Shown here: positions 1-64,000 of the stretch, piece after piece
Numbering within the stretch: position 1 is the stretch's first letter
Layout: the number at the start of each line of letters is the position of its first letter
Source: Candidatus Cloacimonadota bacterium
Lineage (GTDB): Bacteria > Cloacimonadota > Cloacimonadia > Cloacimonadales > TCS61
DNA length: 64,000 bases
Direction of reading: 5' to 3'
NCBI GenBank assembly: GCA_030445745.1
Contig: JASUTE010000005.1
Span: forward strand, 62,001 to 126,000
Made by a program: the position numbers and the translations under genes
The notes under the pieces: generated by a model
What the model was told of the DNA's origin: nothing
The model's input: the letters and a program-made list of their open reading frames with translations, nothing else
Database searches by the model: none

Positions 1-1024
<1,024 letters not shown>

Positions 1025-1048
1025 TTAATTCCTCCTATTATGATGAAT

Positions 1049-1075
1049 TTAGCAATCTATATCTCTGAGTGCTAA
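1049..1075 (-). promoter_or_regulatory. CIRCE operator (HrcA site) of groEL
   Basis: TTAGCAATC, 9 bp, then GAGTGCTAA: an inverted repeat matching the CIRCE consensus TTAGCACTC-N9-GAGTGCTAA with one mismatch in the left arm. It lies about 28 bp upstream of the groEL start, where HrcA represses heat-shock transcription in many bacteria. A TTGACA -35 hexamer on the minus strand (1102 to 1097) lies just upstream, but the matching -10 is weak. Confidence 0.93.
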
Positions 1076-1186
1076 AAATTAAAGTAATTCTTTTTTTGTC
1101 AAATAAAAATAATTTTTTAAAAATAGATTGATTTTTTTGTTAGAGTATGAGAAAAAGCCCTTAATTAAAGCAAGTGAGGTAAAACT

Positions 1187-4021
1187 ATGAAAAAATACTT
1201 TATTATTTTGTTAATTATTTCGTCTACAATCATTTGGGCTCATCCTAAGTTTTATAATTTGGAGGAATATAGCCTAAATTATAGCGTAAAGGCCGATTCG
1301 ACTCATGGATTTGATGTCATTTCGTATGATATTTCAGTAACAATAGATGATGAAAATGAATTTGTAAACGGTAGTGTAGCAGCAGTTGTGGAAGCTGAAG
1401 AAAATTTGAACCAGATAACTTATGAATTGGAAGAATTGAATGTTAGTTCGGTGCAGGTTAATGGCAGCGAAGCGGTTTTTAGCCACAACAACGGAGAATT
1501 GCAAATTCAGTTGGGAAGTATAGCGCCTGGTGAGCAATTTACCACTTTGGTGAATTACAGTGGTAACCCGCAAACTAGTGACGATGTGTATAACATCGGT
1601 ATGATTTTCAACCAAAATTTTGTCTTCACACTTTCCGATCCCAGCGGTTGTCGCTGGTGGTGGCCGGCTTACGATCATCCTTGGGATAAGGCGATAATAA
1701 ATTATAGCATAACGGTGCGCGAAGATTGGCTGGTAGCCTGCAATGGATTGCGAATTTCCATAGAAGATAATGGCGATGGCACTAGAACTCATAATTGGGA
1801 AGGAGAAAATCCGATGGCAACTTATTTAAGCTGTATTCATGCTGCTGGTTATGAGGAATTGAATCAGAGTTATGGAGATTTACCGATTCAGAATTTTGTG
1901 ATGCCCAGCCAGTATGAGAACGCAAGCGAAGATTTTTCCAACCTACCTTTTATGATAGAGGTTTATTCACAGGCCTATGGCCCTTATCCCTTTGAAAAAT
2001 ACGGCAATGCTGTGGTCCCAATGGTTACCTTTGGTGCGATGGAACACCAAACCATGACAACTTTGGGAAACACCATGATAACTGGTAATCACACATATGA
2101 AATGACTATTGCGCATGAACTTTCACACCATTGGTTTGGCGATTGTTTAACACCACTTACCTGGGCTGATGTATGGCTATCCGAAGGGTTTGCTGTATAT
2201 TCGGAAGCGGTTTATATGGAAGCTTGGCAGGGGTATAGCCAAATGTTGGAATATGTGCAAAATGATATCCAGAATTATTATAAAAACTGGGCAGCTTCCA
2301 ATGGCCCCCACACGGTTTATGATCCGGAATATAATTCCTATTTTACCCCAGCAACCTATGAAAAACCAGCCTCTGTTCTGCATATGCTGCGCCGTATAGT
2401 GGGTAATGAAACTTTTTTTACAATTTTACAGGATTATTTTCAAATTTACAAGAATTCCAATGTAATTTCACAGGAATTTATCGATATTTGCCAACAACAG
2501 AGCGGATTGGATTTGCAGCAATTTTTTCAGCAATGGATCTATGGTAGTGGAATACCATTTTTCGATTATACTTACTTTGTTGGTGAAAATTCCTTGAAAA
2601 CTTTTGTGCAAACAACTTCCAATACAGATACAGAATTTTGGGTGCAAGCACCCTTCCAAATAGAATATGAAAGCGGTTATGATTCTCTTTTAGTGGCTTC
2701 TTCACCACAAACTGCTGAAACTACAAGCGCAATATCCACAGAAGCTACTATTGATGTGTTATTTGACCCCAATAGCTGGTTGCTTAGCAGAGGAAACCAA
2801 TATCATGGCTGGGAAATTTCTGATTGCTATGCTGCTGACGGCGAAGTTTTACTTACCTGGGACGATTCCTGGATAGAGATCGATGGTATCGACATATATA
2901 GGTCTACTTCACTGCAAGATGATTTCGAGAAAATTAATGTGGAACCAGTTTCGGATAATTTTTTCTTGGATAGCGGTCTGCAAAATGATGAAATCTATTA
3001 TTACAAAATACGGGCCGTAAGAAATGCTGAGTATTTTTCCAAATTTTCGGAAATTAAACAAGCTAGCCCGATGGAGTTTAGTTTGGATTTGGGAATTTTG
3101 GTAATAGATGAGAGCAAAGACGGCAACGGAGCACCAGGAAATCCCGATGATATTACTGTAGATGAGTTTTATGCTGAGAGTTTAGGTGCAGATTTTACCA
3201 GTTACGATTATGCTGCAGAAGGTAAGCCTGAACTGGAACTTTTGAGCCAATATTCTGCAATTTTATGGCACGATGATGATCTTTCAGAGAAAAATATTGA
3301 AGCAAATGTGAACGAACTGGGTTGTTATTTGCTGGCTGGCGGCAAACTATTGCTTTCTGGGTGGAAAACAGCAAACTATTTTCCCGCAACTTTTATAGAA
3401 AGTTTTGCCCAAAGTAGTTCTACCCAATTGATTTCCGAATGGGAGATGATAGGAACTTATTCGGAAGATTATCCAGAACTTAGTGTGGATCCAGATAAAT
3501 TAAATCCTGCCTTCCAAGGCCGGTTGCCATACATTGTCAGCTTCCAAACAGCAAATTATCCAGTTTATTACTTTGCTGGCATAGAAGGAAGCTCGCATCA
3601 GGGAGAAATCTGTGCTGTAAAAAATGAAAACTTTATCCTGTTAGGATTTCCACTCTACTTTTTCCAAGATGAAGGTGCGGCAGACTTTTTGCAACAGGTT
3701 AAAGAAGAATTTGGAATTTCCCATTTGGAAGACTTAACTATTCCTGCTAAAACCCGACTGCAAGCATATCCCAATCCATTTAATCCTACTATAAAGATAG
3801 CGTTAAATATTCCTGAAAATAAAAAAATCACTTTAAATATCTATAATTCAAAGGGACAGCTTGTGAAAAGTTTGTTTAGTGGTAGATTAGAAACAGGTGA
3901 GCGCAATTTTGTGTGGAATGGTAAAGATGATGGCGGAAAAAATGTTGGTAGTGGAGTTTATTTCTTGAAATACACAACTGAAAATGAAGATATAACACGC
4001 AAGCTTATACTGCTGAAATAG
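1187..4021 (+). CDS. Secreted M1-family metalloaminopeptidase with C-terminal sorting-type domain
   Basis: This 944-residue zinc peptidase starts with a signal peptide (about residues 1-18, hydrophobic IILLIISSTIIWA). An M1 catalytic domain follows: the substrate-anchoring GAMEH motif near residue 283, the zinc site HELSHHW at 310-316 and the third ligand Glu333 in WLSEGF. It would trim amino-terminal residues from peptides outside the cytoplasm, which fits an amino-acid fermenter. The last 85 or so residues (AYPNPFNP, then SGVYFLKY) resemble the FlgD-type and type IX C-terminal sorting tails of FCB bacteria. The ATG follows GTGAGG. It is monocistronic, divergent from groEL. The peptidase call is firm; the export route is inferred. 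Confidence 0.93.
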   Translation: MKKYFIILLIISSTIIWAHPKFYNLEEYSLNYSVKADSTHGFDVISYDISVTIDDENEFVNGSVAAVVEAEENLNQITYELEELNVSSVQVNGSEAVFSHNNGELQIQLGSIAPGEQFTTLVNYSGNPQTSDDVYNIGMIFNQNFVFTLSDPSGCRWWWPAYDHPWDKAIINYSITVREDWLVACNGLRISIEDNGDGTRTHNWEGENPMATYLSCIHAAGYEELNQSYGDLPIQNFVMPSQYENASEDFSNLPFMIEVYSQAYGPYPFEKYGNAVVPMVTFGAMEHQTMTTLGNTMITGNHTYEMTIAHELSHHWFGDCLTPLTWADVWLSEGFAVYSEAVYMEAWQGYSQMLEYVQNDIQNYYKNWAASNGPHTVYDPEYNSYFTPATYEKPASVLHMLRRIVGNETFFTILQDYFQIYKNSNVISQEFIDICQQQSGLDLQQFFQQWIYGSGIPFFDYTYFVGENSLKTFVQTTSNTDTEFWVQAPFQIEYESGYDSLLVASSPQTAETTSAISTEATIDVLFDPNSWLLSRGNQYHGWEISDCYAADGEVLLTWDDSWIEIDGIDIYRSTSLQDDFEKINVEPVSDNFFLDSGLQNDEIYYYKIRAVRNAEYFSKFSEIKQASPMEFSLDLGILVIDESKDGNGAPGNPDDITVDEFYAESLGADFTSYDYAAEGKPELELLSQYSAILWHDDDLSEKNIEANVNELGCYLLAGGKLLLSGWKTANYFPATFIESFAQSSSTQLISEWEMIGTYSEDYPELSVDPDKLNPAFQGRLPYIVSFQTANYPVYYFAGIEGSSHQGEICAVKNENFILLGFPLYFFQDEGAADFLQQVKEEFGISHLEDLTIPAKTRLQAYPNPFNPTIKIALNIPENKKITLNIYNSKGQLVKSLFSGRLETGERNFVWNGKDDGGKNVGSGVYFLKYTTENEDITRKLILLK

Positions 4022-4470
4022 AAGATTATGAAAAACATCAGCTAAATTTTACTTTTGTTTTTTTTAGATGGAATTCTGTGGGCGCATGTACAGCTTTCTG
4101 CTTAGAACCATACACCTGTATAAATTGTAGTAGATATTGCAAATGCTGCAATATGCTGTCGGTAATAGATATAGGAGTCTGAATTTACTGGTGCAATATG
4201 ATGATAAAAATCGTGAATATAGATATTGGCTGATATGATTTTACAAGCTGCTAAAAAATATAATTGGACAATTGTAAATATAAAAAGAGATTTCACGCAA
4301 GTTTCCCTATAATAAAGTTTTCCTCAATAATGTTATGAATAAATATGATTTAAAAAAAATAAGACTGTATTTATAGTATGTAATAGCTAGCTATGAAATA
4401 GGTTATGTAAAAGTGCGTTTCCTTCCTACCTCATCTTTTAGGATTTTTTATAATAAATTTAAAAAAGTAC
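4022..4470. other. Non-coding AT-rich gap, nothing recognised
   Basis: About 450 bp between the peptidase gene and the regulator promoter. I see no tRNA, strong hairpin terminator or convincing reading frame. A 64-codon minus-strand frame (4102-4296) with a GTG start lacks similarity to anything I know and is not called. Confidence 0.5.
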
Positions 4471-4515
4471 TTGACACAAACTGGTAATATGAACAATTTT
4501 GTAATTATTACAAAA
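4471..4515 (+). promoter_or_regulatory. Promoter region and PerR/Fur-type palindromic operator
   Basis: A TTGACA hexamer at 4471-4476 is followed by the perfect 19-bp palindrome TTTTGTAATTATTACAAAA at 4497-4515, just before the Fur-family gene. The 7-1-7 core TTGTAAT-T-ATTACAA matches the layout of the PerR box (TTATAATNATTATAA) with one symmetrical change per arm. No good -10 hexamer is visible at standard spacing; the palindrome would overlap it. This suggests autoregulation and control of the downstream stress genes. Confidence 0.75.
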
Positions 4516-4531
4516 GAGTAAGGAAAAGTTG

Positions 4532-4951
4532 ATGAAAAGTTTTAAAAAGATGTTAGTTGATAAAGGTATTTCGCCTTCTATGCAGCGTATCAAAATATTG
4601 GAATATCTATCCAAGAACAGGATACATCCCACAGCGGATGATGTCTACCGTGCTTTGGTAAAGGAAATTCCTACACTTTCCAAAACAACGGTTTATAACA
4701 CTCTAAAAGCATTTACCAATAAAGGTATTCTTACTGCCTTATCAGTTTTCGAAAACGAAGTGCGTTATGAATACGAGCAGCAGCCGCATATACACTTTAA
4801 ATGCCTTAAATGTGGAAGAATTTATGATATTAACGAAAAATACGATTATTTGAACGATAAATACATAGCAGGACATAAGGTTATAGAGCATCATGTAAAT
4901 TTGAAGGGGATTTGTAAGAATTGTTTAGAAAAAGAGAAAGAGGATGAGTAA
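4532..4951 (+). CDS. Fur-family transcriptional regulator, PerR-like
   Basis: A 139-residue metal-dependent repressor. The N-terminal winged helix carries HPTADDVYRAL and SKTTVYNTLKAF, typical of Fur/PerR recognition helices. The C-terminal half has the His-rich metal site (PHIHFKC) and two CxxC pairs (CLKCG, CKNC) for a structural zinc. Its position ahead of peroxide and superoxide defence genes and the PerR-like palindrome favour a peroxide sensor, though sequence alone does not exclude iron or zinc sensing. I chose the ATG at 4532, preceded by AAGGA at proper spacing, over the in-frame TTG three bases upstream. Its stop abuts mutM. Confidence 0.9.
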   Translation: MKSFKKMLVDKGISPSMQRIKILEYLSKNRIHPTADDVYRALVKEIPTLSKTTVYNTLKAFTNKGILTALSVFENEVRYEYEQQPHIHFKCLKCGRIYDINEKYDYLNDKYIAGHKVIEHHVNLKGICKNCLEKEKEDE

Positions 4952-5752
4952 ATGCCAGAACTGCCAGAAGTACAAACTGTAGTTAAAGGGTTACAGGCAA
5001 ACATTATAGGCAAAAAGATAACTTCTATAATAGAAATTCGCAGTGGCACGGTTAGCCAAAAGTTTGATAGTAAAATTACAGGCTATGGTACTATTGAAAA
5101 AATTACTCGGATAGGTAAGTATATTCTTATCGATACCGATGTAGGATTGCACCTGGTGGTACATTTGCGCATGACTGGCAAGTTAATTTTTAAACAGCAA
5201 GATTTACACAGGCCACAACATCTAAGGGCGTTAATAGAATTTTATGATAATTCAGTGCTCTATTTTGATGATACAAGAACTTTCGGCTCTATAAATATTT
5301 ATAGGAAAACTCAAAAAATTCCATCAATTCAAATGTTGGGTCCAGATGCTCTATCAAATGATTTTAGCAGTGATTATTTATGGCAAGTATTAGAAAATCG
5401 TAAAGCACCAATTAAAAATTTATTGTTAGACCAATCAGTAGTTGCAGGTTTAGGCAATATTTACGTAGCTGAGATTTTGTTTCGAGCTCAGGTTTTACCT
5501 CAAAAAAAAGCGCGACATTTAAAACATTATGAAGTAAAAAGAATAGTAGCTGAAACCAAGAAAATATTGCCAGAAGCTATAAAACACAATGGAACCACAA
5601 TTTCAGATTACAAGAATGTAGACGGAAAAAGTGGCGAGTTTCAAAATTTCCTTAGAATATACGGTAAACAAAAATGTCAATGTGGTGAGAACATTACCAA
5701 AATAAAACAAGCTGGGCGTTCCACATTTTATTGCTCAAAATGTCAAAAATAG
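4952..5752 (+). CDS. mutM: Formamidopyrimidine-DNA glycosylase
   Basis: The 266-residue protein begins with the catalytic MPELPEV, whose Pro2 forms the Schiff base and Glu3 assists. It has the HLRMTGKL lysine region, the helix-two-turn-helix LDQSVVAGLGNIYVAEILF and a C-terminal zinc finger (CQCGENI then FYCSKC). It excises 8-oxoguanine and ring-opened purines from oxidised DNA and nicks the strand. The ATG directly follows the regulator stop codon, so the two are cotranscribed. This links base-excision repair to the oxidative-stress regulon. Confidence 0.97.
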   Translation: MPELPEVQTVVKGLQANIIGKKITSIIEIRSGTVSQKFDSKITGYGTIEKITRIGKYILIDTDVGLHLVVHLRMTGKLIFKQQDLHRPQHLRALIEFYDNSVLYFDDTRTFGSINIYRKTQKIPSIQMLGPDALSNDFSSDYLWQVLENRKAPIKNLLLDQSVVAGLGNIYVAEILFRAQVLPQKKARHLKHYEVKRIVAETKKILPEAIKHNGTTISDYKNVDGKSGEFQNFLRIYGKQKCQCGENITKIKQAGRSTFYCSKCQK

Positions 5753-5765
5753 TTTGGAGGAAGAA

Positions 5766-6929
5766 ATGAAAGCTATCGAGATAAAAAAAGGAATTTACTG
5801 GGTTGGAGGAATTGATTGGGATCTTAGGAGTTTTCACGGTTACCTTACTCAACGTGGGTCTACCTACAATTCCTATCTTATCATAGATGAAAAAATTACT
5901 TTGATAGACAATGTAAAGTACTATTTAGCAGATGAACAACTGCAGCGTATATCACAGATAATTGACCCTGGCAAAATAGATTATATTATTCAAAATCACA
6001 TTGAGATGGACCACTCTGGTTCTTTGCCAACTATGATAAGGAAAGTTCCCAATGCCAAAGTATTTGCTTCACCCCAAGGCGTAGAGGGTTTACCAAAACA
6101 TTATGGTGAAGAATGGAATTTTCATCCAGTAAAAACGGGGGATGAGCTTAAACTTGGCAAAAGAACACTGAAATTTGTGCAAACTCCCATGGTACATTGG
6201 CCCGATAATATGATCTCATATTGTCCAGAAGAAAAAATTCTCTTTTCTAACGATAGTTTTGGCCAGCACATAGCTTCTTCCCAAAGAATAGACCAGAATT
6301 ACCCCTTTAATATTTTAATGGAAGAAGCACAAAAATACTATGCTAACATCGTTTTGCCTTATGGCCGCCAAGTACAAAAGGCTTTGGCTACAGCAGCAGA
6401 TTTGGAGATAGAATATATCTGCCCTAGCCACGGATTAGTTTGGCACGAGCATATTCCAGAAATTATGGCAGAATACAAAAAATGGGCTAATAATGAGACC
6501 GAGAAGAAAAGTTTGATAATCTATGATAGTATGTGGGGCTCTACCCAGAAAATTGCAGAGGCAATCCATTCTGTTTTTGAAGACTTAAACTACAATACTT
6601 CCCTGCTAAATTTACGAACCAACCATATTTCCGATATTATGACGAAAGTTTTAACTGCAGAATATATCTGTGTAGGTTCGCCTACTTTGAACAGCAACAT
6701 TTTGCCTACAGTAGCTGCTTTCCTAACATATTTGAAAGGACTAGCGCCCAAAAACCGTAAAGGATTGGCTTTTGGTTCCTACGGATGGGGGGGGCAGAGT
6801 ATAGGAATTGTGGAAAAAACTCTGCAGGAATGTGGATTTGAAATTTTACCACAAATAAAAGCACAGTACGTGCCCAATGAAGCAAAATTAGAAGAAATCA
6901 AGGATAAATTGAAAAAAGAATTAAAATAA
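5766..6929 (+). CDS. fprA: Flavodiiron protein (A-type flavoprotein, oxygen or NO reductase)
   Basis: The 387-residue protein has an N-terminal metallo-beta-lactamase-like domain with diiron ligands His78, Glu80 and Asp82 (HIEMDHSG), later ligands in MVHWPDNM, SNDSFGQH and SHGLVWH, and a C-terminal flavodoxin domain with FMN loop SMWGSTQ. Such proteins reduce O2 to water or NO to N2O with electrons from rubredoxin, encoded about 2.2 kb downstream. The start is the ATG at 5766 after GGAGG; a TTG four codons upstream lies inside the ribosome-binding site. There is no C-terminal rubredoxin domain, unlike norV. Confidence 0.96.
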   Translation: MKAIEIKKGIYWVGGIDWDLRSFHGYLTQRGSTYNSYLIIDEKITLIDNVKYYLADEQLQRISQIIDPGKIDYIIQNHIEMDHSGSLPTMIRKVPNAKVFASPQGVEGLPKHYGEEWNFHPVKTGDELKLGKRTLKFVQTPMVHWPDNMISYCPEEKILFSNDSFGQHIASSQRIDQNYPFNILMEEAQKYYANIVLPYGRQVQKALATAADLEIEYICPSHGLVWHEHIPEIMAEYKKWANNETEKKSLIIYDSMWGSTQKIAEAIHSVFEDLNYNTSLLNLRTNHISDIMTKVLTAEYICVGSPTLNSNILPTVAAFLTYLKGLAPKNRKGLAFGSYGWGGQSIGIVEKTLQECGFEILPQIKAQYVPNEAKLEEIKDKLKKELK

Positions 6930-6941
6930 CAGGAGGTTAAG

Positions 6942-7451
6942 ATGATTTCAGAAAAATTACAAGATGCTATTAATGAGCAGATAAATCGTGAGTTATATTC
7001 AGGCTATCTGTATCTTTCCATGGCAGCCTATTTCGATTCTATGAATCTACCAGGCTTTGCCAGTTTTATGAAAGTACAGCTAGAAGAAGAAAGATTTCAT
7101 ACTATGAAATTCTATGATTTCGTGAATGAAAGAGGTGGAAGAGTTGTTCTTAAAAAAATAGCTCAACCGCCAGTAGATTTTGATTCTCCAGTAGAGGTTT
7201 TCGAGCTATCTTTAAAACACGAGCAATCAGTAACAAAAATGATTAACGAACTTATGGACTTGGCTATCGCAGAAAACGACCATGCTGCCAAAAGTTTTTT
7301 AAATTGGTATGTAGATGAACAGGTAGAAGAAGAAAATACGATGAATGGAATTGTAAACAAACTTAAAATGGTTGGTGGAAAAGGGCATGGTATGCTAATG
7401 ATGGATAACGAATTGGCTACCAGAACTTTTACTCCACCAAACGAAAATTAA
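6942..7451 (+). CDS. ftnA: Bacterial non-haem ferritin
   Basis: A 169-residue four-helix ferritin. The ferroxidase ligands are visible as NRELYSGYLYLS, EEERFHTMKFYDF and later VDEQVEEENTM, at the usual FtnA spacing. It oxidises ferrous iron and stores it as a mineral core in a 24-mer, limiting Fenton chemistry. It sits 12 bp after the flavodiiron gene with an AGGAGG ribosome-binding site, inside the stress operon. Length and motifs match the family well; the haem-binding Met of bacterioferritin is not the fit here. Confidence 0.96.
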   Translation: MISEKLQDAINEQINRELYSGYLYLSMAAYFDSMNLPGFASFMKVQLEEERFHTMKFYDFVNERGGRVVLKKIAQPPVDFDSPVEVFELSLKHEQSVTKMINELMDLAIAENDHAAKSFLNWYVDEQVEEENTMNGIVNKLKMVGGKGHGMLMMDNELATRTFTPPNEN

Positions 7452-7465
7452 AAATGGAGGAAAAA

Positions 7466-7846
7466 ATGACTAAACTAAGACAGCTTTATTACTGTGAGAT
7501 TTGTGGAAATGTAGTAGAAATAGCTAACGAAGGGCAACCTTCACTAGTTTGCTGTGGAGAGCCAATGAATCTTTTGGAAGCTAAAACAGAAGATTCCAGC
7601 ACAGAAAAACACGTACCCTATGTTGAAGAAACCGCAAATGGTGTTGTGGTGAAAATTGGCCAGAATGAATCTCATCCGATGACAGAAAAGCATCACATCA
7701 AATTTATCGAAGTACTTACCAAAGACAAAGTGTATCGAGCCGAACTTAAACCTGGGAATGAACCCAAAGCGGAATTCCCAGTTAAAAAAGAGGATATTGT
7801 AACTGCCAGAGAATGGTGCAACATTCATGGCTTATGGAAAAGTTAG
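7466..7846 (+). CDS. dfx: Superoxide reductase (desulfoferrodoxin)
   Basis: The 126-residue protein has an N-terminal desulforedoxin-type FeCys4 domain (YYCEIC and VCCGEPM) and a C-terminal neelaredoxin domain. The active-site iron ligands are seen in TEKHVPY, NESHPM and HHIKF, followed by EWCNIHGLW with the axial Cys and the last His. It reduces superoxide to peroxide without making oxygen, using rubredoxin as donor. I place the start at ATG 7466, because the ATG at 7454 overlaps the GGAGG ribosome-binding site. It is followed directly by a peroxiredoxin that removes the product. Confidence 0.96.
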   Translation: MTKLRQLYYCEICGNVVEIANEGQPSLVCCGEPMNLLEAKTEDSSTEKHVPYVEETANGVVVKIGQNESHPMTEKHHIKFIEVLTKDKVYRAELKPGNEPKAEFPVKKEDIVTAREWCNIHGLWKS

Positions 7847-7859
7847 GGAGTAGATAAAG

Positions 7860-8507
7860 TTGGAAGAAAAATTCAATATGCCTCTTTTAGGCGATAAATT
7901 CCCTGAATTAAAGGTAAACACAACTCATGGACCCAAAATCTTGCCTAAAGATTACGAAGGGAAATGGTTTGTACTATTCAGTCATCCCGGCGATTTTACT
8001 CCAGTTTGTACAACAGAATTCTATTCTTTCCAAAAACGCTATGAGCAATTCAAAGCAATGAATGTAGAACTTATTGGAATGTCGATCGATCAAGTTCATT
8101 CTCATATTAAATGGGTAGAATGGATCGAAGATAATTTAGGCGTAAAGATCGAATTTCCTATAATTGCAGCAACCGAACAAATAGCGCTTAAGCTGGGAAT
8201 GCTGCATCCCGGGAAAGGTACAAATACGGTGCGTGCTGTATTTGTAGTAGATCCCAAAGGAAAAACCAGACTGGTTCTATACTATCCCCAGGAAATCGGC
8301 AGAAATATGGGCGAGATTGTAAGAGCTGTTAAAGCTCTGAAAGTTGCCGATGAAAACGGTGTTGCGATACCGGCAGATTGGCCAAACAACGATCTGATAA
8401 AAGATAGAGTAATTTTGCCAACAGCTTCCAATATGAAAGATGCTGAAGCACGTAAAGGCAAAGAAGGTTGTTACGATTGGTGGTTCTGTCATAAAGAACT
8501 GAAATAA
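7860..8507 (+). CDS. Peroxiredoxin, Prx6-type with C-terminal Cys pair
   Basis: A 215-residue AhpC/TSA-family peroxidase. The peroxidatic cysteine lies in [11 protein letters not shown], and [15 protein letters not shown] and the long C-terminal extension are those of the Prx6 class. Near the end GCYDWWFC supplies two further cysteines six residues apart, the arrangement of archaeal thioredoxin-dependent peroxidases such as the Aeropyrum enzyme. The start is uncertain: a TTG at 7860 (GGGAG nine bases upstream) gives MEEKFNMPL, while ATG 7878 would remove six residues. It is cotranscribed with superoxide reductase and reduces hydrogen peroxide or alkyl peroxides. Confidence 0.95.
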
Positions 8508-8518
8508 AATGTTGACTA

Positions 8519-8558
8519 ATTGGCTTGTCTATTCAAATATAGCCAGGCCAATTATTTT
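8519..8558 (+). terminator. Hairpin between peroxiredoxin and rubrerythrin genes
   Basis: ATTGGCTTG pairs with CAGGCCAAT (nine base pairs including one G-U) across a 16-nt loop, followed by TATTTT. It could be a weak or partial terminator or a processing hairpin, letting rubrerythrin be expressed differently from the upstream genes. The T-run is short, so the call is tentative. Confidence 0.4.
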
Positions 8559-8573
8559 AATATGGAGGTAAAA

Positions 8574-9161
8574 ATGGAATTTAAAAATTCAAAAACAGCA
8601 GAAAATCTCATGAAAGCATTCGCAGGTGAATCGCAGGCTAGAATGAGATATAGTTATTATGCTTCTGTGGCGCGCAAAGAAGGTTTCCGCCAGATAGAAG
8701 CAATTTTTAATGAAACTGCTGGCAATGAAAAAGAACATGCCAAGCTTTTTATGAAACAACTAATAAAAAACGGTATAAACAAAGAAGCTGCTGTAATTAA
8801 CGATGCTGCCTATCCAGTTTGCTACGATGATACCTTAAGTAATTTGCAATGCGCAGCTGATGGCGAAAAGGAAGAGTGGACTGGATTATATCCTACTTTT
8901 GCCAAGAAGGCCGAGGAAGAGGGTTATCCCGAAGTGGCAAAAACTTTCCGTTTAGTTGCAGAAGTGGAAAAACGCCACGAAGCACGCTATCGTAAATTAT
9001 GGAAAAATGTAAAAGAACATACTGTATTCAAAAAGAATGATAAAGTGTATTGGAAGTGCCGCAATTGTGGTCATATAGTTTACAATATAGAGGCACCGGA
9101 AGTATGTCCAGTTTGCGCTCATCCCAGAGATTATTTTGAAGTTTGGAAAGAAACATATTAA
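8574..9161 (+). CDS. rbr: Rubrerythrin
   Basis: A 195-residue peroxidase. The N-terminal four-helix ferritin-like domain contains the diiron motifs [22 protein letters not shown] and [10 protein letters not shown]. The C-terminal rubredoxin-like domain has CRNCGHIV and CPVCAHP. It reduces hydrogen peroxide to water using NADH via rubredoxin in anaerobes. The start at ATG 8574 follows GGAGG and gives the normal N-terminus [12 protein letters not shown]; an upstream in-frame ATG at 8520 would add 18 unrelated residues. The rubredoxin gene is 14 bp downstream. Confidence 0.97.
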
Positions 9162-9175
9162 AAAGGAGGGAAATT

Positions 9176-9316
9176 ATGCAAAAATATCGTTGCGACGCCT
9201 GTGGTTATATCTATGACCCCGCTGAAAACAATAATGTAGCATTCGAAGATTTACCAGATGATTGGGTATGTCCAGAATGCGGTGTAGGGAAAGACCTTTT
9301 TAGCCCTATCGATTAG
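9176..9316 (+). CDS. Rubredoxin
   Basis: A short 46-residue gene starting at ATG 9176 behind AAGGAGGG. It reads [15 protein letters not shown], then [15 protein letters not shown], with the two CxxC pairs that hold one iron and the conserved aromatic residues. It is slightly shorter than the usual 52-54 residues because the loop before DLPDDW is short. It carries electrons to the flavodiiron protein, superoxide reductase and rubrerythrin encoded just upstream. Confidence 0.95.
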
Positions 9317-9320
9317 CGAT

Positions 9321-9362
9321 AAGTGTGGATACCATCTGTTGGTGGTATCCACCTTATTTTTT
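9321..9362 (+). terminator. Intrinsic terminator after rubredoxin
   Basis: GTGGATACCA and TGGTATCCAC form a perfect ten-base-pair stem with an eight-base loop, flanked by AAG/CTT, and are followed by TTATTTTTT. It marks the probable end of the main oxidative-stress transcript. Confidence 0.8.
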
Positions 9363-9375
9363 ATAAGGAGATAAA

Positions 9376-9831
9376 ATGAATGCGGACAAATTTAATGAAA
9401 TTATAAATTTTGCTGTTGCCCGAGAACGCGATGCTGTAGAATTCTATCAGGATCTACAAAAAAAAGCCAAATTCAAGGCGCAAAAAGAGATGCTAAAAGA
9501 ATTGGAAAATATGGAGAAGGGACATATCATTACCCTAAATAAATTACGCAAGAAGGGATTCGCTATAGTTTCCGAAAAAAAAGAAGTTCCTGACCTTAAA
9601 ATAAGCAATTACATAGTAAATGTGGCAACATCCGAAAATATGACCTATCAAGATATTCTTATAGTTGCCATGAAACGCGAAGAAGCTTCCAAAAATTTAT
9701 ACACAGACCTGGCAGCCAGATTGGAAAGTCGGGAAGCTCAGCAAGTATTCCAAAGATTAGCTCAGGAAGAAGCTAGCCATAAATTGAAGTTTGAAAAATT
9801 GTATGACGAACAAGTATTAAAAGATAATTAA
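9376..9831 (+). CDS. Ferritin-like (rubrerythrin-type) diiron protein without rubredoxin domain
   Basis: A 151-residue, mostly helical protein. It contains two ExxH-type metal motifs spaced as in ferritin-like domains: ARERDAVEFYQDL with ENMEKGHI in the first half, and KREEASKNLYTDL with AQEEASHKLKF in the second. This is the reduced rubrerythrin or erythrin fold, without cysteines for a rubredoxin site. A role in peroxide or iron handling is inferred from fold and location. AAGGAG precedes the ATG. It lies after a terminator, so it may have its own promoter or rely on readthrough. Confidence 0.85.
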   Translation: MNADKFNEIINFAVARERDAVEFYQDLQKKAKFKAQKEMLKELENMEKGHIITLNKLRKKGFAIVSEKKEVPDLKISNYIVNVATSENMTYQDILIVAMKREEASKNLYTDLAARLESREAQQVFQRLAQEEASHKLKFEKLYDEQVLKDN

Positions 9832-9840
9832 GAGGAGAAA

Positions 9841-10821
9841 ATGGTTGATCTGAGAACAAAATACATGGATTTGGAACTGAAAAACCCGATTATAATTGGT
9901 TCTAGCGGGTTAACTGATAATGTGGATTCCATAAAACAGCTCGCTGCAAATGGAGCTGCTGCTGTGGTGCTAAAATCACTTTTCGAAGAACAGATTATGA
10001 TGGAGATAGAAAAAAATCTGGGTGATTACAATCCTTCTCATTCCCATACCGAAACAGAGGATTATCTTACCTATTTCGAGAAAAAACATCACCTGGAAAA
10101 ATATCTGAATTTAATAAAAGATACTAAAAAAGCAGTTGATATTCCGATAATAGCCAGTGTGAATTGCCGCACTGCTTCCGAGTGGGTTAAATTTGCCAAA
10201 GAGATAGAAAAAGCTGGGGCAGATGGTTTGGAACTGAATATATTTATGCTGCCTTCAGATATGAAACAGGGAATAGATGAAAATGTCTATTTTAAAATTA
10301 TTAAACAGGTTAGAATGCAGATAAAAATACCTATCGCGGTTAAAATTGGCTATTACTTCAATAATTTGGCACAACACATTGTGCAACTTTCTCGTACAGA
10401 TGTAAATGGCTTGGTTTTGTTCAACCGCACTTATAGCCCAGATGTGGATATAAATGCAGAGAAAATGATAGCCGGCGATTCTCTGAGTTGCGAACACGAG
10501 ATTACGCATTCATTGCGCTGGATAGGTATTGTTGCCGAAAACACGGATTGTTCTTTGGCAGCTTCAGGCGGTGTTCACAATGGCCAGGGCGTTATTAAAG
10601 AGCTGCTGGTTGGAGCCGATGCCGTTCAGATGGTTTCTGCACTCTACAAAAATTCACCAGCACTGATAAAAACTGTTTTGGCACAACTGCAAAATTGGAT
10701 GGATAAAAATAACTACAGCTCAATCGCAGAATTTAAAGGTAAGTTAGCTCGAAAATCAATTGCCAATCCACAATTTTATGATAGAGTACAATTTATGAAA
10801 TACCTGCAGGGGGAAGAATAA
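9841..10821 (+). CDS. Dihydroorotate dehydrogenase-like flavoprotein
   Basis: A 326-residue TIM-barrel FMN protein of the DHODH/PreA superfamily. The N-terminus LRTKYMDLELKNPIIIGSSG and the phosphate-binding region ASGGVHNGQGVIKELLVGA match the family, as does GADAVQMVSALYKN. The usual catalytic Cys or Ser segment of true PyrD is not obvious, and no pyrimidine genes are nearby, so it is probably one of the uncharacterised DHODH-like proteins common in anaerobes. It follows the ferritin-like gene by nine bases with GAGGAG and precedes fhs. The exact substrate is unknown. Confidence 0.85.
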   Translation: MVDLRTKYMDLELKNPIIIGSSGLTDNVDSIKQLAANGAAAVVLKSLFEEQIMMEIEKNLGDYNPSHSHTETEDYLTYFEKKHHLEKYLNLIKDTKKAVDIPIIASVNCRTASEWVKFAKEIEKAGADGLELNIFMLPSDMKQGIDENVYFKIIKQVRMQIKIPIAVKIGYYFNNLAQHIVQLSRTDVNGLVLFNRTYSPDVDINAEKMIAGDSLSCEHEITHSLRWIGIVAENTDCSLAASGGVHNGQGVIKELLVGADAVQMVSALYKNSPALIKTVLAQLQNWMDKNNYSSIAEFKGKLARKSIANPQFYDRVQFMKYLQGEE

Positions 10822-10840
10822 GCGAAAGTGAGGAGAGTTT

Positions 10841-12511
10841 ATGTATTCCGATATCGAAATTGCGCAAAAGGCAGTTTTGAAACCTATCACGGAGATTGCA
10901 GAAACATTAGGTTTGAAAAAAGAAGATCTGGATTTATATGGTGACTATAAAGCAAAAATTAAGTTTTCTTCCTTAAGAAAATTAGAAAACAATAAAACCG
11001 GTAAACTGATTTTAGTTTCTGCAATTACACCTACCCCAGCCGGAGAGGGTAAGACTACCACTTCAATTGGCTTGGCCCAAGCTATGAATAAATTGGGGAA
11101 AAAAACCTCCGTAGCGATACGTGAGCCTTCTTTAGGACCTGTTTTTGGAATTAAGGGCGGCGCAGCTGGAGGCGGTTATTCTCAGGTTTTACCAATGGAA
11201 GATATCAATCTGCATTTTACCGGCGATATGCACGCTGTTACTGCTGCTAACAACAATTTAGCTGCACTAATCGATAATCATATTTACAACGGAAATAAGC
11301 TAAGAATAAATCCTCGCACTATTACCTGGCGCCGGGTGATGGATGTTAACGATCGGTCACTGCGCAACATTGTTATAGGATTGGGCGGTAAAAAGCAAGG
11401 AGTTCCTCGTGAAGATGGCTTCGATATTACACCTGCTTCCGAAATTATGGCAATTTTGTGCCTTTCCAATAACCTGCATGAACTGAAGGAAAAAATTAGC
11501 AATATTACTGTAGGTTTTACTTACGATAACGAAATTATTAAGGTTAGCGATCTTGGCTTCCAAGGTGCTATTGCAGCACTTTTGAAAGATGCTTTAAAAC
11601 CGAATATAGTGCAAACTTTGGAAAATACTCCCGCTTTTGTGCATGGAGGCCCCTTTGCTAATATTGCCCAGGGTACCAACAGTATTTTGGCTACTAAAAC
11701 TGCTCTTAAACTTTCCGATTATGTGGTAACAGAAGCTGGTTTTGGTTTCGACCTTGGCGCTGAAAAGTTCTTCGATATTGTTTGTAAATATGGTAAGTTT
11801 TGTCCGCAAGCTGTGGTTTTGGTAGCCACAGTAAGAGCTTTGAAACACCATGGTGGTGTAAAATTGCGTGATCTGGATAAACCCAACTTGGAAGCTGTTG
11901 AAAAAGGCTTAGCTAATTTAGGCAAGCACTTAGACAGTATTAGAAAATTTGGAATGCGCTCGGTAGTAGCTATTAATAAATTTGCTTCCGATACCTCAGA
12001 AGAACTGGAATTAGTAGAAGAATACGCCAAACAAAATGGTTTTGATGCTGCTGTAGTAGATTTTTGGGCTAAAGGTGGCGAAGGTGGTTTGCAACTGGCA
12101 GAGAAGACAATTAAGCTTATAGAAGATGGTAAATGCAACCTTAAACCGCTTTATAATTGGGAAAGTGGGGTAAAAGAGAAGATTGCAACCATTGCTAAAG
12201 AGATCTATGGTGCTGAAGCTATCGACTTTACTTCTCAGGCAAACAAAGATCTACGCCGAATCAAGAAATATGGCTTTGAGAAGCTTCCAATATGCATGGC
12301 AAAAACACAGAAGTCTCTTTCTGATAACCCAAAATTACTAGGACGTCCCAAAGATTTTCTGGTTACTGTACGGCAGATAGTGGTTTCCTCCGGAGCTGGA
12401 TTTATTATTCCCATAACTGGTAATATTTTACGCATGCCGGGGCTTCCTAAAAAACCTTCTGCGATGGATATTGATGTAGATGAAAATGGTAATATAAGTG
12501 GTCTTTTCTAA
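10841..12511 (+). CDS. fhs: Formate-tetrahydrofolate ligase
   Basis: A 556-residue full-length enzyme. The ATP-binding P-loop TPTPAGEGKTTTSIGL and the conserved FGIKGGAAGGGYSQV and FTGDMHAVTAANN segments are all present. It joins formate to tetrahydrofolate using ATP to make 10-formyl-THF, supplying one-carbon units for purines and for the folate-dependent TrmFO encoded at 32 kb; it can also run backward to make ATP from formyl-THF in amino-acid fermenters. It has a GAGGAG ribosome-binding site and is 13 bp ahead of the Nqr-like genes, suggesting cotranscription. Confidence 0.98.
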   Translation: MYSDIEIAQKAVLKPITEIAETLGLKKEDLDLYGDYKAKIKFSSLRKLENNKTGKLILVSAITPTPAGEGKTTTSIGLAQAMNKLGKKTSVAIREPSLGPVFGIKGGAAGGGYSQVLPMEDINLHFTGDMHAVTAANNNLAALIDNHIYNGNKLRINPRTITWRRVMDVNDRSLRNIVIGLGGKKQGVPREDGFDITPASEIMAILCLSNNLHELKEKISNITVGFTYDNEIIKVSDLGFQGAIAALLKDALKPNIVQTLENTPAFVHGGPFANIAQGTNSILATKTALKLSDYVVTEAGFGFDLGAEKFFDIVCKYGKFCPQAVVLVATVRALKHHGGVKLRDLDKPNLEAVEKGLANLGKHLDSIRKFGMRSVVAINKFASDTSEELELVEEYAKQNGFDAAVVDFWAKGGEGGLQLAEKTIKLIEDGKCNLKPLYNWESGVKEKIATIAKEIYGAEAIDFTSQANKDLRRIKKYGFEKLPICMAKTQKSLSDNPKLLGRPKDFLVTVRQIVVSSGAGFIIPITGNILRMPGLPKKPSAMDIDVDENGNISGLF

Positions 12512-12524
12512 TCGGGGTATGTAA

Positions 12525-13436
12525 ATGAAATTTTTAAAACAGAAAAATATGAAGATGATGCTGTACGGGCTCAGTTTCTTGGTTTTATATGGAATTTTTC
12601 TATTCGGATGGCGTGTATTAGCTTTGGTAGTTACAGCGAATATTTTTGCCATTCTCACTGAATATTTGTTTGTACGCAACAAGAAAAACAACCGAGTTTC
12701 GATGGCGGCAATGGTTACAGCTACTTTGCTGGCACTTTCAGTGCCACCTACCTTACCTTTTTGGATGATAGCCGTGGGTGCCATTGTGGCCATTACATTT
12801 GGCAAGATGGTTTTTGGTGGTTTCGGCTTGAATATGTTCAATCCGGCGATGGTAGGCAGAACTTTTATTTATGTAGCATTTGTCAATGCGATGACGGTTA
12901 ACTGGCTGCAGCCGTTCACCAAGTTTCCGGGCGGGTTTTCGGTGTGGCAAAAAATAGGAAACTTAACCAGTGCCACACCCATGATCCATTTTCGTGATAC
13001 TGGCGAGTTAACCGAGCTGAGCCGTTTGTTTTTCGGGCTTATTCCCGGAAGTGTGGGTGAGACCTCGGCTTTTCTTATTATTTTAATTGGCATCTACCTT
13101 ATTTGGACCAAAACCGCCAAATGGCAACCCATGCTGGCTACTTTGCTCAGTTTCTCTGTTTTTACGCTTATTTTCTATGGTACTAATCCGCTTCCTTTAA
13201 TCTTTAGTGGCGGGCTGATGTTCGGAATCGTATTCATCACTACCGATCCGGTATCTATGCCCAAAAACAAAACGGCAATTTGGGTGTATGGTTTCCTAAT
13301 AGGTTTCCTAACAGTCCTAATCCGTAAATATTCTCTGTTTGTGGAAGGATTTATGTTTGCTATTATTATCACCAATTCATTTATGCCGATTATCGAGATC
13401 GCTATTACCAAACTACAGAAGAAGAAAAGGAGTTAG
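12525..13436 (+). CDS. NqrB/RnfD-type membrane subunit of a sodium- or ion-pumping oxidoreductase
   Basis: A 303-residue polytopic membrane protein of the NqrB/RnfD family. It has the conserved GLNMFNPAMVGRTF and LIPGSVGETSAF motifs. The likely covalent-FMN threonine is Thr151 in SATP. It is shorter than typical NqrB (about 400 residues) and nearer RnfD length. The four following genes are NqrC, D, E and F-like, so I assign it to an Nqr-like complex that couples NADH oxidation to ion export. The start follows a weak ribosome-binding site after fhs. Confidence 0.9.
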   Translation: MKFLKQKNMKMMLYGLSFLVLYGIFLFGWRVLALVVTANIFAILTEYLFVRNKKNNRVSMAAMVTATLLALSVPPTLPFWMIAVGAIVAITFGKMVFGGFGLNMFNPAMVGRTFIYVAFVNAMTVNWLQPFTKFPGGFSVWQKIGNLTSATPMIHFRDTGELTELSRLFFGLIPGSVGETSAFLIILIGIYLIWTKTAKWQPMLATLLSFSVFTLIFYGTNPLPLIFSGGLMFGIVFITTDPVSMPKNKTAIWVYGFLIGFLTVLIRKYSLFVEGFMFAIIITNSFMPIIEIAITKLQKKKRS

Positions 13437-13438
13437 CT

Positions 13439-14065
13439 GTGACCCAGGAAAAAAAAAGATTCAGCGATACCAGATTTTATCCCATCTTCTTCATGATAAT
13501 TGTATCTGTGATCTTTGTGGGGATTTTAGCCACTTTTTATGAATTAACTGCGCCTAGAGTGAAGGCTTACCAACAAGAAAGTAACCAAAAAATAATACTT
13601 GGTTTATTTGGACTGCCAACCCAGGCTCCGCAGCAAGCTTTCGATAAATTTATTGAAGAAAAACAGCAAGATGATATTGTTTATTATGAAGCAATTCAGC
13701 AAAATCGGCTTTTGGGTTTTGCCTTTCCTATTCGGGGGAAGGGACTGTGGGGAACTATAGATGCTGTGGTAGCCGTCTCGCCAGATTTTACAAAAATTAT
13801 CGCTTTCGATGTAATAAAACAGAATGAAACACCAGGTTTGGGTGGTCGTATAACCGAAAAGAAGTTCAAAAATCAATTCCAAAATAAGGATTTATTACAG
13901 AATAATGAATTAGTGAAATACAATCTGGTAGCAGAAGATGCAGTTGAAGATAAATATGAAATAAGCCAGATAACCGGCGCTACCTTATCCAGCAGAGCCG
14001 TGGTTAATATGCTTTATAATGAATTAAAAGATATTAAAGAAAGTTTAGGTGTTTCTTATGAGTAA
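13439..14065 (+). CDS. NqrC/RnfG-type FMN-binding subunit
   Basis: A 208-residue protein with one N-terminal membrane helix (IFFMIIVSVIFVGIL) and a periplasmic FMN-binding domain. The covalent flavin attachment motif ITGATLSS is present, with Thr182 as the likely phosphoester site; GKGLWGTIDAVVA is the other family signature. The gene starts with GTG two bases after the preceding stop, with AAGGAG at good spacing. In the complex it passes electrons between membrane subunits. Confidence 0.93.
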   Translation: MTQEKKRFSDTRFYPIFFMIIVSVIFVGILATFYELTAPRVKAYQQESNQKIILGLFGLPTQAPQQAFDKFIEEKQQDDIVYYEAIQQNRLLGFAFPIRGKGLWGTIDAVVAVSPDFTKIIAFDVIKQNETPGLGGRITEKKFKNQFQNKDLLQNNELVKYNLVAEDAVEDKYEISQITGATLSSRAVVNMLYNELKDIKESLGVSYE

Positions 14066-14654
14066 ACGAGAAATATTCATGAACAGCGCTTTTACCGAAA
14101 ATTCAGTTTGGAAGCAAATATTGGGAATTTGTTCGGCACTGGCCATAACCAACCTGGTGCGAAACAGTTTGGTGATGGGTTTGGGCGTTATTTTTACTTT
14201 GGCTTTATCTAGTCTTACAGTTTCGCTTATCCGCAGCTATATTCCCAAAAGAATACGTATGATGGTGCAAACCCTCATCATCGCTTCCTATGTAATCATC
14301 GTCGATCTATTTTTAAAAGCTTTTATGCCGGAGATAAGCAAAGCTTTGGGGCCCTATGTGGGGCTTATCATCACCAACTGCATCATTATGGGAAGGTTGG
14401 AAGCTTTCGCTGGTAAAAATAGCCCGATCGATAGCATGATAGATGGAATTGGTACTGGAGTAGGCTATAGCCTGGTGCTTATCATCATCTCGTTTGTACG
14501 CGAGCTGTTTGGCTTTGGCACCCTGTTTGGTTTCCAAATTTTGGGAGATTGGTGGACAAAATGGTCGATAATGGTAATGGCACCCAGTGCCTTTTTTATG
14601 TTAGCAATTTTAATTTGGATAATCAAAGGTCCCTTGAGTGCTAAGAAAGGATAG
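14058..14654 (+). CDS. NqrD/RnfE-type membrane subunit
   Basis: A six-helix membrane protein of about 198 residues. Hallmarks are the conserved ITNCIIMGRLEAFA segment, carrying a cysteine that helps hold the membrane Fe-S centre, and a late GVGYSLVLIIISFVRELFG stretch. The ATG at 14058 overlaps the nqrC stop, so translation is probably coupled; a GTG three codons upstream is an alternative. It pairs with the following NqrE-like protein as an antiparallel homologue. Confidence 0.94.
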   Translation: MSKREIFMNSAFTENSVWKQILGICSALAITNLVRNSLVMGLGVIFTLALSSLTVSLIRSYIPKRIRMMVQTLIIASYVIIVDLFLKAFMPEISKALGPYVGLIITNCIIMGRLEAFAGKNSPIDSMIDGIGTGVGYSLVLIIISFVRELFGFGTLFGFQILGDWWTKWSIMVMAPSAFFMLAILIWIIKGPLSAKKG

Positions 14655-14662
14655 GAGTTAGT

Positions 14663-15250
14663 ATGGAATTGAATCCGTTCGTTATTTTCATTGCTGCAAT
14701 TTTCACCAGTAATATTCTGCTGACAAATTTTCTGGGAATGTGTTCCTTTCTCTCTGTATCCAAAGAGATAGAATCTTCATTGGGGCTGGGGTTTGCTGTT
14801 GTTTTCGTGATGACCTTTACCTCGGCAATCAACTATGCTGTTTATCATTATATTTTGGTGCCTTTGGATATAGTTTATCTGCAATACATCATCTTTATAA
14901 TTGTTATTGCAGCATTTGTTCAGCTTACTGAAATGGTGATCGAGCGTTTTTCGCCGGTGCTCTATTATTCTTTGGGAATATTTTTACCACTTATAACGGT
15001 TAACTGTGCTATTTTAGGTATTTCTTTGTTCATGGTCATTCGTGAATACAATTTTGTGCAATCAGTTGCTTTTGGAGCTGGTGGAGGTTTGGGCTGGTTG
15101 CTGGCAATTTTAGCTTTAGCAGGCATACGAGCCAAGGTGAATTATAAATTTGTGCCTACCGGCTTACAAGGAGCTGGTTTAAGCTTAATAATAACCGGTC
15201 TGATGGCTTTAGGGTTTATTGGATTTTCCGGAATCGTAGTGATTCAATAG
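14663..15250 (+). CDS. NqrE/RnfA-type membrane subunit
   Basis: A 195-residue, six-helix membrane protein. LLTNFLGMCSFLSVSKE matches NqrE (FLGMCTFLAVSK) more closely than RnfA (FLGLCPFMGVSK), and LPLITVNCAILGIS carries the second conserved cysteine. It has a GGAG ribosome-binding site eight bases after the preceding gene. It forms the membrane core with NqrD and NqrB. The NqrE-type wording is the clearest sign that this operon is Nqr-like rather than Rnf. Confidence 0.94.
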   Translation: MELNPFVIFIAAIFTSNILLTNFLGMCSFLSVSKEIESSLGLGFAVVFVMTFTSAINYAVYHYILVPLDIVYLQYIIFIIVIAAFVQLTEMVIERFSPVLYYSLGIFLPLITVNCAILGISLFMVIREYNFVQSVAFGAGGGLGWLLAILALAGIRAKVNYKFVPTGLQGAGLSLIITGLMALGFIGFSGIVVIQ

Positions 15251-15265
15251 TAAAGGTAAAAGAAT

Positions 15266-16366
15266 ATGATAATTACGATAGCAAACACTGTTATAATTGT
15301 GAGTGGCATTTCTGGTTTCTTAGCGTTTTTACTGGTGTTAGCCGAAAAATTCTTTGCTAATTATGGCGAATGCAAGATAGATATTAACGGGAAAAAAGAA
15401 CTGGTAATAGAAGGTGGGAGTTCTTTACTAGCTAGTTTGAACGAGAATAAAATATTTTTAGCATCTGCTTGTGGTGGTCGTGGTAGTTGTGGTTTTTGTA
15501 AATGTACTGTAAAAAGCGGTGGAGGCCCGCTGCTACCAACCGAGAAACCATTTTTGAATTCACAGGAAATAAATAAGGGTGTAAGATTAGCCTGCCAGAT
15601 AAAAGTTAAGGAAGATCTTCAGATAGAAATTCCTGAAGAAATTTTTAATATTCGCAAATTTAAAGCTGAGGTTAGCCAAATAAGAAATTTTACCTACGAT
15701 ATCAAAGAATTAACTTTGAAGTTGATAGAGCCAAATGAAATAGATTTTAAAGCTGGGCAGTATGTGCAGTTGGAAGCGCCACCTTATGAAAAAAGCAAGC
15801 ACAGTGTAACTCGGGCTTACTCAATAGCCAGCAGTCCGCTCCACAAAGATTATATTCAGCTCATTATTCGTCGTGTTCCCGATGGTATTTGCACTACATA
15901 TATTTTCGATTATTTGCAGCAGGGCGATAATATCAATTTCACTGGACCTTTCGGCGATTTCATCATTCGGGACACCCAATCTGATATGTTATTCGTGGCT
16001 GGAGGTTCCGGTAAAGCTCCTATAAAATCTATGTTGGAATATTTACAGAACCAGGGCAGTAAGCGCCGAATGATTTATATGTTCGGAGCTCGTACTAAAG
16101 ACGATCTTTACTTAACAGAAGAATTTAGGGAATTGGAAGAAAAATTGGCCGATTTTACTTACGTTCCAGTTCTTTCTAAGCCCAAAGAGGGTACAGACTG
16201 GCAAGGAAAAACTGGTTACATTCCGCCCTATTTTCCTGAGTATATAAAAGATCCCCAAAATACTGAAGCTTATCTATGCGGTAGCCCCGGTATGATTGCC
16301 GCAGTAAAGAAAGGGTTGTTGGAAAATGGTGTTAGCGAAGATAAAATTTATTACGACAGCTTTTAA
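15266..16366 (+). CDS. nqrF: NqrF-type NADH dehydrogenase subunit
   Basis: A 366-residue protein with an N-terminal membrane anchor (about residues 4-26) and a 2Fe-2S ferredoxin domain with SACGGRGSCGFCKC and a distal LACQI. A ferredoxin reductase module follows: FAD-binding RAYSIASSP, NAD-binding FVAGGSGKAPIKSM, and YLCGSPGMI near the end. It takes electrons from NADH and feeds the Nqr complex. It replaces RnfB/RnfC, so the operon follows Nqr architecture. No NqrA is present in the window. Typical NqrF is about 40 residues longer. Confidence 0.95.
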   Translation: MIITIANTVIIVSGISGFLAFLLVLAEKFFANYGECKIDINGKKELVIEGGSSLLASLNENKIFLASACGGRGSCGFCKCTVKSGGGPLLPTEKPFLNSQEINKGVRLACQIKVKEDLQIEIPEEIFNIRKFKAEVSQIRNFTYDIKELTLKLIEPNEIDFKAGQYVQLEAPPYEKSKHSVTRAYSIASSPLHKDYIQLIIRRVPDGICTTYIFDYLQQGDNINFTGPFGDFIIRDTQSDMLFVAGGSGKAPIKSMLEYLQNQGSKRRMIYMFGARTKDDLYLTEEFRELEEKLADFTYVPVLSKPKEGTDWQGKTGYIPPYFPEYIKDPQNTEAYLCGSPGMIAAVKKGLLENGVSEDKIYYDSF

Positions 16367-16378
16367 CAGAGGTGAATT

Positions 16379-16831
16379 ATGAAGGAAACTCCCCAGGAAA
16401 AAAAAATACATGAAAATATGAAAGCTGGTGTTCTTACCATGCACGGTTTTTTGGGTGATGATGATAGACACTTTCATGAAATTATCGCAGAAGATAAGGC
16501 CGCTTTGGAAAAGCTTGGGCTTTCCTGCTATCAAATTGCCGATAAACTTCAACAAATTACCGATAAAGCTTATAATAGTTACCAGGATAGCATTTTGTTG
16601 GATGATAAACTCTTGGTTTCCTATAACAGTGTACGAGGCAAAACAATTTGTCCTTTCGGCCATCCTGGCGGCTACCCCAAAGGTGAAATAAAATTAAAGA
16701 ATTTGGAAAATGGAAGAACTATCGTCTGGACACCTTTAAATATTCATATGATCAGAGAGCACTGTTTTTTCGAAGGAGAAGGTTCCAAACACAGATTGGA
16801 TCCACAAATTATCAAAAAAACTCTTTTCTGA
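16379..16831 (+). CDS. Conserved-looking protein of unknown function
   Basis: A 150-residue soluble protein that I do not recognise. It has a GAGG ribosome-binding site 12 bases after nqrF and is probably in the same transcript. Visible features are a charged N-terminus with HGFLGDDDRHFHEI, and a C-terminal block with RGKTICPFGHPGGYP and HMIREHCFF that looks like a conserved core and could bind metal through Cys and His. No membrane helix or signal peptide is seen. No function is proposed. Confidence 0.7.
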   Translation: MKETPQEKKIHENMKAGVLTMHGFLGDDDRHFHEIIAEDKAALEKLGLSCYQIADKLQQITDKAYNSYQDSILLDDKLLVSYNSVRGKTICPFGHPGGYPKGEIKLKNLENGRTIVWTPLNIHMIREHCFFEGEGSKHRLDPQIIKKTLF

Positions 16832-16837
16832 AGATAG

Positions 16838-17989
16838 ATGAATAGAATATTTTTTATTATTATCTTATTTTTATGGGGCGAGATAAGTGGCCAAACCTTA
16901 AATGAAAAGATAGAAAAATTAGACGAAATACGTTCCGAACTAAATAAAAAAATTGAAGAGATAGAACAAACTGAGCAACAAAAACAAGAGACAACCCAAA
17001 ATTTGCAAGAATATCTTGCCCAGAAACATACAATTGAAGCTAAAATAGAAAATTTAGAAAAAATAAAGAAAAATGCTAAATCGGAATATGAATCGACCAC
17101 GAATAGATTGAGTGATACTCGCAAAACACTTCTAGCAACTCAAAATTATGCCGATGTGGTGAACATGGTGTGCCAGGAAGAATTCAACATACTTTTTAAA
17201 CTGCACTTCAAAAGTGTTCTTTATCCCGAAAATATTTCCGACTGCAAATTACTAGCTTATATGCTAAACGAATCTTTAAAAGAGAGCAGCCAAGTGAATA
17301 AGGAACTCAACAATTTACTCAGTGCCAAACAGCGCTTGGAAAGAAAGAAAAAAAAGGATGAAAAATATTATCTGGATGTGCGCTGGAGTGAAATAGTGAA
17401 TAAAAAAAAAGATAAGAAATATACAAAAATGGTGAAGGATTTAGAAAATAACTTAGCGCAAATTGAAAAAGAACATAAACAGATGCTGCAGGTAAAAGCT
17501 CAGTTGGAAAAAGAAGCCAAATCCTTAGATGAATTGATAAGCAAATTGCAGTCGGAAATATTACAAGAAGATTATAGCTTTCAATTCTCTACAGAAAAAC
17601 TGATTTGGCCTCTTACAGGTAAAATATTAAGAGATTTTGGTGAACAAAAGAGTAGTGATTATAACGTAACTGTTTTTAATAATGGCATAGATATTGGTGC
17701 TAATCGAGGTAGCCAGGTAAAAGTAGTAGAAGATGGGGTAGTGGTCTTTGCAGAGCGTCATGGTGGTTCAGGAAAGCTTGTTATCGTTAATCATCGTAAT
17801 GGTTTTTACACCTTGTATGGACACAATAGTGTGCTTATGGTTTCCAAAGGAGAAGAAGTATTTAAAGGACAAACAATTGCACTTTCGGGGGCTACAGGTA
17901 CAGCAGCACAACCTTGCTTGCATTTCGAGATAAGAAAAAAGGGGAAGCCAGTAGATCCACTGGAATTTTTGGATGAAAATAATAAATAA
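16838..17989 (+). CDS. EnvC-like murein hydrolase activator (coiled coil plus degenerate LytM domain)
   Basis: A 383-residue exported protein with a signal peptide (about residues 1-18) and a long coiled coil (about 20-240). The C-terminal M23/LytM domain covers about 255-375. Key zinc ligands are lost: the first His of HxxxD is Asn (NNGIDI) and the first His of HxH is Cys (CLHFEI), although YGH is kept. This degeneracy is typical of EnvC and NlpD, which activate amidases rather than cut peptidoglycan themselves. It probably acts in cell separation. The 3' end overlaps the next gene by 17 bases. Confidence 0.9.
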   Translation: MNRIFFIIILFLWGEISGQTLNEKIEKLDEIRSELNKKIEEIEQTEQQKQETTQNLQEYLAQKHTIEAKIENLEKIKKNAKSEYESTTNRLSDTRKTLLATQNYADVVNMVCQEEFNILFKLHFKSVLYPENISDCKLLAYMLNESLKESSQVNKELNNLLSAKQRLERKKKKDEKYYLDVRWSEIVNKKKDKKYTKMVKDLENNLAQIEKEHKQMLQVKAQLEKEAKSLDELISKLQSEILQEDYSFQFSTEKLIWPLTGKILRDFGEQKSSDYNVTVFNNGIDIGANRGSQVKVVEDGVVVFAERHGGSGKLVIVNHRNGFYTLYGHNSVLMVSKGEEVFKGQTIALSGATGTAAQPCLHFEIRKKGKPVDPLEFLDENNK

Positions 17990-19034
17990 AACTGGCAAAT
18001 TAGAAAATTTCGTAAAAAATCACTGGCAACCCAATATGGTTTTCCTACACGATACCGGTAGTATGTATGGGATAGGTTGCGCTGCCTTCCAAAAAGATGC
18101 AGTTGCTAAAATAGACAGACTGAAACAACGGGGTCAGCGCAAACATTATTTGGTGCTTTTTCCTAAAATAGAGTGGCTGAGTAGATATGGAATAATTTAT
18201 CCAAACATTCTTCAACGCCTTTTCAGGCAGTTTTGGCCTGGTAATCTCACTATCCTATTATCCGATAAGAAAAAATATTTTTCTCACCTTACTTTTAGCA
18301 ATAAAATCGGAATACGTATTCCGGAAAGTAAACTTCTACGCGATTTTATTTCCTACATTGAAGAACCAATTGTAAGTACCAGTATAAACGTAAGTGGCGA
18401 AGCACCACTTAAAGATTTAAAGCAGATAATAAAAGAGAAAGGTAGCTGGTTCGATTTTGGGATCTCAGACAAAAGTAAAGTATTAGCACAACCCTCTACA
18501 ATTATTGATTTTGTAGGTGGAGAACTTAAGCTGATTCGTGCTGGTAGTATCAATTTCGATTTGATAGAACAAAGCCTAAAAAAACCACTTATCTTGTTTG
18601 TATGCACTGGCAACATTTGTCGTAGCCCTATGGCTGAATATTATACGCGCAATCTAATAGAACAAAGGGGACTAAATTATCGAGTAGCTTCAGCTGGATT
18701 TATGGCTTCCGGTTATCCTATTTCCGAATCTGCTTTTAAAGTTTTAAGAGAAAATGGCATAGATGCAGCACACCATGTGTCTTCTGTTCTAAATAGGAAG
18801 CTGGTGGAAGAAAGCAATTTAATTATTACTATGACCTTACGTCAGAAGCGCGATCTTTTAAGTTTGTACCCAAATAGTTATAATAAAACCTTTACATTTT
18901 CGGAATTTTGTGATTTTGCCTCGGATATAGAAGATCCCTATGGTTTGGAAATTGAATATTACCGCGGTGCGTTTGAGATGATAAAAACAAGAGCGCTGGT
19001 ATTATTAGAAAAATTGGAAGCAGAGGTGGAATGA
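17973..19034 (+). CDS. Fusion of YrdC/Sua5-type domain with low-molecular-weight protein phosphatase
   Basis: A 353-residue protein with two domains. Residues 1-195 resemble YrdC/TsaC, which makes threonylcarbamoyl-AMP for tRNA t6A: HDTGSMYGIG, FWPGNLTILL, GIRIPES, VSTSINVSGEA and PSTIID. Residues 205-353 are an LMW-PTP with the loop CTGNICRSP (Cys211 to Arg217) and the general-acid Asp321 in EDPYG. The loop Ile215 is the residue of tyrosine-specific enzymes; arginine phosphatases such as YwlE have Thr there. In Bacillus the two are separate neighbours (ywlC, ywlE), so a fusion is plausible. It overlaps both flanking genes. Confidence 0.9.
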   Translation: MKIINKTGKLENFVKNHWQPNMVFLHDTGSMYGIGCAAFQKDAVAKIDRLKQRGQRKHYLVLFPKIEWLSRYGIIYPNILQRLFRQFWPGNLTILLSDKKKYFSHLTFSNKIGIRIPESKLLRDFISYIEEPIVSTSINVSGEAPLKDLKQIIKEKGSWFDFGISDKSKVLAQPSTIIDFVGGELKLIRAGSINFDLIEQSLKKPLILFVCTGNICRSPMAEYYTRNLIEQRGLNYRVASAGFMASGYPISESAFKVLRENGIDAAHHVSSVLNRKLVEESNLIITMTLRQKRDLLSLYPNSYNKTFTFSEFCDFASDIEDPYGLEIEYYRGAFEMIKTRALVLLEKLEAEVE

Positions 19035-20170
19035 TGGAATATAATTTGCTAAAATTCAGAAGATTTCTGCATCAGCATCCCGAGCTTTCTGGCAAAGAAG
19101 CTCACACAGCACAAAATATTGTGGAAACACTGGAATTTTTCTCACCAAGTAAAATTATAACCAATTTAGGTGGACACGGCGTAGCAGCAATTTTTAAAAC
19201 TGGAACAACTGGACCTACTGTATTGCTACGAGCAGAATTGGATGCGCTTCCTATAGAAGAGCTGAACGATTTTGCTTATAAAAGCAGGGAAGAGGGGATT
19301 TCCCATAAATGTGGACATGATGGGCATATGACAATTTTGGTGGGAGTGGCAGCCAAGCTGGCACAAAATATAAATAAACTCAAAGGTAGAATTATTTTGC
19401 TTTTCCAGCCCGCAGAAGAAACCGCTGAAGGTGCCAAGAAAGTAATAGAAGACTTAGAAATAAAAGGAATTGTACCAGATTACGTTTTTGCACTTCATAA
19501 TTTACCTGGTTATCCCTTGGGACAAATGATTCTACGTAAAAACGTCTTTGCTTCAGCTTCTCAAGGATTTATAACCCGATTTAAAGGTAAAACTTCCCAT
19601 GCTGGCCACCCAGAAAATGGCAGCAACCCCGTACTAGCTATGACAGCACTGATAAATTCACTACTAGCCTTGCCGCAGCTGCATACTTCTTTCAACGATT
19701 CTGCCTTAGCTACCATTGTTCATGCAAAATTGGGCGAAATAGCATTTGGTACTTCGCCAGCCGAAGCTGAAGTAATGGCGACTTTTAGAACTCATTCCGA
19801 TAAAGTTATGCAGCAACTTAGCCAGCGGGCAGTTGAGATAACAGAAGGCCTGGCCGCAACCTATAATCTGAAATTTATAGTGGACTGGGTGGAAAAATTT
19901 CCTGCTACAAAAAATAATGATGATTGTGTAGATATTTTGGAAGAAGTTGCCCAAAAACTTGATATAGACTATATTTATCGTTCTCAGCCTTTTCCCTGGT
20001 CGGAAGATTTTGCCTACTTTACCCAAAAATACAAAGGTGCTTTCTTTGGAATAGGTGCTGGTGAAAAGCATCCGCAACTGCATGATGAATTCTACGATTT
20101 TGCAGATGAGATAACAGAGGTTTGTGTAGAAATTTTCCTAGAAATTATAAATAAGATTCTGAAGGTGTGA
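19031..20170 (+). CDS. M20-family amidohydrolase (N-acyl amino acid or peptide deacylase)
   Basis: A 379-residue metallohydrolase of the M20D group (hippurate hydrolase, IAA-amino acid hydrolase). Metal and catalytic signatures are LRAELDALPIEE, HKCGHDGHMTILVG, LFQPAEETAEGAK with the catalytic Glu pair, and HNLPGYPLG. A dimerisation domain (about 180-290) follows, then PWSEDFAYF. It cleaves acyl groups from amino acids or amino sugars, consistent with amino-acid use. The ATG overlaps the upstream TGA. Precise substrate cannot be told. Confidence 0.93.
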   Translation: MMEYNLLKFRRFLHQHPELSGKEAHTAQNIVETLEFFSPSKIITNLGGHGVAAIFKTGTTGPTVLLRAELDALPIEELNDFAYKSREEGISHKCGHDGHMTILVGVAAKLAQNINKLKGRIILLFQPAEETAEGAKKVIEDLEIKGIVPDYVFALHNLPGYPLGQMILRKNVFASASQGFITRFKGKTSHAGHPENGSNPVLAMTALINSLLALPQLHTSFNDSALATIVHAKLGEIAFGTSPAEAEVMATFRTHSDKVMQQLSQRAVEITEGLAATYNLKFIVDWVEKFPATKNNDDCVDILEEVAQKLDIDYIYRSQPFPWSEDFAYFTQKYKGAFFGIGAGEKHPQLHDEFYDFADEITEVCVEIFLEIINKILKV

Positions 20171-20172
20171 AA

Positions 20173-21333
20173 ATGTTGAATACTTCCTACATTACATTGA
20201 ATAAAAGAGCTTTAAAGCAAAATATTCGTTATTTAAAAAAACGTATTGGTAAAGATGTGAAATTTACTTCTGTAATAAAAGGAAATGCCTATGGACACGG
20301 CATAGAGAAATTTCTACCTATGGCGGAATCTTGTGGAGTAGATTATTTTGCTGTTTTCGATTCCTATGAAGCTGCCAGAGCGCTTTCGGTAAAATCGGAA
20401 AAATCTCAGCTGATGATAATGGGAGCTATAGATAATGAAGATTTGCCGTGGGCAATAGAGAACAATATCTCGTTCTACGTCTTCGACCTAAACAGGCTGA
20501 AAAAAGCAATAGCAGCAGCAAAATATATAAATAAACCAGCCCGCATTCATATAGAATTGGAAACAGGTTTAAACAGAACTGGCTTTGAACGGGACTTACT
20601 GCCACAGGTTGCAAAGATTATAAACGAAAATAGAAAAGATGTAGAGATAGAAGGAGTTTGTACTCATTATGCAGGAGCTGAAAGTGTAGCAAATTATCTG
20701 CGAATTCAAAACCAGAAAGAAAAATTTGATACTAGCAGTAGTTTTTTGAAATCAAAGAAAATAGTACCACATTACTATCATACAGCTTGTTCGGCAGCAG
20801 CGCTTATTTATCCAGAAACTCAGATGGATATGGTACGTATTGGAATTGCTCATTATGGTTTCTGGCCCAGCGAAGAAACTAAAATGTACAACCTACTTTC
20901 CGACAACCGGGATTTTACCCGAGATCCACTGCATTCAGTTTTAGAGTGGAAAACCAAGATCATGAGTTTAAAAAAAGTGAAACAGGGCGATTTTATTAGC
21001 TATGGCAATTCCTTTCTGGCTTCCAAAAATAAGTTAATAGCTGGCATACCAATTGGTTATTATCATGGCTATAGACGCAGTTTAAGCAATGTGGGGCATG
21101 TGCTAATAAAAGGAAGAAAAGCTCAGGTGGTTGGTTATGTTAATATGAATATGTTTTTAGTAGATGTAACCAATATAAAAGATGTAAAAGTTGGTGATGA
21201 AGTGATCTTGATTGGGAAACAGGGAAAGCAACGAATATCGGTAGCATCTTTTTCCGAACTTACCAATTTTTTAAACTATGAACTATTATCGCGATTACCA
21301 ATACAAATTCCACGCTATATTAAGGAAAAATGA
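20173..21333 (+). CDS. alr: Alanine racemase
   Basis: A PLP enzyme of about 386 residues. The lysine that binds PLP sits in SVIKGNAYGHG (usually VKANAYGHG), and the second catalytic residue, Tyr, is in GDFISYGNSF. The C-terminal beta domain contains IGYYHGYRRSLSN and VGYVNMNMFLVDVT, the latter slightly divergent from the usual GRVSMDQ. It converts L- to D-alanine for peptidoglycan. I use ATG 20173 after AAGGTG; the GTG at 20167 overlaps the preceding stop. Confidence 0.94.
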   Translation: MLNTSYITLNKRALKQNIRYLKKRIGKDVKFTSVIKGNAYGHGIEKFLPMAESCGVDYFAVFDSYEAARALSVKSEKSQLMIMGAIDNEDLPWAIENNISFYVFDLNRLKKAIAAAKYINKPARIHIELETGLNRTGFERDLLPQVAKIINENRKDVEIEGVCTHYAGAESVANYLRIQNQKEKFDTSSSFLKSKKIVPHYYHTACSAAALIYPETQMDMVRIGIAHYGFWPSEETKMYNLLSDNRDFTRDPLHSVLEWKTKIMSLKKVKQGDFISYGNSFLASKNKLIAGIPIGYYHGYRRSLSNVGHVLIKGRKAQVVGYVNMNMFLVDVTNIKDVKVGDEVILIGKQGKQRISVASFSELTNFLNYELLSRLPIQIPRYIKEK

Positions 21334-21347
21334 CTACCCAAAGAGCG

Positions 21348-21826
21348 GTGAAATACAAGTATAGGAAATTTAAAAAGCATTGGAAGAACTAAGTATAACA
21401 AAGTGTAATGGCAACGGTGCTTATTTACCTGCTGCTTTCCATTTTACACCTCCAGCATTTGGTAAATGTGGCTTCTATAGGTGCTTCGGCTTTTATTGTT
21501 TTTGCTATGCCCAAATCATTAACATCTAAAGAGAAAAATCTGGTGGCCGTCATGTTAGCGGCATCATTGTGGGAGCTCTGTTGGCAATTCTTTTGGCCAA
21601 CTGCAAAATTACAGCGATTCGGCTTGTGATCATGGCGCTTTCCGTGGGAATCACAATGTTCATTATGGTGGTGGTGGATGTAGAGCATCCGCCGGCATGC
21701 GGTACAGCTTTGGGGATTGTCGTAGATGGCTTTTCCAGTGAACTGGCGCTGGCTGTTGTCTTAAGCAGTTTATTGCTGGCTGCAGCTCACTATTTTTTCA
21801 AGCCCTATATGAAAAACTTGGTTTGA
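21348..21826 (+). pseudogene. Broken HPP-family integral membrane protein gene
   Basis: Two adjacent frames together spell one HPP-family membrane protein: VKYKYRKFKKHWKN, ATVLIYLLLSIL and ASIGASAFIVFAMP in one frame, then SGIIVGALLAILLA and VEHPPACGTALG with its signature EHPPA motif in the next. In-frame stop codons at 21390-21392 and 21396-21398 and a one-base loss near 21543-21550 interrupt it. Normal family members are intact at about 160 residues. It ends beside the radA stop, tail to tail. Three separate lesions point to decay rather than a single sequencing error. Confidence 0.85.
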
Positions 21827-23152
21827 TCAGTTATTTATCTTGGCCATCAGCTGGCCAATGTGTTTTATTTTTATTAGGTTAGAACGTTGAAGGCTAACTT
21901 TATCGGAAATGACAATTTTTTTGTAGCCCAATCTTACAGCTTCTTTAATACGCATTTGTATCTGAGAAACAGGCCGAATTTCGCCATTTAAGCCAACTTC
22001 GCCTATAAAGATCATATCAGCGGGTAGGGGTTGGTCGTTAAAACTCGAGATCACAGCAGCTACAGCAGCTAAATCTAAGGCTGGCTCCACTACTTTAATG
22101 CCACCCGCCAAATTAAGAAATACATCGTTATTGCGTAGGTTCAGCGAAAGGTTTTTTTCGATAACTGCCAGCAGTAACGCTAATTTTCTTCTATCGAAAC
22201 CAAGGGTTACTCTTTGTGAAGTACCATAATTAGCAGGTGATATTAATCCTTGAACCTCTACCAGAAAAACGCGGCTTCCTTCTATCGTGGCACCTACAGC
22301 AGTTCCAATTCGATTATCTGTTTTATTAATAAATATACGAGAGGGATCAGCTACTTCGACCAAACCTTTACTTTGCATTTCGAAAATTCCGATCTCGTTG
22401 GTAGAACCAAACCGATTCTTGGTAGCTCTTAAAATTTTAAATTGATTCTGGCTCTCACCTTCAAAATAGAGCACTGTATCTACCATATGTTCTATTATTT
22501 TAGGACCAGCAACTGCTCCTTGTTTGGTTACATGTCCAATTAAAAATGTCGGAATTCCAGTTTTTTTGGCCAGACGAACCAAGAGAGAGGTAATCTCGCG
22601 CAATTGAGAAATACTACCAGCTGGAGAATCTAAATTTTCCGTAAAAATCGACTGGATAGAATCTACTACAATAAGTTGCGGTTCAAATTTAGCAATAGCT
22701 TGCAAACATGCTTCAATTTGGGTTGTGCATAAAAGGTAGAGTTCTTCAGAAGTACATCCCAGCCGATCGCAACGGAGCTTTATCTGCTGTGTACTCTCTT
22801 CACCCGAGATATACAAAATTTTTTGTTTTTTATTAGCTAATTTATCTGCTAGCTGCAGCATCAGGGTAGATTTTCCAATACCCGGTTCGCCTCCTATCAA
22901 CACAACCATGCCTGGAATGATGCCGCCACCCAGGCTGCCATCCAGTTCATTTATTCCAGTAAGTATTCGCTTGCGGGCTTTGGTTTGTATTGAGGTTATC
23001 GATTGCGGCTCTGCTTCCTCTATAGCAATTTTGCTCTTTTTCTTTTTCCCCACAATCCGACTGACCTCTTTTAAAGAATCCCAAGCTCCACATACTGGAC
23101 ATTTACCCTGCCAGCTATTAGTTTCTGCTCCACACTCTGTACAAACAAACAT
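21827..23152 (-). CDS. radA: DNA repair protein RadA/Sms
   Basis: A 441-residue RecA-like DNA branch-migration ATPase. It starts with a four-cysteine zinc finger (CTECGAETNSWQGKCPVCG) and has Walker A GGEPGIGKSTLM, the RadA-specific KNRFGSTNEIGIFEM, and a C-terminal Lon-protease-like domain. It helps process recombination intermediates. It is the last gene of the long minus-strand rimP to radA block, two bases after ribF. No terminator is visible after it. Confidence 0.97.
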   Translation of the reverse strand: MFVCTECGAETNSWQGKCPVCGAWDSLKEVSRIVGKKKKSKIAIEEAEPQSITSIQTKARKRILTGINELDGSLGGGIIPGMVVLIGGEPGIGKSTLMLQLADKLANKKQKILYISGEESTQQIKLRCDRLGCTSEELYLLCTTQIEACLQAIAKFEPQLIVVDSIQSIFTENLDSPAGSISQLREITSLLVRLAKKTGIPTFLIGHVTKQGAVAGPKIIEHMVDTVLYFEGESQNQFKILRATKNRFGSTNEIGIFEMQSKGLVEVADPSRIFINKTDNRIGTAVGATIEGSRVFLVEVQGLISPANYGTSQRVTLGFDRRKLALLLAVIEKNLSLNLRNNDVFLNLAGGIKVVEPALDLAAVAAVISSFNDQPLPADMIFIGEVGLNGEIRPVSQIQMRIKEAVRLGYKKIVISDKVSLQRSNLIKIKHIGQLMAKINN

Positions 23153-23154
23153 AG

Positions 23155-24084
23155 TTACTTCCTATTTTTATAAAAATTTTTGGTTGTTTCTACATCTTTT
23201 CCAATTTGTTTGATTAAAGCTTGTTTGCTACTAAAAGTAAATTCATCTCTTATTTTTTTGAGAAAATAAAGCTCTACATTACTATTGTAAAGATCTTCAT
23301 TGAAATCTAAAATATAAGATTCAATAGATTTAATACCATTTTTCTTTAACGTGGGACTATAACCAATATTGGTAGCGGCTGCAAAATTTTTGTCTTTAAC
23401 TCTTATGTTACAAATATAAACTCCAATAGCCGGGATGAGTTTATTTGGTTGAGCTGGTTTTAAATTAACTGTAGGATATCCCAGAGTTTTTCCTATTTTA
23501 TGCCCGCTTACCACTTGGCCAACAATGCTGTAATTTCTACCCAGATAGCTTTTTACTTTCTGCATATTGCCTTCGCGTACCAAATCACGTATGATACTAC
23601 TGCTAATGATACGATTATCTTGGCGATATGGTTCCACAATGTCGATTTTGTAATTATATTTGCAAGCAAGTTCCTTTAGAAGCTTGTAATCTCCTTTCCT
23701 ATCTTTCCCGAAATGTGTATCATATCCAATTACCAGTTCTCGAGCACCTATTTCTTGCAAAATTATTTTTTTTAGGAATTTCTCTGGTTCCATTGCTGCC
23801 ATTTCAGGGGTGAAATTTAAATACAATATGCAATCTATTCCCAAGTTATACAGAAGTTTTTCTTTAACTGCATTTTCAGTTAGCAGATAGGGAAAAGTTT
23901 TGCGGTGAATAGTTTCTAAAGGATGATGATAGTAGGTTAGAACAACAGCTTCACCATTTTTTGCCCGCGCTGTTTTTACAAGTTTTTTAATTAACTTCTG
24001 ATGACCTTTATGTACGCCATCGAAAGTTCCCATGGTAAGAACTGGATAGTTTAATTTACAAATTTGATTTTCTAAAAAAGTCAT
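23155..24084 (-). CDS. ribF: Bifunctional riboflavin kinase / FAD synthetase
   Basis: A 309-residue protein. The N-terminal nucleotidyltransferase domain has GTFDGVHKGHQKL and ISSSIIRDLV, the C-terminal kinase domain GHKIGKTLGYPTVNL and later GVYICNI. It turns riboflavin into FMN and then FAD, needed by the flavodiiron and Nqr proteins encoded elsewhere in the window. Its start overlaps the truB stop by four bases, the usual arrangement next to truB in many bacteria. Confidence 0.96.
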   Translation of the reverse strand: MTFLENQICKLNYPVLTMGTFDGVHKGHQKLIKKLVKTARAKNGEAVVLTYYHHPLETIHRKTFPYLLTENAVKEKLLYNLGIDCILYLNFTPEMAAMEPEKFLKKIILQEIGARELVIGYDTHFGKDRKGDYKLLKELACKYNYKIDIVEPYRQDNRIISSSIIRDLVREGNMQKVKSYLGRNYSIVGQVVSGHKIGKTLGYPTVNLKPAQPNKLIPAIGVYICNIRVKDKNFAAATNIGYSPTLKKNGIKSIESYILDFNEDLYNSNVELYFLKKIRDEFTFSSKQALIKQIGKDVETTKNFYKNRK

Positions 24085-24929
24085 ATTAGCACCAATTTAG
24101 GTTGTAGCTGGCAGCCTTCAATTTCACCAAAGCCAATACATTTAGCATCTTTATTTAACATCATATAGAAGCCATCTGGGATCCCAGTCATATTTAGCTG
24201 TTGGCCGTTTTTATAGTAGGTTATTTTCGTATTATTCAAAGTTAATCTGGGAATATGAGGGAAGAATTTTTCCAATGGTTGCAGATAATTTTGCCAATTT
24301 TCGGAATTTAAATTTTCTAAAGGGATAGCTTGATGCACTGTTGTTTTTCCTATTTTAGTGCGCCTTATGTTAGTGGTAGTGGCACAGGTTCCCATTTGGG
24401 CAGCTATTTGCTGGCTTAAAACTCGCACATAGGTACCTTTACTTACTAAAGTACGATAGCTTATAAACGGGAAATTTACCTCTGTATACTCGAATTCTAA
24501 AATTTTTATTGGGCGACTGGTAAGATGGAAATCCACATTCTTGCGGGCTAGCTGATAAGCTTTTTGGCCATTATATTTCAGTGCTGAAAAGCGCGGTGGT
24601 GTTTGTGTTTTGAAATTTTTTATTTCTTTTGCTGTTGGTAGCTTTTGCTGATATGGTTTTTCAGTAATAATAGCACCCTCTAAATCGCCTGTATCTGTTT
24701 CTATTCCCAATTGCATAGTAACCAGATATTCTTTTTCATCATTAAGAAAGAATTTTACCGTGCGAGTTGCTTTACCACTAAAAACTGGTAATAATCCGGT
24801 TGCTAAAGGATCCAACGTGCCAGCATGTCCCATTTTTTTTATTTTGGTTATTTTTCTTAACTTTTCAATAACTCCAAAAGAGGAAATTCCACTTGGTTTG
24901 TCGATCAGAAAAATACCAGACTGGCTCAT
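24081..24929 (-). CDS. truB: tRNA pseudouridine-55 synthase
   Basis: A 282-residue TruB. The catalytic Asp lies in GHAGTLDPLATGLLPV; SGISSFGVIEKLRK and later SKGTYVRVLSQQIA are further family motifs. It converts U55 of tRNAs to pseudouridine in the T loop. It lies between nrnA and ribF with end overlaps, as in the conserved infB-rbfA-truB-ribF order. Confidence 0.97.
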   Translation of the reverse strand: MSQSGIFLIDKPSGISSFGVIEKLRKITKIKKMGHAGTLDPLATGLLPVFSGKATRTVKFFLNDEKEYLVTMQLGIETDTGDLEGAIITEKPYQQKLPTAKEIKNFKTQTPPRFSALKYNGQKAYQLARKNVDFHLTSRPIKILEFEYTEVNFPFISYRTLVSKGTYVRVLSQQIAAQMGTCATTTNIRRTKIGKTTVHQAIPLENLNSENWQNYLQPLEKFFPHIPRLTLNNTKITYYKNGQQLNMTGIPDGFYMMLNKDAKCIGFGEIEGCQLQPKLVLI

Positions 24930-25903
24930 TATAACTGTTCCTTCAAATCCCTCAACAAAGTATCTCGTATTGTGTTAAGATCACCGTTCATATCACAACC
25001 GGAAGCTTTTTTATGACCACCTCCACCATATTTAGTAGCTATCTTGTTAACATTTAAATGGTTAGAACGTAGGTGAACCTTATATTTATTTGGTTCTATT
25101 TCTTGCAGACGTACACTGGCAATGACTCCAGTGATACCTTTAACCCAACGACTCAATCCACCTGTGGCTTCTGCAGTAAGATTTAGGTTATCCAGCATTT
25201 TTTTGGTAGTATAGAAAAATAAAAATTTACCATCTTCATAAGTTTGTATGGTTGCTAAAGATTGGCCTATTAGTTTCATTTCATTTGCACTGTGGCTATG
25301 CAGAAACTTATTAGCTATTTCCCCGGGTACAAGCCCTAATCTCATTAACTCAGCACACATATCAAAGGTAGCTGCTGTAGTGTTTGCATTTATGAAATTA
25401 TCCGTGTCGTTTAAAATCGTGGTGTATAAACTATCAGCAACATATTTTTGGGAAGCTTTTGCAAGCTGTTTTATTCTTTCTTTGAACATATTGAACAAAA
25501 TAGCACCAACTGAAGCCAGTTTTGTATCGATGTAGGTGAAAGCTTCAGGGATAAGGTTCCCTTGGATGTGATGATCGATAGCAATAATTGCTTTGGCTTT
25601 TTTGGATAAGTGATCACAAATTCCTAATCGGGAATGTTCATGGCAATCTAAAATTATTAGTAAATCAAACTGAAGATTTTTTTGGCAAATTTTTGTGCGG
25701 TTTTGGACATTGAGATAATCGTATTTTGAGGAACCCTTTCCTTCCAACATAATTTGCAGGTGTGGGAATAACTCTTGCAATGCCAATGCAGCTGCCAAAC
25801 CATCGCCATCGGGTTCTACGTGGGTTAAAATAGCTGCTCGGGGAAATTTTTCAATAAGTTCTAAAAGCTTTATTTTACATTCATTTTCAGTTTTTATCAG
25901 CAT
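24929..25903 (-). CDS. nrnA: DHH-family phosphoesterase (NrnA-type nanoRNase / pAp phosphatase)
   Basis: About 324 residues with the DHH motifs: HVEPDGDGLAAAL (first metal site), the eponymous IAIDHHIQGN and a C-terminal DHHA1 domain with YGGGGHKKASG. NrnA degrades two-to-five-nucleotide RNAs and dephosphorylates pAp. I place the start at ATG 25903 (MLIKTENECK), overlapping the rbfA end by 17 bases, because an earlier in-frame ATG at 25975 would lie deep inside rbfA. Position between rbfA and truB is common. Confidence 0.93.
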   Translation of the reverse strand: MLIKTENECKIKLLELIEKFPRAAILTHVEPDGDGLAAALALQELFPHLQIMLEGKGSSKYDYLNVQNRTKICQKNLQFDLLIILDCHEHSRLGICDHLSKKAKAIIAIDHHIQGNLIPEAFTYIDTKLASVGAILFNMFKERIKQLAKASQKYVADSLYTTILNDTDNFINANTTAATFDMCAELMRLGLVPGEIANKFLHSHSANEMKLIGQSLATIQTYEDGKFLFFYTTKKMLDNLNLTAEATGGLSRWVKGITGVIASVRLQEIEPNKYKVHLRSNHLNVNKIATKYGGGGHKKASGCDMNGDLNTIRDTLLRDLKEQL

Positions 25904-26255
25904 CTGTGTTTCTATCTTCCTGGTGTATTTTAGCGAATATCTCTTCCAGTCTTTGAGCTTCCTTGGCTTTATCATCTGGCAAAAATTTCAGTTCAGGAAT
26001 AATACGCATAAAATGTGCTTTTGCGATGGAATCTTTGAATACACCTGAGCTTTTGGTGAGTAATTCCTGTAATTTATCATCATCGATATCGGTGAGATGA
26101 GTAAAATATACGCGAGCAAAGGAAAAATCGGGGGAAAGACGTATATCGCTAATTGTAACCCATTGTAAACGGTCGTCGCGAATTGTGGATTGCAAAGTTG
26201 TATTCATGAGGCGCAAAAGTTCTTTTTCCATGCGTTTAATGCGAATTTTGGACAT
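25887..26255 (-). CDS. rbfA: Ribosome-binding factor A
   Basis: A 122-residue RbfA with the KH-like fold. The N-terminus IRIKRMEKELLRLMNTTL, the segment VTISDIRLSPDFSFARVYF and the late RIIPELKFLPDD are characteristic. It binds 16S rRNA helix 1 during 30S maturation. The start is ATG 26255: the ATG 12 bases upstream lies in the GGGAGG ribosome-binding site. It is 51 bases after infB. Confidence 0.96.
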   Translation of the reverse strand: MSKIRIKRMEKELLRLMNTTLQSTIRDDRLQWVTISDIRLSPDFSFARVYFTHLTDIDDDKLQELLTKSSGVFKDSIAKAHFMRIIPELKFLPDDKAKEAQRLEEIFAKIHQEDRNTDADKN

Positions 26256-26306
26256 AGTACCTCCCATGTTGGAAAAATTTTAAGGTGAATCATCACCCTC
26301 TAAGAT

Positions 26307-28685
26307 CTATATTTTTCTTTCTACTTCTATTATTGTGTAAGCTTCTATTATATCGCCCTCTTTAATATCGTTATAGTTTTCCAGGCCAATACCGCATTCA
26401 CTACCGGCTTTTACCTCTTTTACATCATCGTCATAATGTTTCAGCGAGGAGAGTTTACCTTCGTGAATCATGATATCGTTGCGATACAGTCGCATAAGGG
26501 CATCGTTGTGGATAACACCTTTTTCTACTGAACAACCAGCAATAGTTCCAACTTTTTTGATTTTGAAGATCTGTTTTACCTTGGCAGTTCCCAGATATTT
26601 TTCCTTCAATTCCGGAGTCAGCATTCCCTGCAGAGCTTTTTGGATATCTTCGATAGCTTCATAGATAATTTGATATTGTTTTATATCCACATTTTCATTT
26701 TCAGCCATCTTCTTAGCAGAGTTGCTAGCGCGTACATGGAAGCCAATTATTATAGCATCGGAAGCGGCAGCCAGGGCTACATCAGCTTCGTTAATACCAC
26801 CTACAGCTTTGCGAATTATATTTACCATTACTTCATCAGTACTTAGTTTTTCAAATGAATCGCAAAGTGCTTCTACCGATCCATCTGTATCTGCCTTTAC
26901 TATTAGTTTCAGTTCCGACATTTCTTTTTGTTTTATCTTCTGGAATAAATTATTCAAGTTAGTTTTACCGTGATATTTTTCTCGTTCTTCCCGTATATGC
27001 TTTCGTTCTGAACTAATCTGGCGTGCCATCTTTTCGTTCTCTACCTTGTTTATAATATCACCAGCTTTGGGAACATCATTCAATCCATATAAAATTGCTA
27101 CATCGGAAGGGCCGATCTTTTCCTTTTCATTACCGCGTTCATCCTCCATTTTCCTAATTTTACCATAGGTGGCTCCGCAGACTACATTATCTCCTTTTTC
27201 AAGATCACCTTCGGAAAGTAGAATAGTAGCCACAGTTCCCATCCGAGAATCTTTTTCACTCTCGATTACAGTTCCCTTACCAGGAATATCTACTGGGGCT
27301 TTCAATTCTTTCATTTCTGCTGCCAAAATAATAAGTTCCAAGAGTTCTTCAATTCCTTCCCCAGTTTTAGCTGAACAGGTAGTCCAGGGAACATTTCCTC
27401 CGTAATTTTCTAAGTAGAGATTTTGTTTTAACAAATCGGCGATGGTTTTTTCGACATTGGCATCTTTCAGATCTATTTTGTTTATTGCCACAATAATAGG
27501 AACGCCAGCAGCACGGGCATGATCGATGGCTTCCACGGTTTGTGGTTTCACACCTTCATTAGCCGCTACCACGATGATAGCTAAATCTGTTACATTGGCT
27601 CCGCGCGAACGCATAGCTGTAAAAGCTTCATGGCCAGGAGTATCTAAAAAAGTTATCTTGTTGCCATTGAAATCTACCTGATAGGCCCCTATATGTTGGG
27701 TAATGCCACCACTTTCACCCGCAATTATATTGGTTTTACGAATGTAGTCTAATATGGAAGTTTTACCATGATCTACATGTCCCATTATGGTAACAACAGG
27801 AGGACGTTTTTCATAATCGGCAGCTTTTTTCTCTTTTTCGCTGGTTTCCACAATATCGCGGCCATATTCCGATTTAAATTCAACATCAAAATCAAATTCA
27901 TCGCAGATCATCTCTAAGGAATCTCTATCGAGTCGCTGATTAATGGTAACCATTTGGCCCATATTGAAGAAGGCAGCAATAATTTCCGTAACTGGAACAT
28001 CCATCAATTTTGCTAATTCGCTAACTGAAGTAAACTCGTTTATCTGTAATTTGCCGTCTTTATTCTTATCACCTTGCTTATCAGATTTTTTATATTTTTT
28101 CTTCTTTTTAGGTTTTGCCAGAGTTTTCTTGATGTTTTTGCTAATTTCTGCTTCTTCAATTTCGGTAGGCTCGAATTTTTTCTTTCGTTTTTTGCCTTTG
28201 CCCCCGTGTTTTAACTTAGCTCTGGTATGTTTGCTTTTTTCTTCGAAATCATCAAAATCTTTTTTATGTTTTTTAGCAGCTTTTTGGCGTTTATCGATCT
28301 TTTCTGGAGCTGGAGGAGGTGTGGGTAAATCTTTTTCGCGTTTAGGAGTAGATTTACTGCTTTTCTTCTTAGTTTTGCGAATCTCTTTTTCCTCGAAAAC
28401 GGGAATATCTGCTTTAGTTTTGCCGCTTTCTTTTTTTGGTTTTGCTTTTTCAGGTTTCTTTTTGGAACTAAGAACAATACGCTCATGGTAACTTTTACGG
28501 TCTTGCTCACGTTTTTTCTCAGCATCTACTTCCTGTTTAAATTTAGCTTTTATTTTTTCTACAACATCATCTTCTACGGGGCTCATGTGGCTTTTTACTT
28601 CCACCCCCATATCGGCTAGATGCTTTTTGAGTGCATGCGTAGAAATTTTTAGTTCTTTTGCTAATTGATGTACTCTTTTTGTCAT
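26307..28685 (-). CDS. infB: Translation initiation factor IF-2
   Basis: A 792-residue GTPase. Residues 1-50 form an IF2N fold, followed by a very Lys-rich low-complexity linker to about residue 215 and a second IF2N-like stretch. The G domain has [17 protein letters not shown] and NKIDL motifs. C-terminal domains binding fMet-tRNA complete it. It places the initiator tRNA on the 30S subunit. Its stop and the ATG of the flanking L7Ae-like gene nearly touch. Confidence 0.98.
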
Positions 28686-28996
28686 TATTCCTCCAGGTTA
28701 ATAAGAAATTTCAGAATTCCGTCAGCAAAATTTTTATCATTCACAGAAATAATTCCGATTTCTCTTCGGTTTAAAATTCTGCCAAAATCCAGCTTGGTGC
28801 CAATTTCTCTAACAGTTAAATTGGTAGCACTGCTTATGTTTAGAAAGCCTTTACGGGAGCTATGACCCAGATCTTTTGCCAATAACAATAACGCAGCTTT
28901 ACCGCTACGACAACTTCTTTCAACTGCATCGTAGCCGAAGCTAAGTTTGCCAGCTTTGTTTGCTAGCTGCAAGAGACTTTCTAACTTTTTTTCCAT
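28685..28996 (-). CDS. L7Ae/L30e-family RNA-binding protein (YlxQ-like)
   Basis: About 103 residues with the L7Ae fold: LLQLANKAGKLSFGYDAVE at the N-terminus and KAALLLLAKDLGHSSRKGF in the middle. It probably binds kink-turn RNA, and the Bacillus homologue lies in the same nusA operon. The start is uncertain: ATG 28996 overlaps ylxR by 16 bases, and ATG 29017 is also possible. Function in translation is inferred from fold and location. Confidence 0.88.
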   Translation of the reverse strand: MEKKLESLLQLANKAGKLSFGYDAVERSCRSGKAALLLLAKDLGHSSRKGFLNISSATNLTVREIGTKLDFGRILNRREIGIISVNDKNFADGILKFLINLEE

Positions 28997-29211
28997 TTTT
29001 TCTTCTTTCTTTGCCATTGCTCTATTTTTTGTAAACACTTATTTGAAATACAAACATAAAATCCACGTCCAGACAACTTGTGTTTTAGGTCATAAACGAC
29101 GCCGCTAGCTGTTTTACCAAACCGTAACAGCTGTAGCTGCGGTTTTTTCTGACGGCATATTACACAAGTACGCATGGGAATATGCCCAGCTTTGGATTTT
29201 TGGTTCGGCAT
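28981..29211 (-). CDS. ylxR: YlxR-family nucleic-acid-binding protein (DUF448)
   Basis: A 76-residue basic protein with the two signatures of the family, MRTCVICRQKKP near residue 13 and SGRGFYVC near residue 47, plus a Lys-rich tail. It sits between nusA and the L7Ae-like gene as in most Firmicutes and FCB genomes. The family has been described as nucleoid-associated and RNA-binding. It directly abuts nusA. Confidence 0.93.
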   Translation of the reverse strand: MPNQKSKAGHIPMRTCVICRQKKPQLQLLRFGKTASGVVYDLKHKLSGRGFYVCISNKCLQKIEQWQRKKKKWKKS

Positions 29212-30444
29212 TTAAAAATATTTTGCTGATTCTTTTAGTTTCTGTGCTGTTTTTTTGCCCAAGCCTTCCAAGTTGCACAACTCTTCCACTGTGGAAGAAT
29301 AAATGTCTTGCACAGAGGTGTAGCCGTGTTCTTTTAGAATTTGGGCAATCTTGGGTGTTACTCCATCCAGATCGCTTACATGGCTAGTGATGCGGCGTTC
29401 TTCCGAAATCTTTTCTTCAAATTCAGGTTCTGTGAAGATATCCAATTTGTAATCGGTGAGCTTAGCTGCCAGCTTAACATTTTTGCCCTGCTTGCCAATT
29501 GCCAGATTTTTGTTTTCTTCACTCACTATGATACGAGCAAAATTTCCTCGTTGAGCCAGGTATACTTTTTCTACCACGTCCATACCAATCGCATTAGCTA
29601 TCAATTGTTCAGGGGAGCTATCCCAAGAAACAACATCGATAAGTTCACCATTTAGCTCTTTGCGAATTGATTCGATGCGAACCCCTTTGGGGCCTAAGCA
29701 GCTAGCTGTCGCATCCACATCGTTGCTAACAGCATGTACCGCCACTTTGGTACGTACGCCTGGTTCACGAACTATTTTTTTTATTTCTATGTCACCATTT
29801 TCAATTTCAGGGACTTCCATTTCAAATAATTTTTTTACAAATTCTGGGCGAGTGCGCGACAGAATAACAATAACATCTTTACGGCGCTTACGAATATTTA
29901 CTACATAAGCACGCACGATATCGCCAACTTTAAAATATTCATCTTCGATCTGTTCTTCTACTGGTAGCAGAGCATCTGCATAGCCGATATCTACCAAAAG
30001 ACCATTGTAGTCTACTTTCCTAACCTTACCAGCCACAATTTGATTTTTCTGCTTTTCGTAGTCGAACATAATGCGGCTTTCTTCCAGGTGTTTTATACGC
30101 TCAAGAATAGCTTTACGAGCATTTTTTATCACCTTTGGCTCAAATTCAAAAATAGGCATTTGGACTGCAATTTTATCGCCTAATTCAGCATCTTTATCAT
30201 ATCTTTTAGCTTCTTCCAGGTTTATTTCGCCGAGTTCGGTATCCTGTTCCACAACTATTTTTTTGAATTTTGCCAAAACTTTATTGGTATCGAAATCAGC
30301 AATAATTTCCAACTCATTTTCCGGGTTTAGTTTTTTAGAGATTGCTTGAAATAAACCTTCTCTGATTATCTTTTCCAATTCTTCTTTGTTAAGCTGTTTT
30401 AAATTGGCAAGCTCAGCCAATGAACTCATCAAATTGGCGCTCAT
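29212..30444 (-). CDS. nusA: Transcription termination/antitermination factor NusA
   Basis: A 410-residue protein with the N-terminal RNA-polymerase-binding domain (about 1-125), an S1 domain (about 135-200), two KH domains containing VDATASCLGPKGVRIES and LAIGKQGKNVKLA, and a C-terminal helix-hairpin-helix LEGLGKKTAQKLKES. It modulates pausing and termination. The start has AAGGAG six bases upstream. rimP precedes it by ten bases. Confidence 0.97.
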   Translation of the reverse strand: MSANLMSSLAELANLKQLNKEELEKIIREGLFQAISKKLNPENELEIIADFDTNKVLAKFKKIVVEQDTELGEINLEEAKRYDKDAELGDKIAVQMPIFEFEPKVIKNARKAILERIKHLEESRIMFDYEKQKNQIVAGKVRKVDYNGLLVDIGYADALLPVEEQIEDEYFKVGDIVRAYVVNIRKRRKDVIVILSRTRPEFVKKLFEMEVPEIENGDIEIKKIVREPGVRTKVAVHAVSNDVDATASCLGPKGVRIESIRKELNGELIDVVSWDSSPEQLIANAIGMDVVEKVYLAQRGNFARIIVSEENKNLAIGKQGKNVKLAAKLTDYKLDIFTEPEFEEKISEERRITSHVSDLDGVTPKIAQILKEHGYTSVQDIYSSTVEELCNLEGLGKKTAQKLKESAKYF

Positions 30445-30454
30445 CGCTTACTCC

Positions 30455-30913
30455 TTATTTTCTTTTCTTTTTTAATTCAAAATACGTTTTCGCTTTTTTA
30501 ATATCGGAAAAGGGAATTATAAGTTCTTCCGTAAGAGTTTCTAACTTTATGTGTTTAGGAAGTACTTCCTTTAGTGTTCCCCTGATGTGAACATTTTTGT
30601 CCTGCTGGCTGTAGGTAAGTTTTATTTTTTCGTTTATAGCGCTTACATAGTGTTTCTTTAGCTTTAGTTCACGTTCCAAACCTGGAGACGAAACTTCCAA
30701 AAAATATCTTCCCGGAATCAGGTCCTCAGCATCCAGTTCCATATTAATAATACGGCTTACCTCTTGACATTCGGCTATAGTAACTCCATCTATTTTAGTG
30801 ATATAAATAAGCACTATCTTCCCTTTGGAAGCATTTTTTAACTGCACATCGTACAGCGCTACTCCTACCTGCTGACAGGCATCATGAGCTAACTTTTCAA
30901 TTTTTTCTAACAT
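30455..30913 (-). CDS. rimP: Ribosome maturation factor RimP
   Basis: A 152-residue RimP with ACQQVGVALYDVQLKN, ITKIDGVTIAECQEVSRIINMELD and the well-kept YFLEVSSPGLERELK. It assists 30S subunit assembly. It is the first gene of the ten-gene minus-strand block. The leader upstream holds two hairpins, one with a run of nine T. Confidence 0.96.
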   Translation of the reverse strand: MLEKIEKLAHDACQQVGVALYDVQLKNASKGKIVLIYITKIDGVTIAECQEVSRIINMELDAEDLIPGRYFLEVSSPGLERELKLKKHYVSAINEKIKLTYSQQDKNVHIRGTLKEVLPKHIKLETLTEELIIPFSDIKKAKTYFELKKKRK

Positions 30914-30934
30914 AACACCATTCCTATAATAATT

Positions 30935-30997
30935 GAACCACTGAAATCCAGTGGTTCGGGAAATTTATCAAAAAAAAACTGACCTGCAAATAGTCAG
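30935..30997 (-). promoter_or_regulatory. Structured leader upstream of rimP, possible attenuator
   Basis: On the minus strand, CTGAC and GTCAG (30997 to 30979) form a short stem followed directly by nine T (30978 to 30970), resembling a terminator inside the leader. Nearer the gene, GAACCACTG and CAGTGGTTC (30957 to 30935) form a perfect nine-base-pair hairpin with a five-base loop about 22 bp before the start. Control of this nusA operon by attenuation is possible. The first stem has only five base pairs. Confidence 0.45.
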
Positions 30998-31135
30998 CAT
31001 TCTTTTTACCGGCCTTTTTTCCAAAAAAAAATTATCGGTTAAACTGTCAAGCAGTTATTATTTCAAAAGATTATTATTTAAGAAGTTAGCGCTTTTTATT
31101 ATTAGATTATTTACTGCCAGCTAAACAGTTAAGGT

Positions 31136-31187
31136 TGACAGCTTTGCGTTTTTTCCCATTTTTTCCAAAAACAATAAGAGGTGGGAT
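31136..31187 (+). promoter_or_regulatory. Likely promoter region for the nitrilase-family gene
   Basis: TTGACA at 31136-31141 is followed by a T-rich stretch with only a weak -10, then AGAGGTGG as ribosome-binding site before the ATG at 31188. The remaining bases between here and the rimP leader hold no gene that I can see. Confidence 0.35.
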
Positions 31188-31982
31188 ATGAATTACAAAA
31201 TTGGTATTTGCCAGTTTGAGCCTAAACTATTGGATTTGGAATATAACCGTAACAAGATGCAAGAGATGGTAGATGGGGTACAGGCCGACCTCATTGTTTT
31301 CCCTGAATTAGCCACCAGCGGCTATGTTTTTAAAAATATGCAAGAAGTACGCTCGGTTTCGGAAAATTTTAAAACAGGCGAAACAGCTCAGATGCTCAAG
31401 AGATTAGCGAAAAAGAACAATTGCAGTTATGTGAGCGGTTACTGTGAACAGGAGGGTGATGATATCTATAATTCAGCCATGCTGATCAATCCGGATGGGC
31501 AGATGTACAACTATCGCAAACTGCATCTCTTCTACGAAGAAAAGTTGTGGTTCAAGCCCGGAAACCTGGGTTTTAAGGTAGTTTCAGCCAAAAAAGGTGT
31601 GCAGCTGGGAATGATGGTATGTTTCGATTGGATCTTTCCGGAATCTGCCCGCACTTTGATGTTAAGAGGAGCTCAGGTTTTGGCACATCCTTCTAATTTG
31701 GTTTTGCCCTGGTGCCAGGAAGCTATGAAAACCCGTAGCTTGGAAAATCGTGTTTTTGCCGCTACCTGCAACCGCATTGGTATTGAAAAAAATGGTGATA
31801 AAAAACAGCATTTTACCGGTATGAGCCAAATTACCAATACTACCGGAAAAATATTGCAGCGCTTAGGCGAGGATGAGGAAAAACTCTATATTGCCGAGGT
31901 CGATATAGAAGAAGCAAATAACAAAGATGTAAACGAATACAACAACATCATCAGCGATCGTCGCGCCGGCTTCTACGATTGA
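31188..31982 (+). CDS. Carbon-nitrogen hydrolase (nitrilase superfamily amidase)
   Basis: A 264-residue member of the nitrilase superfamily. The catalytic triad is visible as Glu in VFPELATSGY, Lys in NYRKLHLF and Cys in GMMVCFDWIFPESAR. Such enzymes hydrolyse amides or carbamoyl compounds, for example omega-amidases and N-carbamoylputrescine amidase. The substrate here is not decidable from sequence. It has its own ribosome-binding site, and its end overlaps trmFO tail to tail by ten bases. Confidence 0.92.
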   Translation: MNYKIGICQFEPKLLDLEYNRNKMQEMVDGVQADLIVFPELATSGYVFKNMQEVRSVSENFKTGETAQMLKRLAKKNNCSYVSGYCEQEGDDIYNSAMLINPDGQMYNYRKLHLFYEEKLWFKPGNLGFKVVSAKKGVQLGMMVCFDWIFPESARTLMLRGAQVLAHPSNLVLPWCQEAMKTRSLENRVFAATCNRIGIEKNGDKKQHFTGMSQITNTTGKILQRLGEDEEKLYIAEVDIEEANNKDVNEYNNIISDRRAGFYD

Positions 31983-33283
31983 TCTAAAGCTGTTTTCAGC
32001 TCTGCTAAAGCTCTTGCGGCCATCTTCTGTTTTTTCAGTTTTTTGTTACTCTCGCGGTAGGGCAAAGGTGGTACCAACCCGAAATTTGCATTCATTGGTT
32101 GGAAATTGGAGCTGGGCTTTAGCAGATGTTCCCATAAATTGCGACTGATAGTGGTGGTGGGCAACTTTTCTTTCTGCCAATTTTGAGTTAATATTTTGCT
32201 TACCAAAAGACCACTTAAGATAGATTCCACATAGCCTTCCAAGCCGCTTAATTGGCCGGCAACAAATATATTTGGTTTATTTTTCAAACTCAAATTTGGT
32301 TTTAAAATTTCGGGACTATTCAAAAAAGTATTGCGATGGATGGAACCATAACGCAGGAATTTGGCATTTTGCAATCCCGGGATTTTTTGCAGTACCTGCT
32401 TTTGCTGACCATATTTCAGCATGGTTTGGCAGCCTACCAGGTTATAAGCTGTTTTGGCCTGATTTTCTGCTCGCAACTGAATAACTGCATAAGGACGTCT
32501 GCCAGTGCGTGGATCCTGCAGCCCAACCGGGCGCATAACCCCAAACCGAAGTGTATCTTTTCCACGCCGTGCCAGTTCCTCGATAGGAGTGCAATTTTCA
32601 TAAAATTTGAAATCTAAATTTTGGAAAAATCTATTTTCGAACTCTTTGGCTTCGTGCTTTTCAGCATTATTCAAAGCTTCTACAAATTCATAATATTCTT
32701 CCTTGGAAAAAGGGCAGTTCAGATAATCTGAGTTATCATCCTGATACCTGCTTTTGCTAAAAATTATATTTAGATCTAGGCTCTCAGTTTCCACGATGGG
32801 AGCAATAGCATCGAAAAAGTAGAGCTGCTGCTGGCCGATTGTTTTTTGCAAATTTGCTGTAAGTGCCATTGAAGTAAGCGGGCCACTGGCCAAAATGGTG
32901 AGCTCATCATCTAATTTGGTTACTTCCCGGCGAACCAGCTGAATATTGGGGTTTTCTTCTATCTGCTTGGTAACAGCAGCAGCAAAAGCGCTTCTGTTTA
33001 TGGCTAGTGCATTTCCAGCTGGCACACTATGCTTTTGAGCGATTGGTAGTAGTTTGCAGCCCATGTGTTGCATTTCTGCCTTCAAAAGGCCACTGGCTGT
33101 GGTCTGCAACTTCGATTTGAAGGAATTGCTGCAAACTACCTCAGCTAGTTTTTCGCTGCTATGGGCTTCGGTACACTGATGAGGTCGCATCTCGTACAGC
33201 GTTACCTTCCAATCTGAATCTGCTAGCTGCAGGGCAGCTTCACTACCAGCCAGACCACCACCAATTATTTTTATATTAGGCAT
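31973..33283 (-). CDS. trmFO: Folate-dependent tRNA (uracil-54) methyltransferase TrmFO
   Basis: A 436-residue flavoprotein. The FAD-binding IIGGGLAGSEAALQLA and the family signature VTLYEMRPHQCTEAHSS follow at the N-terminus, with VVCSNSFKS next. It forms ribothymidine at position 54 of tRNAs using methylene-tetrahydrofolate and reduced FAD. This fits the folate metabolism shown by fhs. An AAGGAAAAA ribosome-binding site is present and a TTGACA (33414 to 33409) lies upstream. Confidence 0.97.
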   Translation of the reverse strand: MPNIKIIGGGLAGSEAALQLADSDWKVTLYEMRPHQCTEAHSSEKLAEVVCSNSFKSKLQTTASGLLKAEMQHMGCKLLPIAQKHSVPAGNALAINRSAFAAAVTKQIEENPNIQLVRREVTKLDDELTILASGPLTSMALTANLQKTIGQQQLYFFDAIAPIVETESLDLNIIFSKSRYQDDNSDYLNCPFSKEEYYEFVEALNNAEKHEAKEFENRFFQNLDFKFYENCTPIEELARRGKDTLRFGVMRPVGLQDPRTGRRPYAVIQLRAENQAKTAYNLVGCQTMLKYGQQKQVLQKIPGLQNAKFLRYGSIHRNTFLNSPEILKPNLSLKNKPNIFVAGQLSGLEGYVESILSGLLVSKILTQNWQKEKLPTTTISRNLWEHLLKPSSNFQPMNANFGLVPPLPYRESNKKLKKQKMAARALAELKTALDQS

Positions 33284-33449
33284 TGCTTTTTCCTTATTTT
33301 TCTACTAAAGTTTTGCATTAAGATATCTTTTTTCCAAGACTACAAAATAGAAAAGCATTTGGTATTTTAGCAGATATCTAAAATCCAACATTCTAAAGCC
33401 CATACCTTTGTCAACTATTTGGGTATAAATAAGGAAATTTGGCGAATTT

Positions 33450-33872
33450 TTAAATTATTTTGAAAGGAGTTAGTTTTAACTTGTCTAACTTTAATAGTTC
33501 CACGTGCTTGCGGATTCTTCCTTGGTGCCAGGCTGCTTGTATCTGGTCAAAGTTTTGCTGGAGTGTAGTAATTTGAGTTGGAATATCTTTACTGCTTGCT
33601 ATTATGCAAGCAAATTTTTTGTTAATTCTTTTAATATTTGGCCCGAAAACTCTGGACACAGCGCAGGTTACATCTTTGCTTTGAAGCAGGTTAACTATGC
33701 CGCCAGCTTTTTTAGGATCAGCATGCTGTTCTTCCTCTTCTGTGGTATTTTCTATACTGGCAATCTGCCGGTAATCGTTTTGGGTGATTTTATAGATCTG
33801 GTAAAACTTGGCATCGCCAAAATGGCGGTTGATAAAATTCTTGTTATCATCGGTTGCAAAAGCGAATATCAA
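33450..33872 (-). CDS. NifX/NafY-type (dinitrogenase cofactor biosynthesis) domain protein
   Basis: A 140-residue protein. The opening MIFAFATDDNKNFINRHFGDAKFY and the later ADPKKAGGIVNLLQSKDVTCAVS match the dinitrogenase iron-molybdenum cofactor biosynthesis family (NifX, NifB C-terminus, VnfX). Stand-alone members are widespread in anaerobes without nitrogenase, and no nif gene is seen here. Fe-S cluster or metal-cluster binding is the family's common theme. It ends a four-gene minus-strand cluster and overlaps the VOC gene by four bases. Confidence 0.88.
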   Translation of the reverse strand: MIFAFATDDNKNFINRHFGDAKFYQIYKITQNDYRQIASIENTTEEEEQHADPKKAGGIVNLLQSKDVTCAVSRVFGPNIKRINKKFACIIASSKDIPTQITTLQQNFDQIQAAWHQGRIRKHVELLKLDKLKLTPFKII

Positions 33873-34243
33873 AGTTTTTCCTTCAATTCAAACAGGTTGC
33901 CATAGCCATCTTGCAAAAATATTAAATCGGAATGCTGACGCTGTTTACGAATTACATGGTAACCCTTTTGCTGAGCGACGTGGCAAGTATATTCACGCTG
34001 AGGAACTTTCAAACAAATATGGCCAAAATGTGGTTGTTTGCTATCACCGTTTACAAATAATTCCAACTTCAGGTAATCTTTTTGCATTAGGAAAGCAGAT
34101 GCGTCTTTTTCCAAACCGAATATTTTTTGGCTAAGTTGTCTATTTATTTGGAATTCACGCACTATTTGAAAACCCAAAAGTTCTTTGTAGAAATTATCTA
34201 TCTCTGATTTATCTGAAATATCTAAGCCGATGTGCTGTAGCAT
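33869..34243 (-). CDS. VOC-superfamily (glyoxalase-like) protein
   Basis: A 124-residue protein with two beta-alpha-beta-beta-beta units: MLQHIGLDISDKSEIDNFY, then KLELFV, and HFGHICLKVP then FLQDGYGNLFELKE. Metal-ligand positions His4 and Glu in ELFV and ELKE suggest a divalent-metal site. Members act as isomerases, dioxygenases or drug-binding proteins, so the activity is unknown. It overlaps the NifX-like gene. Confidence 0.85.
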   Translation of the reverse strand: MLQHIGLDISDKSEIDNFYKELLGFQIVREFQINRQLSQKIFGLEKDASAFLMQKDYLKLELFVNGDSKQPHFGHICLKVPQREYTCHVAQQKGYHVIRKQRQHSDLIFLQDGYGNLFELKEKL

Positions 34244-34258
34244 CTATCTCCTTTATGG

Positions 34259-34492
34259 TTATTTTAACATCTCTTCGCGCACCATAAGATTACCGCATTT
34301 GGGGCATTTTATATCAGTACATTTAGTTCCGCGCTGATGGGGAATAGTTGTGCGACATTTGGGGCAAACACAGTTGCCGCCGGGACCATAAGCACCTCCA
34401 TTATTGCGGCCTTGGCCTCCTTGGTTAAAGTTTCTTCCCATTCCTCTGCCTTGTCCACCACCATGTGGACCGGTTCCATCTCTATTTGGCAT
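34259..34492 (-). CDS. Small Gly-rich protein with zinc ribbon, MPNRDGTGP family
   Basis: A 77-residue protein. It starts with MPNRDGTGPHGGGQGRGMGRN, a Gly/Arg/Asn-rich region like the MPxxDGTGP leaders (DUF5320 type) common beside NifX-like genes in anaerobes. The second half has CVCPKC and IKCPKCG, a likely zinc ribbon. It overlaps the paralogue upstream by 11 bases. Function is unknown; a metal or Fe-S accessory role is inferred from neighbours. Confidence 0.75.
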   Translation of the reverse strand: MPNRDGTGPHGGGQGRGMGRNFNQGGQGRNNGGAYGPGGNCVCPKCRTTIPHQRGTKCTDIKCPKCGNLMVREEMLK

Positions 34493-34763
34493 TTGTCTCC
34501 TCCTTTTTATCTTCCAAAATTTCGTAGTCTTTGCTTTCTATTACGGTGTGCTCTTGCTGCTCGATATTTTTCTTTTTGCTACCCAGTTTACGGAATATCT
34601 TGCGGGAAATGCTATCTGGTTTGCGCAGATCGTTTATGATAGCACCAACTAAGGGTGCTACAACGGTCTTCCAAAAAGAAAAATTTCTCCCGCCGCTATT
34701 TGTTGTATTATTTCTACGACGACGACCATGACCACGCGGGCCAGTTCCATCTCTATTTGGCAT
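34482..34763 (-). CDS. Small protein of the MPNRDGTGP family
   Basis: A 93-residue paralogue of the next gene only in its leader (MPNRDGTGPRGHGRRRRNN), followed by an uncharged helix (FWKTVVAPLVGAIINDL) and a Lys/Glu-rich tail. There are no cysteines, so unlike its partner it has no zinc ribbon. It is first in the minus-strand cluster, with GAGGAG as ribosome-binding site and a promoter at 34810-34838. Function is unknown. Confidence 0.7.
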   Translation of the reverse strand: MPNRDGTGPRGHGRRRRNNTTNSGGRNFSFWKTVVAPLVGAIINDLRKPDSISRKIFRKLGSKKKNIEQQEHTVIESKDYEILEDKKEETNAK

Positions 34764-34809
34764 CTTAACTCTCCTCGTTTAATTTAATAGTTTTGAACAT
34801 ATGTTAAAT

Positions 34810-34838
34810 AAAATAAGTTGACTGGGCGGGCTTGTCAA
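34810..34838 (-). promoter_or_regulatory. Sigma-70-type promoter for the NifX-like cluster
   Basis: On the minus strand TTGACA (34838 to 34833), a 17-bp spacer and TATTTT (34815 to 34810). Perfect -35 and four-of-six -10. It lies about 45 bp upstream of the first cluster gene. Confidence 0.65.
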
Positions 34839-34857
34839 ATATTTAATCTTAAAATTG

Positions 34858-34953
34858 TTAGAAAAAAAACCACTCTGTCTGATAGAGTGGCTTTTGGTGC
34901 TTTTTTTTCTTATTATCATAGTATTCATCCATATCTAAATTAATTTGAGCCAT
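34858..34953 (-). CDS. Possible 31-residue protein downstream of the sigma-like genes
   Basis: A short frame from ATG 34953 preceded by GAGGAG, an excellent ribosome-binding site. It reads MAQINLDMDEYYDNKKKK and ends with QTEWFFF, a stretch that overlaps the terminator hairpin. The start codon region TGGCTCAA can pair with TTGAGCCA 56 bases upstream (35009-35016 on the plus strand), which could hide it. No homologue is known to me. It could be an authentic small protein or a chance frame. Confidence 0.45.
   Translation of the reverse strand: MAQINLDMDEYYDNKKKKHQKPLYQTEWFFF
34862..34891 (-). terminator. Outward-facing terminator at left end of the sigma cassette
   Basis: GCCACTCT and AGAGTGG form a seven-base-pair stem around a seven-base loop on the minus strand, followed by eight T. 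The plus strand also has T-rich sequence beyond it, so it may work both ways. The same stem recurs at 37795-37817. Confidence 0.75.
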
Positions 34954-35052
34954 TATTCTCCTCTTTATTTTGATTTTTGCTTAACCCAAGTTAAGAAGAA
35001 TGAATTTTGGCTCAATTATTTTTAACCACTTTTTGGATGTTATCTTTCTGAA

Positions 35053-36027
35053 TTATGCTTCACTTTTATCTCGGCTATATATTACTTTTATTTCCCCTTT
35101 GCCGTTTATGAATTCCATAATTTCTTCTCTTTTCATTTTTAAGGTTCCATCTTTTTTGGTTTGCATTATTATGTCTTTGATTTCTTTATCAACTTGAAAT
35201 TCTAATATCTTTTGAGGTGGTTGAGGAAATTGAATTATCTTAATAGCATTTTCATTATAGATTTCAAATTTTGTGATGAAACAAGAAAAAAAACCATCTA
35301 AATTGTAGTAGTTTACATAAAGTTCATACGTTTTATTATCTATCAATTTTATGCTATAATTTAATATTTTTTTTATATGAATATCTGGTATTTTCGAAGG
35401 TATTTCACATTCCCGGAAATATAGCTTCATCTTTTCTAAAGAATTTGTTTCTAAGGCATTTTTGAATTTTTTAATAAAGTTAATTAAATTTTCATGCAGT
35501 TTAGCACCAACAATAGCCCTAGAAGCTATCATACCATGTTGTTTGTTATACTCAGCTCGTATTTCCCTTTTTAAGCGATAGAGGCGTTTACGTAAAGTGG
35601 AGTAACTAATCCCCTTTTTTATAGCTACTTGGCGAAGTTTTCTACCTTCGGCAATATATTTCTGCAAAAGTTCTTTATCAGATTCTTTTAAATCAATATT
35701 GTTTTCTTCCAAAACCTCCGAGAGTGTTTTAATCTGTTTATCCTCTAAAAAAGTTTCAGTATAGATGTTCTCTATTTTGTTAAAATCTACCGGGTTATTC
35801 AAAACATCTCTTTTCTGTTTCTTAAGCAGGTCAATAGCAGCATTCTTGGTGACTTTCTGGATCCAGCTTCTTAACTTTTCAGAATCTATCTTAGCAGAGT
35901 TTAAATAGTATTTCATATATACTAATACAAGAACATCTTCTTGGTCTTCTTGATTAGTTAGGTATTTTTTTAGTACTGGGATTGAATATCTCTTTATTTT
36001 GGAATATAATGTTTTATCTGCCTGCAT
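35053..36027 (-). CDS. Sigma-70-family (ECF-like) factor with unknown C-terminal domain, copy 2
   Basis: A 324-residue protein. Residues 1-75 resemble sigma region 2 (NQEDQEDVLVLVYMKYYL, then WIQKVTKNAAIDLLKKQKR). Residues about 115-160 resemble region 4, with the helix-turn-helix LRQVAIKKGISYSTLRKRLYRLK. The last 165 residues are a domain I do not recognise, with KNALETNSLEKMKLYFRECE and DGTLKMKREEIMEF. Some ECF groups carry such an extension in place of an anti-sigma factor. It is 17 bases behind its paralogue. The sigma call rests on motifs only. Confidence 0.75.
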   Translation of the reverse strand: MQADKTLYSKIKRYSIPVLKKYLTNQEDQEDVLVLVYMKYYLNSAKIDSEKLRSWIQKVTKNAAIDLLKKQKRDVLNNPVDFNKIENIYTETFLEDKQIKTLSEVLEENNIDLKESDKELLQKYIAEGRKLRQVAIKKGISYSTLRKRLYRLKREIRAEYNKQHGMIASRAIVGAKLHENLINFIKKFKNALETNSLEKMKLYFRECEIPSKIPDIHIKKILNYSIKLIDNKTYELYVNYYNLDGFFSCFITKFEIYNENAIKIIQFPQPPQKILEFQVDKEIKDIIMQTKKDGTLKMKREEIMEFINGKGEIKVIYSRDKSEA

Positions 36028-36044
36028 AATAATGGATTTTCTGG

Positions 36045-37028
36045 CTATTCTTCACTTTTATCTTGGTTATATATTTCTTTCATTTTACCTTTGCCTTTAA
36101 GGAATTCCATAATTTCTTCTCTTTTCATTTTTAAAGTTCCATCTTTTTGGGTTTGCATTATCGTTTCAATTATTGTCTTATCAAGATTTACTTTTATTAT
36201 TTTTTGTGGTGGTTTGGGAAATTCAACTATTTTTATAGAATTTTCATTATAGATTTCAAAAATCGTGATAAAACTCGAAAAAATTCCTTCTAAATTGAGA
36301 TAATTAACAAATAATTTGTATTTTTTATTATCAAGTAGTTTAATATCATAATCTAAAATTTCTTTTATTTTGATATCTGGAATTTTGTGAGATATTTCAC
36401 ATTCCCGGAAATATAGCTTCATCTTTTCTAAAGAATTTGTTTCTAAAGCATTTTTGAATTTTTTAAGAAAGTTTTGCAGATTTTCATGCAGTTTGGCCCC
36501 AACAATTAGGCGAGAAGCTATAATACCCTGCTGTTTATTGTATTCTGCCCTAATATCTGCTTTTAATCGATATATCCTTTTTTTTATTGCAGCAAAACTG
36601 GTACGGCGCCGATAAGCTAATTTTTTTATTTTAAATCCGGATTTGATATACCTTTCCAATAGCTGGCGCTCTGGTTGCGAAATAATCTTGCTATAATCTT
36701 TCAATATATCATCTAATGACTTAACTTCTTGCTTCTTTTTATCTTTAGTAAGAAAACTTTCGGTGATTATGTTTTCGAGGTCATCAAAATTGAGAGTTTT
36801 TTGGGAAATTTGGTGTTTTTTAGATTTATTATAATCTATACTGGCATTTTTAGCAACTGTGATTATCCAATTATTCAGGTTTTCTTTTTGTAGTTTGTCT
36901 TCATGCAAGTAATATTTAATTAATACTGTTTGAGCCAGGTCTTCTCTATCTTCCTGATTGCTAACATATTTACAAATAGTTCTGTAAGCTAAATTTTTAA
37001 CCTTCTGGTATAATTTTTCTTCCTGCAT
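36045..37028 (-). CDS. Sigma-70-family (ECF-like) factor with unknown C-terminal domain, copy 1
   Basis: A 327-residue tandem paralogue of the next gene. Region-2-like NQEDREDLAQTVLIKYYL is closer to the classic ECF form, with WIITVAKNASIDYNKSKK and region-4-like IKKLAYRRRTSFAAIKKRIYRLK. The N-terminal halves have diverged, but the C-terminal domains share long identical runs, including an almost unchanged 49-bp DNA stretch, so gene conversion or selection has kept that part. It is read from the region that also holds two ECF-like promoter motifs facing the other way. Confidence 0.75.
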   Translation of the reverse strand: MQEEKLYQKVKNLAYRTICKYVSNQEDREDLAQTVLIKYYLHEDKLQKENLNNWIITVAKNASIDYNKSKKHQISQKTLNFDDLENIITESFLTKDKKKQEVKSLDDILKDYSKIISQPERQLLERYIKSGFKIKKLAYRRRTSFAAIKKRIYRLKADIRAEYNKQQGIIASRLIVGAKLHENLQNFLKKFKNALETNSLEKMKLYFRECEISHKIPDIKIKEILDYDIKLLDNKKYKLFVNYLNLEGIFSSFITIFEIYNENSIKIVEFPKPPQKIIKVNLDKTIIETIMQTQKDGTLKMKREEIMEFLKGKGKMKEIYNQDKSEE

Positions 37029-37088
37029 AAAAATATTCCTATATTAAACATTGGCTAATCATTTTAAAAGCAATCACTTAGTCCACTT

Positions 37089-37120
37089 TTCGTCCCCTTT
37101 CTACAAAAATATCGTATATA
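37089..37120 (+). promoter_or_regulatory. ECF-type promoter-like motif, copy A
   Basis: TTCGTCCCC, 15 bp after the last C, then CGTATATA. Identical spacing and boxes occur at 37263-37294. It is followed by AGGAGG at 37129-37134 but no ATG, so a downstream gene may have decayed. The flank AAGCAATCACTTAG also resembles the flank of copy B. Confidence 0.6.
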
Positions 37121-37153
37121 ACAGTAGAAGGAGGAACTAAAGATAAAAAATAG

Positions 37154-37255
37154 ATTGAATTATTATCGTCAATAAATATATCGTGGCTTGGTGATAGAAA
37201 GAGGGAAATTGTGCATTTTAAGGATGCTGTAATTGTAATTATTGTAAGCAGTTAA
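37154..37255 (+). pseudogene. Possible decayed copy of the small secreted-protein gene
   Basis: An open frame without start codon reads INISWLGD and later DAVIVIIVSS before a stop. ISW and a short hydrophobic valine/isoleucine run also occur in the intact protein at 37326. It sits after promoter copy A at a position where a gene would be expected, without a signal peptide. The match is short, so this is a suggestion only. Confidence 0.25.
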
Positions 37256-37262
37256 CTTAGAA

Positions 37263-37294
37263 TTCGTCCCCTTTTTCAGTTTTGTTCGTATATA
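37263..37294 (+). promoter_or_regulatory. ECF-type promoter-like motif, copy B
   Basis: TTCGTCCCC then, after 15 bp, CGTATATA, 32 bp upstream of the ATG of the small secreted protein and ahead of TAGGAGG. The two-box layout with GTCCCC as -35 and CGTATATA as -10 is unlike the TTGACA/TATAAT sites elsewhere in this window and resembles ECF sigma promoters. Confidence 0.65.
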
Positions 37295-37325
37295 TAAGTG
37301 AAAGCAAAAATATTAGGAGGCTACG

Positions 37326-37523
37326 ATGAAAAAGTTTTTATTAGTTATTTTTTTAATCAGTGTATTGACCAGTGGATTATTTGCAGTTGAATCGAATATA
37401 GATACAAGTAAATTGGAAGAGATTAGCTGGGAAGAAGTAGGAGATAATGCTGTTATATATGAAGTTGGTGATGGTTATTGTATCGTTGTAATAGGTGATG
37501 ATGTTTACATTGTTTTCGAATAG
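37326..37523 (+). CDS. Small acidic secreted protein
   Basis: A 65-residue protein. Residues 1-20 are a signal peptide (KKFLLVIFLISVLTSGLFA), and the mature part is acidic (LEEISWEEVGD, then VIGDDVYIVFE) with a single Cys. It has a textbook TAGGAGG ribosome-binding site and the promoter motif copy B. No homologue is known to me. It is likely a product controlled by one of the adjacent sigma-like factors. Confidence 0.7.
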   Translation: MKKFLLVIFLISVLTSGLFAVESNIDTSKLEEISWEEVGDNAVIYEVGDGYCIVVIGDDVYIVFE

Positions 37524-37533
37524 AGGATAAATC

Positions 37534-37758
37534 ATGAAAGTTCGCGATGAGATCCGGAAAATGCTCTACGAAATGGAATTGGAGAATCCTGGAATATTGG
37601 ATAGATATTCGGAAAAGGATATAAACAGGATACCGGAGATAAAAGCGATACTTGAACAGAAAAAATTCAAAAAAATAATAAATTTCAAAGTAGTTAGAAA
37701 AAATAAAAATGAACAATTGGAGTCTCTTAAGTCAATAAAGTTTAATTTTTTAATATAA
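37534..37758 (+). CDS. Small hypothetical protein
   Basis: A 74-residue basic, helical-looking protein (MKVRDEIRKMLYEMELENPG, later IKAILEQKKFKKIINFKV). It starts ten bases after the secreted protein gene with AGAGGA as ribosome-binding site and ends before a strong terminator, so it shares that transcript. I do not recognise it. The charge pattern could fit a nucleic-acid or partner-binding role, but no function is claimed. Confidence 0.6.
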   Translation: MKVRDEIRKMLYEMELENPGILDRYSEKDINRIPEIKAILEQKKFKKIINFKVVRKNKNEQLESLKSIKFNFLI

Positions 37759-37794
37759 TTTCTCTCTAAATTCCTCTCTAAAACTAATAAAGTG

Positions 37795-37828
37795 GCCACT
37801 CTTGCCCGCAGAGTGGCTCTTTTTTTTT
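37795..37828 (+). terminator. Terminator at right end of the sigma cassette
   Basis: GCCACTCT and AGAGTGGC enclose a seven-base loop, followed by TCTTTTTTTTT. The stem is the same as at 34870-34890 but faces the other way. Confidence 0.85.
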
Positions 37829-37878
37829 GACATAATTGCCAACTTAAAGAAAATAACAAAAAAGATTGGAGTTAGAAA

Positions 37879-38283
37879 ATGCAAAAATTAGGGAATCATA
37901 AAAATTATGATGTGGAAGAGTTAAATAATATAGAAAACCAAGCTGATATCTTCGATATCTTCGAAAATCCGCACCCGGATATGGATTATGTGATTCGTTC
38001 TGAAACTGCAGAATTTACCGCTATTTGTCCAATAACAGGTCAGCCAGATTTTGGGAAAATCATCATTGAAACTACTCCTGATAAGTATTGTATTGAACTG
38101 AAATCTTTAAAGATGTATCTGTTATCGTTTAGAAACAGAGGTATTTTCCATGAAGCGGTAACTGGGAAAATTGCTAAAGATATTATCGATACCATTAAAC
38201 CAAAATGGCTAAAAGTCACTGGGGAGTTTTCTGTAAGAGGTGGCATTTCCACTACTGTAGTTTTCGAGTATCCACAAAAGTAA
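37879..38283 (+). CDS. queF: NADPH-dependent preQ0 reductase QueF
   Basis: A 134-residue short-type QueF. The motif FTAICPITGQPDFG carries the catalytic Cys, and IELKSLKMYLLSFRNRG is the NADPH and family motif. It reduces preQ0 (7-cyano-7-deazaguanine) to preQ1, the precursor of queuosine in tRNA. It has a GGAG ribosome-binding site. No preQ1 riboswitch is visible in the short upstream gap. Confidence 0.97.
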   Translation: MQKLGNHKNYDVEELNNIENQADIFDIFENPHPDMDYVIRSETAEFTAICPITGQPDFGKIIIETTPDKYCIELKSLKMYLLSFRNRGIFHEAVTGKIAKDIIDTIKPKWLKVTGEFSVRGGISTTVVFEYPQK

Positions 38284-38292
38284 AATTTTGAA

Positions 38293-38369
38293 TGGTGTGC
38301 CCGAGAGGATTCGAACCCCCGACACCCAGAACCGGAATCTGGTGCTCTATCCAGCTGAGCTACGGGCAC
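38293..38369 (-). tRNA. tRNA-Arg (anticodon CCG)
   Basis: On the minus strand GTGCCCG at the 5' end pairs with CGGGCAC at the 3' end, followed by A and an encoded CCA. The D arm (AGCTCAGCTGGATAGAGC), the anticodon stem CCAGA/TCTGG around TTCCGGT (anticodon CCG, reading CGG) and the T arm with GGTTCGAATCC are all complete. It is convergent with queF. Confidence 0.96.
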
Positions 38370-38489
38370 ACATAATGCCAAACTTATAACCTCCATTTTT
38401 TATGCAACTATTTTTTAATAACTTCTCAACTTGTTAATCTGATATTGACATATAAATTAGAGTTCCTTTTTTTGTTTAAAAGGTGGAAA

Positions 38490-39098
38490 ATGGATTTAGA
38501 ACAAAAACGAAAATTTTTTATTATAGAAGAGAGGGAGCTGAATTTTCAGCAAATTTATGGAAATTCTGCCCCTATACATCTGGAAATAGGATGCGGTAAG
38601 GGTGAATTTTTAGCGATGAAATCCCGAGTGATATGGGATAAGAATTTTTTGGGAATAGAGGTAAAACCAAAAAGAATAAAAAGCACGCTAAAAAAGCTAG
38701 AACCACAGCACCACAGTAATGTTCGTCTTCTGCAAATGTTTGTTGATGCGCAATCCAGCCAAATTTTTCCGCCAAATTCCATCGAGATGATCTACATCAA
38801 TCATCCTGATCCCTGGCCCAAAAGAAAGCATCATAAAAGAAGATTATTGCAAGATGAATTTATCGATATATTACACAGAATATTGGTTCCAGGTGGGATT
38901 TTACAGATAATTACAGACCATGTAGCTTATGCAGAATGGATAACGAAAAAATTCCTGTCCAGGTCAGATTTTCGTAGCAAATATGAAGGTGGTTATACCA
39001 AAATCCCCTTTGAAGGACATATTGTAACTTATTTTGAAAAAATAAAAAGATTAGAAGGCAATGATCCGATTTTTATGAAATATAAAAAGGTAGGATAA
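38490..39098 (+). CDS. trmB: tRNA (guanine-46-N7) methyltransferase
   Basis: A 202-residue SAM-dependent methyltransferase. The motif HLEIGCGKGEFLAM binds SAM, and IYINHPDPWPKRKHHKRRL is the TrmB catalytic signature (usually NFPDPWPKKRH). It methylates G46 in the tRNA variable loop. I choose ATG 38490 after AAAGGTGG; an upstream in-frame ATG would add 15 residues without a ribosome-binding site. dgt follows with one base between. Confidence 0.95.
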   Translation: MDLEQKRKFFIIEERELNFQQIYGNSAPIHLEIGCGKGEFLAMKSRVIWDKNFLGIEVKPKRIKSTLKKLEPQHHSNVRLLQMFVDAQSSQIFPPNSIEMIYINHPDPWPKRKHHKRRLLQDEFIDILHRILVPGGILQIITDHVAYAEWITKKFLSRSDFRSKYEGGYTKIPFEGHIVTYFEKIKRLEGNDPIFMKYKKVG

Positions 39099-39099
39099 A

Positions 39100-40257
39100 G
39101 TGGATAAAAATAAATTACAGGAGATCTATCAGAAAAATATTAAGATGATAGACGATAATTTTAGCCAATATGCCACTCATAACAATCGAGCATATCGCTT
39201 AAAAGCTGAAGATAATGATTATACCAGAACTCAGTTTGCTATCGATAGAGATCGCATTCTGTACAGCGGGGCTTATCGGCGCTATCAGGGTAAAACTCAG
39301 GTTTTTTCTTTTACGAATCTTTTCGACGAAGAGATGAGCAATCGTAGTCTGCACACTACCTATGTTTCGCAGATCTCGCGCACAATTGGCAAAAACTTGC
39401 ATCTGAATACCGAATTAATCGAAGCTATAGCACTGGGTCACGATTTGGGGCATACACCTTTTGGTCATGATGGCGAAGTAGCACTTAGCAAAGTTTGTAA
39501 GCAGTATGGAATAGGTGCTTTTCATCATAATATTGAAAGTATGCACATTGTGGATCATATTTCCAACCGGGGTAAAGGCCTGAATTTAACTTTTCAAGTA
39601 CGAGACGGCATAATTTCGCACGATGGCGAAGTTCATAATGCCAAATTGATTCCTAAAGCAGATAAAACAGAAGCTGATATTCAAAATTATATTGAAAAAA
39701 TGAAAAGTGGCCAAAAAGTGAGTTGGATGCCTGCTACCTTGGAAGGCTGTGTTGTTAGAATCTCGGATACTATTGCTTATATTGGCCAGGATATAGAAGA
39801 TGCTATCCGTTATAAAATTCTACAACGCCAAGATCTTCCCAAAGATTGTGTGGCTCATTTGGGCAACACCAATAGCCAAATTATCGATACCCTGGTGAAA
39901 AGTGTGGTACTTACCAGCTACAATAAAGACTATATCGCTTTCGACGAAGATACTTCCAATTATCTTCTGAAGCTAAAAAAATTCAACTATGATAATATTT
40001 ATACAAATGCCAGTGTAAAAGAATCTAAGCGTATCATCAATCGCAGCACTGAAATTTTATTCAACCAGTATATGGAAGATATAGAAACACATAATTCTAA
40101 CTCAAAAATATTTAAGCATTTCCTAAACAAAAAAACACCGGAATATTGCCAAAAATTCAGCAATGCTGAAAAAGTGCGTGATTTTCTGGCTACTATGACC
40201 GATAGATATTTTAACGAAGAGGTGAAACACTATCTGTTACCGGGTAGGTTCTTATAA
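39100..40257 (+). CDS. dgt: Deoxyguanosinetriphosphate triphosphohydrolase-like HD protein
   Basis: A 385-residue HD-domain phosphohydrolase. The metal motif is seen in SLHTTYVSQISRTIG and IALGHDLGHTPFGHDGE, and the substrate region includes YSGAYRRYQGKTQVF. Homologues hydrolyse dGTP or other dNTPs to nucleoside and triphosphate. It starts with GTG after AAGGTAGGA, close behind trmB. Length matches the short-type Dgt; exact dNTP preference is unknown. Confidence 0.93.
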   Translation: MDKNKLQEIYQKNIKMIDDNFSQYATHNNRAYRLKAEDNDYTRTQFAIDRDRILYSGAYRRYQGKTQVFSFTNLFDEEMSNRSLHTTYVSQISRTIGKNLHLNTELIEAIALGHDLGHTPFGHDGEVALSKVCKQYGIGAFHHNIESMHIVDHISNRGKGLNLTFQVRDGIISHDGEVHNAKLIPKADKTEADIQNYIEKMKSGQKVSWMPATLEGCVVRISDTIAYIGQDIEDAIRYKILQRQDLPKDCVAHLGNTNSQIIDTLVKSVVLTSYNKDYIAFDEDTSNYLLKLKKFNYDNIYTNASVKESKRIINRSTEILFNQYMEDIETHNSNSKIFKHFLNKKTPEYCQKFSNAEKVRDFLATMTDRYFNEEVKHYLLPGRFL

Positions 40258-40274
40258 AATTTTAAGGAGATAAG

Positions 40275-41385
40275 ATGGAATTGAATGATTTTTATAAGCA
40301 AACTGATGAGCTGATCGAGAGGATTCAAGAGATCAGGAGGTTACTTTGACCCGCAAGGGCTAGATAACCAAATTTCCCAACTGGATGAAAAGATGAAACA
40401 ACCCGATTTTTGGGAAAATCCGCAGCAGGCTAAACTGATAACCAAAGAGGTGAGCTCGTTGCGCGAAAAAAAAACTGAATATAATAAAATTATCGATATC
40501 GAAGAGGAATTGGCAACCTATAAGTTACTTTTGGCAGAAGAAGAAAGTGCCGAATTTTTGCAGGAAGCTTCCCGCAAATTAGCCGAGTACGAAAAATTTA
40601 TAGATAAAGCTGAAACCCGTTTTTTACTAAGCGATACAACAGACAACAATAGCGCTGTGCTCACTATTCATCCCGGAGCGGGCGGAACTGAATCTCAGGA
40701 TTGGGCTGAAATGCTGTTTAGAATGTACACTCGCTGGGCAGAAAAACAAAATTATTCCACCAAAATAATAGATTACCAACCCGGCGATGAAGCAGGAATA
40801 AAAAGCGTAACTATGGAAATAGATGGTGAATATGCTTTTGGCTATCTGAAATGTGAAATTGGCATTCATAGATTAGTGCGAATTTCACCATTTAATGCCC
40901 AGGGTAAAAGACAAACCTCATTTGCTTCGGTGTATGTGTATCCCATGGTGGAAGATGATATCGAAGTAGATATAAATCCTAAGGATATCAAAATTGATAC
41001 ATACCGAGCTAGTGGAGCTGGTGGGCAACATGTAAATACCACAGATTCAGCAGTTCGCATTACTCATCTGCCCACGAATATTATTGTACAATGCCAGAAC
41101 GAGCGTTCCCAAATAAAAAACCGCGAAACAGCAATGAAGATTTTAAAAGCTCGTCTCTACCAGCATTATCAGGAACAAAAAGAGAAAGAACGTCAAAAGT
41201 TGGAAGATGATAAAACCGATATTGGCTGGGGCAATCAAATTCGTTCCTACGTTTTTCATCCCTACCAAATGGTAAAAGATCATCGTACCAATCACGAAAC
41301 AGGTAATACTTCTGCAGTTATGGATGGTGATATTAATGAATTTATCTACACTTTTTTAAAATTTAAAGCCAAAAAGGAAAACTAA
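40275..41385 (+). CDS. prfB: Peptide chain release factor 2 (with programmed +1 frameshift)
   Basis: Two frames make one 369-residue RF2: MELNDFYKQTDELIERIQEI and four more residues end at the in-frame TGA (40347-40349), then translation continues in the +1 frame as DPQGLDNQISQLDEK. The recoding site holds AGGAGG, TTA, CTT TGA C. Class marks are the stop-codon SPF in VRISPFNAQG and the catalytic GGQ in GAGGQHVNTTDSAV. RF2 reads UGA and UAA. The frameshift autoregulates its amount through its own in-frame UGA. Start ATG 40275 follows AAGGAG. Confidence 0.97.
40335..40350 (+). promoter_or_regulatory. prfB programmed +1 frameshift site
   Basis: AGGAGG (internal Shine-Dalgarno-like), then TTACTTTGAC, in which CTT is the slippery P-site codon and TGA the RF2-specific stop followed by C. 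Slippage puts GAC in frame. This matches the conserved bacterial RF2 recoding signal. Confidence 0.95.
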
Positions 41386-42119
41386 TGCAACTTGCAAAAT
41401 TAAAAGAGCAGGTAAAACAGCAGCAGCTTCCCAACCATATCGCAATAATTATGGATGGGAATGGACGCTGGGCAAAAAAACATAAGTTCAAGCGCATTAT
41501 GGGACACAAGAAAGGTGTGGAAACAGTTCGCAAAATTGTGGAAATTAGTGGCGAAATTGGTTTGAAATATCTCACACTCTATGCTTTTTCAACTGAAAAT
41601 TGGCGACGTTCGAAAACTGAAGTAGACTATTTGCTGAAACTTATAATCGAAACACTTGATAAGGAGATAGATGAATTAGTGGAGAAAAATGTAGTAATCA
41701 AATTCATCGGTACCGATAAAGGCCTGAGCCACAGTTATCGCGATAAGATAGAATCTACTTCCCAAAAATCCTGGCATAACGATGGATTGCACCTGAATGT
41801 GGCGATGAATTATGGGGGAAGACGGGAATTGGTGGAAGCTGTTCAAAAAATTGGCCGCAAAGTGAAAAGTGGTGAAATAGAAGCTGCAGATATCGATGAA
41901 AAATTAATATCCGCTCATCTTTATACTGCAAACATGCCCGATCCGGACTTGCTTATTCGTACCAGCGGTGAATACAGGCTTTCCAACTTTTTAATTTGGC
42001 AAAGTGCCTATGCCGAACTTTGGTTTACACCTGTACTTTGGCCAGATTTTACCCAAAAACATTTTCTGGAAGCTATTTGGGATTTCCAAAATCGTGAAAG
42101 AAGGTTTGGAGCTAGATAA
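41385..42119 (+). CDS. uppS: Isoprenyl transferase (undecaprenyl diphosphate synthase)
   Basis: A 244-residue cis-prenyltransferase. AIIMDGNGRWAKKHKFKR is the first signature with the catalytic Asp; LLIRTSGEYRLSNFLIWQS and ELWFTPVLWPDF close the fold. It builds the C55 lipid carrier for cell-wall and polysaccharide synthesis. Its ATG overlaps the prfB stop by one base, and it ends at the ATG of cdsA, so translation is coupled. Confidence 0.97.
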   Translation: MQLAKLKEQVKQQQLPNHIAIIMDGNGRWAKKHKFKRIMGHKKGVETVRKIVEISGEIGLKYLTLYAFSTENWRRSKTEVDYLLKLIIETLDKEIDELVEKNVVIKFIGTDKGLSHSYRDKIESTSQKSWHNDGLHLNVAMNYGGRRELVEAVQKIGRKVKSGEIEAADIDEKLISAHLYTANMPDPDLLIRTSGEYRLSNFLIWQSAYAELWFTPVLWPDFTQKHFLEAIWDFQNRERRFGAR

Positions 42120-42904
42120 TGGAAATATTGAAACGAATTTTAGTTGCGGTTATCTTCATTCCTGTTTTACTACTGATCTTCTATTTAGGTGGTTGGTATC
42201 TTACGATATTGTTAGCGCTTATTTTAACAGCCCAGTTGGTGGAATTGCGCCACATCTTTGCCAAGTTGGAAGCCCAGCCCAATTTTCTTATTGTTCCTTT
42301 AGGCTTGCTGTTTTATTTCGCCAATATTTTGGCATCCAATCAGATTACCATAGCCGTTTTAGTTGCTTCTATCATCATTATGATGAGCATTGATCTGTTC
42401 TCACACCAATTACAAGGTGCGGTAAAACGTATTAGTTTCAGTATATTCGCCCTTATCTATCTTTCTCTGTTTTTAGCGCTTACTTTCAAGCTTAGTTTGC
42501 TGGGAGATGATAAATATCTGCTGCTGGGTCTAATGGTTACTATTTGGGTAACAGACAGTGCTGCTTATTTTTTGGGAATGAGCTTCGGTAAGCATCGGAA
42601 TATTTTTGCTGCCAGCCCGCAAAAATCTATTGAAGGCTTTATTTCTGGCATCATTGCAGCTTTTATTACTGCCTTTTTGTTGGGAATGCTCTTCGGCTAC
42701 ACAAACGTGCAGATTATCGCTATGGCAGTTGCTGCTGGTATATTTGGACAATTTGGTGATCTTTTTGAATCGATCTTGAAGCGTGACGCCGGTGTGAAAG
42801 ATAGTTCCAACCTCTTACCAGGACATGGTGGTATTTTAGACAGGTTCGATAGCCTGCTTTTTGCGGCACCAGTTCTATATTTGTTGCTTAGCCTATTAAA
42901 ATGA
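42119..42904 (+). CDS. cdsA: Phosphatidate cytidylyltransferase
   Basis: A 261-residue membrane enzyme with about eight hydrophobic segments and the C-terminal signature ESILKRDAGVKDSSNLLPGH followed by GGILDRFDS. It makes CDP-diacylglycerol, the branch point for bacterial phospholipids. The uppS-cdsA pair is the usual order. The gene overlaps uppS by one base. Confidence 0.95.
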   Translation: MEILKRILVAVIFIPVLLLIFYLGGWYLTILLALILTAQLVELRHIFAKLEAQPNFLIVPLGLLFYFANILASNQITIAVLVASIIIMMSIDLFSHQLQGAVKRISFSIFALIYLSLFLALTFKLSLLGDDKYLLLGLMVTIWVTDSAAYFLGMSFGKHRNIFAASPQKSIEGFISGIIAAFITAFLLGMLFGYTNVQIIAMAVAAGIFGQFGDLFESILKRDAGVKDSSNLLPGHGGILDRFDSLLFAAPVLYLLLSLLK

Positions 42905-42934
42905 TAGATTGTGAAACTTATTTAAAATAATCAC

Positions 42935-42948
42935 GGAGGTGTATTATT
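42935..42948 (+). promoter_or_regulatory. Ribosome-binding site and probable AUU start codon of rmlB
   Basis: GGAGG at 42935-42939, then six bases and ATT at 42946-42948, where homologues would have ATG. The next codons read Lys-Ile-Ile-Leu-Ile-Thr-Gly-Gly. Either AUU is really used, as in infC, or one G is misread as T. Confidence 0.6.
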
Positions 42949-43968
42949 AAAATTATTTTAATAACAGGTGGTGCTGGTTTTATCGGTTCCAATTTTATAG
43001 AATACTTTTTGAACAAGTACAATGACTATAAGCTAATAAACTACGATAAACTTACCTATGCTGGGAATATTCAAAATTTAGCTACTGTAGAAGATAACGA
43101 AAATTATGTTTTCATTAAAGGTGATATTTGTGATTCCAAGCAACTAAAAAATGTGTTTGAAGAGTTTAATCCCGAATTTGTAGTTAATTTTGCGGCAGAA
43201 ACTCATGTGGATAGAAGTATTAAAGCTACTGATGAATTTATTAAAACCAATATCGAAGGCACCCAAACCCTATTAGAAAAAGCCAGAGAGCACGAGATAA
43301 AAAAGTTGGTACATATCTCTACCGATGAAGTTTACGGTGCTGTAGGGCCTTCCCAACAGGTTGATGAAACCGGCCAGTTAGCTCCCAACAATCCTTATGC
43401 TGCTAGTAAAGCTGCAGCAGATATGTTGCTGCGCGCAGCTATGAAAACTTATCGGCAACCCATAAATATAGTGAGAAGTACAAACAATTATGGTCCCTAT
43501 CAATTTCCCGAAAAATTCATTCCTCTGGTTATTTCTAATGCTATGCATCACAAAAAGATTCCTATTTACGGTTCCGGAAAAAATATGCGGGATTGGCTCT
43601 ATGTATTAGATAATTGCCGAGCTATTGAGCTGGTATTGAACAATGCTTCACCTGGTGAGATTTATAATGTGAGCACGAACAATCTGATTTCCAACTTGGA
43701 TTTAGCTAAGCAAATACTGGCAATAATGGAAAAACCGGAGAAATATATCGAGTTTGTGGAAGATAGACCTGGTCATGACTTTTGTTATGCCATAGATTCT
43801 ACAAAAATTAGGAAAGAACTGGGTTGGCAACCAAATATAGATTTTAAAATTGGTTTGCAGCAAACAGTGCAATGGTATTTGAATCATGAAGAGTGGCTGG
43901 ATGATGTCAGTACAGGAAAATATTTGGATAATTTGGAAAAAGTAAAACAGCAATATCCCGAGGTATAG
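42946..43968 (+). CDS. rmlB: dTDP-glucose 4,6-dehydratase, apparent AUU start
   Basis: The full reading frame gives 340 residues beginning (M)KIILITGGAGFIGSN, the NAD-binding start typical of RmlB. It has the short-chain dehydrogenase catalytic motif YAASKAAADML, SNNYGPYQFPEKFIPL-like text and YEF-type C-terminus. No ATG, GTG or TTG lies in frame before the Rossmann motif; GGAGG stands six bases before an ATT at 42946, so initiation at AUU is likely. A TTG at 43009 would delete the NAD-binding loop. It makes dTDP-4-keto-6-deoxyglucose; the other rml genes are not nearby. Confidence 0.9.
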   Translation: MKIILITGGAGFIGSNFIEYFLNKYNDYKLINYDKLTYAGNIQNLATVEDNENYVFIKGDICDSKQLKNVFEEFNPEFVVNFAAETHVDRSIKATDEFIKTNIEGTQTLLEKAREHEIKKLVHISTDEVYGAVGPSQQVDETGQLAPNNPYAASKAAADMLLRAAMKTYRQPINIVRSTNNYGPYQFPEKFIPLVISNAMHHKKIPIYGSGKNMRDWLYVLDNCRAIELVLNNASPGEIYNVSTNNLISNLDLAKQILAIMEKPEKYIEFVEDRPGHDFCYAIDSTKIRKELGWQPNIDFKIGLQQTVQWYLNHEEWLDDVSTGKYLDNLEKVKQQYPEV

Positions 43969-45420
43969 ATGAGAAGAAATTTAATATTTTTAATGATTTT
44001 ATTTTTACTCACGGGTTGCGCTACTGTTGGGAATCTCAATTGGTTACCCCAAAACAAAAAATTGTTGCAGGAAAACAGTTTACAAAAACAGCAACTAGAT
44101 AGTCTTAAAACTGAGCTTGCCGATTTAACTCAAGTTATCGATTCCTTGTATTATGAAATTGAATACCAGCGATATACAGCCGATTCTTTACGCGAAGCTT
44201 TGGAAATAGCCAATAGCCGTGTAGCTGTGAACCAGCAGTTCGTTATTCCCGATTCTATTGAATTTGCTGGCAGAATCTTTCATTTACATAACGAACGTAT
44301 CTATCATAAATTTGAAAAGATCTTTAAAAATGAGCTAAATTCTGCGCATCGTTTCATCCCACGTACTGGACGTTATTTCGCTCTTTTCGATTCTGTGTTT
44401 GCCCAGTATGAAGTACCTCTTGATGCCAAGTATTTGGCTATAGCTGAGAGCAGATTAAGCAGTCTGGCTTATTCGCGAGCTGGTGCTTCTGGTATATGGC
44501 AGTTTATGAAGAGTACGGCTGAGGGCTATGGTATGAAGGTTAATTCCTATGTGGATGAACGCCGCAACGTGTACAAAGCCACCGAGGCAGCTGCTAAATT
44601 CCTTAAGAGTAATTATCAATTTTTACAAAGATATGGTGTGAATGATTGGCTGCTGGCCATGAGCGCTTATAACGCTGGGCCAGGTAACATTGCTAAGGTT
44701 ATTCGTCAGCAAGGCGGCAAAGATTTCTTTGATCTTATGATGAAAGCAGATGAAACCAATAAATATGTTTGGAAAGCAGTTGCAGCTAAGCTTATAATTG
44801 AAAATGAAGAGGAAATATTTGGGAAGAAATTAGAGCGTCAACAACCATTAGATGAAATAGTGAGACAAGAACCAATAGAACTAAAAGGGTATCATAAAAT
44901 TGATGATTGGGCCCAAGCTCAAGGTACTTTTGTAGGTAAAATTTGGGAATTTAATCCCTGGATAAAAATCTACCAAAGGTCTAATGGCAAATATTCTTCC
45001 ATAAATGATGTAGTTCTACCTCCTGGAAAATTTGAAATATTGGTTCCCATTGCAAGCAAGCAAGATAATGAAAAATTAGCTAAGATTCAGAAAAAATTGC
45101 TACAAGAAAATTCAGGTTATTTTACCTATCATGTTGTAAAGAAGGGTGATAATCTTTATAATATTGCCAGAAAATATAAAACTTCAGTTAGCAAACTAAA
45201 AGAGCTTAATGGATTGCATTCCAATATAATAATACCTGGTCAGAAACTAAAATTATTCGGTCAATCCAGCGAAAGTTACTATGTAGTGAAAAAAGGTGAT
45301 TCAGTTAGCAAGATAGCTGATAAAGTGGGCACTAGCACAACTCACCTAATTAAAAAAAATAACCTTAAAAGCAAAAACGGGGTAGTAATGATCTATCCCG
45401 GCCAAAAATTGTATTTTTAG
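43969..45420 (+). CDS. MltD-like lytic transglycosylase lipoprotein with two LysM domains
   Basis: A 483-residue lipoprotein: signal peptide with lipobox LLTGC (Cys17), a coiled-coil-like Gln/Leu stretch, then an SLT domain with catalytic Glu in AESRLSSLAYSRAGASGIW and AMSAYNAGPGNI. Two C-terminal LysM repeats follow (YHVVKKGDNLYNIA and YYVVKKGDSVSKIA), which bind peptidoglycan. It cleaves murein glycan strands at the outer membrane face. The ATG directly follows the rmlB stop. Confidence 0.95.
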   Translation: MRRNLIFLMILFLLTGCATVGNLNWLPQNKKLLQENSLQKQQLDSLKTELADLTQVIDSLYYEIEYQRYTADSLREALEIANSRVAVNQQFVIPDSIEFAGRIFHLHNERIYHKFEKIFKNELNSAHRFIPRTGRYFALFDSVFAQYEVPLDAKYLAIAESRLSSLAYSRAGASGIWQFMKSTAEGYGMKVNSYVDERRNVYKATEAAAKFLKSNYQFLQRYGVNDWLLAMSAYNAGPGNIAKVIRQQGGKDFFDLMMKADETNKYVWKAVAAKLIIENEEEIFGKKLERQQPLDEIVRQEPIELKGYHKIDDWAQAQGTFVGKIWEFNPWIKIYQRSNGKYSSINDVVLPPGKFEILVPIASKQDNEKLAKIQKKLLQENSGYFTYHVVKKGDNLYNIARKYKTSVSKLKELNGLHSNIIIPGQKLKLFGQSSESYYVVKKGDSVSKIADKVGTSTTHLIKKNNLKSKNGVVMIYPGQKLYF

Positions 45421-45867
45421 ATGAAATTAATGACAAGGCGAATGCTGAAAACAGATCTGCCACAGGTTTTAGCAATTGAGCAACAACTATTTGCAGATCC
45501 TTGGCAAGCTGGAATGTTTACAGAAGAGATCGATAAGCATGAAGCATGGGTAGCGATAAATGAATTGAACCAGATAGTGGGGTATCTTACAGGATGGCTG
45601 GTGGCAGACGATTTTTCACTAAATAATATCGCTGTGGATAAATCTTTTCAAAGAAAGAAAATCGCCACTAAATTGCTAAAAGAAATTATTAAAAAGCTTA
45701 GAACCAGAAAGTGTAAAAATATTTTTTTGGTAGTAAGAGAGAGTAATTTGGCAGCAATTAGGCTTTACGAAAAGTTTCAATTTGTTATTATAGGCAAAAA
45801 AAAAGAATATTATCAGAAACCAGTTGAAGATGCCTTGGTTATGAAGTTGGAAATAGAGGAGAAATGA
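45421..45867 (+). CDS. rimI: Ribosomal-protein alanine N-acetyltransferase-like GNAT
   Basis: A 148-residue GNAT-fold acetyltransferase. Motif A reads VDKSFQRKKIATKLLKEI (R/Q-x-x-G/A-type CoA loop) and ends with VRESNLAAIRLYEKFQF, the RimI hallmark. RimI acetylates the N-terminus of ribosomal protein S18, and homologues are often near t6A genes such as tsaB. The start abuts the mltD-like stop, and it overlaps tmk by four bases. Confidence 0.9.
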   Translation: MKLMTRRMLKTDLPQVLAIEQQLFADPWQAGMFTEEIDKHEAWVAINELNQIVGYLTGWLVADDFSLNNIAVDKSFQRKKIATKLLKEIIKKLRTRKCKNIFLVVRESNLAAIRLYEKFQFVIIGKKKEYYQKPVEDALVMKLEIEEK

Positions 45868-46490
45868 AAGAAAAATTTATTACGTTTGAAGGTATAGAAG
45901 GCTCTGGAAAAACCAGCCAGGCTAAATTGTTACAAGAATATTTTGAAAAGCAAGGTAAAGAGGTTTTGCTTACCCGTGAGCCGGGGGGACCTAAAATATC
46001 TGAACAAATCAGAAATATCCTGTTGAGTAATGCTAATAAAGAGATGTTGCCCGAAACAGAGATGCTGCTTTATATGGCCAGCCGTAGTCAGCACACTGGC
46101 GAATGGATAATTCCCATGTTGAAAAGAGGCAAAATAGTTATCTCAGATCGCTATTACGATTCTACTTGGGCTTATCAAGGGGTTGCGCGTAATTTGAATA
46201 TGGATATAATACGTACCATTACTAAATATGCTACTTATGGCTTGGTGCCAGATATTACTATACTCATAGATTTACCGGCATCAATTGGCTTATCGCGAAT
46301 AGCTAAGAAAGAAGCAGATCGCCTGGAAAATGAATCACTAGAATTTCATAAAAAAGTTCGAAAGGCATTTCTTGACATTGCCAAACAGGAAAATAATCGT
46401 TACATTGTGGTAGATGGAACTAAAAGTATTCCCAAACTGCACAAAGAAATTATAGAAAAAATTAATGATAAGGAAGGTAGAAATGAATAA
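45864..46490 (+). CDS. tmk: Thymidylate kinase
   Basis: A 208-residue dTMP kinase. The P-loop EGIEGSGKTSQA, the LTREPGGPKISE lid region with EPGG, and VISDRYYDSTWAYQG with the DRY motif are classical. It phosphorylates dTMP to dTDP for DNA synthesis. Its ATG overlaps the rimI stop and its stop overlaps ctpA. Confidence 0.97.
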   Translation: MKEKFITFEGIEGSGKTSQAKLLQEYFEKQGKEVLLTREPGGPKISEQIRNILLSNANKEMLPETEMLLYMASRSQHTGEWIIPMLKRGKIVISDRYYDSTWAYQGVARNLNMDIIRTITKYATYGLVPDITILIDLPASIGLSRIAKKEADRLENESLEFHKKVRKAFLDIAKQENNRYIVVDGTKSIPKLHKEIIEKINDKEGRNE

Positions 46491-48126
46491 ATTATCAAAG
46501 ATAATCTTGTCTGTAAGCCTTATTGGATGGGCATTGGTTGGAATTCTATTCCTAAATTCTTCTACTGTGGTTGCCGAAAACGATGCCCAATCGTCCAATG
46601 TGTACAAACAAATGCGTCTTTTTAACGAAGTACTTTTCAAACTGCGTGATAATTACGTGGAAGAACTGGATATGCAAAGACTGATCGATGCTGCTATCGA
46701 AGGTATGTTAGATGAAACAGATCCTCATACCAACTTTTTCACTCCTGATGAGTTCGAACAATTTAGTACCGATACCAAAGGCGAATTTGGCGGGTTAGGT
46801 ATTACCATAAGCAAAAAAGGAGATTACATAACGGTTGTTTCTCCTATGGAAGGGACACCTGCTTACCGAGTTGGTATACTTTCTGGCGATAAGATAGCCA
46901 AAGTAGATGGAGAAAGTATGGTTGGTGTTAGTACTAATGAAGCGATAAAAAAGATGCGGGGTGAAAAAGGCACTAAAGTAGAGCTGGAAATTATTCGTCC
47001 CGGCGTGGAAGAACCTCTTAATTTTGAAATCGTAAGAGATATAATCAAAATAGATAGCGTGCCCTATTCTTTCAAATTGGACGACGGAATAGGCTATATC
47101 CGCATTCGCCAATTTAATGCTAACACCACAGAAGAATTACGTTCCAGTTTAGATGAATTGGAAACAGCAGGTATTCGCGGTTTGGTAATAGATCTACGCT
47201 TCAATCCTGGTGGATTGCTGCGTGAAGCTGTGAATACTGTAAATGAATTTGTGGGTAAAAATAAATTGGTTGTGTTTACCAAAGGACGTATTCCTAGAGC
47301 AAACCAAGAATACTATACGCGCTACAATCGTCAGCGTTCCGGTTATCCTATTGTTGTGCTTATAAACGAAGGTTCGGCTAGTGCTTCCGAAATTTTTGCC
47401 GGTTCTATGCAAGATTACGATAGAGCATTGGTGGTGGGCAAAACTTCTTTTGGGAAAGGTTCAGTGCAAAATCTTATCCCACTTTCCGATGGCAATGCTA
47501 TAAAAATAACAACAGCGAAGTACTATATAAAATCGGGAAGGTGTATACATAAGGAATTAAACGATAAGCTCTTGAAAGATGAACGTTACCGCAATGGAGA
47601 TTATTCCAAAGAAGAATTAGAAGAAATGCGTCAAGAATTGGAAGAAAAGACACACAATAAAGTATTTTATACTGTTGGAGGTCGCAAAGTATATGGTGGT
47701 GGTGGCATTACACCAGATATCGAAATCGATAACGACCTACTAACCGATTTGGGCGTGGAATTACGTAGGAAAAACACATTTTTCAATTTCTCCGTAGAAT
47801 ATATGTTAGAAAATGAAGATACTGTGACAGAAGATTTCGAAGCAGACCAGCAGCTTGTTCAAGATTTTCTGAAGTTCGCAGAGACTAAAGATATAAAATG
47901 TGAAGAAACAGCAGTGGATAGTTGCTATAGCTGGATTCAAACAGAGCTTACCAGCAACATTATTGGCCGAAAATTTGGTGAAACAGCTAGCTATAAGATC
48001 TCACTGCGTGAAGATGACCAGCTTCAGGAAGCTTTAGACCTGTTCGATAAATACGATACTCTGCCAGAAATGTTCGACTATGCAGCAAAAATAAAAGAAA
48101 GCAAAAAGGAGGAGAAAGATGAATAA
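46483..48126 (+). CDS. C-terminal processing peptidase (S41 family, CtpA-like)
   Basis: About 547 residues: a signal anchor (ILSVSLIGWALVGILFL), then a PDZ domain (GGLGITISKKGDYITV). The S41 catalytic core has the nucleophile Ser in INEGSASASEIFAGS and the lysine in GKTSFGKGSVQN. It cleaves exported proteins at their C-termini in the periplasm. I use ATG 46483 after GGAAGG; the ATG of the next gene overlaps its stop. About 200 residues after the core are helical and of unknown role. Confidence 0.94.
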   Translation: MNKLSKIILSVSLIGWALVGILFLNSSTVVAENDAQSSNVYKQMRLFNEVLFKLRDNYVEELDMQRLIDAAIEGMLDETDPHTNFFTPDEFEQFSTDTKGEFGGLGITISKKGDYITVVSPMEGTPAYRVGILSGDKIAKVDGESMVGVSTNEAIKKMRGEKGTKVELEIIRPGVEEPLNFEIVRDIIKIDSVPYSFKLDDGIGYIRIRQFNANTTEELRSSLDELETAGIRGLVIDLRFNPGGLLREAVNTVNEFVGKNKLVVFTKGRIPRANQEYYTRYNRQRSGYPIVVLINEGSASASEIFAGSMQDYDRALVVGKTSFGKGSVQNLIPLSDGNAIKITTAKYYIKSGRCIHKELNDKLLKDERYRNGDYSKEELEEMRQELEEKTHNKVFYTVGGRKVYGGGGITPDIEIDNDLLTDLGVELRRKNTFFNFSVEYMLENEDTVTEDFEADQQLVQDFLKFAETKDIKCEETAVDSCYSWIQTELTSNIIGRKFGETASYKISLREDDQLQEALDLFDKYDTLPEMFDYAAKIKESKKEEKDE

Positions 48127-48622
48127 ACAAAAATTACTTGAGTCGATAAAAGGTGGCATCAAAGGCGAATTAGATAGCATTAATTTATATTCGCAAGCTT
48201 TAAAACATGCCGAAGGTTCTGCTGTTAAAGAGTTTTTGGAAAACAGAATAAAAGAAGAGCAGCAGCACTACAACTTTCTGCTGAATTACTATCGCGAAAT
48301 AGAAGATGATCAGAAGTTATCTTCAATTCCTACTGAACTTCAAAACAAAGAAAATGAGTATAGTCCTATTATAAGCGATGAATTTCTGAATAGAATAGCT
48401 TCTCAGCAAATTCTATTTTCTACATTTTCTACAGCTGCACTTTTGGAAAAGAATTCCATGGATTACTATAGAAAATGCGCTGAAGAAGTTGATGAACCTA
48501 TTTTACAAGAATTTTATAAAAAATTGGTAGATTGGGAAGCTACTCATTACGAAGATGTAATTGACATTCAAAAACAAGCTGAAAAAGCTTACTGGCAAAT
48601 GAATCGCTTCGAACCTTTCTAA
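48119..48622 (+). CDS. Ferritin-like (erythrin-type) diiron protein
   Basis: A 167-residue helical protein of the ferritin-like superfamily. Metal-ligand motifs are GGIKGELDSINLY, IKEEQQHYNFLL, LEKNSMDYYRKCAE and WEATHYEDV. It overlaps ctpA by eight bases, so it is cotranscribed. It is a fourth ferritin-like protein in the window, separate from the stress island. Its function is inferred to concern iron or peroxide. Confidence 0.85.
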   Translation: MNKQKLLESIKGGIKGELDSINLYSQALKHAEGSAVKEFLENRIKEEQQHYNFLLNYYREIEDDQKLSSIPTELQNKENEYSPIISDEFLNRIASQQILFSTFSTAALLEKNSMDYYRKCAEEVDEPILQEFYKKLVDWEATHYEDVIDIQKQAEKAYWQMNRFEPF

Positions 48623-48632
48623 ATTAATTTAG

Positions 48633-48663
48633 AGCCCGGCTGCTTGCGGTCGGGCTTCTTTAT
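48633..48663 (+). terminator. Terminator between the ferritin-like and MATE genes
   Basis: AGCCCG and CGGGCT form a stable stem around GCTGCTTGCGGT, followed by TCTTTATT. It lies between converging genes and may serve both strands. Confidence 0.75.
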
Positions 48664-50108
48664 TGGTTAATTTTAGCTTTTTTCCATGTACCGCGACTGT
48701 AAACGAAAAAGGCTACTATCGTAGCAATAACATTGCTTACCAACATCGACCACCACAATGAATCGTATGGATGTGCTGCTAAAGGTTGCGATAGTGGCGT
48801 TAAAATATTTTTCCAAAAATCAGTTTGGAATAAACCGAACTCCATTATTTTACCAGAAAGAATGTAAACTAAAGGAATGCGCAGCAGCCACAAACGGAAA
48901 ATATTGATATACATCGTGGGTTTGGTATGACCAGAACCGTTAAAAACACCAAACATAACAAACATCAAACCAAAAGTGCAGGAAGCAATCGACATCACTT
49001 TGAACATTCGCCTGCCAGCTTCTATAACTGCAGCATCTTGAATGAAAATACTGGTAAGTGTACCGCCAAACAGAAATAACACTATACAGCCACATATCAT
49101 AATCGGCATTACTAATTTCAATGCTATCCCCACGCTATGTTCTGCTCTTTTTACTTTTTGGGCTCCTAAATTCTGTCCGATAACAGCAGCTAAACCATTG
49201 CTAATTCCCATTGCAGGCATCATGAAAAAACTCCTTATGCGCGAACCAATAGCATAAACAGAAATAACCATGGTTCCATAACTGTTTACAAATCCCTGCA
49301 GAAACAGAATCCCGAAACTGGTCATAGATTGACCCAAAGAGGCTGGAATGCTTATGCTAAGGATTTTTTTCAATACTGGCGGATTGGGAATAATATGCTT
49401 CAATTTAGGAACAATTTGCGGTGATTTCTTAAACAGGAAATATATAGCTACTCCTGCACCTATAAATCTGGCAATCAAAGTAGCATAAGCTGCTCCTAAA
49501 ATTTCCAATTTAGGTAAGAAACCGATTCCAAAGATCAACAGTGGATCTAAAATCACATTTATTAAAACCGAGACAAATTGAATTTTCATGGGTGATACAG
49601 TATCACCTAAACCATGTGAAAAACTTTGGTAGGAGATAAAAACAAACATAAACAGCATTCCAAACAAAATCACTGAAATATACTGCTTCGCTTCTACCAA
49701 TATTACCTCTGGTGTATTTAATAATCTTAAAATATCATCTATAAAAATAAAACTAGCTGACAGAAAAATAGCTGCGAAAAGTGACATAATGATGATAAAT
49801 TGGCCGACCACTTCTTTCATTTTTTCATATTGATGAGCACCTTTGTATTGAGCCACCAAGGTAGTTCCGGCAATTACAAAACCAAACCCAAATGAAGTTA
49901 GGAAAAATATGAGTGGAAAAGTCATTCCGGCTACAGCTACTGCGTTTCGGGCTGAATCGCCTAATTTTCCTAACCAAAAAGCATCTGTTAAATTGTAGAA
50001 TGTTTGAAAAAAGTTGGAAAGCATTATCGGCAGTGACAGCTTAACCAAATTTTTTAAAATGTTACCGCTACTAAGATCGATGCCAGAGGTAGATTTTTTG
50101 GGGGGCAT
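48660..50108 (-). CDS. MATE-family multidrug or metabolite efflux transporter
   Basis: A 482-residue protein with about 12 transmembrane helices. MATE marks include LPIMLSNFFQTFYNLTDAFW and LGDSARNAVAVAGMTFPL, repeated in the second half as LGQSMTSFGILFLQGF. It exports cationic drugs or metabolites in exchange for Na+ or H+. It is the last gene of the minus-strand run. The ATG overlaps the preceding stop by one base. Confidence 0.94.
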   Translation of the reverse strand: MPPKKSTSGIDLSSGNILKNLVKLSLPIMLSNFFQTFYNLTDAFWLGKLGDSARNAVAVAGMTFPLIFFLTSFGFGFVIAGTTLVAQYKGAHQYEKMKEVVGQFIIIMSLFAAIFLSASFIFIDDILRLLNTPEVILVEAKQYISVILFGMLFMFVFISYQSFSHGLGDTVSPMKIQFVSVLINVILDPLLIFGIGFLPKLEILGAAYATLIARFIGAGVAIYFLFKKSPQIVPKLKHIIPNPPVLKKILSISIPASLGQSMTSFGILFLQGFVNSYGTMVISVYAIGSRIRSFFMMPAMGISNGLAAVIGQNLGAQKVKRAEHSVGIALKLVMPIMICGCIVLFLFGGTLTSIFIQDAAVIEAGRRMFKVMSIASCTFGLMFVMFGVFNGSGHTKPTMYINIFRLWLLRIPLVYILSGKIMEFGLFQTDFWKNILTPLSQPLAAHPYDSLWWSMLVSNVIATIVAFFVYSRGTWKKAKINQ

Positions 50109-50458
50109 TAGGGATATATCCTATTAAACTCTTTCGATAAATTCAATAACAGTGGTAGGTGTGCCAAAAGACCATTAGCGCCTTCGTATTTCAGAAAAAG
50201 CCCATCAGAGAAGCGAAAGCAACAATCTTCACTCCAAAAATTACCTAAAAATTCAGCTAAAGATATCTTTATATTCTGCATTAAATATTCAGTATCTTGA
50301 AGTATTTTTGTTGCCAACTCTTCTTTGTCTGCCAGAGTTTTAAGAAGATCATTTTTTTCGATAAGAAATACCTGATATTCTGTTGTGGCGGCAGCGGAAT
50401 TAGCAAATTTTGCTAAGGAATAAGACACTGCTTGCCACCAGGGATTATTTGTGTTCAA
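50108..50458 (-). CDS. Hypothetical protein
   Basis: A 116-residue protein I do not recognise. It is soluble and helical-looking (WWQAVSYSLAKFANSAAATT), with two adjacent Cys (SEDCCFRFSD) and an aromatic-rich end (LAHLPLLLNLSKEF). It overlaps both neighbours by one to four bases. It may be a helper of the secreted proteins upstream, but nothing supports a function. Confidence 0.6.
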   Translation of the reverse strand: MNTNNPWWQAVSYSLAKFANSAAATTEYQVFLIEKNDLLKTLADKEELATKILQDTEYLMQNIKISLAEFLGNFWSEDCCFRFSDGLFLKYEGANGLLAHLPLLLNLSKEFNRIYP

Positions 50459-50775
50459 CTCAAATTCCGCCAGAAATTCCTCCCTTCTTTTATACCATTG
50501 GCTATCAATTTATTATCCTGGGGGAAAACTTTAAAATTAGATTTTGAATTCTGAAAAATAAATTTGGTAGTTTGGTGCTCTTGCTTATAGCAGCTGGTTT
50601 GGCGTTCATTTCCAATTCTGTAAATTCGTTTAATTAATGTATCGGTTTTTATAACTTCATAATATGCTATCGCAGAAGGGTCTTGAACAGTTTCGTGATA
50701 ACGGTAAACTTGGGAGCTGCTGGTCAAAATGCTAGTAAATATTATAGTTAGGAAAAGGACGCTTGTTTTTTTCAT
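50455..50775 (-). CDS. Hypothetical exported protein
   Basis: A 106-residue protein with a clear signal peptide (MKKTSVLFLTIIFTSILTSS). The mature part contains IAYYEVIKTDTLIKRIYRIG and one Cys. No known domain was recognised. It overlaps its neighbours by four bases in a compact minus-strand transcript with the beta-propeller-like protein. Confidence 0.6.
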   Translation of the reverse strand: MKKTSVLFLTIIFTSILTSSSQVYRYHETVQDPSAIAYYEVIKTDTLIKRIYRIGNERQTSCYKQEHQTTKFIFQNSKSNFKVFPQDNKLIANGIKEGRNFWRNLS

Positions 50776-51665
50776 TTTATTTCATATAGCTTGCTGACGG
50801 GAAGCAGAAAAATTTCCCTCTGTTCGTTAGTAATCATCAATGTTTCATTATTTTGGAAGCAAATAGCTTCACACTGTTTGGCTTTTATGGGCAACCAACT
50901 TATTTTTCCTTGGAAGTAGGAAGAATTTTCCTTTTTGAAAATCCAAACTGAATTATATGTTAAAACTGCCAGCTTACTACCATCATCATTAGCTTCAGCC
51001 GCTGTAACCATGCCACCGATATCAAAAGTTTCCAAAGGAATCAATTCACTTTGTTTCTGGGAAGTATCTACTTGATAAATGGTAGTGTAGGTGTCCTCAC
51101 GATGTTTGCTAAGAACAAAAAGAGAATCATTTGCCCAAAAAATCGCTTCGCAATCGAAATTTTTATTAGCAGCGGGAAATTTTTTCTGATTGGGATAGTT
51201 AACACGGTATTCTTTACAGGCAGTAGTGATTCCAGTAAATTCCGGGTAAGGATCTTTGACTTGATAGATAACCAAATCGCGGCGGGCATTGCCGTTGTTT
51301 CCCAAATCGGAAATATAAAGATTTCCCTCAGCATCTGTGGTCATATCTTCCCAGTCCACATTAGCAGCATTTGCTACAAAAATACCGCCTTCATTTTGGT
51401 TATACCACTCCGCCCGTAGAATTTCACCCTGGCTGTTTACCGGGTAAATTTTGTTCAACGAACCAGAATCGTTCAGTGTCCAATACACATTATCCCAGAA
51501 CCTGCTTTTCACAATTGCAGAAGATTCGTCTATTTCAGCAAAATCGAAAGTTGTATAAGCTGCTAAGTCAACTGTTTCTACTTGTGGTAAATCCACTTTT
51601 ATAACGGATTGTGCCGATAATAAAATAGTTAGGAGAAGGAACGTAAGTAAAGCTATTTTTTTCAT
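50772..51665 (-). CDS. Exported beta-propeller-like protein
   Basis: A 297-residue protein with a signal peptide (ALLTFLLLTILLSAQS). Repeating short motifs such as FWDNVYWTLNDSG, VDWEDMTTDAEGNLYISDLG and FDCEAIFWANDSLFVLSK suggest blades of a beta-propeller, similar to uncharacterised secreted proteins in FCB genomes. No catalytic residues are evident. It may bind calcium or a ligand. Cotranscription with the two small proteins is indicated by overlaps. Confidence 0.7.
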   Translation of the reverse strand: MKKIALLTFLLLTILLSAQSVIKVDLPQVETVDLAAYTTFDFAEIDESSAIVKSRFWDNVYWTLNDSGSLNKIYPVNSQGEILRAEWYNQNEGGIFVANAANVDWEDMTTDAEGNLYISDLGNNGNARRDLVIYQVKDPYPEFTGITTACKEYRVNYPNQKKFPAANKNFDCEAIFWANDSLFVLSKHREDTYTTIYQVDTSQKQSELIPLETFDIGGMVTAAEANDDGSKLAVLTYNSVWIFKKENSSYFQGKISWLPIKAKQCEAICFQNNETLMITNEQREIFLLPVSKLYEIK

Positions 51666-51678
51666 AAATTTCCCGCTT

Positions 51679-52023
51679 TTAGCAAGTTAAATGAAAAGCA
51701 GCGACAACTTGACTTTCTTTGGATATTCTATTAAATTCTTCCACTGTTTTACCAGTTTTGTGTGATATCAGCTTGATTTTGTTATCATCTAGCATCTTCT
51801 GGAAATTCGTATCGACCTTCATCAAACCGTAATAGCCAGTACCAATTATTACTAATTCTGGTTTAACTTCCAGTAATGTAGGAATATCTTCTTTCTGCAA
51901 AAGATGTCCCTTTTGTCGCCACCAATTGTCTTGTATTTTTCCAGAGGGCCAAATTATCAGATCTTTAACAAATTCCTGGCCATTGATCTGCATTTTACCA
52001 AATGTATATTTCTCTATTTTCAT
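51679..52023 (-). CDS. Mth938/NDUFAF3-like domain protein
   Basis: A 114-residue protein of the Mth938 (DUF498) family: FGKMQINGQEFVKDLIIWPSG, then LVIIGTGYYGLMKV, as in archaeal Mth938 and mitochondrial NDUFAF3. Its biochemical role in bacteria is not settled. It overlaps the DNA methyltransferase by four bases, so it now belongs to the restriction-modification transcript. Confidence 0.88.
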   Translation of the reverse strand: MKIEKYTFGKMQINGQEFVKDLIIWPSGKIQDNWWRQKGHLLQKEDIPTLLEVKPELVIIGTGYYGLMKVDTNFQKMLDDNKIKLISHKTGKTVEEFNRISKESQVVAAFHLTC

Positions 52024-52991
52024 TTCAGTGATTCAAAATATAATTGGCTATTATTTTTATTTATTACAAGTTGAAAATTCATATCTTTTGGCTTTATCAA
52101 TTTTATTTCTTCTTTATCTATCAGCTTCCGGTCAGATGGAATATAGAAATATTTTTTTATGCTATCCCAATCCTTATTCCTCAAGGTTCTTATTTTGTTT
52201 AAATAGTAACTAACCCAATTATTTCCTATTTTTGAATCAGGATTAGTTTTGCTTAACTTTTCTCTTGAGACTTCAACATATTTTTGATCTAATTCGAAAC
52301 CAATATAGTTTCTACCAAGCCTTTTAGCAGCTATTGCTGTTGTACCTGTTCCCATAAATGGATCAAAAACAATGTCGTTTTCATCTGTACTCATTAAAAC
52401 TAATCTTTCAAGAAGATGAATTGGAAGTTGGCATGGGTGTGGGTCTCTATTTTTATTATGCTTTATTCTATGTATATCTGTCCAAACATCAGAAACTAAA
52501 GGACCAAAAGGGTGTACTTTAGCTTTTTTACCTCCATAATCCTTTAAAAGGTAACCGGTTTTACGGTCTCTTTTGTGTGGATATCTGATTTCATTAAATT
52601 TTATTTTTTTCTCATCTTTGGCATAAAAAAGAATTCCATAATGGGCTGGTTGTAATGTTTTTCCCATTGGCGCTGTTGGAGCGTCCCAACTAATCCAATG
52701 TTTAAAAAATGCTATTTTATTCAGTATAGCAGAAAAATAAGTTAACCATTTAGGTATATTATGAATATAAATAGAACCGGTAGGTTTTGTAACTCTAACC
52801 ATTTCTGAAATCCATTTTTCACACCATGAAATATAATCTTTAAATTCTAAAGAGTCTTTATAACTGTTATATTTCTTTTTTAAATTGAAGGGTGGATCGG
52901 CAAAGCTCATATCAACAAAATTATCTGGGATTCTTTTAAATAATTCTAGACAATCACCTTGAATAATGGAATTAATCGTATCTTTTTTCAT
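52020..52991 (-). CDS. DNA methyltransferase, beta-class (DPPFN)
   Basis: A 323-residue amino-methyltransferase. The catalytic motif IV DPPFNLKKKY comes before the SAM-binding motif I DPFMGTGTTAIAAKRLG, the order of class-beta N6-adenine or N4-cytosine enzymes. It has four-base overlaps with the restriction gene and the Mth938 gene. It would protect DNA from the neighbouring nuclease. Recognition sequence cannot be told. Confidence 0.93.
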   Translation of the reverse strand: MKKDTINSIIQGDCLELFKRIPDNFVDMSFADPPFNLKKKYNSYKDSLEFKDYISWCEKWISEMVRVTKPTGSIYIHNIPKWLTYFSAILNKIAFFKHWISWDAPTAPMGKTLQPAHYGILFYAKDEKKIKFNEIRYPHKRDRKTGYLLKDYGGKKAKVHPFGPLVSDVWTDIHRIKHNKNRDPHPCQLPIHLLERLVLMSTDENDIVFDPFMGTGTTAIAAKRLGRNYIGFELDQKYVEVSREKLSKTNPDSKIGNNWVSYYLNKIRTLRNKDWDSIKKYFYIPSDRKLIDKEEIKLIKPKDMNFQLVINKNNSQLYFESLK

Positions 52992-53959
52992 TTGTAGCTT
53001 TCTAATAATTTTTTAAATCTATCAATTTCATCTCCATGAAAGGTGAAAACATCTTCATAAGCGGTAACCATTCTATGTAAATCACCTTTGCGAACATACC
53101 ATCCAATTCCATCGACAAAACCATAAAATTTTGCTTTAGGATAATTTTGTTTAATCAGTCTATTAATTTGTAATTCTGTTTTTGATTTATCGCCTTGTCC
53201 TGAGGAAGTAGTAGCTAAAAAAGAGCATTCAATAATAATTCTAGGATCATTTTTATCAGGTATAATAAAATCCATTGTTCTTTTACTATCATGGGCATTC
53301 GTTATCAATTCATTTAGATCACCTGATTCATAATTTATATTTAGGTTATCTAATATTTGTCCAATTACAGTTTCTGGATTATTTTTCTTCTTTCCTGAAT
53401 AGCTTCCTTTTTCTTTATACCTAATTATTGTATCTATTAACTGATGAGTATCGAAAGTTAGTTTTCCAATACTTAGCTTTTTTAATTCAAACAGTGGTAT
53501 TGTTTCTGATAAAATTCTTATAGAACTACCTTCAAAGAAAAGATTAACAATTCCTTTACGGAAATATTTATTTCTTCGTACTAAATTATTTATTTTTGAG
53601 TCAGACCATTCCGTAATATTGACAATGTCAATTGTATCATCACACCATTTATCTTTAAGTGTTATCTCATTTAATTCTTTACAATTTATAATTCTGCTTA
53701 AAGTAATTAAGCGTTTAAATGACTCGTTAGAAAATCCAGTAAGTGCAAGTAATGCTCTTAAACCATTATCTTTTTTTTGTAGTAGATCTTCAAATATTTC
53801 TTTTTTCAGTCCGTTATTATCTATTTTATTTTTTACATTCAGTAGTGTTTCTGTTAAAGAAATGATATAACCTTCATAATCTTCTTCAAATTTTGAATTG
53901 AAAAAATAAAATGTATTTTTTTGAACTATCGTATTAACTTTTTCTTCTAGAGTTCTCAT
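52988..53959 (-). CDS. Type II restriction endonuclease
   Basis: A 323-residue protein between two DNA methyltransferase genes. A PD-(D/E)XK-like core is seen as RTMDFIIPDKNDPRIIIECS followed by FLATTSSGQGDKSKTEL, reminiscent of the Glu-x-Ser/Asn variants in DpnII-like enzymes (EVNF and SGGSK). The rest lacks recognised domains. Cleavage and specificity are inferred from context. All three genes overlap by four bases. Its codon use is more AT-rich than flanking hslUV. Confidence 0.8.
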   Translation of the reverse strand: MRTLEEKVNTIVQKNTFYFFNSKFEEDYEGYIISLTETLLNVKNKIDNNGLKKEIFEDLLQKKDNGLRALLALTGFSNESFKRLITLSRIINCKELNEITLKDKWCDDTIDIVNITEWSDSKINNLVRRNKYFRKGIVNLFFEGSSIRILSETIPLFELKKLSIGKLTFDTHQLIDTIIRYKEKGSYSGKKKNNPETVIGQILDNLNINYESGDLNELITNAHDSKRTMDFIIPDKNDPRIIIECSFLATTSSGQGDKSKTELQINRLIKQNYPKAKFYGFVDGIGWYVRKGDLHRMVTAYEDVFTFHGDEIDRFKKLLESYK

Positions 53960-55191
53960 ATTTCCTTCCTAAAGAATAAGATGTTTTCTTCTTTCATTGT
54001 ATTTCTCATACCTTTTATAGGTTTAATAATATTTTTTTTTAATTTTAGATTATACTTACTACAAGATGCTATAATACTTGTTTCTAGCTTAATTCCTCCA
54101 GTTTGTTTGGTATTTGAACCAATTATCATTACAAGAAATTTACCATTTTTAAGCACTCTGGAAATTTCTTTACAAACTTTATCCATTTCAATAAAATAAT
54201 TTTCTAGCCTTTCTTTTTTGTTTCTTCCCATTAGACCTATCATTTTTTCTCTTAATTTGTTAATATTAACACCAAAATATTCCAAATGTGGCTTATCATT
54301 TTTAAGATAGTCGATGGCAAAAGAATATGGTGGTGACGTAATTACTCCATCTACCGAACCATTATTTATTTTTAAATTAGTAGCGGTAGAATTATCTAAA
54401 ATTTTAAGATTACCTAATTTGCTAGTATTTTTTTTATTAAAATTTAAAACAGTTTCTACATATCTTTTAAGCACTTTTTTAAATAATTGTTTGTGGCTTG
54501 ATTGTTTCACTCTTTTTGAATAACCTAAAGCGTCTAAGTATGCTAATAATACTAAATTATATATTTTCTCTTTCTTCACTAATTGTGCTTTTTTCAACAT
54601 ATCTGGATAAGAATTTGTAGATAAGAAATAAAAGAACTCTTCAGTTTTATCTGTTATTTTGGATAACAGATTAATATCTAAATCTAGGCTTTCATATTTT
54701 ACTTTAGTCATAAATTTACAGAAGGGGCTTAAATCAGCTGCATAAGAGTTTATTCCCATCAAACTTGCCTCAATGTTTGTTGTTCCACTACCACACATAG
54801 GGTCTAGTATAGTCTCTCTTTTTTTTATTCCAATTATATTCATAATAGCTTTAATTAATTGTGGATGAAACTTACCTCTATAAGGAAATAATCCATGTGT
54901 AGCATATCCGGTTGAAAATTTTCCATTTTTAAAATAGTTATTAGTTAATTGTGATCTATTTTTATCATTTTCAATGAAGCTATTATAACATAGTTGAAAA
55001 TGTTTAGTTTTTATATTTCCAATACTTTCAAAATAAGCACCTCTATTTATCAATTCTTTTCTTTTCAACATTTTAAATTCCAAATATGCAAGTCTTAGTT
55101 CAAACAATTCAGTTACTGAAGGTAAAAGAATTATATCCTTTTGAAATATTAGATTTTCAATGTCTTCTAGTTCAAAAAATGTTTTTTTCAT
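53956..55191 (-). CDS. DNA methyltransferase with SPPY motif
   Basis: About 411 residues. Motif I DPMCGSGTTNIEASLMG and motif IV ITSPPYSFAIDY match N4-cytosine or N6-adenine amino-methyltransferases; SPPY is typical of m4C enzymes. Its sequence order is I then IV. The ATG overlaps the hslU stop by one base (TGATG), so it relies on hslU translation; GTG 55194 is an alternative. It is the first gene of the restriction-modification set. Confidence 0.9.
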   Translation of the reverse strand: MKKTFFELEDIENLIFQKDIILLPSVTELFELRLAYLEFKMLKRKELINRGAYFESIGNIKTKHFQLCYNSFIENDKNRSQLTNNYFKNGKFSTGYATHGLFPYRGKFHPQLIKAIMNIIGIKKRETILDPMCGSGTTNIEASLMGINSYAADLSPFCKFMTKVKYESLDLDINLLSKITDKTEEFFYFLSTNSYPDMLKKAQLVKKEKIYNLVLLAYLDALGYSKRVKQSSHKQLFKKVLKRYVETVLNFNKKNTSKLGNLKILDNSTATNLKINNGSVDGVITSPPYSFAIDYLKNDKPHLEYFGVNINKLREKMIGLMGRNKKERLENYFIEMDKVCKEISRVLKNGKFLVMIIGSNTKQTGGIKLETSIIASCSKYNLKLKKNIIKPIKGMRNTMKEENILFFRKEI

Positions 55192-56552
55192 CACAAAATA
55201 TATTTGGAAAGGTCTTCGTCCTTGATAAGTTTGCGTAGTTTTTGGTTCACTATCTTCTTGGTTATAGTCACTCTTTTATATTTTTTAGTTGGCATTTCAA
55301 AAAGGTAGTCTTCCAGAAGTGCATTCATAATGGTGTGTAGTCTACGAGCACCTATATCTTCCATTTTAGCATTGGCCTTAGCTGCGTAGTCGCTGATGGC
55401 ATCAATAGCTTCTTCACGGAAAACTAACTGAACATTCTCGGAGGCAAACATCGCTTTATATTGCTTGGTTAATGAGTTTTTTGGATAAACCAATATTTTT
55501 TTTAAATCTTCCTGAGATAAACTGTTAAGTTCCTGGCGGATGGGGAAGCGTCCTTGCAGTTCTGGTATCAGGTCGGAAGGTTTGCTAGTGCTAAAAGCAC
55601 CTGCTGCAATAAACAAAATATGCGAGGTATTGATAATGCCATATTTAGTAGGAACATTCGAGCCTTCCACTATAGGCAGCAAGTCTCTTTGTACTCCACT
55701 GCGAGAAACATCTGCTGAACTGCGATTATTTTCCATTGCTGCTATCTTGTCTATCTCATCAATAAAGATTATACCGTCATTTTCCACACGCTTTTTAGCT
55801 TCTATTCTCACCTTTTCTTTGTCTACTAAGCGGTTTGCTTCTACTTCAGTGAGATAGTCATAAGCTTCTTTTACTTTCATTTTCTTTTTCTTATCACCCT
55901 TGCGATTGAAAGGTAATAAACCTGAAACAATATCGCCAATTTGCAGATCAATGGAAGCTGAATCAGAACCGCCCATGAATTCCAAATGTGGTTTGCCTGG
56001 TTTTTCTACAGAAACTTCTACTTCCCGATCATCTAAGTTACCGCTATCGAAAAGGTTTTCCATTTTTTTTCGAATACGCTGGTAGCGGTCCTTACGAGTT
56101 TTGGCTTCTTCTTGAGTTTCATCTTTAGGAGCTGGTGGAGCTGGGTAAAGTATATCAATTAGCCTCTGTTTAGCATTGTGCCGAGCCTCAGTTTGCACAT
56201 CTTGCATCATCTGTGTTTTTACCTGATTCAAAGCTATATTCATCAGCTCGCGTATCATCGATTCCACATCGCGACCTACATAACCTACTTCAGTGAACTT
56301 GGAAGCTTCTACTTTAATAAATGGTGCATTTGCCAAACGTGAGAGCCGTCGCGAAATCTCAGTTTTTCCTACTCCGGTGGGACCAATCAAGATGATATTG
56401 TTTGGCATTATCTCTTCACGTAGTTCATTCTGCACATGTAAGCGGCGCCAGCGATTTCTAAGTGCTATAGCTACAGCCTTTTTGGCCTTATCCTGCCCGA
56501 TTATATAATTATCTAATTCTTTTACTATTTTAGAAGGAACTAAATCTTTCAT
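55191..56552 (-). CDS. hslU: ATP-dependent protease ATPase subunit HslU (ClpY)
   Basis: A 453-residue AAA+ unfoldase. LVPSKIVKELDNYIIGQDKA leads into the Walker A GPTGVGKTE, and IFIDEIDKIAAME is Walker B; the C-terminus GARRLHTIMNALLED and DLSKYIL, which inserts into HslV, is intact. I use ATG 56552, behind GAGGAAA; a longer frame would run into hslV. The restriction-modification genes begin at its stop. Confidence 0.97.
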   Translation of the reverse strand: MKDLVPSKIVKELDNYIIGQDKAKKAVAIALRNRWRRLHVQNELREEIMPNNIILIGPTGVGKTEISRRLSRLANAPFIKVEASKFTEVGYVGRDVESMIRELMNIALNQVKTQMMQDVQTEARHNAKQRLIDILYPAPPAPKDETQEEAKTRKDRYQRIRKKMENLFDSGNLDDREVEVSVEKPGKPHLEFMGGSDSASIDLQIGDIVSGLLPFNRKGDKKKKMKVKEAYDYLTEVEANRLVDKEKVRIEAKKRVENDGIIFIDEIDKIAAMENNRSSADVSRSGVQRDLLPIVEGSNVPTKYGIINTSHILFIAAGAFSTSKPSDLIPELQGRFPIRQELNSLSQEDLKKILVYPKNSLTKQYKAMFASENVQLVFREEAIDAISDYAAKANAKMEDIGARRLHTIMNALLEDYLFEMPTKKYKRVTITKKIVNQKLRKLIKDEDLSKYIL

Positions 56553-56554
56553 TT

Positions 56555-57085
56555 TTAAATTTCCTCTGAAGTGATGTTTTCGTTTGTATAAATACAAATC
56601 TGCGCAGCGATCTTTAAGGATTCTACAGCGATTTCTTTTGGTTTAAGTTTAGTGTATTTGGAAAGTGCTCTGGCAGCGGCCAGCGCATAATTTCCACCTG
56701 AACCTATGGCTGCAATGCCATCATCCGGTTCCAATACATCGCCATTACCAGAAATAAGCAGTAGGGCATCCTGGTTAGCAACTAAGATCAATGCTTCCAG
56801 GCGGCGTAAAATTTTATCGCTACGCCACTCTTTAGCTAGCTCTACCGCTGCTTTTTTTATATTGCCTTTGTATTCATTTAGTTTTTTCTCAAATTTTTCA
56901 AACAAGGTAAAAGCATCTGCTGTGGCACCAGCAAAACCTGCTATAACCTGGTTGTTGTAGAGTTTTCTTATCTTTTGCGCAGTAGATTTTGCTACTGTGT
57001 TGCCCATGGTTACCTGGCCATCGCCAGCAATGGCTACATTTTTTCCGATCTTTATTCCTAAAATTGTAGTTGCATGCATCTCCAT
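56555..57085 (-). CDS. hslV: ATP-dependent protease proteolytic subunit HslV (ClpQ)
   Basis: A 176-residue threonine protease. The catalytic residue is the first Thr in HATTILGIK after a short propeptide [21 protein letters not shown] and [17 protein letters not shown] follow. It forms a hexameric chamber capped by HslU. The hslV-hslU order with two bases between is standard. Confidence 0.97.
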
Positions 57086-57088
57086 ATA

Positions 57089-59071
57089 CTAACCTTCTTC
57101 TTTTTTGGGTTTTTCTATCTCATCTTGAATACGTTTTTTTTCTTCTTTTTCAGCAACATCTATCTTCATCTGTTTAGCCATGTTATAGCGTTTTTCTACA
57201 GTTGCTTTCTCTTCACCTTCCACATGTTTAAGCACTATGCTATATATTTCATCAGCATCCAAGGTTTCTTTTGCTAAAAGTAATTCCGAAAGTTCATGCA
57301 AAATTTCAAGCCTAGTTTCCAATATTTGCTTAGCTTGTTTATAAGCTTCCAATACTATTTTATGTATTTCAGAATCTACTATCTCCGCAGTTTTCTCGCT
57401 CATACCTTCTTGCTGGTTTATTTCCTTGCCTAAGAATACCTGAGAGTTTTCTTTACCAATCATCATAGGGCCAATTTCAGAACTCATACCCCATTTGCAA
57501 ACCATTTGTTTAGCCAGGTCGGTAGCCCGTTGAATATCGTTAGAAGCTCCGGTAGAGATATCTTTCAACACTATTTCTTCAGCTGCTCGGCCACCCATAA
57601 GCCCCACTATCGATTGTTCCAAGTAAGTTTTGGTATATTTGCTTTTATCTGTTTGCAAGAAATGAGTAGCTCCGCCAGTGAATCCCCTGGGAATAATAGT
57701 TACTTTGTGGATTGGTTCAGTTTTATCTAAGAAAACAGAGCACAAAACATGACCAATTTCGTGGATGGCAGTACTGCGCTTGTCTTCTTCAGTTATAACT
57801 CTGCTTTTGCGAGCTTTACCCAAAGTTACTTTATCTTTTGCCTCTTCAAAATCGGCGTTTTCAATCTTTTTTTTGCTTCTTCTAGCTGCCAGAAGTGCTG
57901 CTTCATTAACTAGGTTAGCAAGATCGGCACCACTAAAGCCAGGAGTGCCGCGAGCTACCAATTGCAGACTCACATCTTTTGCCAATGGCAATTTTTTTGT
58001 GTGCACTTTTAGAATTTCAAACCTGCCTTTTATATCCGGCAAATCTACCACTACTTGGCGGTCGAAACGACCAGGACGAAGCAGCGCTGGGTCTAAAACA
58101 TCGGGTCTGTTAGTGGCAGCAATAACTATCACAGAATCATTGGGTTCAAAACCATCCATTTCTACCAAAAGCTGGTTCAAGGTTTGCTCACGCTCGTCAT
58201 GTCCACCTCCCAAGCCGGCACCACGATGACGTCCCACGGCATCTATCTCATCGATAAACAAGATGCAGGGAGCATTTTTCTTAGCATCTCGGAACATATT
58301 TCTTACTCTAGATGCGCCTACTCCTACGAACATTTCCACAAAATCGGAACCACTTATATTGTAGAATGGTACTTTGGCTTCACCGGCTACAGCTTTGGCC
58401 AACAAGGTTTTACCTGTACCAGGTCTTCCCAGTAACATAACCCCACGAGGTATGCGACCACCTAAACTTTGAAATTTCTTAGGGGCTTTTAAAAATTCAA
58501 TGATCTCCTCTAATTCCTCTTTAGCTTCATCTACACCTGCTACATCTTTAAAAGTAACATTGGTTTTACCGCCCATGAAAAGTCTGGCTGTATTTTTCCC
58601 AAAATTTAGGGCTTGATTAGCTCCACCACGCATTCCGCGCATCATGAAAATCCAAAAACCTATGAAAATAAGGAAAGGTAAGAAATTCAAGAATATAGCT
58701 AAGAACTGCGAAGGTTTTTGAGAACTTACATTTACTCCAGCATCTGTAAGCTGATTGGTAAAATCGGAATCTGGTTGAAAGGGTAGATAGGTTGTGTATT
58801 GCTGGCCATCTTCTGTTTTAAAACTAACCTGCTTATCGCTTATTTGTGCCTCTTCAACTCTACCGCTTTTGTAAAGCTGCTGAAACTGACTAAAAGTTGC
58901 CTCTTTTACATTTCCCTGTCCTAAATTTGTAATTTGGAACATAACTATAACCAAGAGGATTATTACCAACCAGAAGGTAATGGTCTGAGAGCGCTTCATG
59001 CGAGGTGGTTTCTTGTTTTGGTTATTATTATTTTGATTATTATTATTTTGGGGCTTTCTTGGGTTTTCCAT
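57089..59071 (-). CDS. ftsH: ATP-dependent zinc metalloprotease FtsH
   Basis: A 660-residue membrane protease with two N-terminal helices (about 28-48 and 130-148), AAA+ Walker [17 protein letters not shown] region [19 protein letters not shown], and the zinc site HEIGH, a small change from HEAGH. A Gln/Asn-rich N-terminus ([16 protein letters not shown]) is unusual. It degrades membrane and regulatory proteins. It sits with hpt and tilS as in Bacillus. Confidence 0.97.
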
Positions 59072-59608
59072 CTATGTATAAATCTCCTTTTTTAAAATTC
59101 CTACGTAAGGTAAATTACGATATTTTTCAGCAAAATCTAATCCGTAACCTACCACAAATTCGTTTTCTATTTCATAACCAACATAGTCTAATTTTAAATC
59201 AATTTTATGAGCTTCGGGTTTGTCCAAGAGTGTGCAAATTTTCAACGAAGCTGGATTATGTTTTTGCAGATATTTAAAAATATAATCTAAAGTAAGGCCG
59301 GTGTCAACAATATCTTCCACAATTATCACATCCTGGTTTACAATATCAACATCAATATCTTTACGAATTTTCACCACACCAGAAGATTGAGTGCTGTTGC
59401 CATAGCTAGAGATCGACATAAAATCTATCTTCACAGGTACCGATATAGTGCGCATTAAATCGCTCAAAAAAACTACAGCTCCACGCAATATGCAGACCAG
59501 TATGGGGGTTTTGTCTTTATAATCTTGGGAAATTTGTTTCCCTAGTTTTTCTATTTTTTTCTGAATTGTTTTTTCATCTAACAATATTTTCTTTAAATCT
59601 TTTTCCAT
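59072..59608 (-). CDS. hpt: Hypoxanthine phosphoribosyltransferase
   Basis: A 178-residue PRTase. The PRPP loop is VIIVEDIVDTGLTL, and the opening KTPILVCILRGAVVFLSDL and FVVGYGLDFAEKYRNLPYVG match bacterial Hpt. It salvages hypoxanthine and guanine. It ends next to ftsH and begins next to tilS, the tilS-hpt-ftsH order. Confidence 0.97.
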   Translation of the reverse strand: MEKDLKKILLDEKTIQKKIEKLGKQISQDYKDKTPILVCILRGAVVFLSDLMRTISVPVKIDFMSISSYGNSTQSSGVVKIRKDIDVDIVNQDVIIVEDIVDTGLTLDYIFKYLQKHNPASLKICTLLDKPEAHKIDLKLDYVGYEIENEFVVGYGLDFAEKYRNLPYVGILKKEIYT

Positions 59609-59609
59609 G

Positions 59610-61043
59610 CTATTTTTTTCTTATCCTTTCCGCTTTTCGGGTTTTTTTCCTGGAAATTTTTTCCAATTTTATCTTCAAGATATTATCTGTATTCTGGGTT
59701 ATAGCCAATCTATCGTCTATACGATAACCGCAAACCCATATAATTTTCTTATTATCACAGAACAAAACTACCTTATCTCTCTCAAATTTTGGGACTTTTT
59801 CGTCAATAAAAAAATCCTTTAATTTCTTGGAATGATGCATTCCCAGAGGTTTGAATCTGTCACCAGGTTGACGATGCCTAATCTTAAGCGGAAATTCAAG
59901 TTTGTCTAAATCTAAATATGCTGTATATTTATCTTCGTATAAATATTTTGTTTTTGGCAGCTTTTTCAATTTTTTCATTATTATCCTATAATCTTCAAAA
60001 CTGCTACGATTACGAATTCTGTCGATATCTTTGCTGTTGTCTTTGTTATCGTATTCTAAAATTTGCTTATTAGCAAAAATTAGTTTATCATATTCTTTTA
60101 AGACTACAATATCATGAGGCAGATCTACCTGTTTGCTGCCTTCTGAATCCAGAACTGCCTCTATTTCTTCAAAGTTGGAAGAATAAAAATCTTTATCAGT
60201 ACCGGTAAAATTTTGGTAGGCTAGCCTGTAAAGATAGTAGCGTAAAGCAGAAAGAGTTTTCTGCAGAGTTTCAATGGAAAGCACCAGCTTGTCGTCTTTT
60301 TCGTGCAAAGTTGCCTTGTTTAAACTGCGGGCTGCCAGTTGCTGCATAATTTGGTCGGTTTCAGCAAAAATATTAGCTGTCTGGTAGAGTTTGTTCACAA
60401 TATCGGCATTCAAGTTTTCTTCCAACCAGGGTAGTAGCACATTACGCAATTTATTACGTGTGTAAGTATTTTGTTGGTTTGTACTATCTTCGCGCCAGCT
60501 TATCTTTTGTTGCTTTAAGTAGGAAGTAATTTCGCTGCGTGAAAAGGGCAGAAGAGGATGAACTATCTCGCCGGTTTGTGGTTCAATTCCTTTTAGGCCT
60601 GTATAGCCAGATCCTCGAAAAAGGCGAAAGAGAATTGTTTCAGCTTGGTCTTTCCGATTATGTCCCAGAGCGATTTTATTCATTTTATATAGTTTTGCTA
60701 CTTTTCGGAAAAATTTAAAACGAATTTCACGGGCATTATTTTCTACTCCACTGCTACTTTCCAAATCGCAATTTTCTACCACCAGTGATATATTTCTATG
60801 AAAACAAAACTGTTTTACGAATTCTTCATCCTGTTGCGATTCCTCTGCGCGCAGATTGTAGTTTATGTGAACAGCTAGCAGATTGAGTTTGTAATGACTT
60901 TTCAGTTGCCATAAAGCAGTTAGCAAAGCTGTGGAATCGGCTCCACCGGAATAGCCAACCAAGATCTTATCACCATTTTTAAGCAAACCTTTGTCAAAAA
61001 CAAATTCTTCGAACTTTCGTAGAAAACTTTGTTTATTTCCCAT
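59610..61043 (-). CDS. tilS: tRNA(Ile)-lysidine synthetase
   Basis: A 477-residue protein with an N-terminal PP-loop ATPase (LVGYSGGADSTALLTAL) and the TilS-specific GHNRKDQAETILFRLFRG and LLPFSRSEI, plus a C-terminal substrate domain (RHRQPGDRFKPLGMHHSKKL). It changes C34 of tRNA-Ile(CAU) to lysidine so that AUA is read. I start at ATG 61043, behind AGGCGG; a TTG ten codons upstream has no ribosome-binding site. Promoter lies at 61088-61115. Confidence 0.96.
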   Translation of the reverse strand: MGNKQSFLRKFEEFVFDKGLLKNGDKILVGYSGGADSTALLTALWQLKSHYKLNLLAVHINYNLRAEESQQDEEFVKQFCFHRNISLVVENCDLESSSGVENNAREIRFKFFRKVAKLYKMNKIALGHNRKDQAETILFRLFRGSGYTGLKGIEPQTGEIVHPLLPFSRSEITSYLKQQKISWREDSTNQQNTYTRNKLRNVLLPWLEENLNADIVNKLYQTANIFAETDQIMQQLAARSLNKATLHEKDDKLVLSIETLQKTLSALRYYLYRLAYQNFTGTDKDFYSSNFEEIEAVLDSEGSKQVDLPHDIVVLKEYDKLIFANKQILEYDNKDNSKDIDRIRNRSSFEDYRIIMKKLKKLPKTKYLYEDKYTAYLDLDKLEFPLKIRHRQPGDRFKPLGMHHSKKLKDFFIDEKVPKFERDKVVLFCDNKKIIWVCGYRIDDRLAITQNTDNILKIKLEKISRKKTRKAERIRKK

Positions 61044-61087
61044 CTCATAGCCGCCTATCTTCTTATAAAACAAAAATATTTTCTAAC

Positions 61088-61115
61088 ATTTTAAAAGTAC
61101 GAAGTTTTGTGTCAA
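61088..61115 (-). promoter_or_regulatory. Promoter of the tilS-hpt-ftsH-hslVU transcript
   Basis: TTGACA (61115 to 61110), 16 bp, then TAAAAT (61093 to 61088) on the minus strand. The match to the housekeeping consensus is 6/6 and 5/6. Confidence 0.7.
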
Positions 61116-61124
61116 ATAAAAAGC

Positions 61125-61153
61125 TTGTAATAAATACCGAATTTAAATATTTT
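61125..61153 (+). promoter_or_regulatory. Promoter of iorAB
   Basis: TTGTAA, 17 bp, then TATTTT on the plus strand, 37 bp upstream of iorA and divergent from the tilS promoter. Each box matches 4/6. AGGAGA is the ribosome-binding site. Confidence 0.45.
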
Positions 61154-61189
61154 GCATAAAAAGAGATAAAAAACAAAAAGGAGAGATCC

Positions 61190-62788
61190 ATGAAGAAATT
61201 ACTTTTGTTAGGAGATGAAGCTTTTGCTCAAGGAGCACTGGATTCTGGAATTTCTGGTGCTTTTGGCTATCCGGGCACACCCTCTACCGAGATTGTAGAG
61301 TATGTGCAGAGTAACCAGGAAGCAATCGAACGAGATGTAAAACGAGCTTGGTCAGCAAATGAAAAAACATCTATGGAAGAGGCATTGGGAATGTCTTTTG
61401 CTGGCAAACGTGCCATCGTTACCATGAAACATGTGGGTTTGAATGTAGCGGCCGATCCATTCATGAATTCAGCTATGGTAGGAGCTAATGGAGGTTTAAT
61501 CGTAGCAGTAGCCGATGATCCTTCCATGCACTCTTCCCAGAATGAACAGGATTCGCGGGTTTATGGTAAATTCGCTATGGTGCCTATTATGGAACCTGCC
61601 AATCAGCAAGAAGCTTACGAAATGCCTTTCAAAGCTTTCGAAATTTCCGAAAAATATGAAATCCCAGTTCTATTTAGAATAACCACCAGACTGGCTCATT
61701 CCCGTTCGGGAGTTACACGTAGAAAAAAATTACCTGAGAAAAAAGGGTCGATGCCTGAATATATGTATCAGTTCATGCTTTTGCCAGCTATAGCTCGTAA
61801 AAAATACAAAAAATTGCTGGAATTGCAGAAAGATCTGGAAAAAGAATCTGAAAACTCACCCTTCAACAAATATACCGATGGTGAAGATAAAAGCTTGGGA
61901 ATAATAACTTGTGGATTGGGTTACAACTATCTTATGGAAAACTTCAAAGATCTGAAAAAAACACATCCAGTATTAAAAATAGGACAATATCCTCTTCCCA
62001 GAAAACAAGTAGAGAAAATTACTTCCGAATGTGAAGAAATATTGGTTATAGAAGAAGGAATGCCGGTTGTGGAAGAGATGCTAAAAGGTTATTTAGAAAA
62101 GAAACCAAAAATTAAAGGTCGTTTGGATGGCACTCTACCTCGAGATGGTGAATTGAATCCATCACTAGTAAGAAAAGCTCTGGGCTTAGCTTCCCCACAA
62201 GGTTATGAAATGCCTGAACTGGTAGCTAAACGTCCACCAGCACTTTGTGTAGGCTGTCCGCACCGTGATAGTTTCCAAGCATTGAACGAAGCAATGGAAA
62301 AATATGGTAAGGGACATGTATTTTCCGATATAGGATGTTATACTCTTGGGTTCCAACCTCCTTTCAATGCTATAAATTCCTGTGTTGATATGGGAGCTTC
62401 TGTTTCGATGGCTGTGGGAGCTGCTACTGCAGGATTTTTCCCCTCAATAGCTGTTATTGGCGATTCCACTTTTGGCCATTCTGGTATGACCGGCCTCTTG
62501 GATGCTGTAGATAAAAAAGCAAATGTAGTTATTATGATTTTAGATAACGATACAACCGCTATGACAGGTATGCAGGACTCCGTTGTAACCGGTAGAATAG
62601 AAAGTATTTGTGAGGGAATTGGTGTGAAAAAAGACCATATTAGAGTTATCAATCCACTGTCACGTCATCACGATGAAAACGTGAAGGTAATTAAAGAAGA
62701 GATAGCTTATGATGGGGTTTCTGTAATTATTCCACGTCGTCCCTGTATTCAAGTTTATGCTAAAAGAAAAAGAGATAAGGAGATTTAA
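61190..62788 (+). CDS. iorA: Indolepyruvate:ferredoxin oxidoreductase, alpha subunit without Fe-S tail
   Basis: A 532-residue thiamine-diphosphate enzyme. N-terminal GAFGYPGTPSTEIVEYVQ, the CVGCPHRDSF element and the TPP-binding region GDSTFGHSGM with LDNDTTAMTG are present. It converts aryl pyruvates from aromatic amino acids to acyl-CoA and reduced ferredoxin. It ends at RRPCIQVYAKRKRDKEI, whereas usual IorA continues with a two-cluster ferredoxin domain; that tail is absent. iorB follows two bases later. Confidence 0.95.
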   Translation: MKKLLLLGDEAFAQGALDSGISGAFGYPGTPSTEIVEYVQSNQEAIERDVKRAWSANEKTSMEEALGMSFAGKRAIVTMKHVGLNVAADPFMNSAMVGANGGLIVAVADDPSMHSSQNEQDSRVYGKFAMVPIMEPANQQEAYEMPFKAFEISEKYEIPVLFRITTRLAHSRSGVTRRKKLPEKKGSMPEYMYQFMLLPAIARKKYKKLLELQKDLEKESENSPFNKYTDGEDKSLGIITCGLGYNYLMENFKDLKKTHPVLKIGQYPLPRKQVEKITSECEEILVIEEGMPVVEEMLKGYLEKKPKIKGRLDGTLPRDGELNPSLVRKALGLASPQGYEMPELVAKRPPALCVGCPHRDSFQALNEAMEKYGKGHVFSDIGCYTLGFQPPFNAINSCVDMGASVSMAVGAATAGFFPSIAVIGDSTFGHSGMTGLLDAVDKKANVVIMILDNDTTAMTGMQDSVVTGRIESICEGIGVKKDHIRVINPLSRHHDENVKVIKEEIAYDGVSVIIPRRPCIQVYAKRKRDKEI

Positions 62789-62790
62789 GC

Positions 62791-63372
62791 ATGAAAAAAG
62801 ATATAATTCTAGCTGGTGTAGGTGGTCAAGGAATCCTGTCTATTGCAACCATTATTGGTTATGCAGTTATCGAAAGCGGATATAATCTGAAACAGTCTGA
62901 AGTGCATGGAATGTCCCAGCGAGGCGGAGATGTGCAATCTCACCTGAGAATTTCCGATAATGAAATATATTCCGATCTTATTCCACTGGGAAACGCTGAT
63001 ATGATACTGGCAGTAGAGCCTATGGAAGCTCTGCGGTTTTTGCCATATCTGGCACCCGCTGGCTGGTTAATTACCAACACCAAAACTTTCGAAAACATCC
63101 CAGATTATCCCGAAAAAGACAAAATAATCACAGAAATAGAACAGTTGAAAAACAAAGTTGCTTTAGATGCCGATGGCATAGCCAAAGAATTAGGAACGAC
63201 TAAGGTGATGAATATGGTAATGTTAGGCGCTGCTTCTGAATTTCTGGAATTAGAATACAGCAAATTGGAAGAAGGAATAAAAAGCGTATTTGGCAGAAAA
63301 GGTGAGAAGATTGTGGAAACTAATCTGAAAGCCATGGCTGCTGGAAAAAAAATAGCTCAAGAAAAAAAATAA
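62791..63372 (+). CDS. iorB: Indolepyruvate:ferredoxin oxidoreductase, beta subunit
   Basis: A 193-residue gamma-type subunit: ILAGVGGQGILSIATIIG at the N-terminus and QSEVHGMSQRGGDVQSHLR, both diagnostic of IorB. With IorA it oxidises indolepyruvate or phenylpyruvate and passes electrons to ferredoxin. The ribosome-binding site AAGGAG lies inside the iorA end. A terminator follows. Confidence 0.96.
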   Translation: MKKDIILAGVGGQGILSIATIIGYAVIESGYNLKQSEVHGMSQRGGDVQSHLRISDNEIYSDLIPLGNADMILAVEPMEALRFLPYLAPAGWLITNTKTFENIPDYPEKDKIITEIEQLKNKVALDADGIAKELGTTKVMNMVMLGAASEFLELEYSKLEEGIKSVFGRKGEKIVETNLKAMAAGKKIAQEKK

Positions 63373-63391
63373 ACGATTAATTTACCTAGAA

Positions 63392-63424
63392 AAGCCTGCT
63401 GCCCAGTGTAGCAGGCTTATTTTA
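63392..63424 (+). terminator. Terminator after iorB
   Basis: AAGCCTGCT and AGCAGGCTT form a nine-base-pair stem with loop GCCCAGTGT, followed by ATTTTAT. It lies between converging genes and is likely bidirectional. Confidence 0.8.
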
Positions 63425-64000
63425 TAGCATAGCAATATTCGCAGGCAAACCTACATGTGTTGTAAGTTCCTATATCACGGCTTTGGGCACATAAACAGTT
63501 CTTTCTTTGTCCTGTATCTTTGGCTTTACTGATTCTGCGGCCGCTTATATCTTCCACTAAATCACCATCAATGCAGCTTCCCTGTTTTATATTAGGAAGC
63601 CTATCGCAGCAGCTTTGAGCTTGGATGTGGTTTTCTGCGGCTAGCTGTTTTAAATGCTGCATAAAATCTGGTAAATCTTTCAATTCAAGCACATTTTTTA
63701 AAATTTTATAGTTTTTTAGTCGTTTACGGGTTTTAGCATATTCATCGTAGAGACTTATGATAACTTTATTGGTATAACCTTTCAGACTTTTTGCAATTTT
63801 TTGGAAGCTACGCAGGTGAAAATCCATATCGGTTTGCTGGCTTATTATTATCGGGTCATAGCGCCAAATTATGCGTCTGCTTCCTACTAAACTACTAATT
63901 TTTTGAAACATTTCTACTCTTTTTGGAAGCGGAGGTAGTTGGTTCTCGAAAGTTTTATCGTAGGCATTTAATGTGAATAAAAAATAGAATGGATAACCCA
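63417..64000 (-). CDS. DUF1848-family protein, 5' end outside the window
   Basis: The minus strand reads GYPFYFLFTLNAYDKTFENQ at the right edge, then IIWRYDPIIISQQTDMDFHL, and ends with two cysteine clusters (RKNCLCAQSRDIGTYNTC and CRFACEYCYA). This is the DUF1848 family, whose members resemble radical-SAM-type barrels and whose terminal Cys could bind an Fe-S cluster. An internal ATG at 63911 is not the start, because similarity continues upstream. Function is unknown. Confidence 0.9.
   Translation of the reverse strand, partial: GYPFYFLFTLNAYDKTFENQLPPLPKRVEMFQKISSLVGSRRIIWRYDPIIISQQTDMDFHLRSFQKIAKSLKGYTNKVIISLYDEYAKTRKRLKNYKILKNVLELKDLPDFMQHLKQLAAENHIQAQSCCDRLPNIKQGSCIDGDLVEDISGRRISKAKDTGQRKNCLCAQSRDIGTYNTCRFACEYCYAIK

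Follow-up and report, generated by a model that had tools for sequence, protein, structure and literature searches.

Predicted tandem ECF promoters beside paired sigma factor genes and a small exported protein in Candidatus Cloacimonadota

The stretch of Candidatus Cloacimonadota DNA analysed here (64,000 nucleotides; the window) carries two copies of a bipartite motif, TTCGTCCCC-N15-CGTATATA, at 37089-37120 and 37263-37294, both on the plus strand, between divergent operons that encode two sigma factors on the minus strand and a 65-residue exported protein on the plus strand. This layout raises the question of whether the copies are promoters and, if so, which sigma factor reads them and what is expressed from them. 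Among open-licence papers, we found no description of an alternative sigma factor from Cloacimonadota, or of the promoter of one. In this uncultured phylum, the sigma family, its promoter code, the exported partner, and the targets are readable from sequence alone. An earlier note on this DNA had described the two motif copies, the two sigma-like genes, and the small exported ORF; all lie where it placed them, and in both copies CGTCCCC and CGTATATA are separated by exactly 15 bp. The features of the locus are as follows.

35053-36027, minus strand: ECF sigma factor B, 324 aa, a tandem paralogue 58% identical to A
36045-37028, minus strand: ECF sigma factor A, 327 aa (Sigma70_r2 E 3.6e-10; TIGR02937 at cut-off; fold matches), with sigma2 and sigma4 in residues 3-161 and a predicted NTF2/SnoaL-like C-terminal domain at about 172-275
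37054-37081, no strand assigned: conserved block GCTAATCATTTTAAAAGCAATCACTTAG 5' of P1, common to the relative G023 by alignment
37089-37120, plus strand: predicted promoter P1, -35 CGTCCCC at 37091-37097, 15 bp spacer, -10 CGTATATA at 37113-37120
37263-37294, plus strand: predicted promoter P2, -35 CGTCCCC at 37265-37271, 15 bp spacer, -10 CGTATATA at 37287-37294
37315-37320, plus strand: ribosome binding site AGGAGG of the small exported gene
37326-37523, plus strand: small exported protein, 65 aa, a signal peptide and a short region ending YCIVVIGDDVYIVFE
37534-37758, plus strand: ORF of 74 aa, 11 bp 3' of the small exported gene, with no known domain
37794-37828, plus strand: terminator-like stem-loop and T run (intrinsic type) closing the small operon

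The motif pair and the small operon

The TTCGTCCCC-N15-CGTATATA pattern gave no match in dinucleotide-preserving shuffles of the window. The genome-wide search that the earlier note had called for was performed with patterns and profiles on the window's genome (G000; 2.04 Mb, 99% complete). GTCCCC-N12-18-CGTA matched three times, with a spacer of 15 bp in 3/3, and the third strong copy (G000:C33:189982-190008, minus strand) lies directly 5' of an exported, lipoprotein-like gene (MLKKINLLCLLCIIFIIVVSCESK...). The three strong sites scored 38.8 bits (P2; E 1.4e-9 in its own genome), 37.7 bits, and 32.2 bits (P1; E 1.8e-7 in its own genome) with the R1 promoter profile, compared to 22 bits for the next candidate, scores that arise partly by construction since both window copies and the C33 copy are inside the profile. 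We regard as doubtful the 22-bit site C15:55505, 5' of an endonuclease III-like gene, as well as C27:23884, where GTCCCC with a shorter spacer lies within a TldD-like gene; exact-pattern matches in G021, G024, G033, and G023:C498 stand outside a T-rich context and look like chance. The intergenic region that separates the small gene from sigma A gave no sigma-70-like site on its plus strand. The conserved block at 37054-37081 may contain the sigma operon's own promoter.

The 74 aa ORF is probably co-transcribed with the small exported gene. Members of the small-protein family consist of a signal peptide, called by a crude rule, and then a short tail like GxEYxIxxxxxxYxIVxIDGxxYIIxx; comparison with Pfam gave no consistent family match. 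The next domain-bearing gene on this side is QueF-like, and a tRNA-Arg (CCG) lies 3' of it on the minus strand (38293-38369). An Rfam search returned tRNA only.

The earlier note had read the two copies and their matching flanks as a tandem duplication of about 175 bp. The 5' flanks are indeed alike (AAGCAATCACTTAG and AAGCAGTTAACTTAG), but the rest of the 174 bp unit does not share this likeness. At a lag of 174, identity drops to 15-45% past the first promoter, and the gapped flank match between P1 and P2 is weak, being reached by 37 of 1000 shuffles, so a recent event is unsupported. P1 and P2 each have a separate orthologue in G023, the 5' flank of P1 matching the first-promoter flank and the 3' leader of P2 the second-promoter leader (0/1000 shuffles in both cases), and we rejected a recent duplication on the grounds of this orthology and the lag-174 divergence. 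Because P1 and P2 each match their own counterpart and match each other weakly, the tandem pair is, judging from these alignments, old, predating the split of the window genus and the G023 genus, with both copies retained. The same data make it hardly credible that the pair is a neutral repeat, that is, a recent duplication of non-functional sequence: two similar copies do lie 174 bp apart, but they have diverged outside the boxes while boxes and spacing stayed identical, their separate orthology and conservation across genera contradict neutrality, and a third copy precedes an exported gene. We also rejected the idea that a second, decayed small gene lies between P1 and P2, since 454 of 500 shuffles did as well as the local alignment.

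Sigma factors A and B

Sigma B starts 17 bp after sigma A, and the two genes are probably in one operon. In sigma A, Pfam recognized region 2 alone, and Pfam Sigma70_r4_2 alone was weak (2 of 18 homologues). TIGR02937, the ECF superfamily model of NCBI, spans residues 3-161 of sigma A and matches all 18 homologues, and a profile of the 18 matched SigW, SigL, and SigH in the PDB over both sigma2 and sigma4. The protein has the domain content of ECF (sigma-70 group 4) factors, sigma2 and sigma4 without sigma1.1 or sigma3, and the motif has the bipartite form of ECF promoters, with a 15-17 bp spacer and a GTC-type -10 element (CGTCCCC-N15-CGTA in the window; TGTC or AGTC as the -10 in relatives). 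G000 encodes at least two further, more distant ECF-like proteins (C33:14739 and C33:80905).

The C-terminal ~160 residues matched no Pfam family. In AlphaFold2 models of medium confidence (mean pLDDT 67-69; 76-87 in the C-terminal domain core), this domain is predicted to form two helices followed by a four-stranded antiparallel sheet. Nearly all of its best 50 structural matches were NTF2-like (top Z 9.4, rmsd 3.0 A, 98 residues); Foldseek with the whole sigma model gave no match at E < 0.001. Because of the VIA-align Z scores of 8-9 and the nearly uniform top 50, the C-terminal domain is predicted to be NTF2/SnoaL-like by fold, without a sequence match, a fold characteristic of the SnoaL/NTF2-extended ECF sigmas (ECF41, ECF56, ECF205, ECF294, and ECF295).

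ECF41 factors recognize the promoter TGTCACA-N16+/-1-CGTC (Wecke et al. 2012, PMC3426412); the C-terminal extension regulates their activity, and their target is the adjacent gene (PMC3426412; review PMC8999054). The Cloacimonadota sigma resembles them in its predicted NTF2/SnoaL-like C-terminal fold without a recognizable anti-sigma gene, in having the adjacent gene as main predicted target, and in a bipartite promoter with a GTCACA-type -35, a 16 +/- 1 spacer, and a CGTC-type -10. Several differences stand against these likenesses. First, the WLPEP motif of the sigma2-sigma4 linker occurred in 0 of 44 Cloacimonadota homologues. Second, the ECF41 neighbour is a carboxymuconolactone decarboxylase, oxidoreductase, or epimerase (COE), whereas the Cloacimonadota neighbour is a small exported protein, in the window one without a Pfam domain. 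Third, the -35 TGTCACA is replaced by CGTCCCC in the window and GTCACA in a sister clade. Lastly, the regulon of the Cloacimonadota relatives is predicted to reach several exported proteins. Since the WLPEP motif and the COE neighbour are absent, membership in ECF41 fails, and we treat the family as a variant. ECF56 SigG1 of Streptomyces tsukubaensis (PDB 7qh5, PMC7730460) likewise combines a two-domain ECF core with a SnoaL-like C-terminal domain. Its structure matched the window sigma over 167 residues with Z 9.3 and an rmsd of 21 A, which limits the likeness to one domain at a time. SigG1 differs in being actinobacterial and in having the partner RsfG, and no close sequence similarity between it and the window sigma was found.

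Conservation and promoter variants in relatives

Of 124 genomes from the phylum Ca. Cloacimonadota, 43 gave sigma homologues in a profile search. Named matches, at five loci from a search with a six-row alignment, belong to Ca. Cloacimonadota, including Cloacimonas sp. SDB and Tenebribacter mawsonii, with one record labelled Armatimonadota. The sigma gene lies beside a small exported protein of the 37326-37523 family at 32 of 39 loci in the window's family and at 11 of 15 loci in other families. The pairs are mostly divergent and some are co-directional, the pairing thus outlasting changes in layout. A gene for a CheY-like response regulator (ILITEDERIIAEDLKLTLQ...) lies 3' of the small gene at L013, L020, L022, L027, L032, L033, L035, and L036. 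In G034 (L049 2962-3321 / L038 1552-1911), the sigma gene is missing an internal segment and resembles a pseudogene; its small exported neighbour is kept in altered form.

Promoter-like sites recur between the paired genes. In G023 (twice), G038, and G003, TTTCGTCCC-N15/16 followed by CGTT, AGTC, or TGTC lies between the sigma gene and the small gene, and L229, from another family, has GCGTCCCC-N15-AGTC, i.e., CGTCCCC-N15-AGTC. A second sigma group has GAGTGGTGNCGTCACAMTTT...GGATATGTATATAG in place of the GTCCCC type. The GTCACA profile (R2) gave 54 matches at E < 1e-5, spread over 23 of 40 genomes; G000 had none, and the reversed GTCACA pattern gave far fewer matches. Across 142 kb of sigma flanks, confident R1 or R2 matches occurred only 5' of a sigma-linked operon and were directed away from the sigma gene, a placement shared by R2 loci outside the training set (L030, L031, L040, L161, and L173). 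In a third group (L014, L016, L018, and L039), the -35 box has drifted and the spacing and -10 alone are recognizable. An inverted repeat, CGCTCCT...AGGAGCG, surrounds the presumed -10 in L014 (2234-2334), L016, L018, and L038, with a diverged -35 and the same spacing.

In a tree of 37 sigmas, those with GTCACA promoters form one clade (100/100), and the three promoter labels require just the minimum of 2 changes, reached by 0 of 200 shuffles, a test that is partly circular for class 1, which is defined by the adjacent motif. GTCCCC sigmas fall into two groups, with those of L017 and L019 apart from the window and G023 sigmas, so that GTCCCC could be the ancestral state or could have two origins. 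As far as these sequences go, the promoter variants track the sigma tree, CGTCCCC in some clades and GTCACA in one, and the clade-specific boxes offer a natural series in which sigma4 and -35 sequences change together.

This co-variation bears on which factor would read the motif. Instead of the adjacent pair, a different ECF sigma encoded elsewhere in the genome could read a genuine ECF promoter, and the more distant ECF-like proteins of G000 would be candidates, but the type of promoter goes with the clade to which the adjacent sigma belongs. In G003, moreover, class 1 and class 2 sites each adjoin a sigma of matching type, and strong R1/R2 sites occurred in 12 of 15 sigma-bearing compared to 0 of 5 sigma-less family genomes at least 90% complete (Fisher p 0.004), a comparison that is partly circular because training sites were drawn from sigma loci. 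We judge a distant sigma very unlikely to be the reader. In eight genomes, six of them at most 86% complete and two (G023 and G032) more complete, class 2 sites were confident but a class 2 sigma was not detected.

The TTCGTCCCC boxes would have a different role if they were operators for a separate DNA-binding regulator and the transcript came from a housekeeping promoter. The fixed 15-16 bp spacing to the CGTA/GTC -10 element, the fixed orientation, the closeness of the motif to the small gene's start codon, a layout equal to that of ECF41 promoters (PMC3426412), the -35 type that tracks the sigma tree, and the plus strand free of sigma-70-like sites all argue against operators. Operators are commonly tandem, a conserved CTTAG element 5' of P1 could serve a second regulator, and a response-regulator gene lies near several relatives' loci; weighing both sides, we find this explanation unlikely.

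Predicted targets and proposed circuit

Away from the sigma genes, 29 of 34 sites (32 R2 sites, one G023 R1 site, and the C33 site) precede ORFs for exported proteins, compared to 10 of 65 ordinary gene starts (~15%) and 7% of random positions; the nominal p of 3e-19 overstates this enrichment because sites within one genome are not fully independent. Exported targets were called by a crude rule that required an ORF to start within 420 nt, to have a ribosome binding site, and to encode a signal-peptide-like N-terminus. Many are surface proteins with FG-GAP or beta-helix repeats. When ten targets were compared with TIGR04183 (type IX sorting), eight passed the cut-off and two were just under it, and one further target is a homologue of C25 (gingipain-family) peptidases. 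With 70 matches in G000 and from 112 to at least 150 in three relatives, proteins bearing a sorting domain are numerous in these genomes, suggesting that the sigma would control a small subset. Strong target operons in G000 number only two. The C33 target has no recognized domain, and the 65 aa protein is too short for a sorting domain. The predicted regulon suggests how Cloacimonadota regulate a subset of their surface proteins.

An ECF sigma tied to type IX secretion is also found in Porphyromonas gingivalis, where SigP controls secretion machinery genes, acting with a two-component system (PorXY), and PorA, an exported protein, influences the pathway (PMC4800418, PMC7712824). In Cloacimonadota, by comparison, the sigma would act on genes for exported proteins, of which some bear type IX sorting domains, and it has a C-terminal domain of its own.

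From the motif, spacing, gene layout, conservation, co-variation with the sigma clade, and exported targets, each of which is there to be read in the genomes, we conclude that P1 and P2 are very probably tandem promoters read by polymerase with the adjacent ECF sigma factor(s) and driving the tiny exported protein. The earlier note had proposed such a promoter, ending in a small secreted protein, and comparative evidence supports it: TIGR02937 matches every homologue in the set of 18, promoter, sigma, and small gene are conserved together across genera and families, the -35 variant changes in step with the sigma tree, exported proteins also lie 3' of sites found elsewhere, and the plus strand has no sigma-70-like site.

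In the proposed mechanism, sigma A and/or B would guide RNA polymerase to P1 and P2, with sigma4 contacting CGTCCCC at -35 and sigma2 contacting CGTA(TATA) at -10, 15 bp apart. Transcription would run rightwards from predicted start points, P2 giving a leader of ~25-30 nt with AGGAGG, then the 65 aa exported protein, the 74 aa ORF, and the terminator; the same sigma would drive the lipoprotein-like gene at G000:C33. No anti-sigma partner of the window sigma was recognizable, and the NTF2/SnoaL-like C-terminal domain would most likely gate sigma activity, as in ECF41. In relatives, the equivalent module of sigma, promoter, and small protein would also control exported surface proteins. More speculatively, the small exported protein could be a signal partner as well as a target, reporting the state of the envelope or of secretion and tuning the sigma via its NTF2-like domain, and the whole could be a phylum-specific circuit of an exported 60-90 aa protein and a sigma controlling surface proteins; we consider this doubtful, if conceivable.

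Several sites in relatives have unusual surroundings. After class 2 promoters, exported-protein leaders of 200-320 nt at L059, L078, L075, L077, and L081 share an element like GTAAGAATAAGTTCATTTAG, for which there was no Rfam match. A class 1 promoter-like site lies directly 5' of a transposase-like ORF at a contig end (L149 777-1169, G023:C165). At G010:C346:8413-8754 (L155, L187), four tandem class 2 copies lie within 350 bp, 5' of an exported protein.
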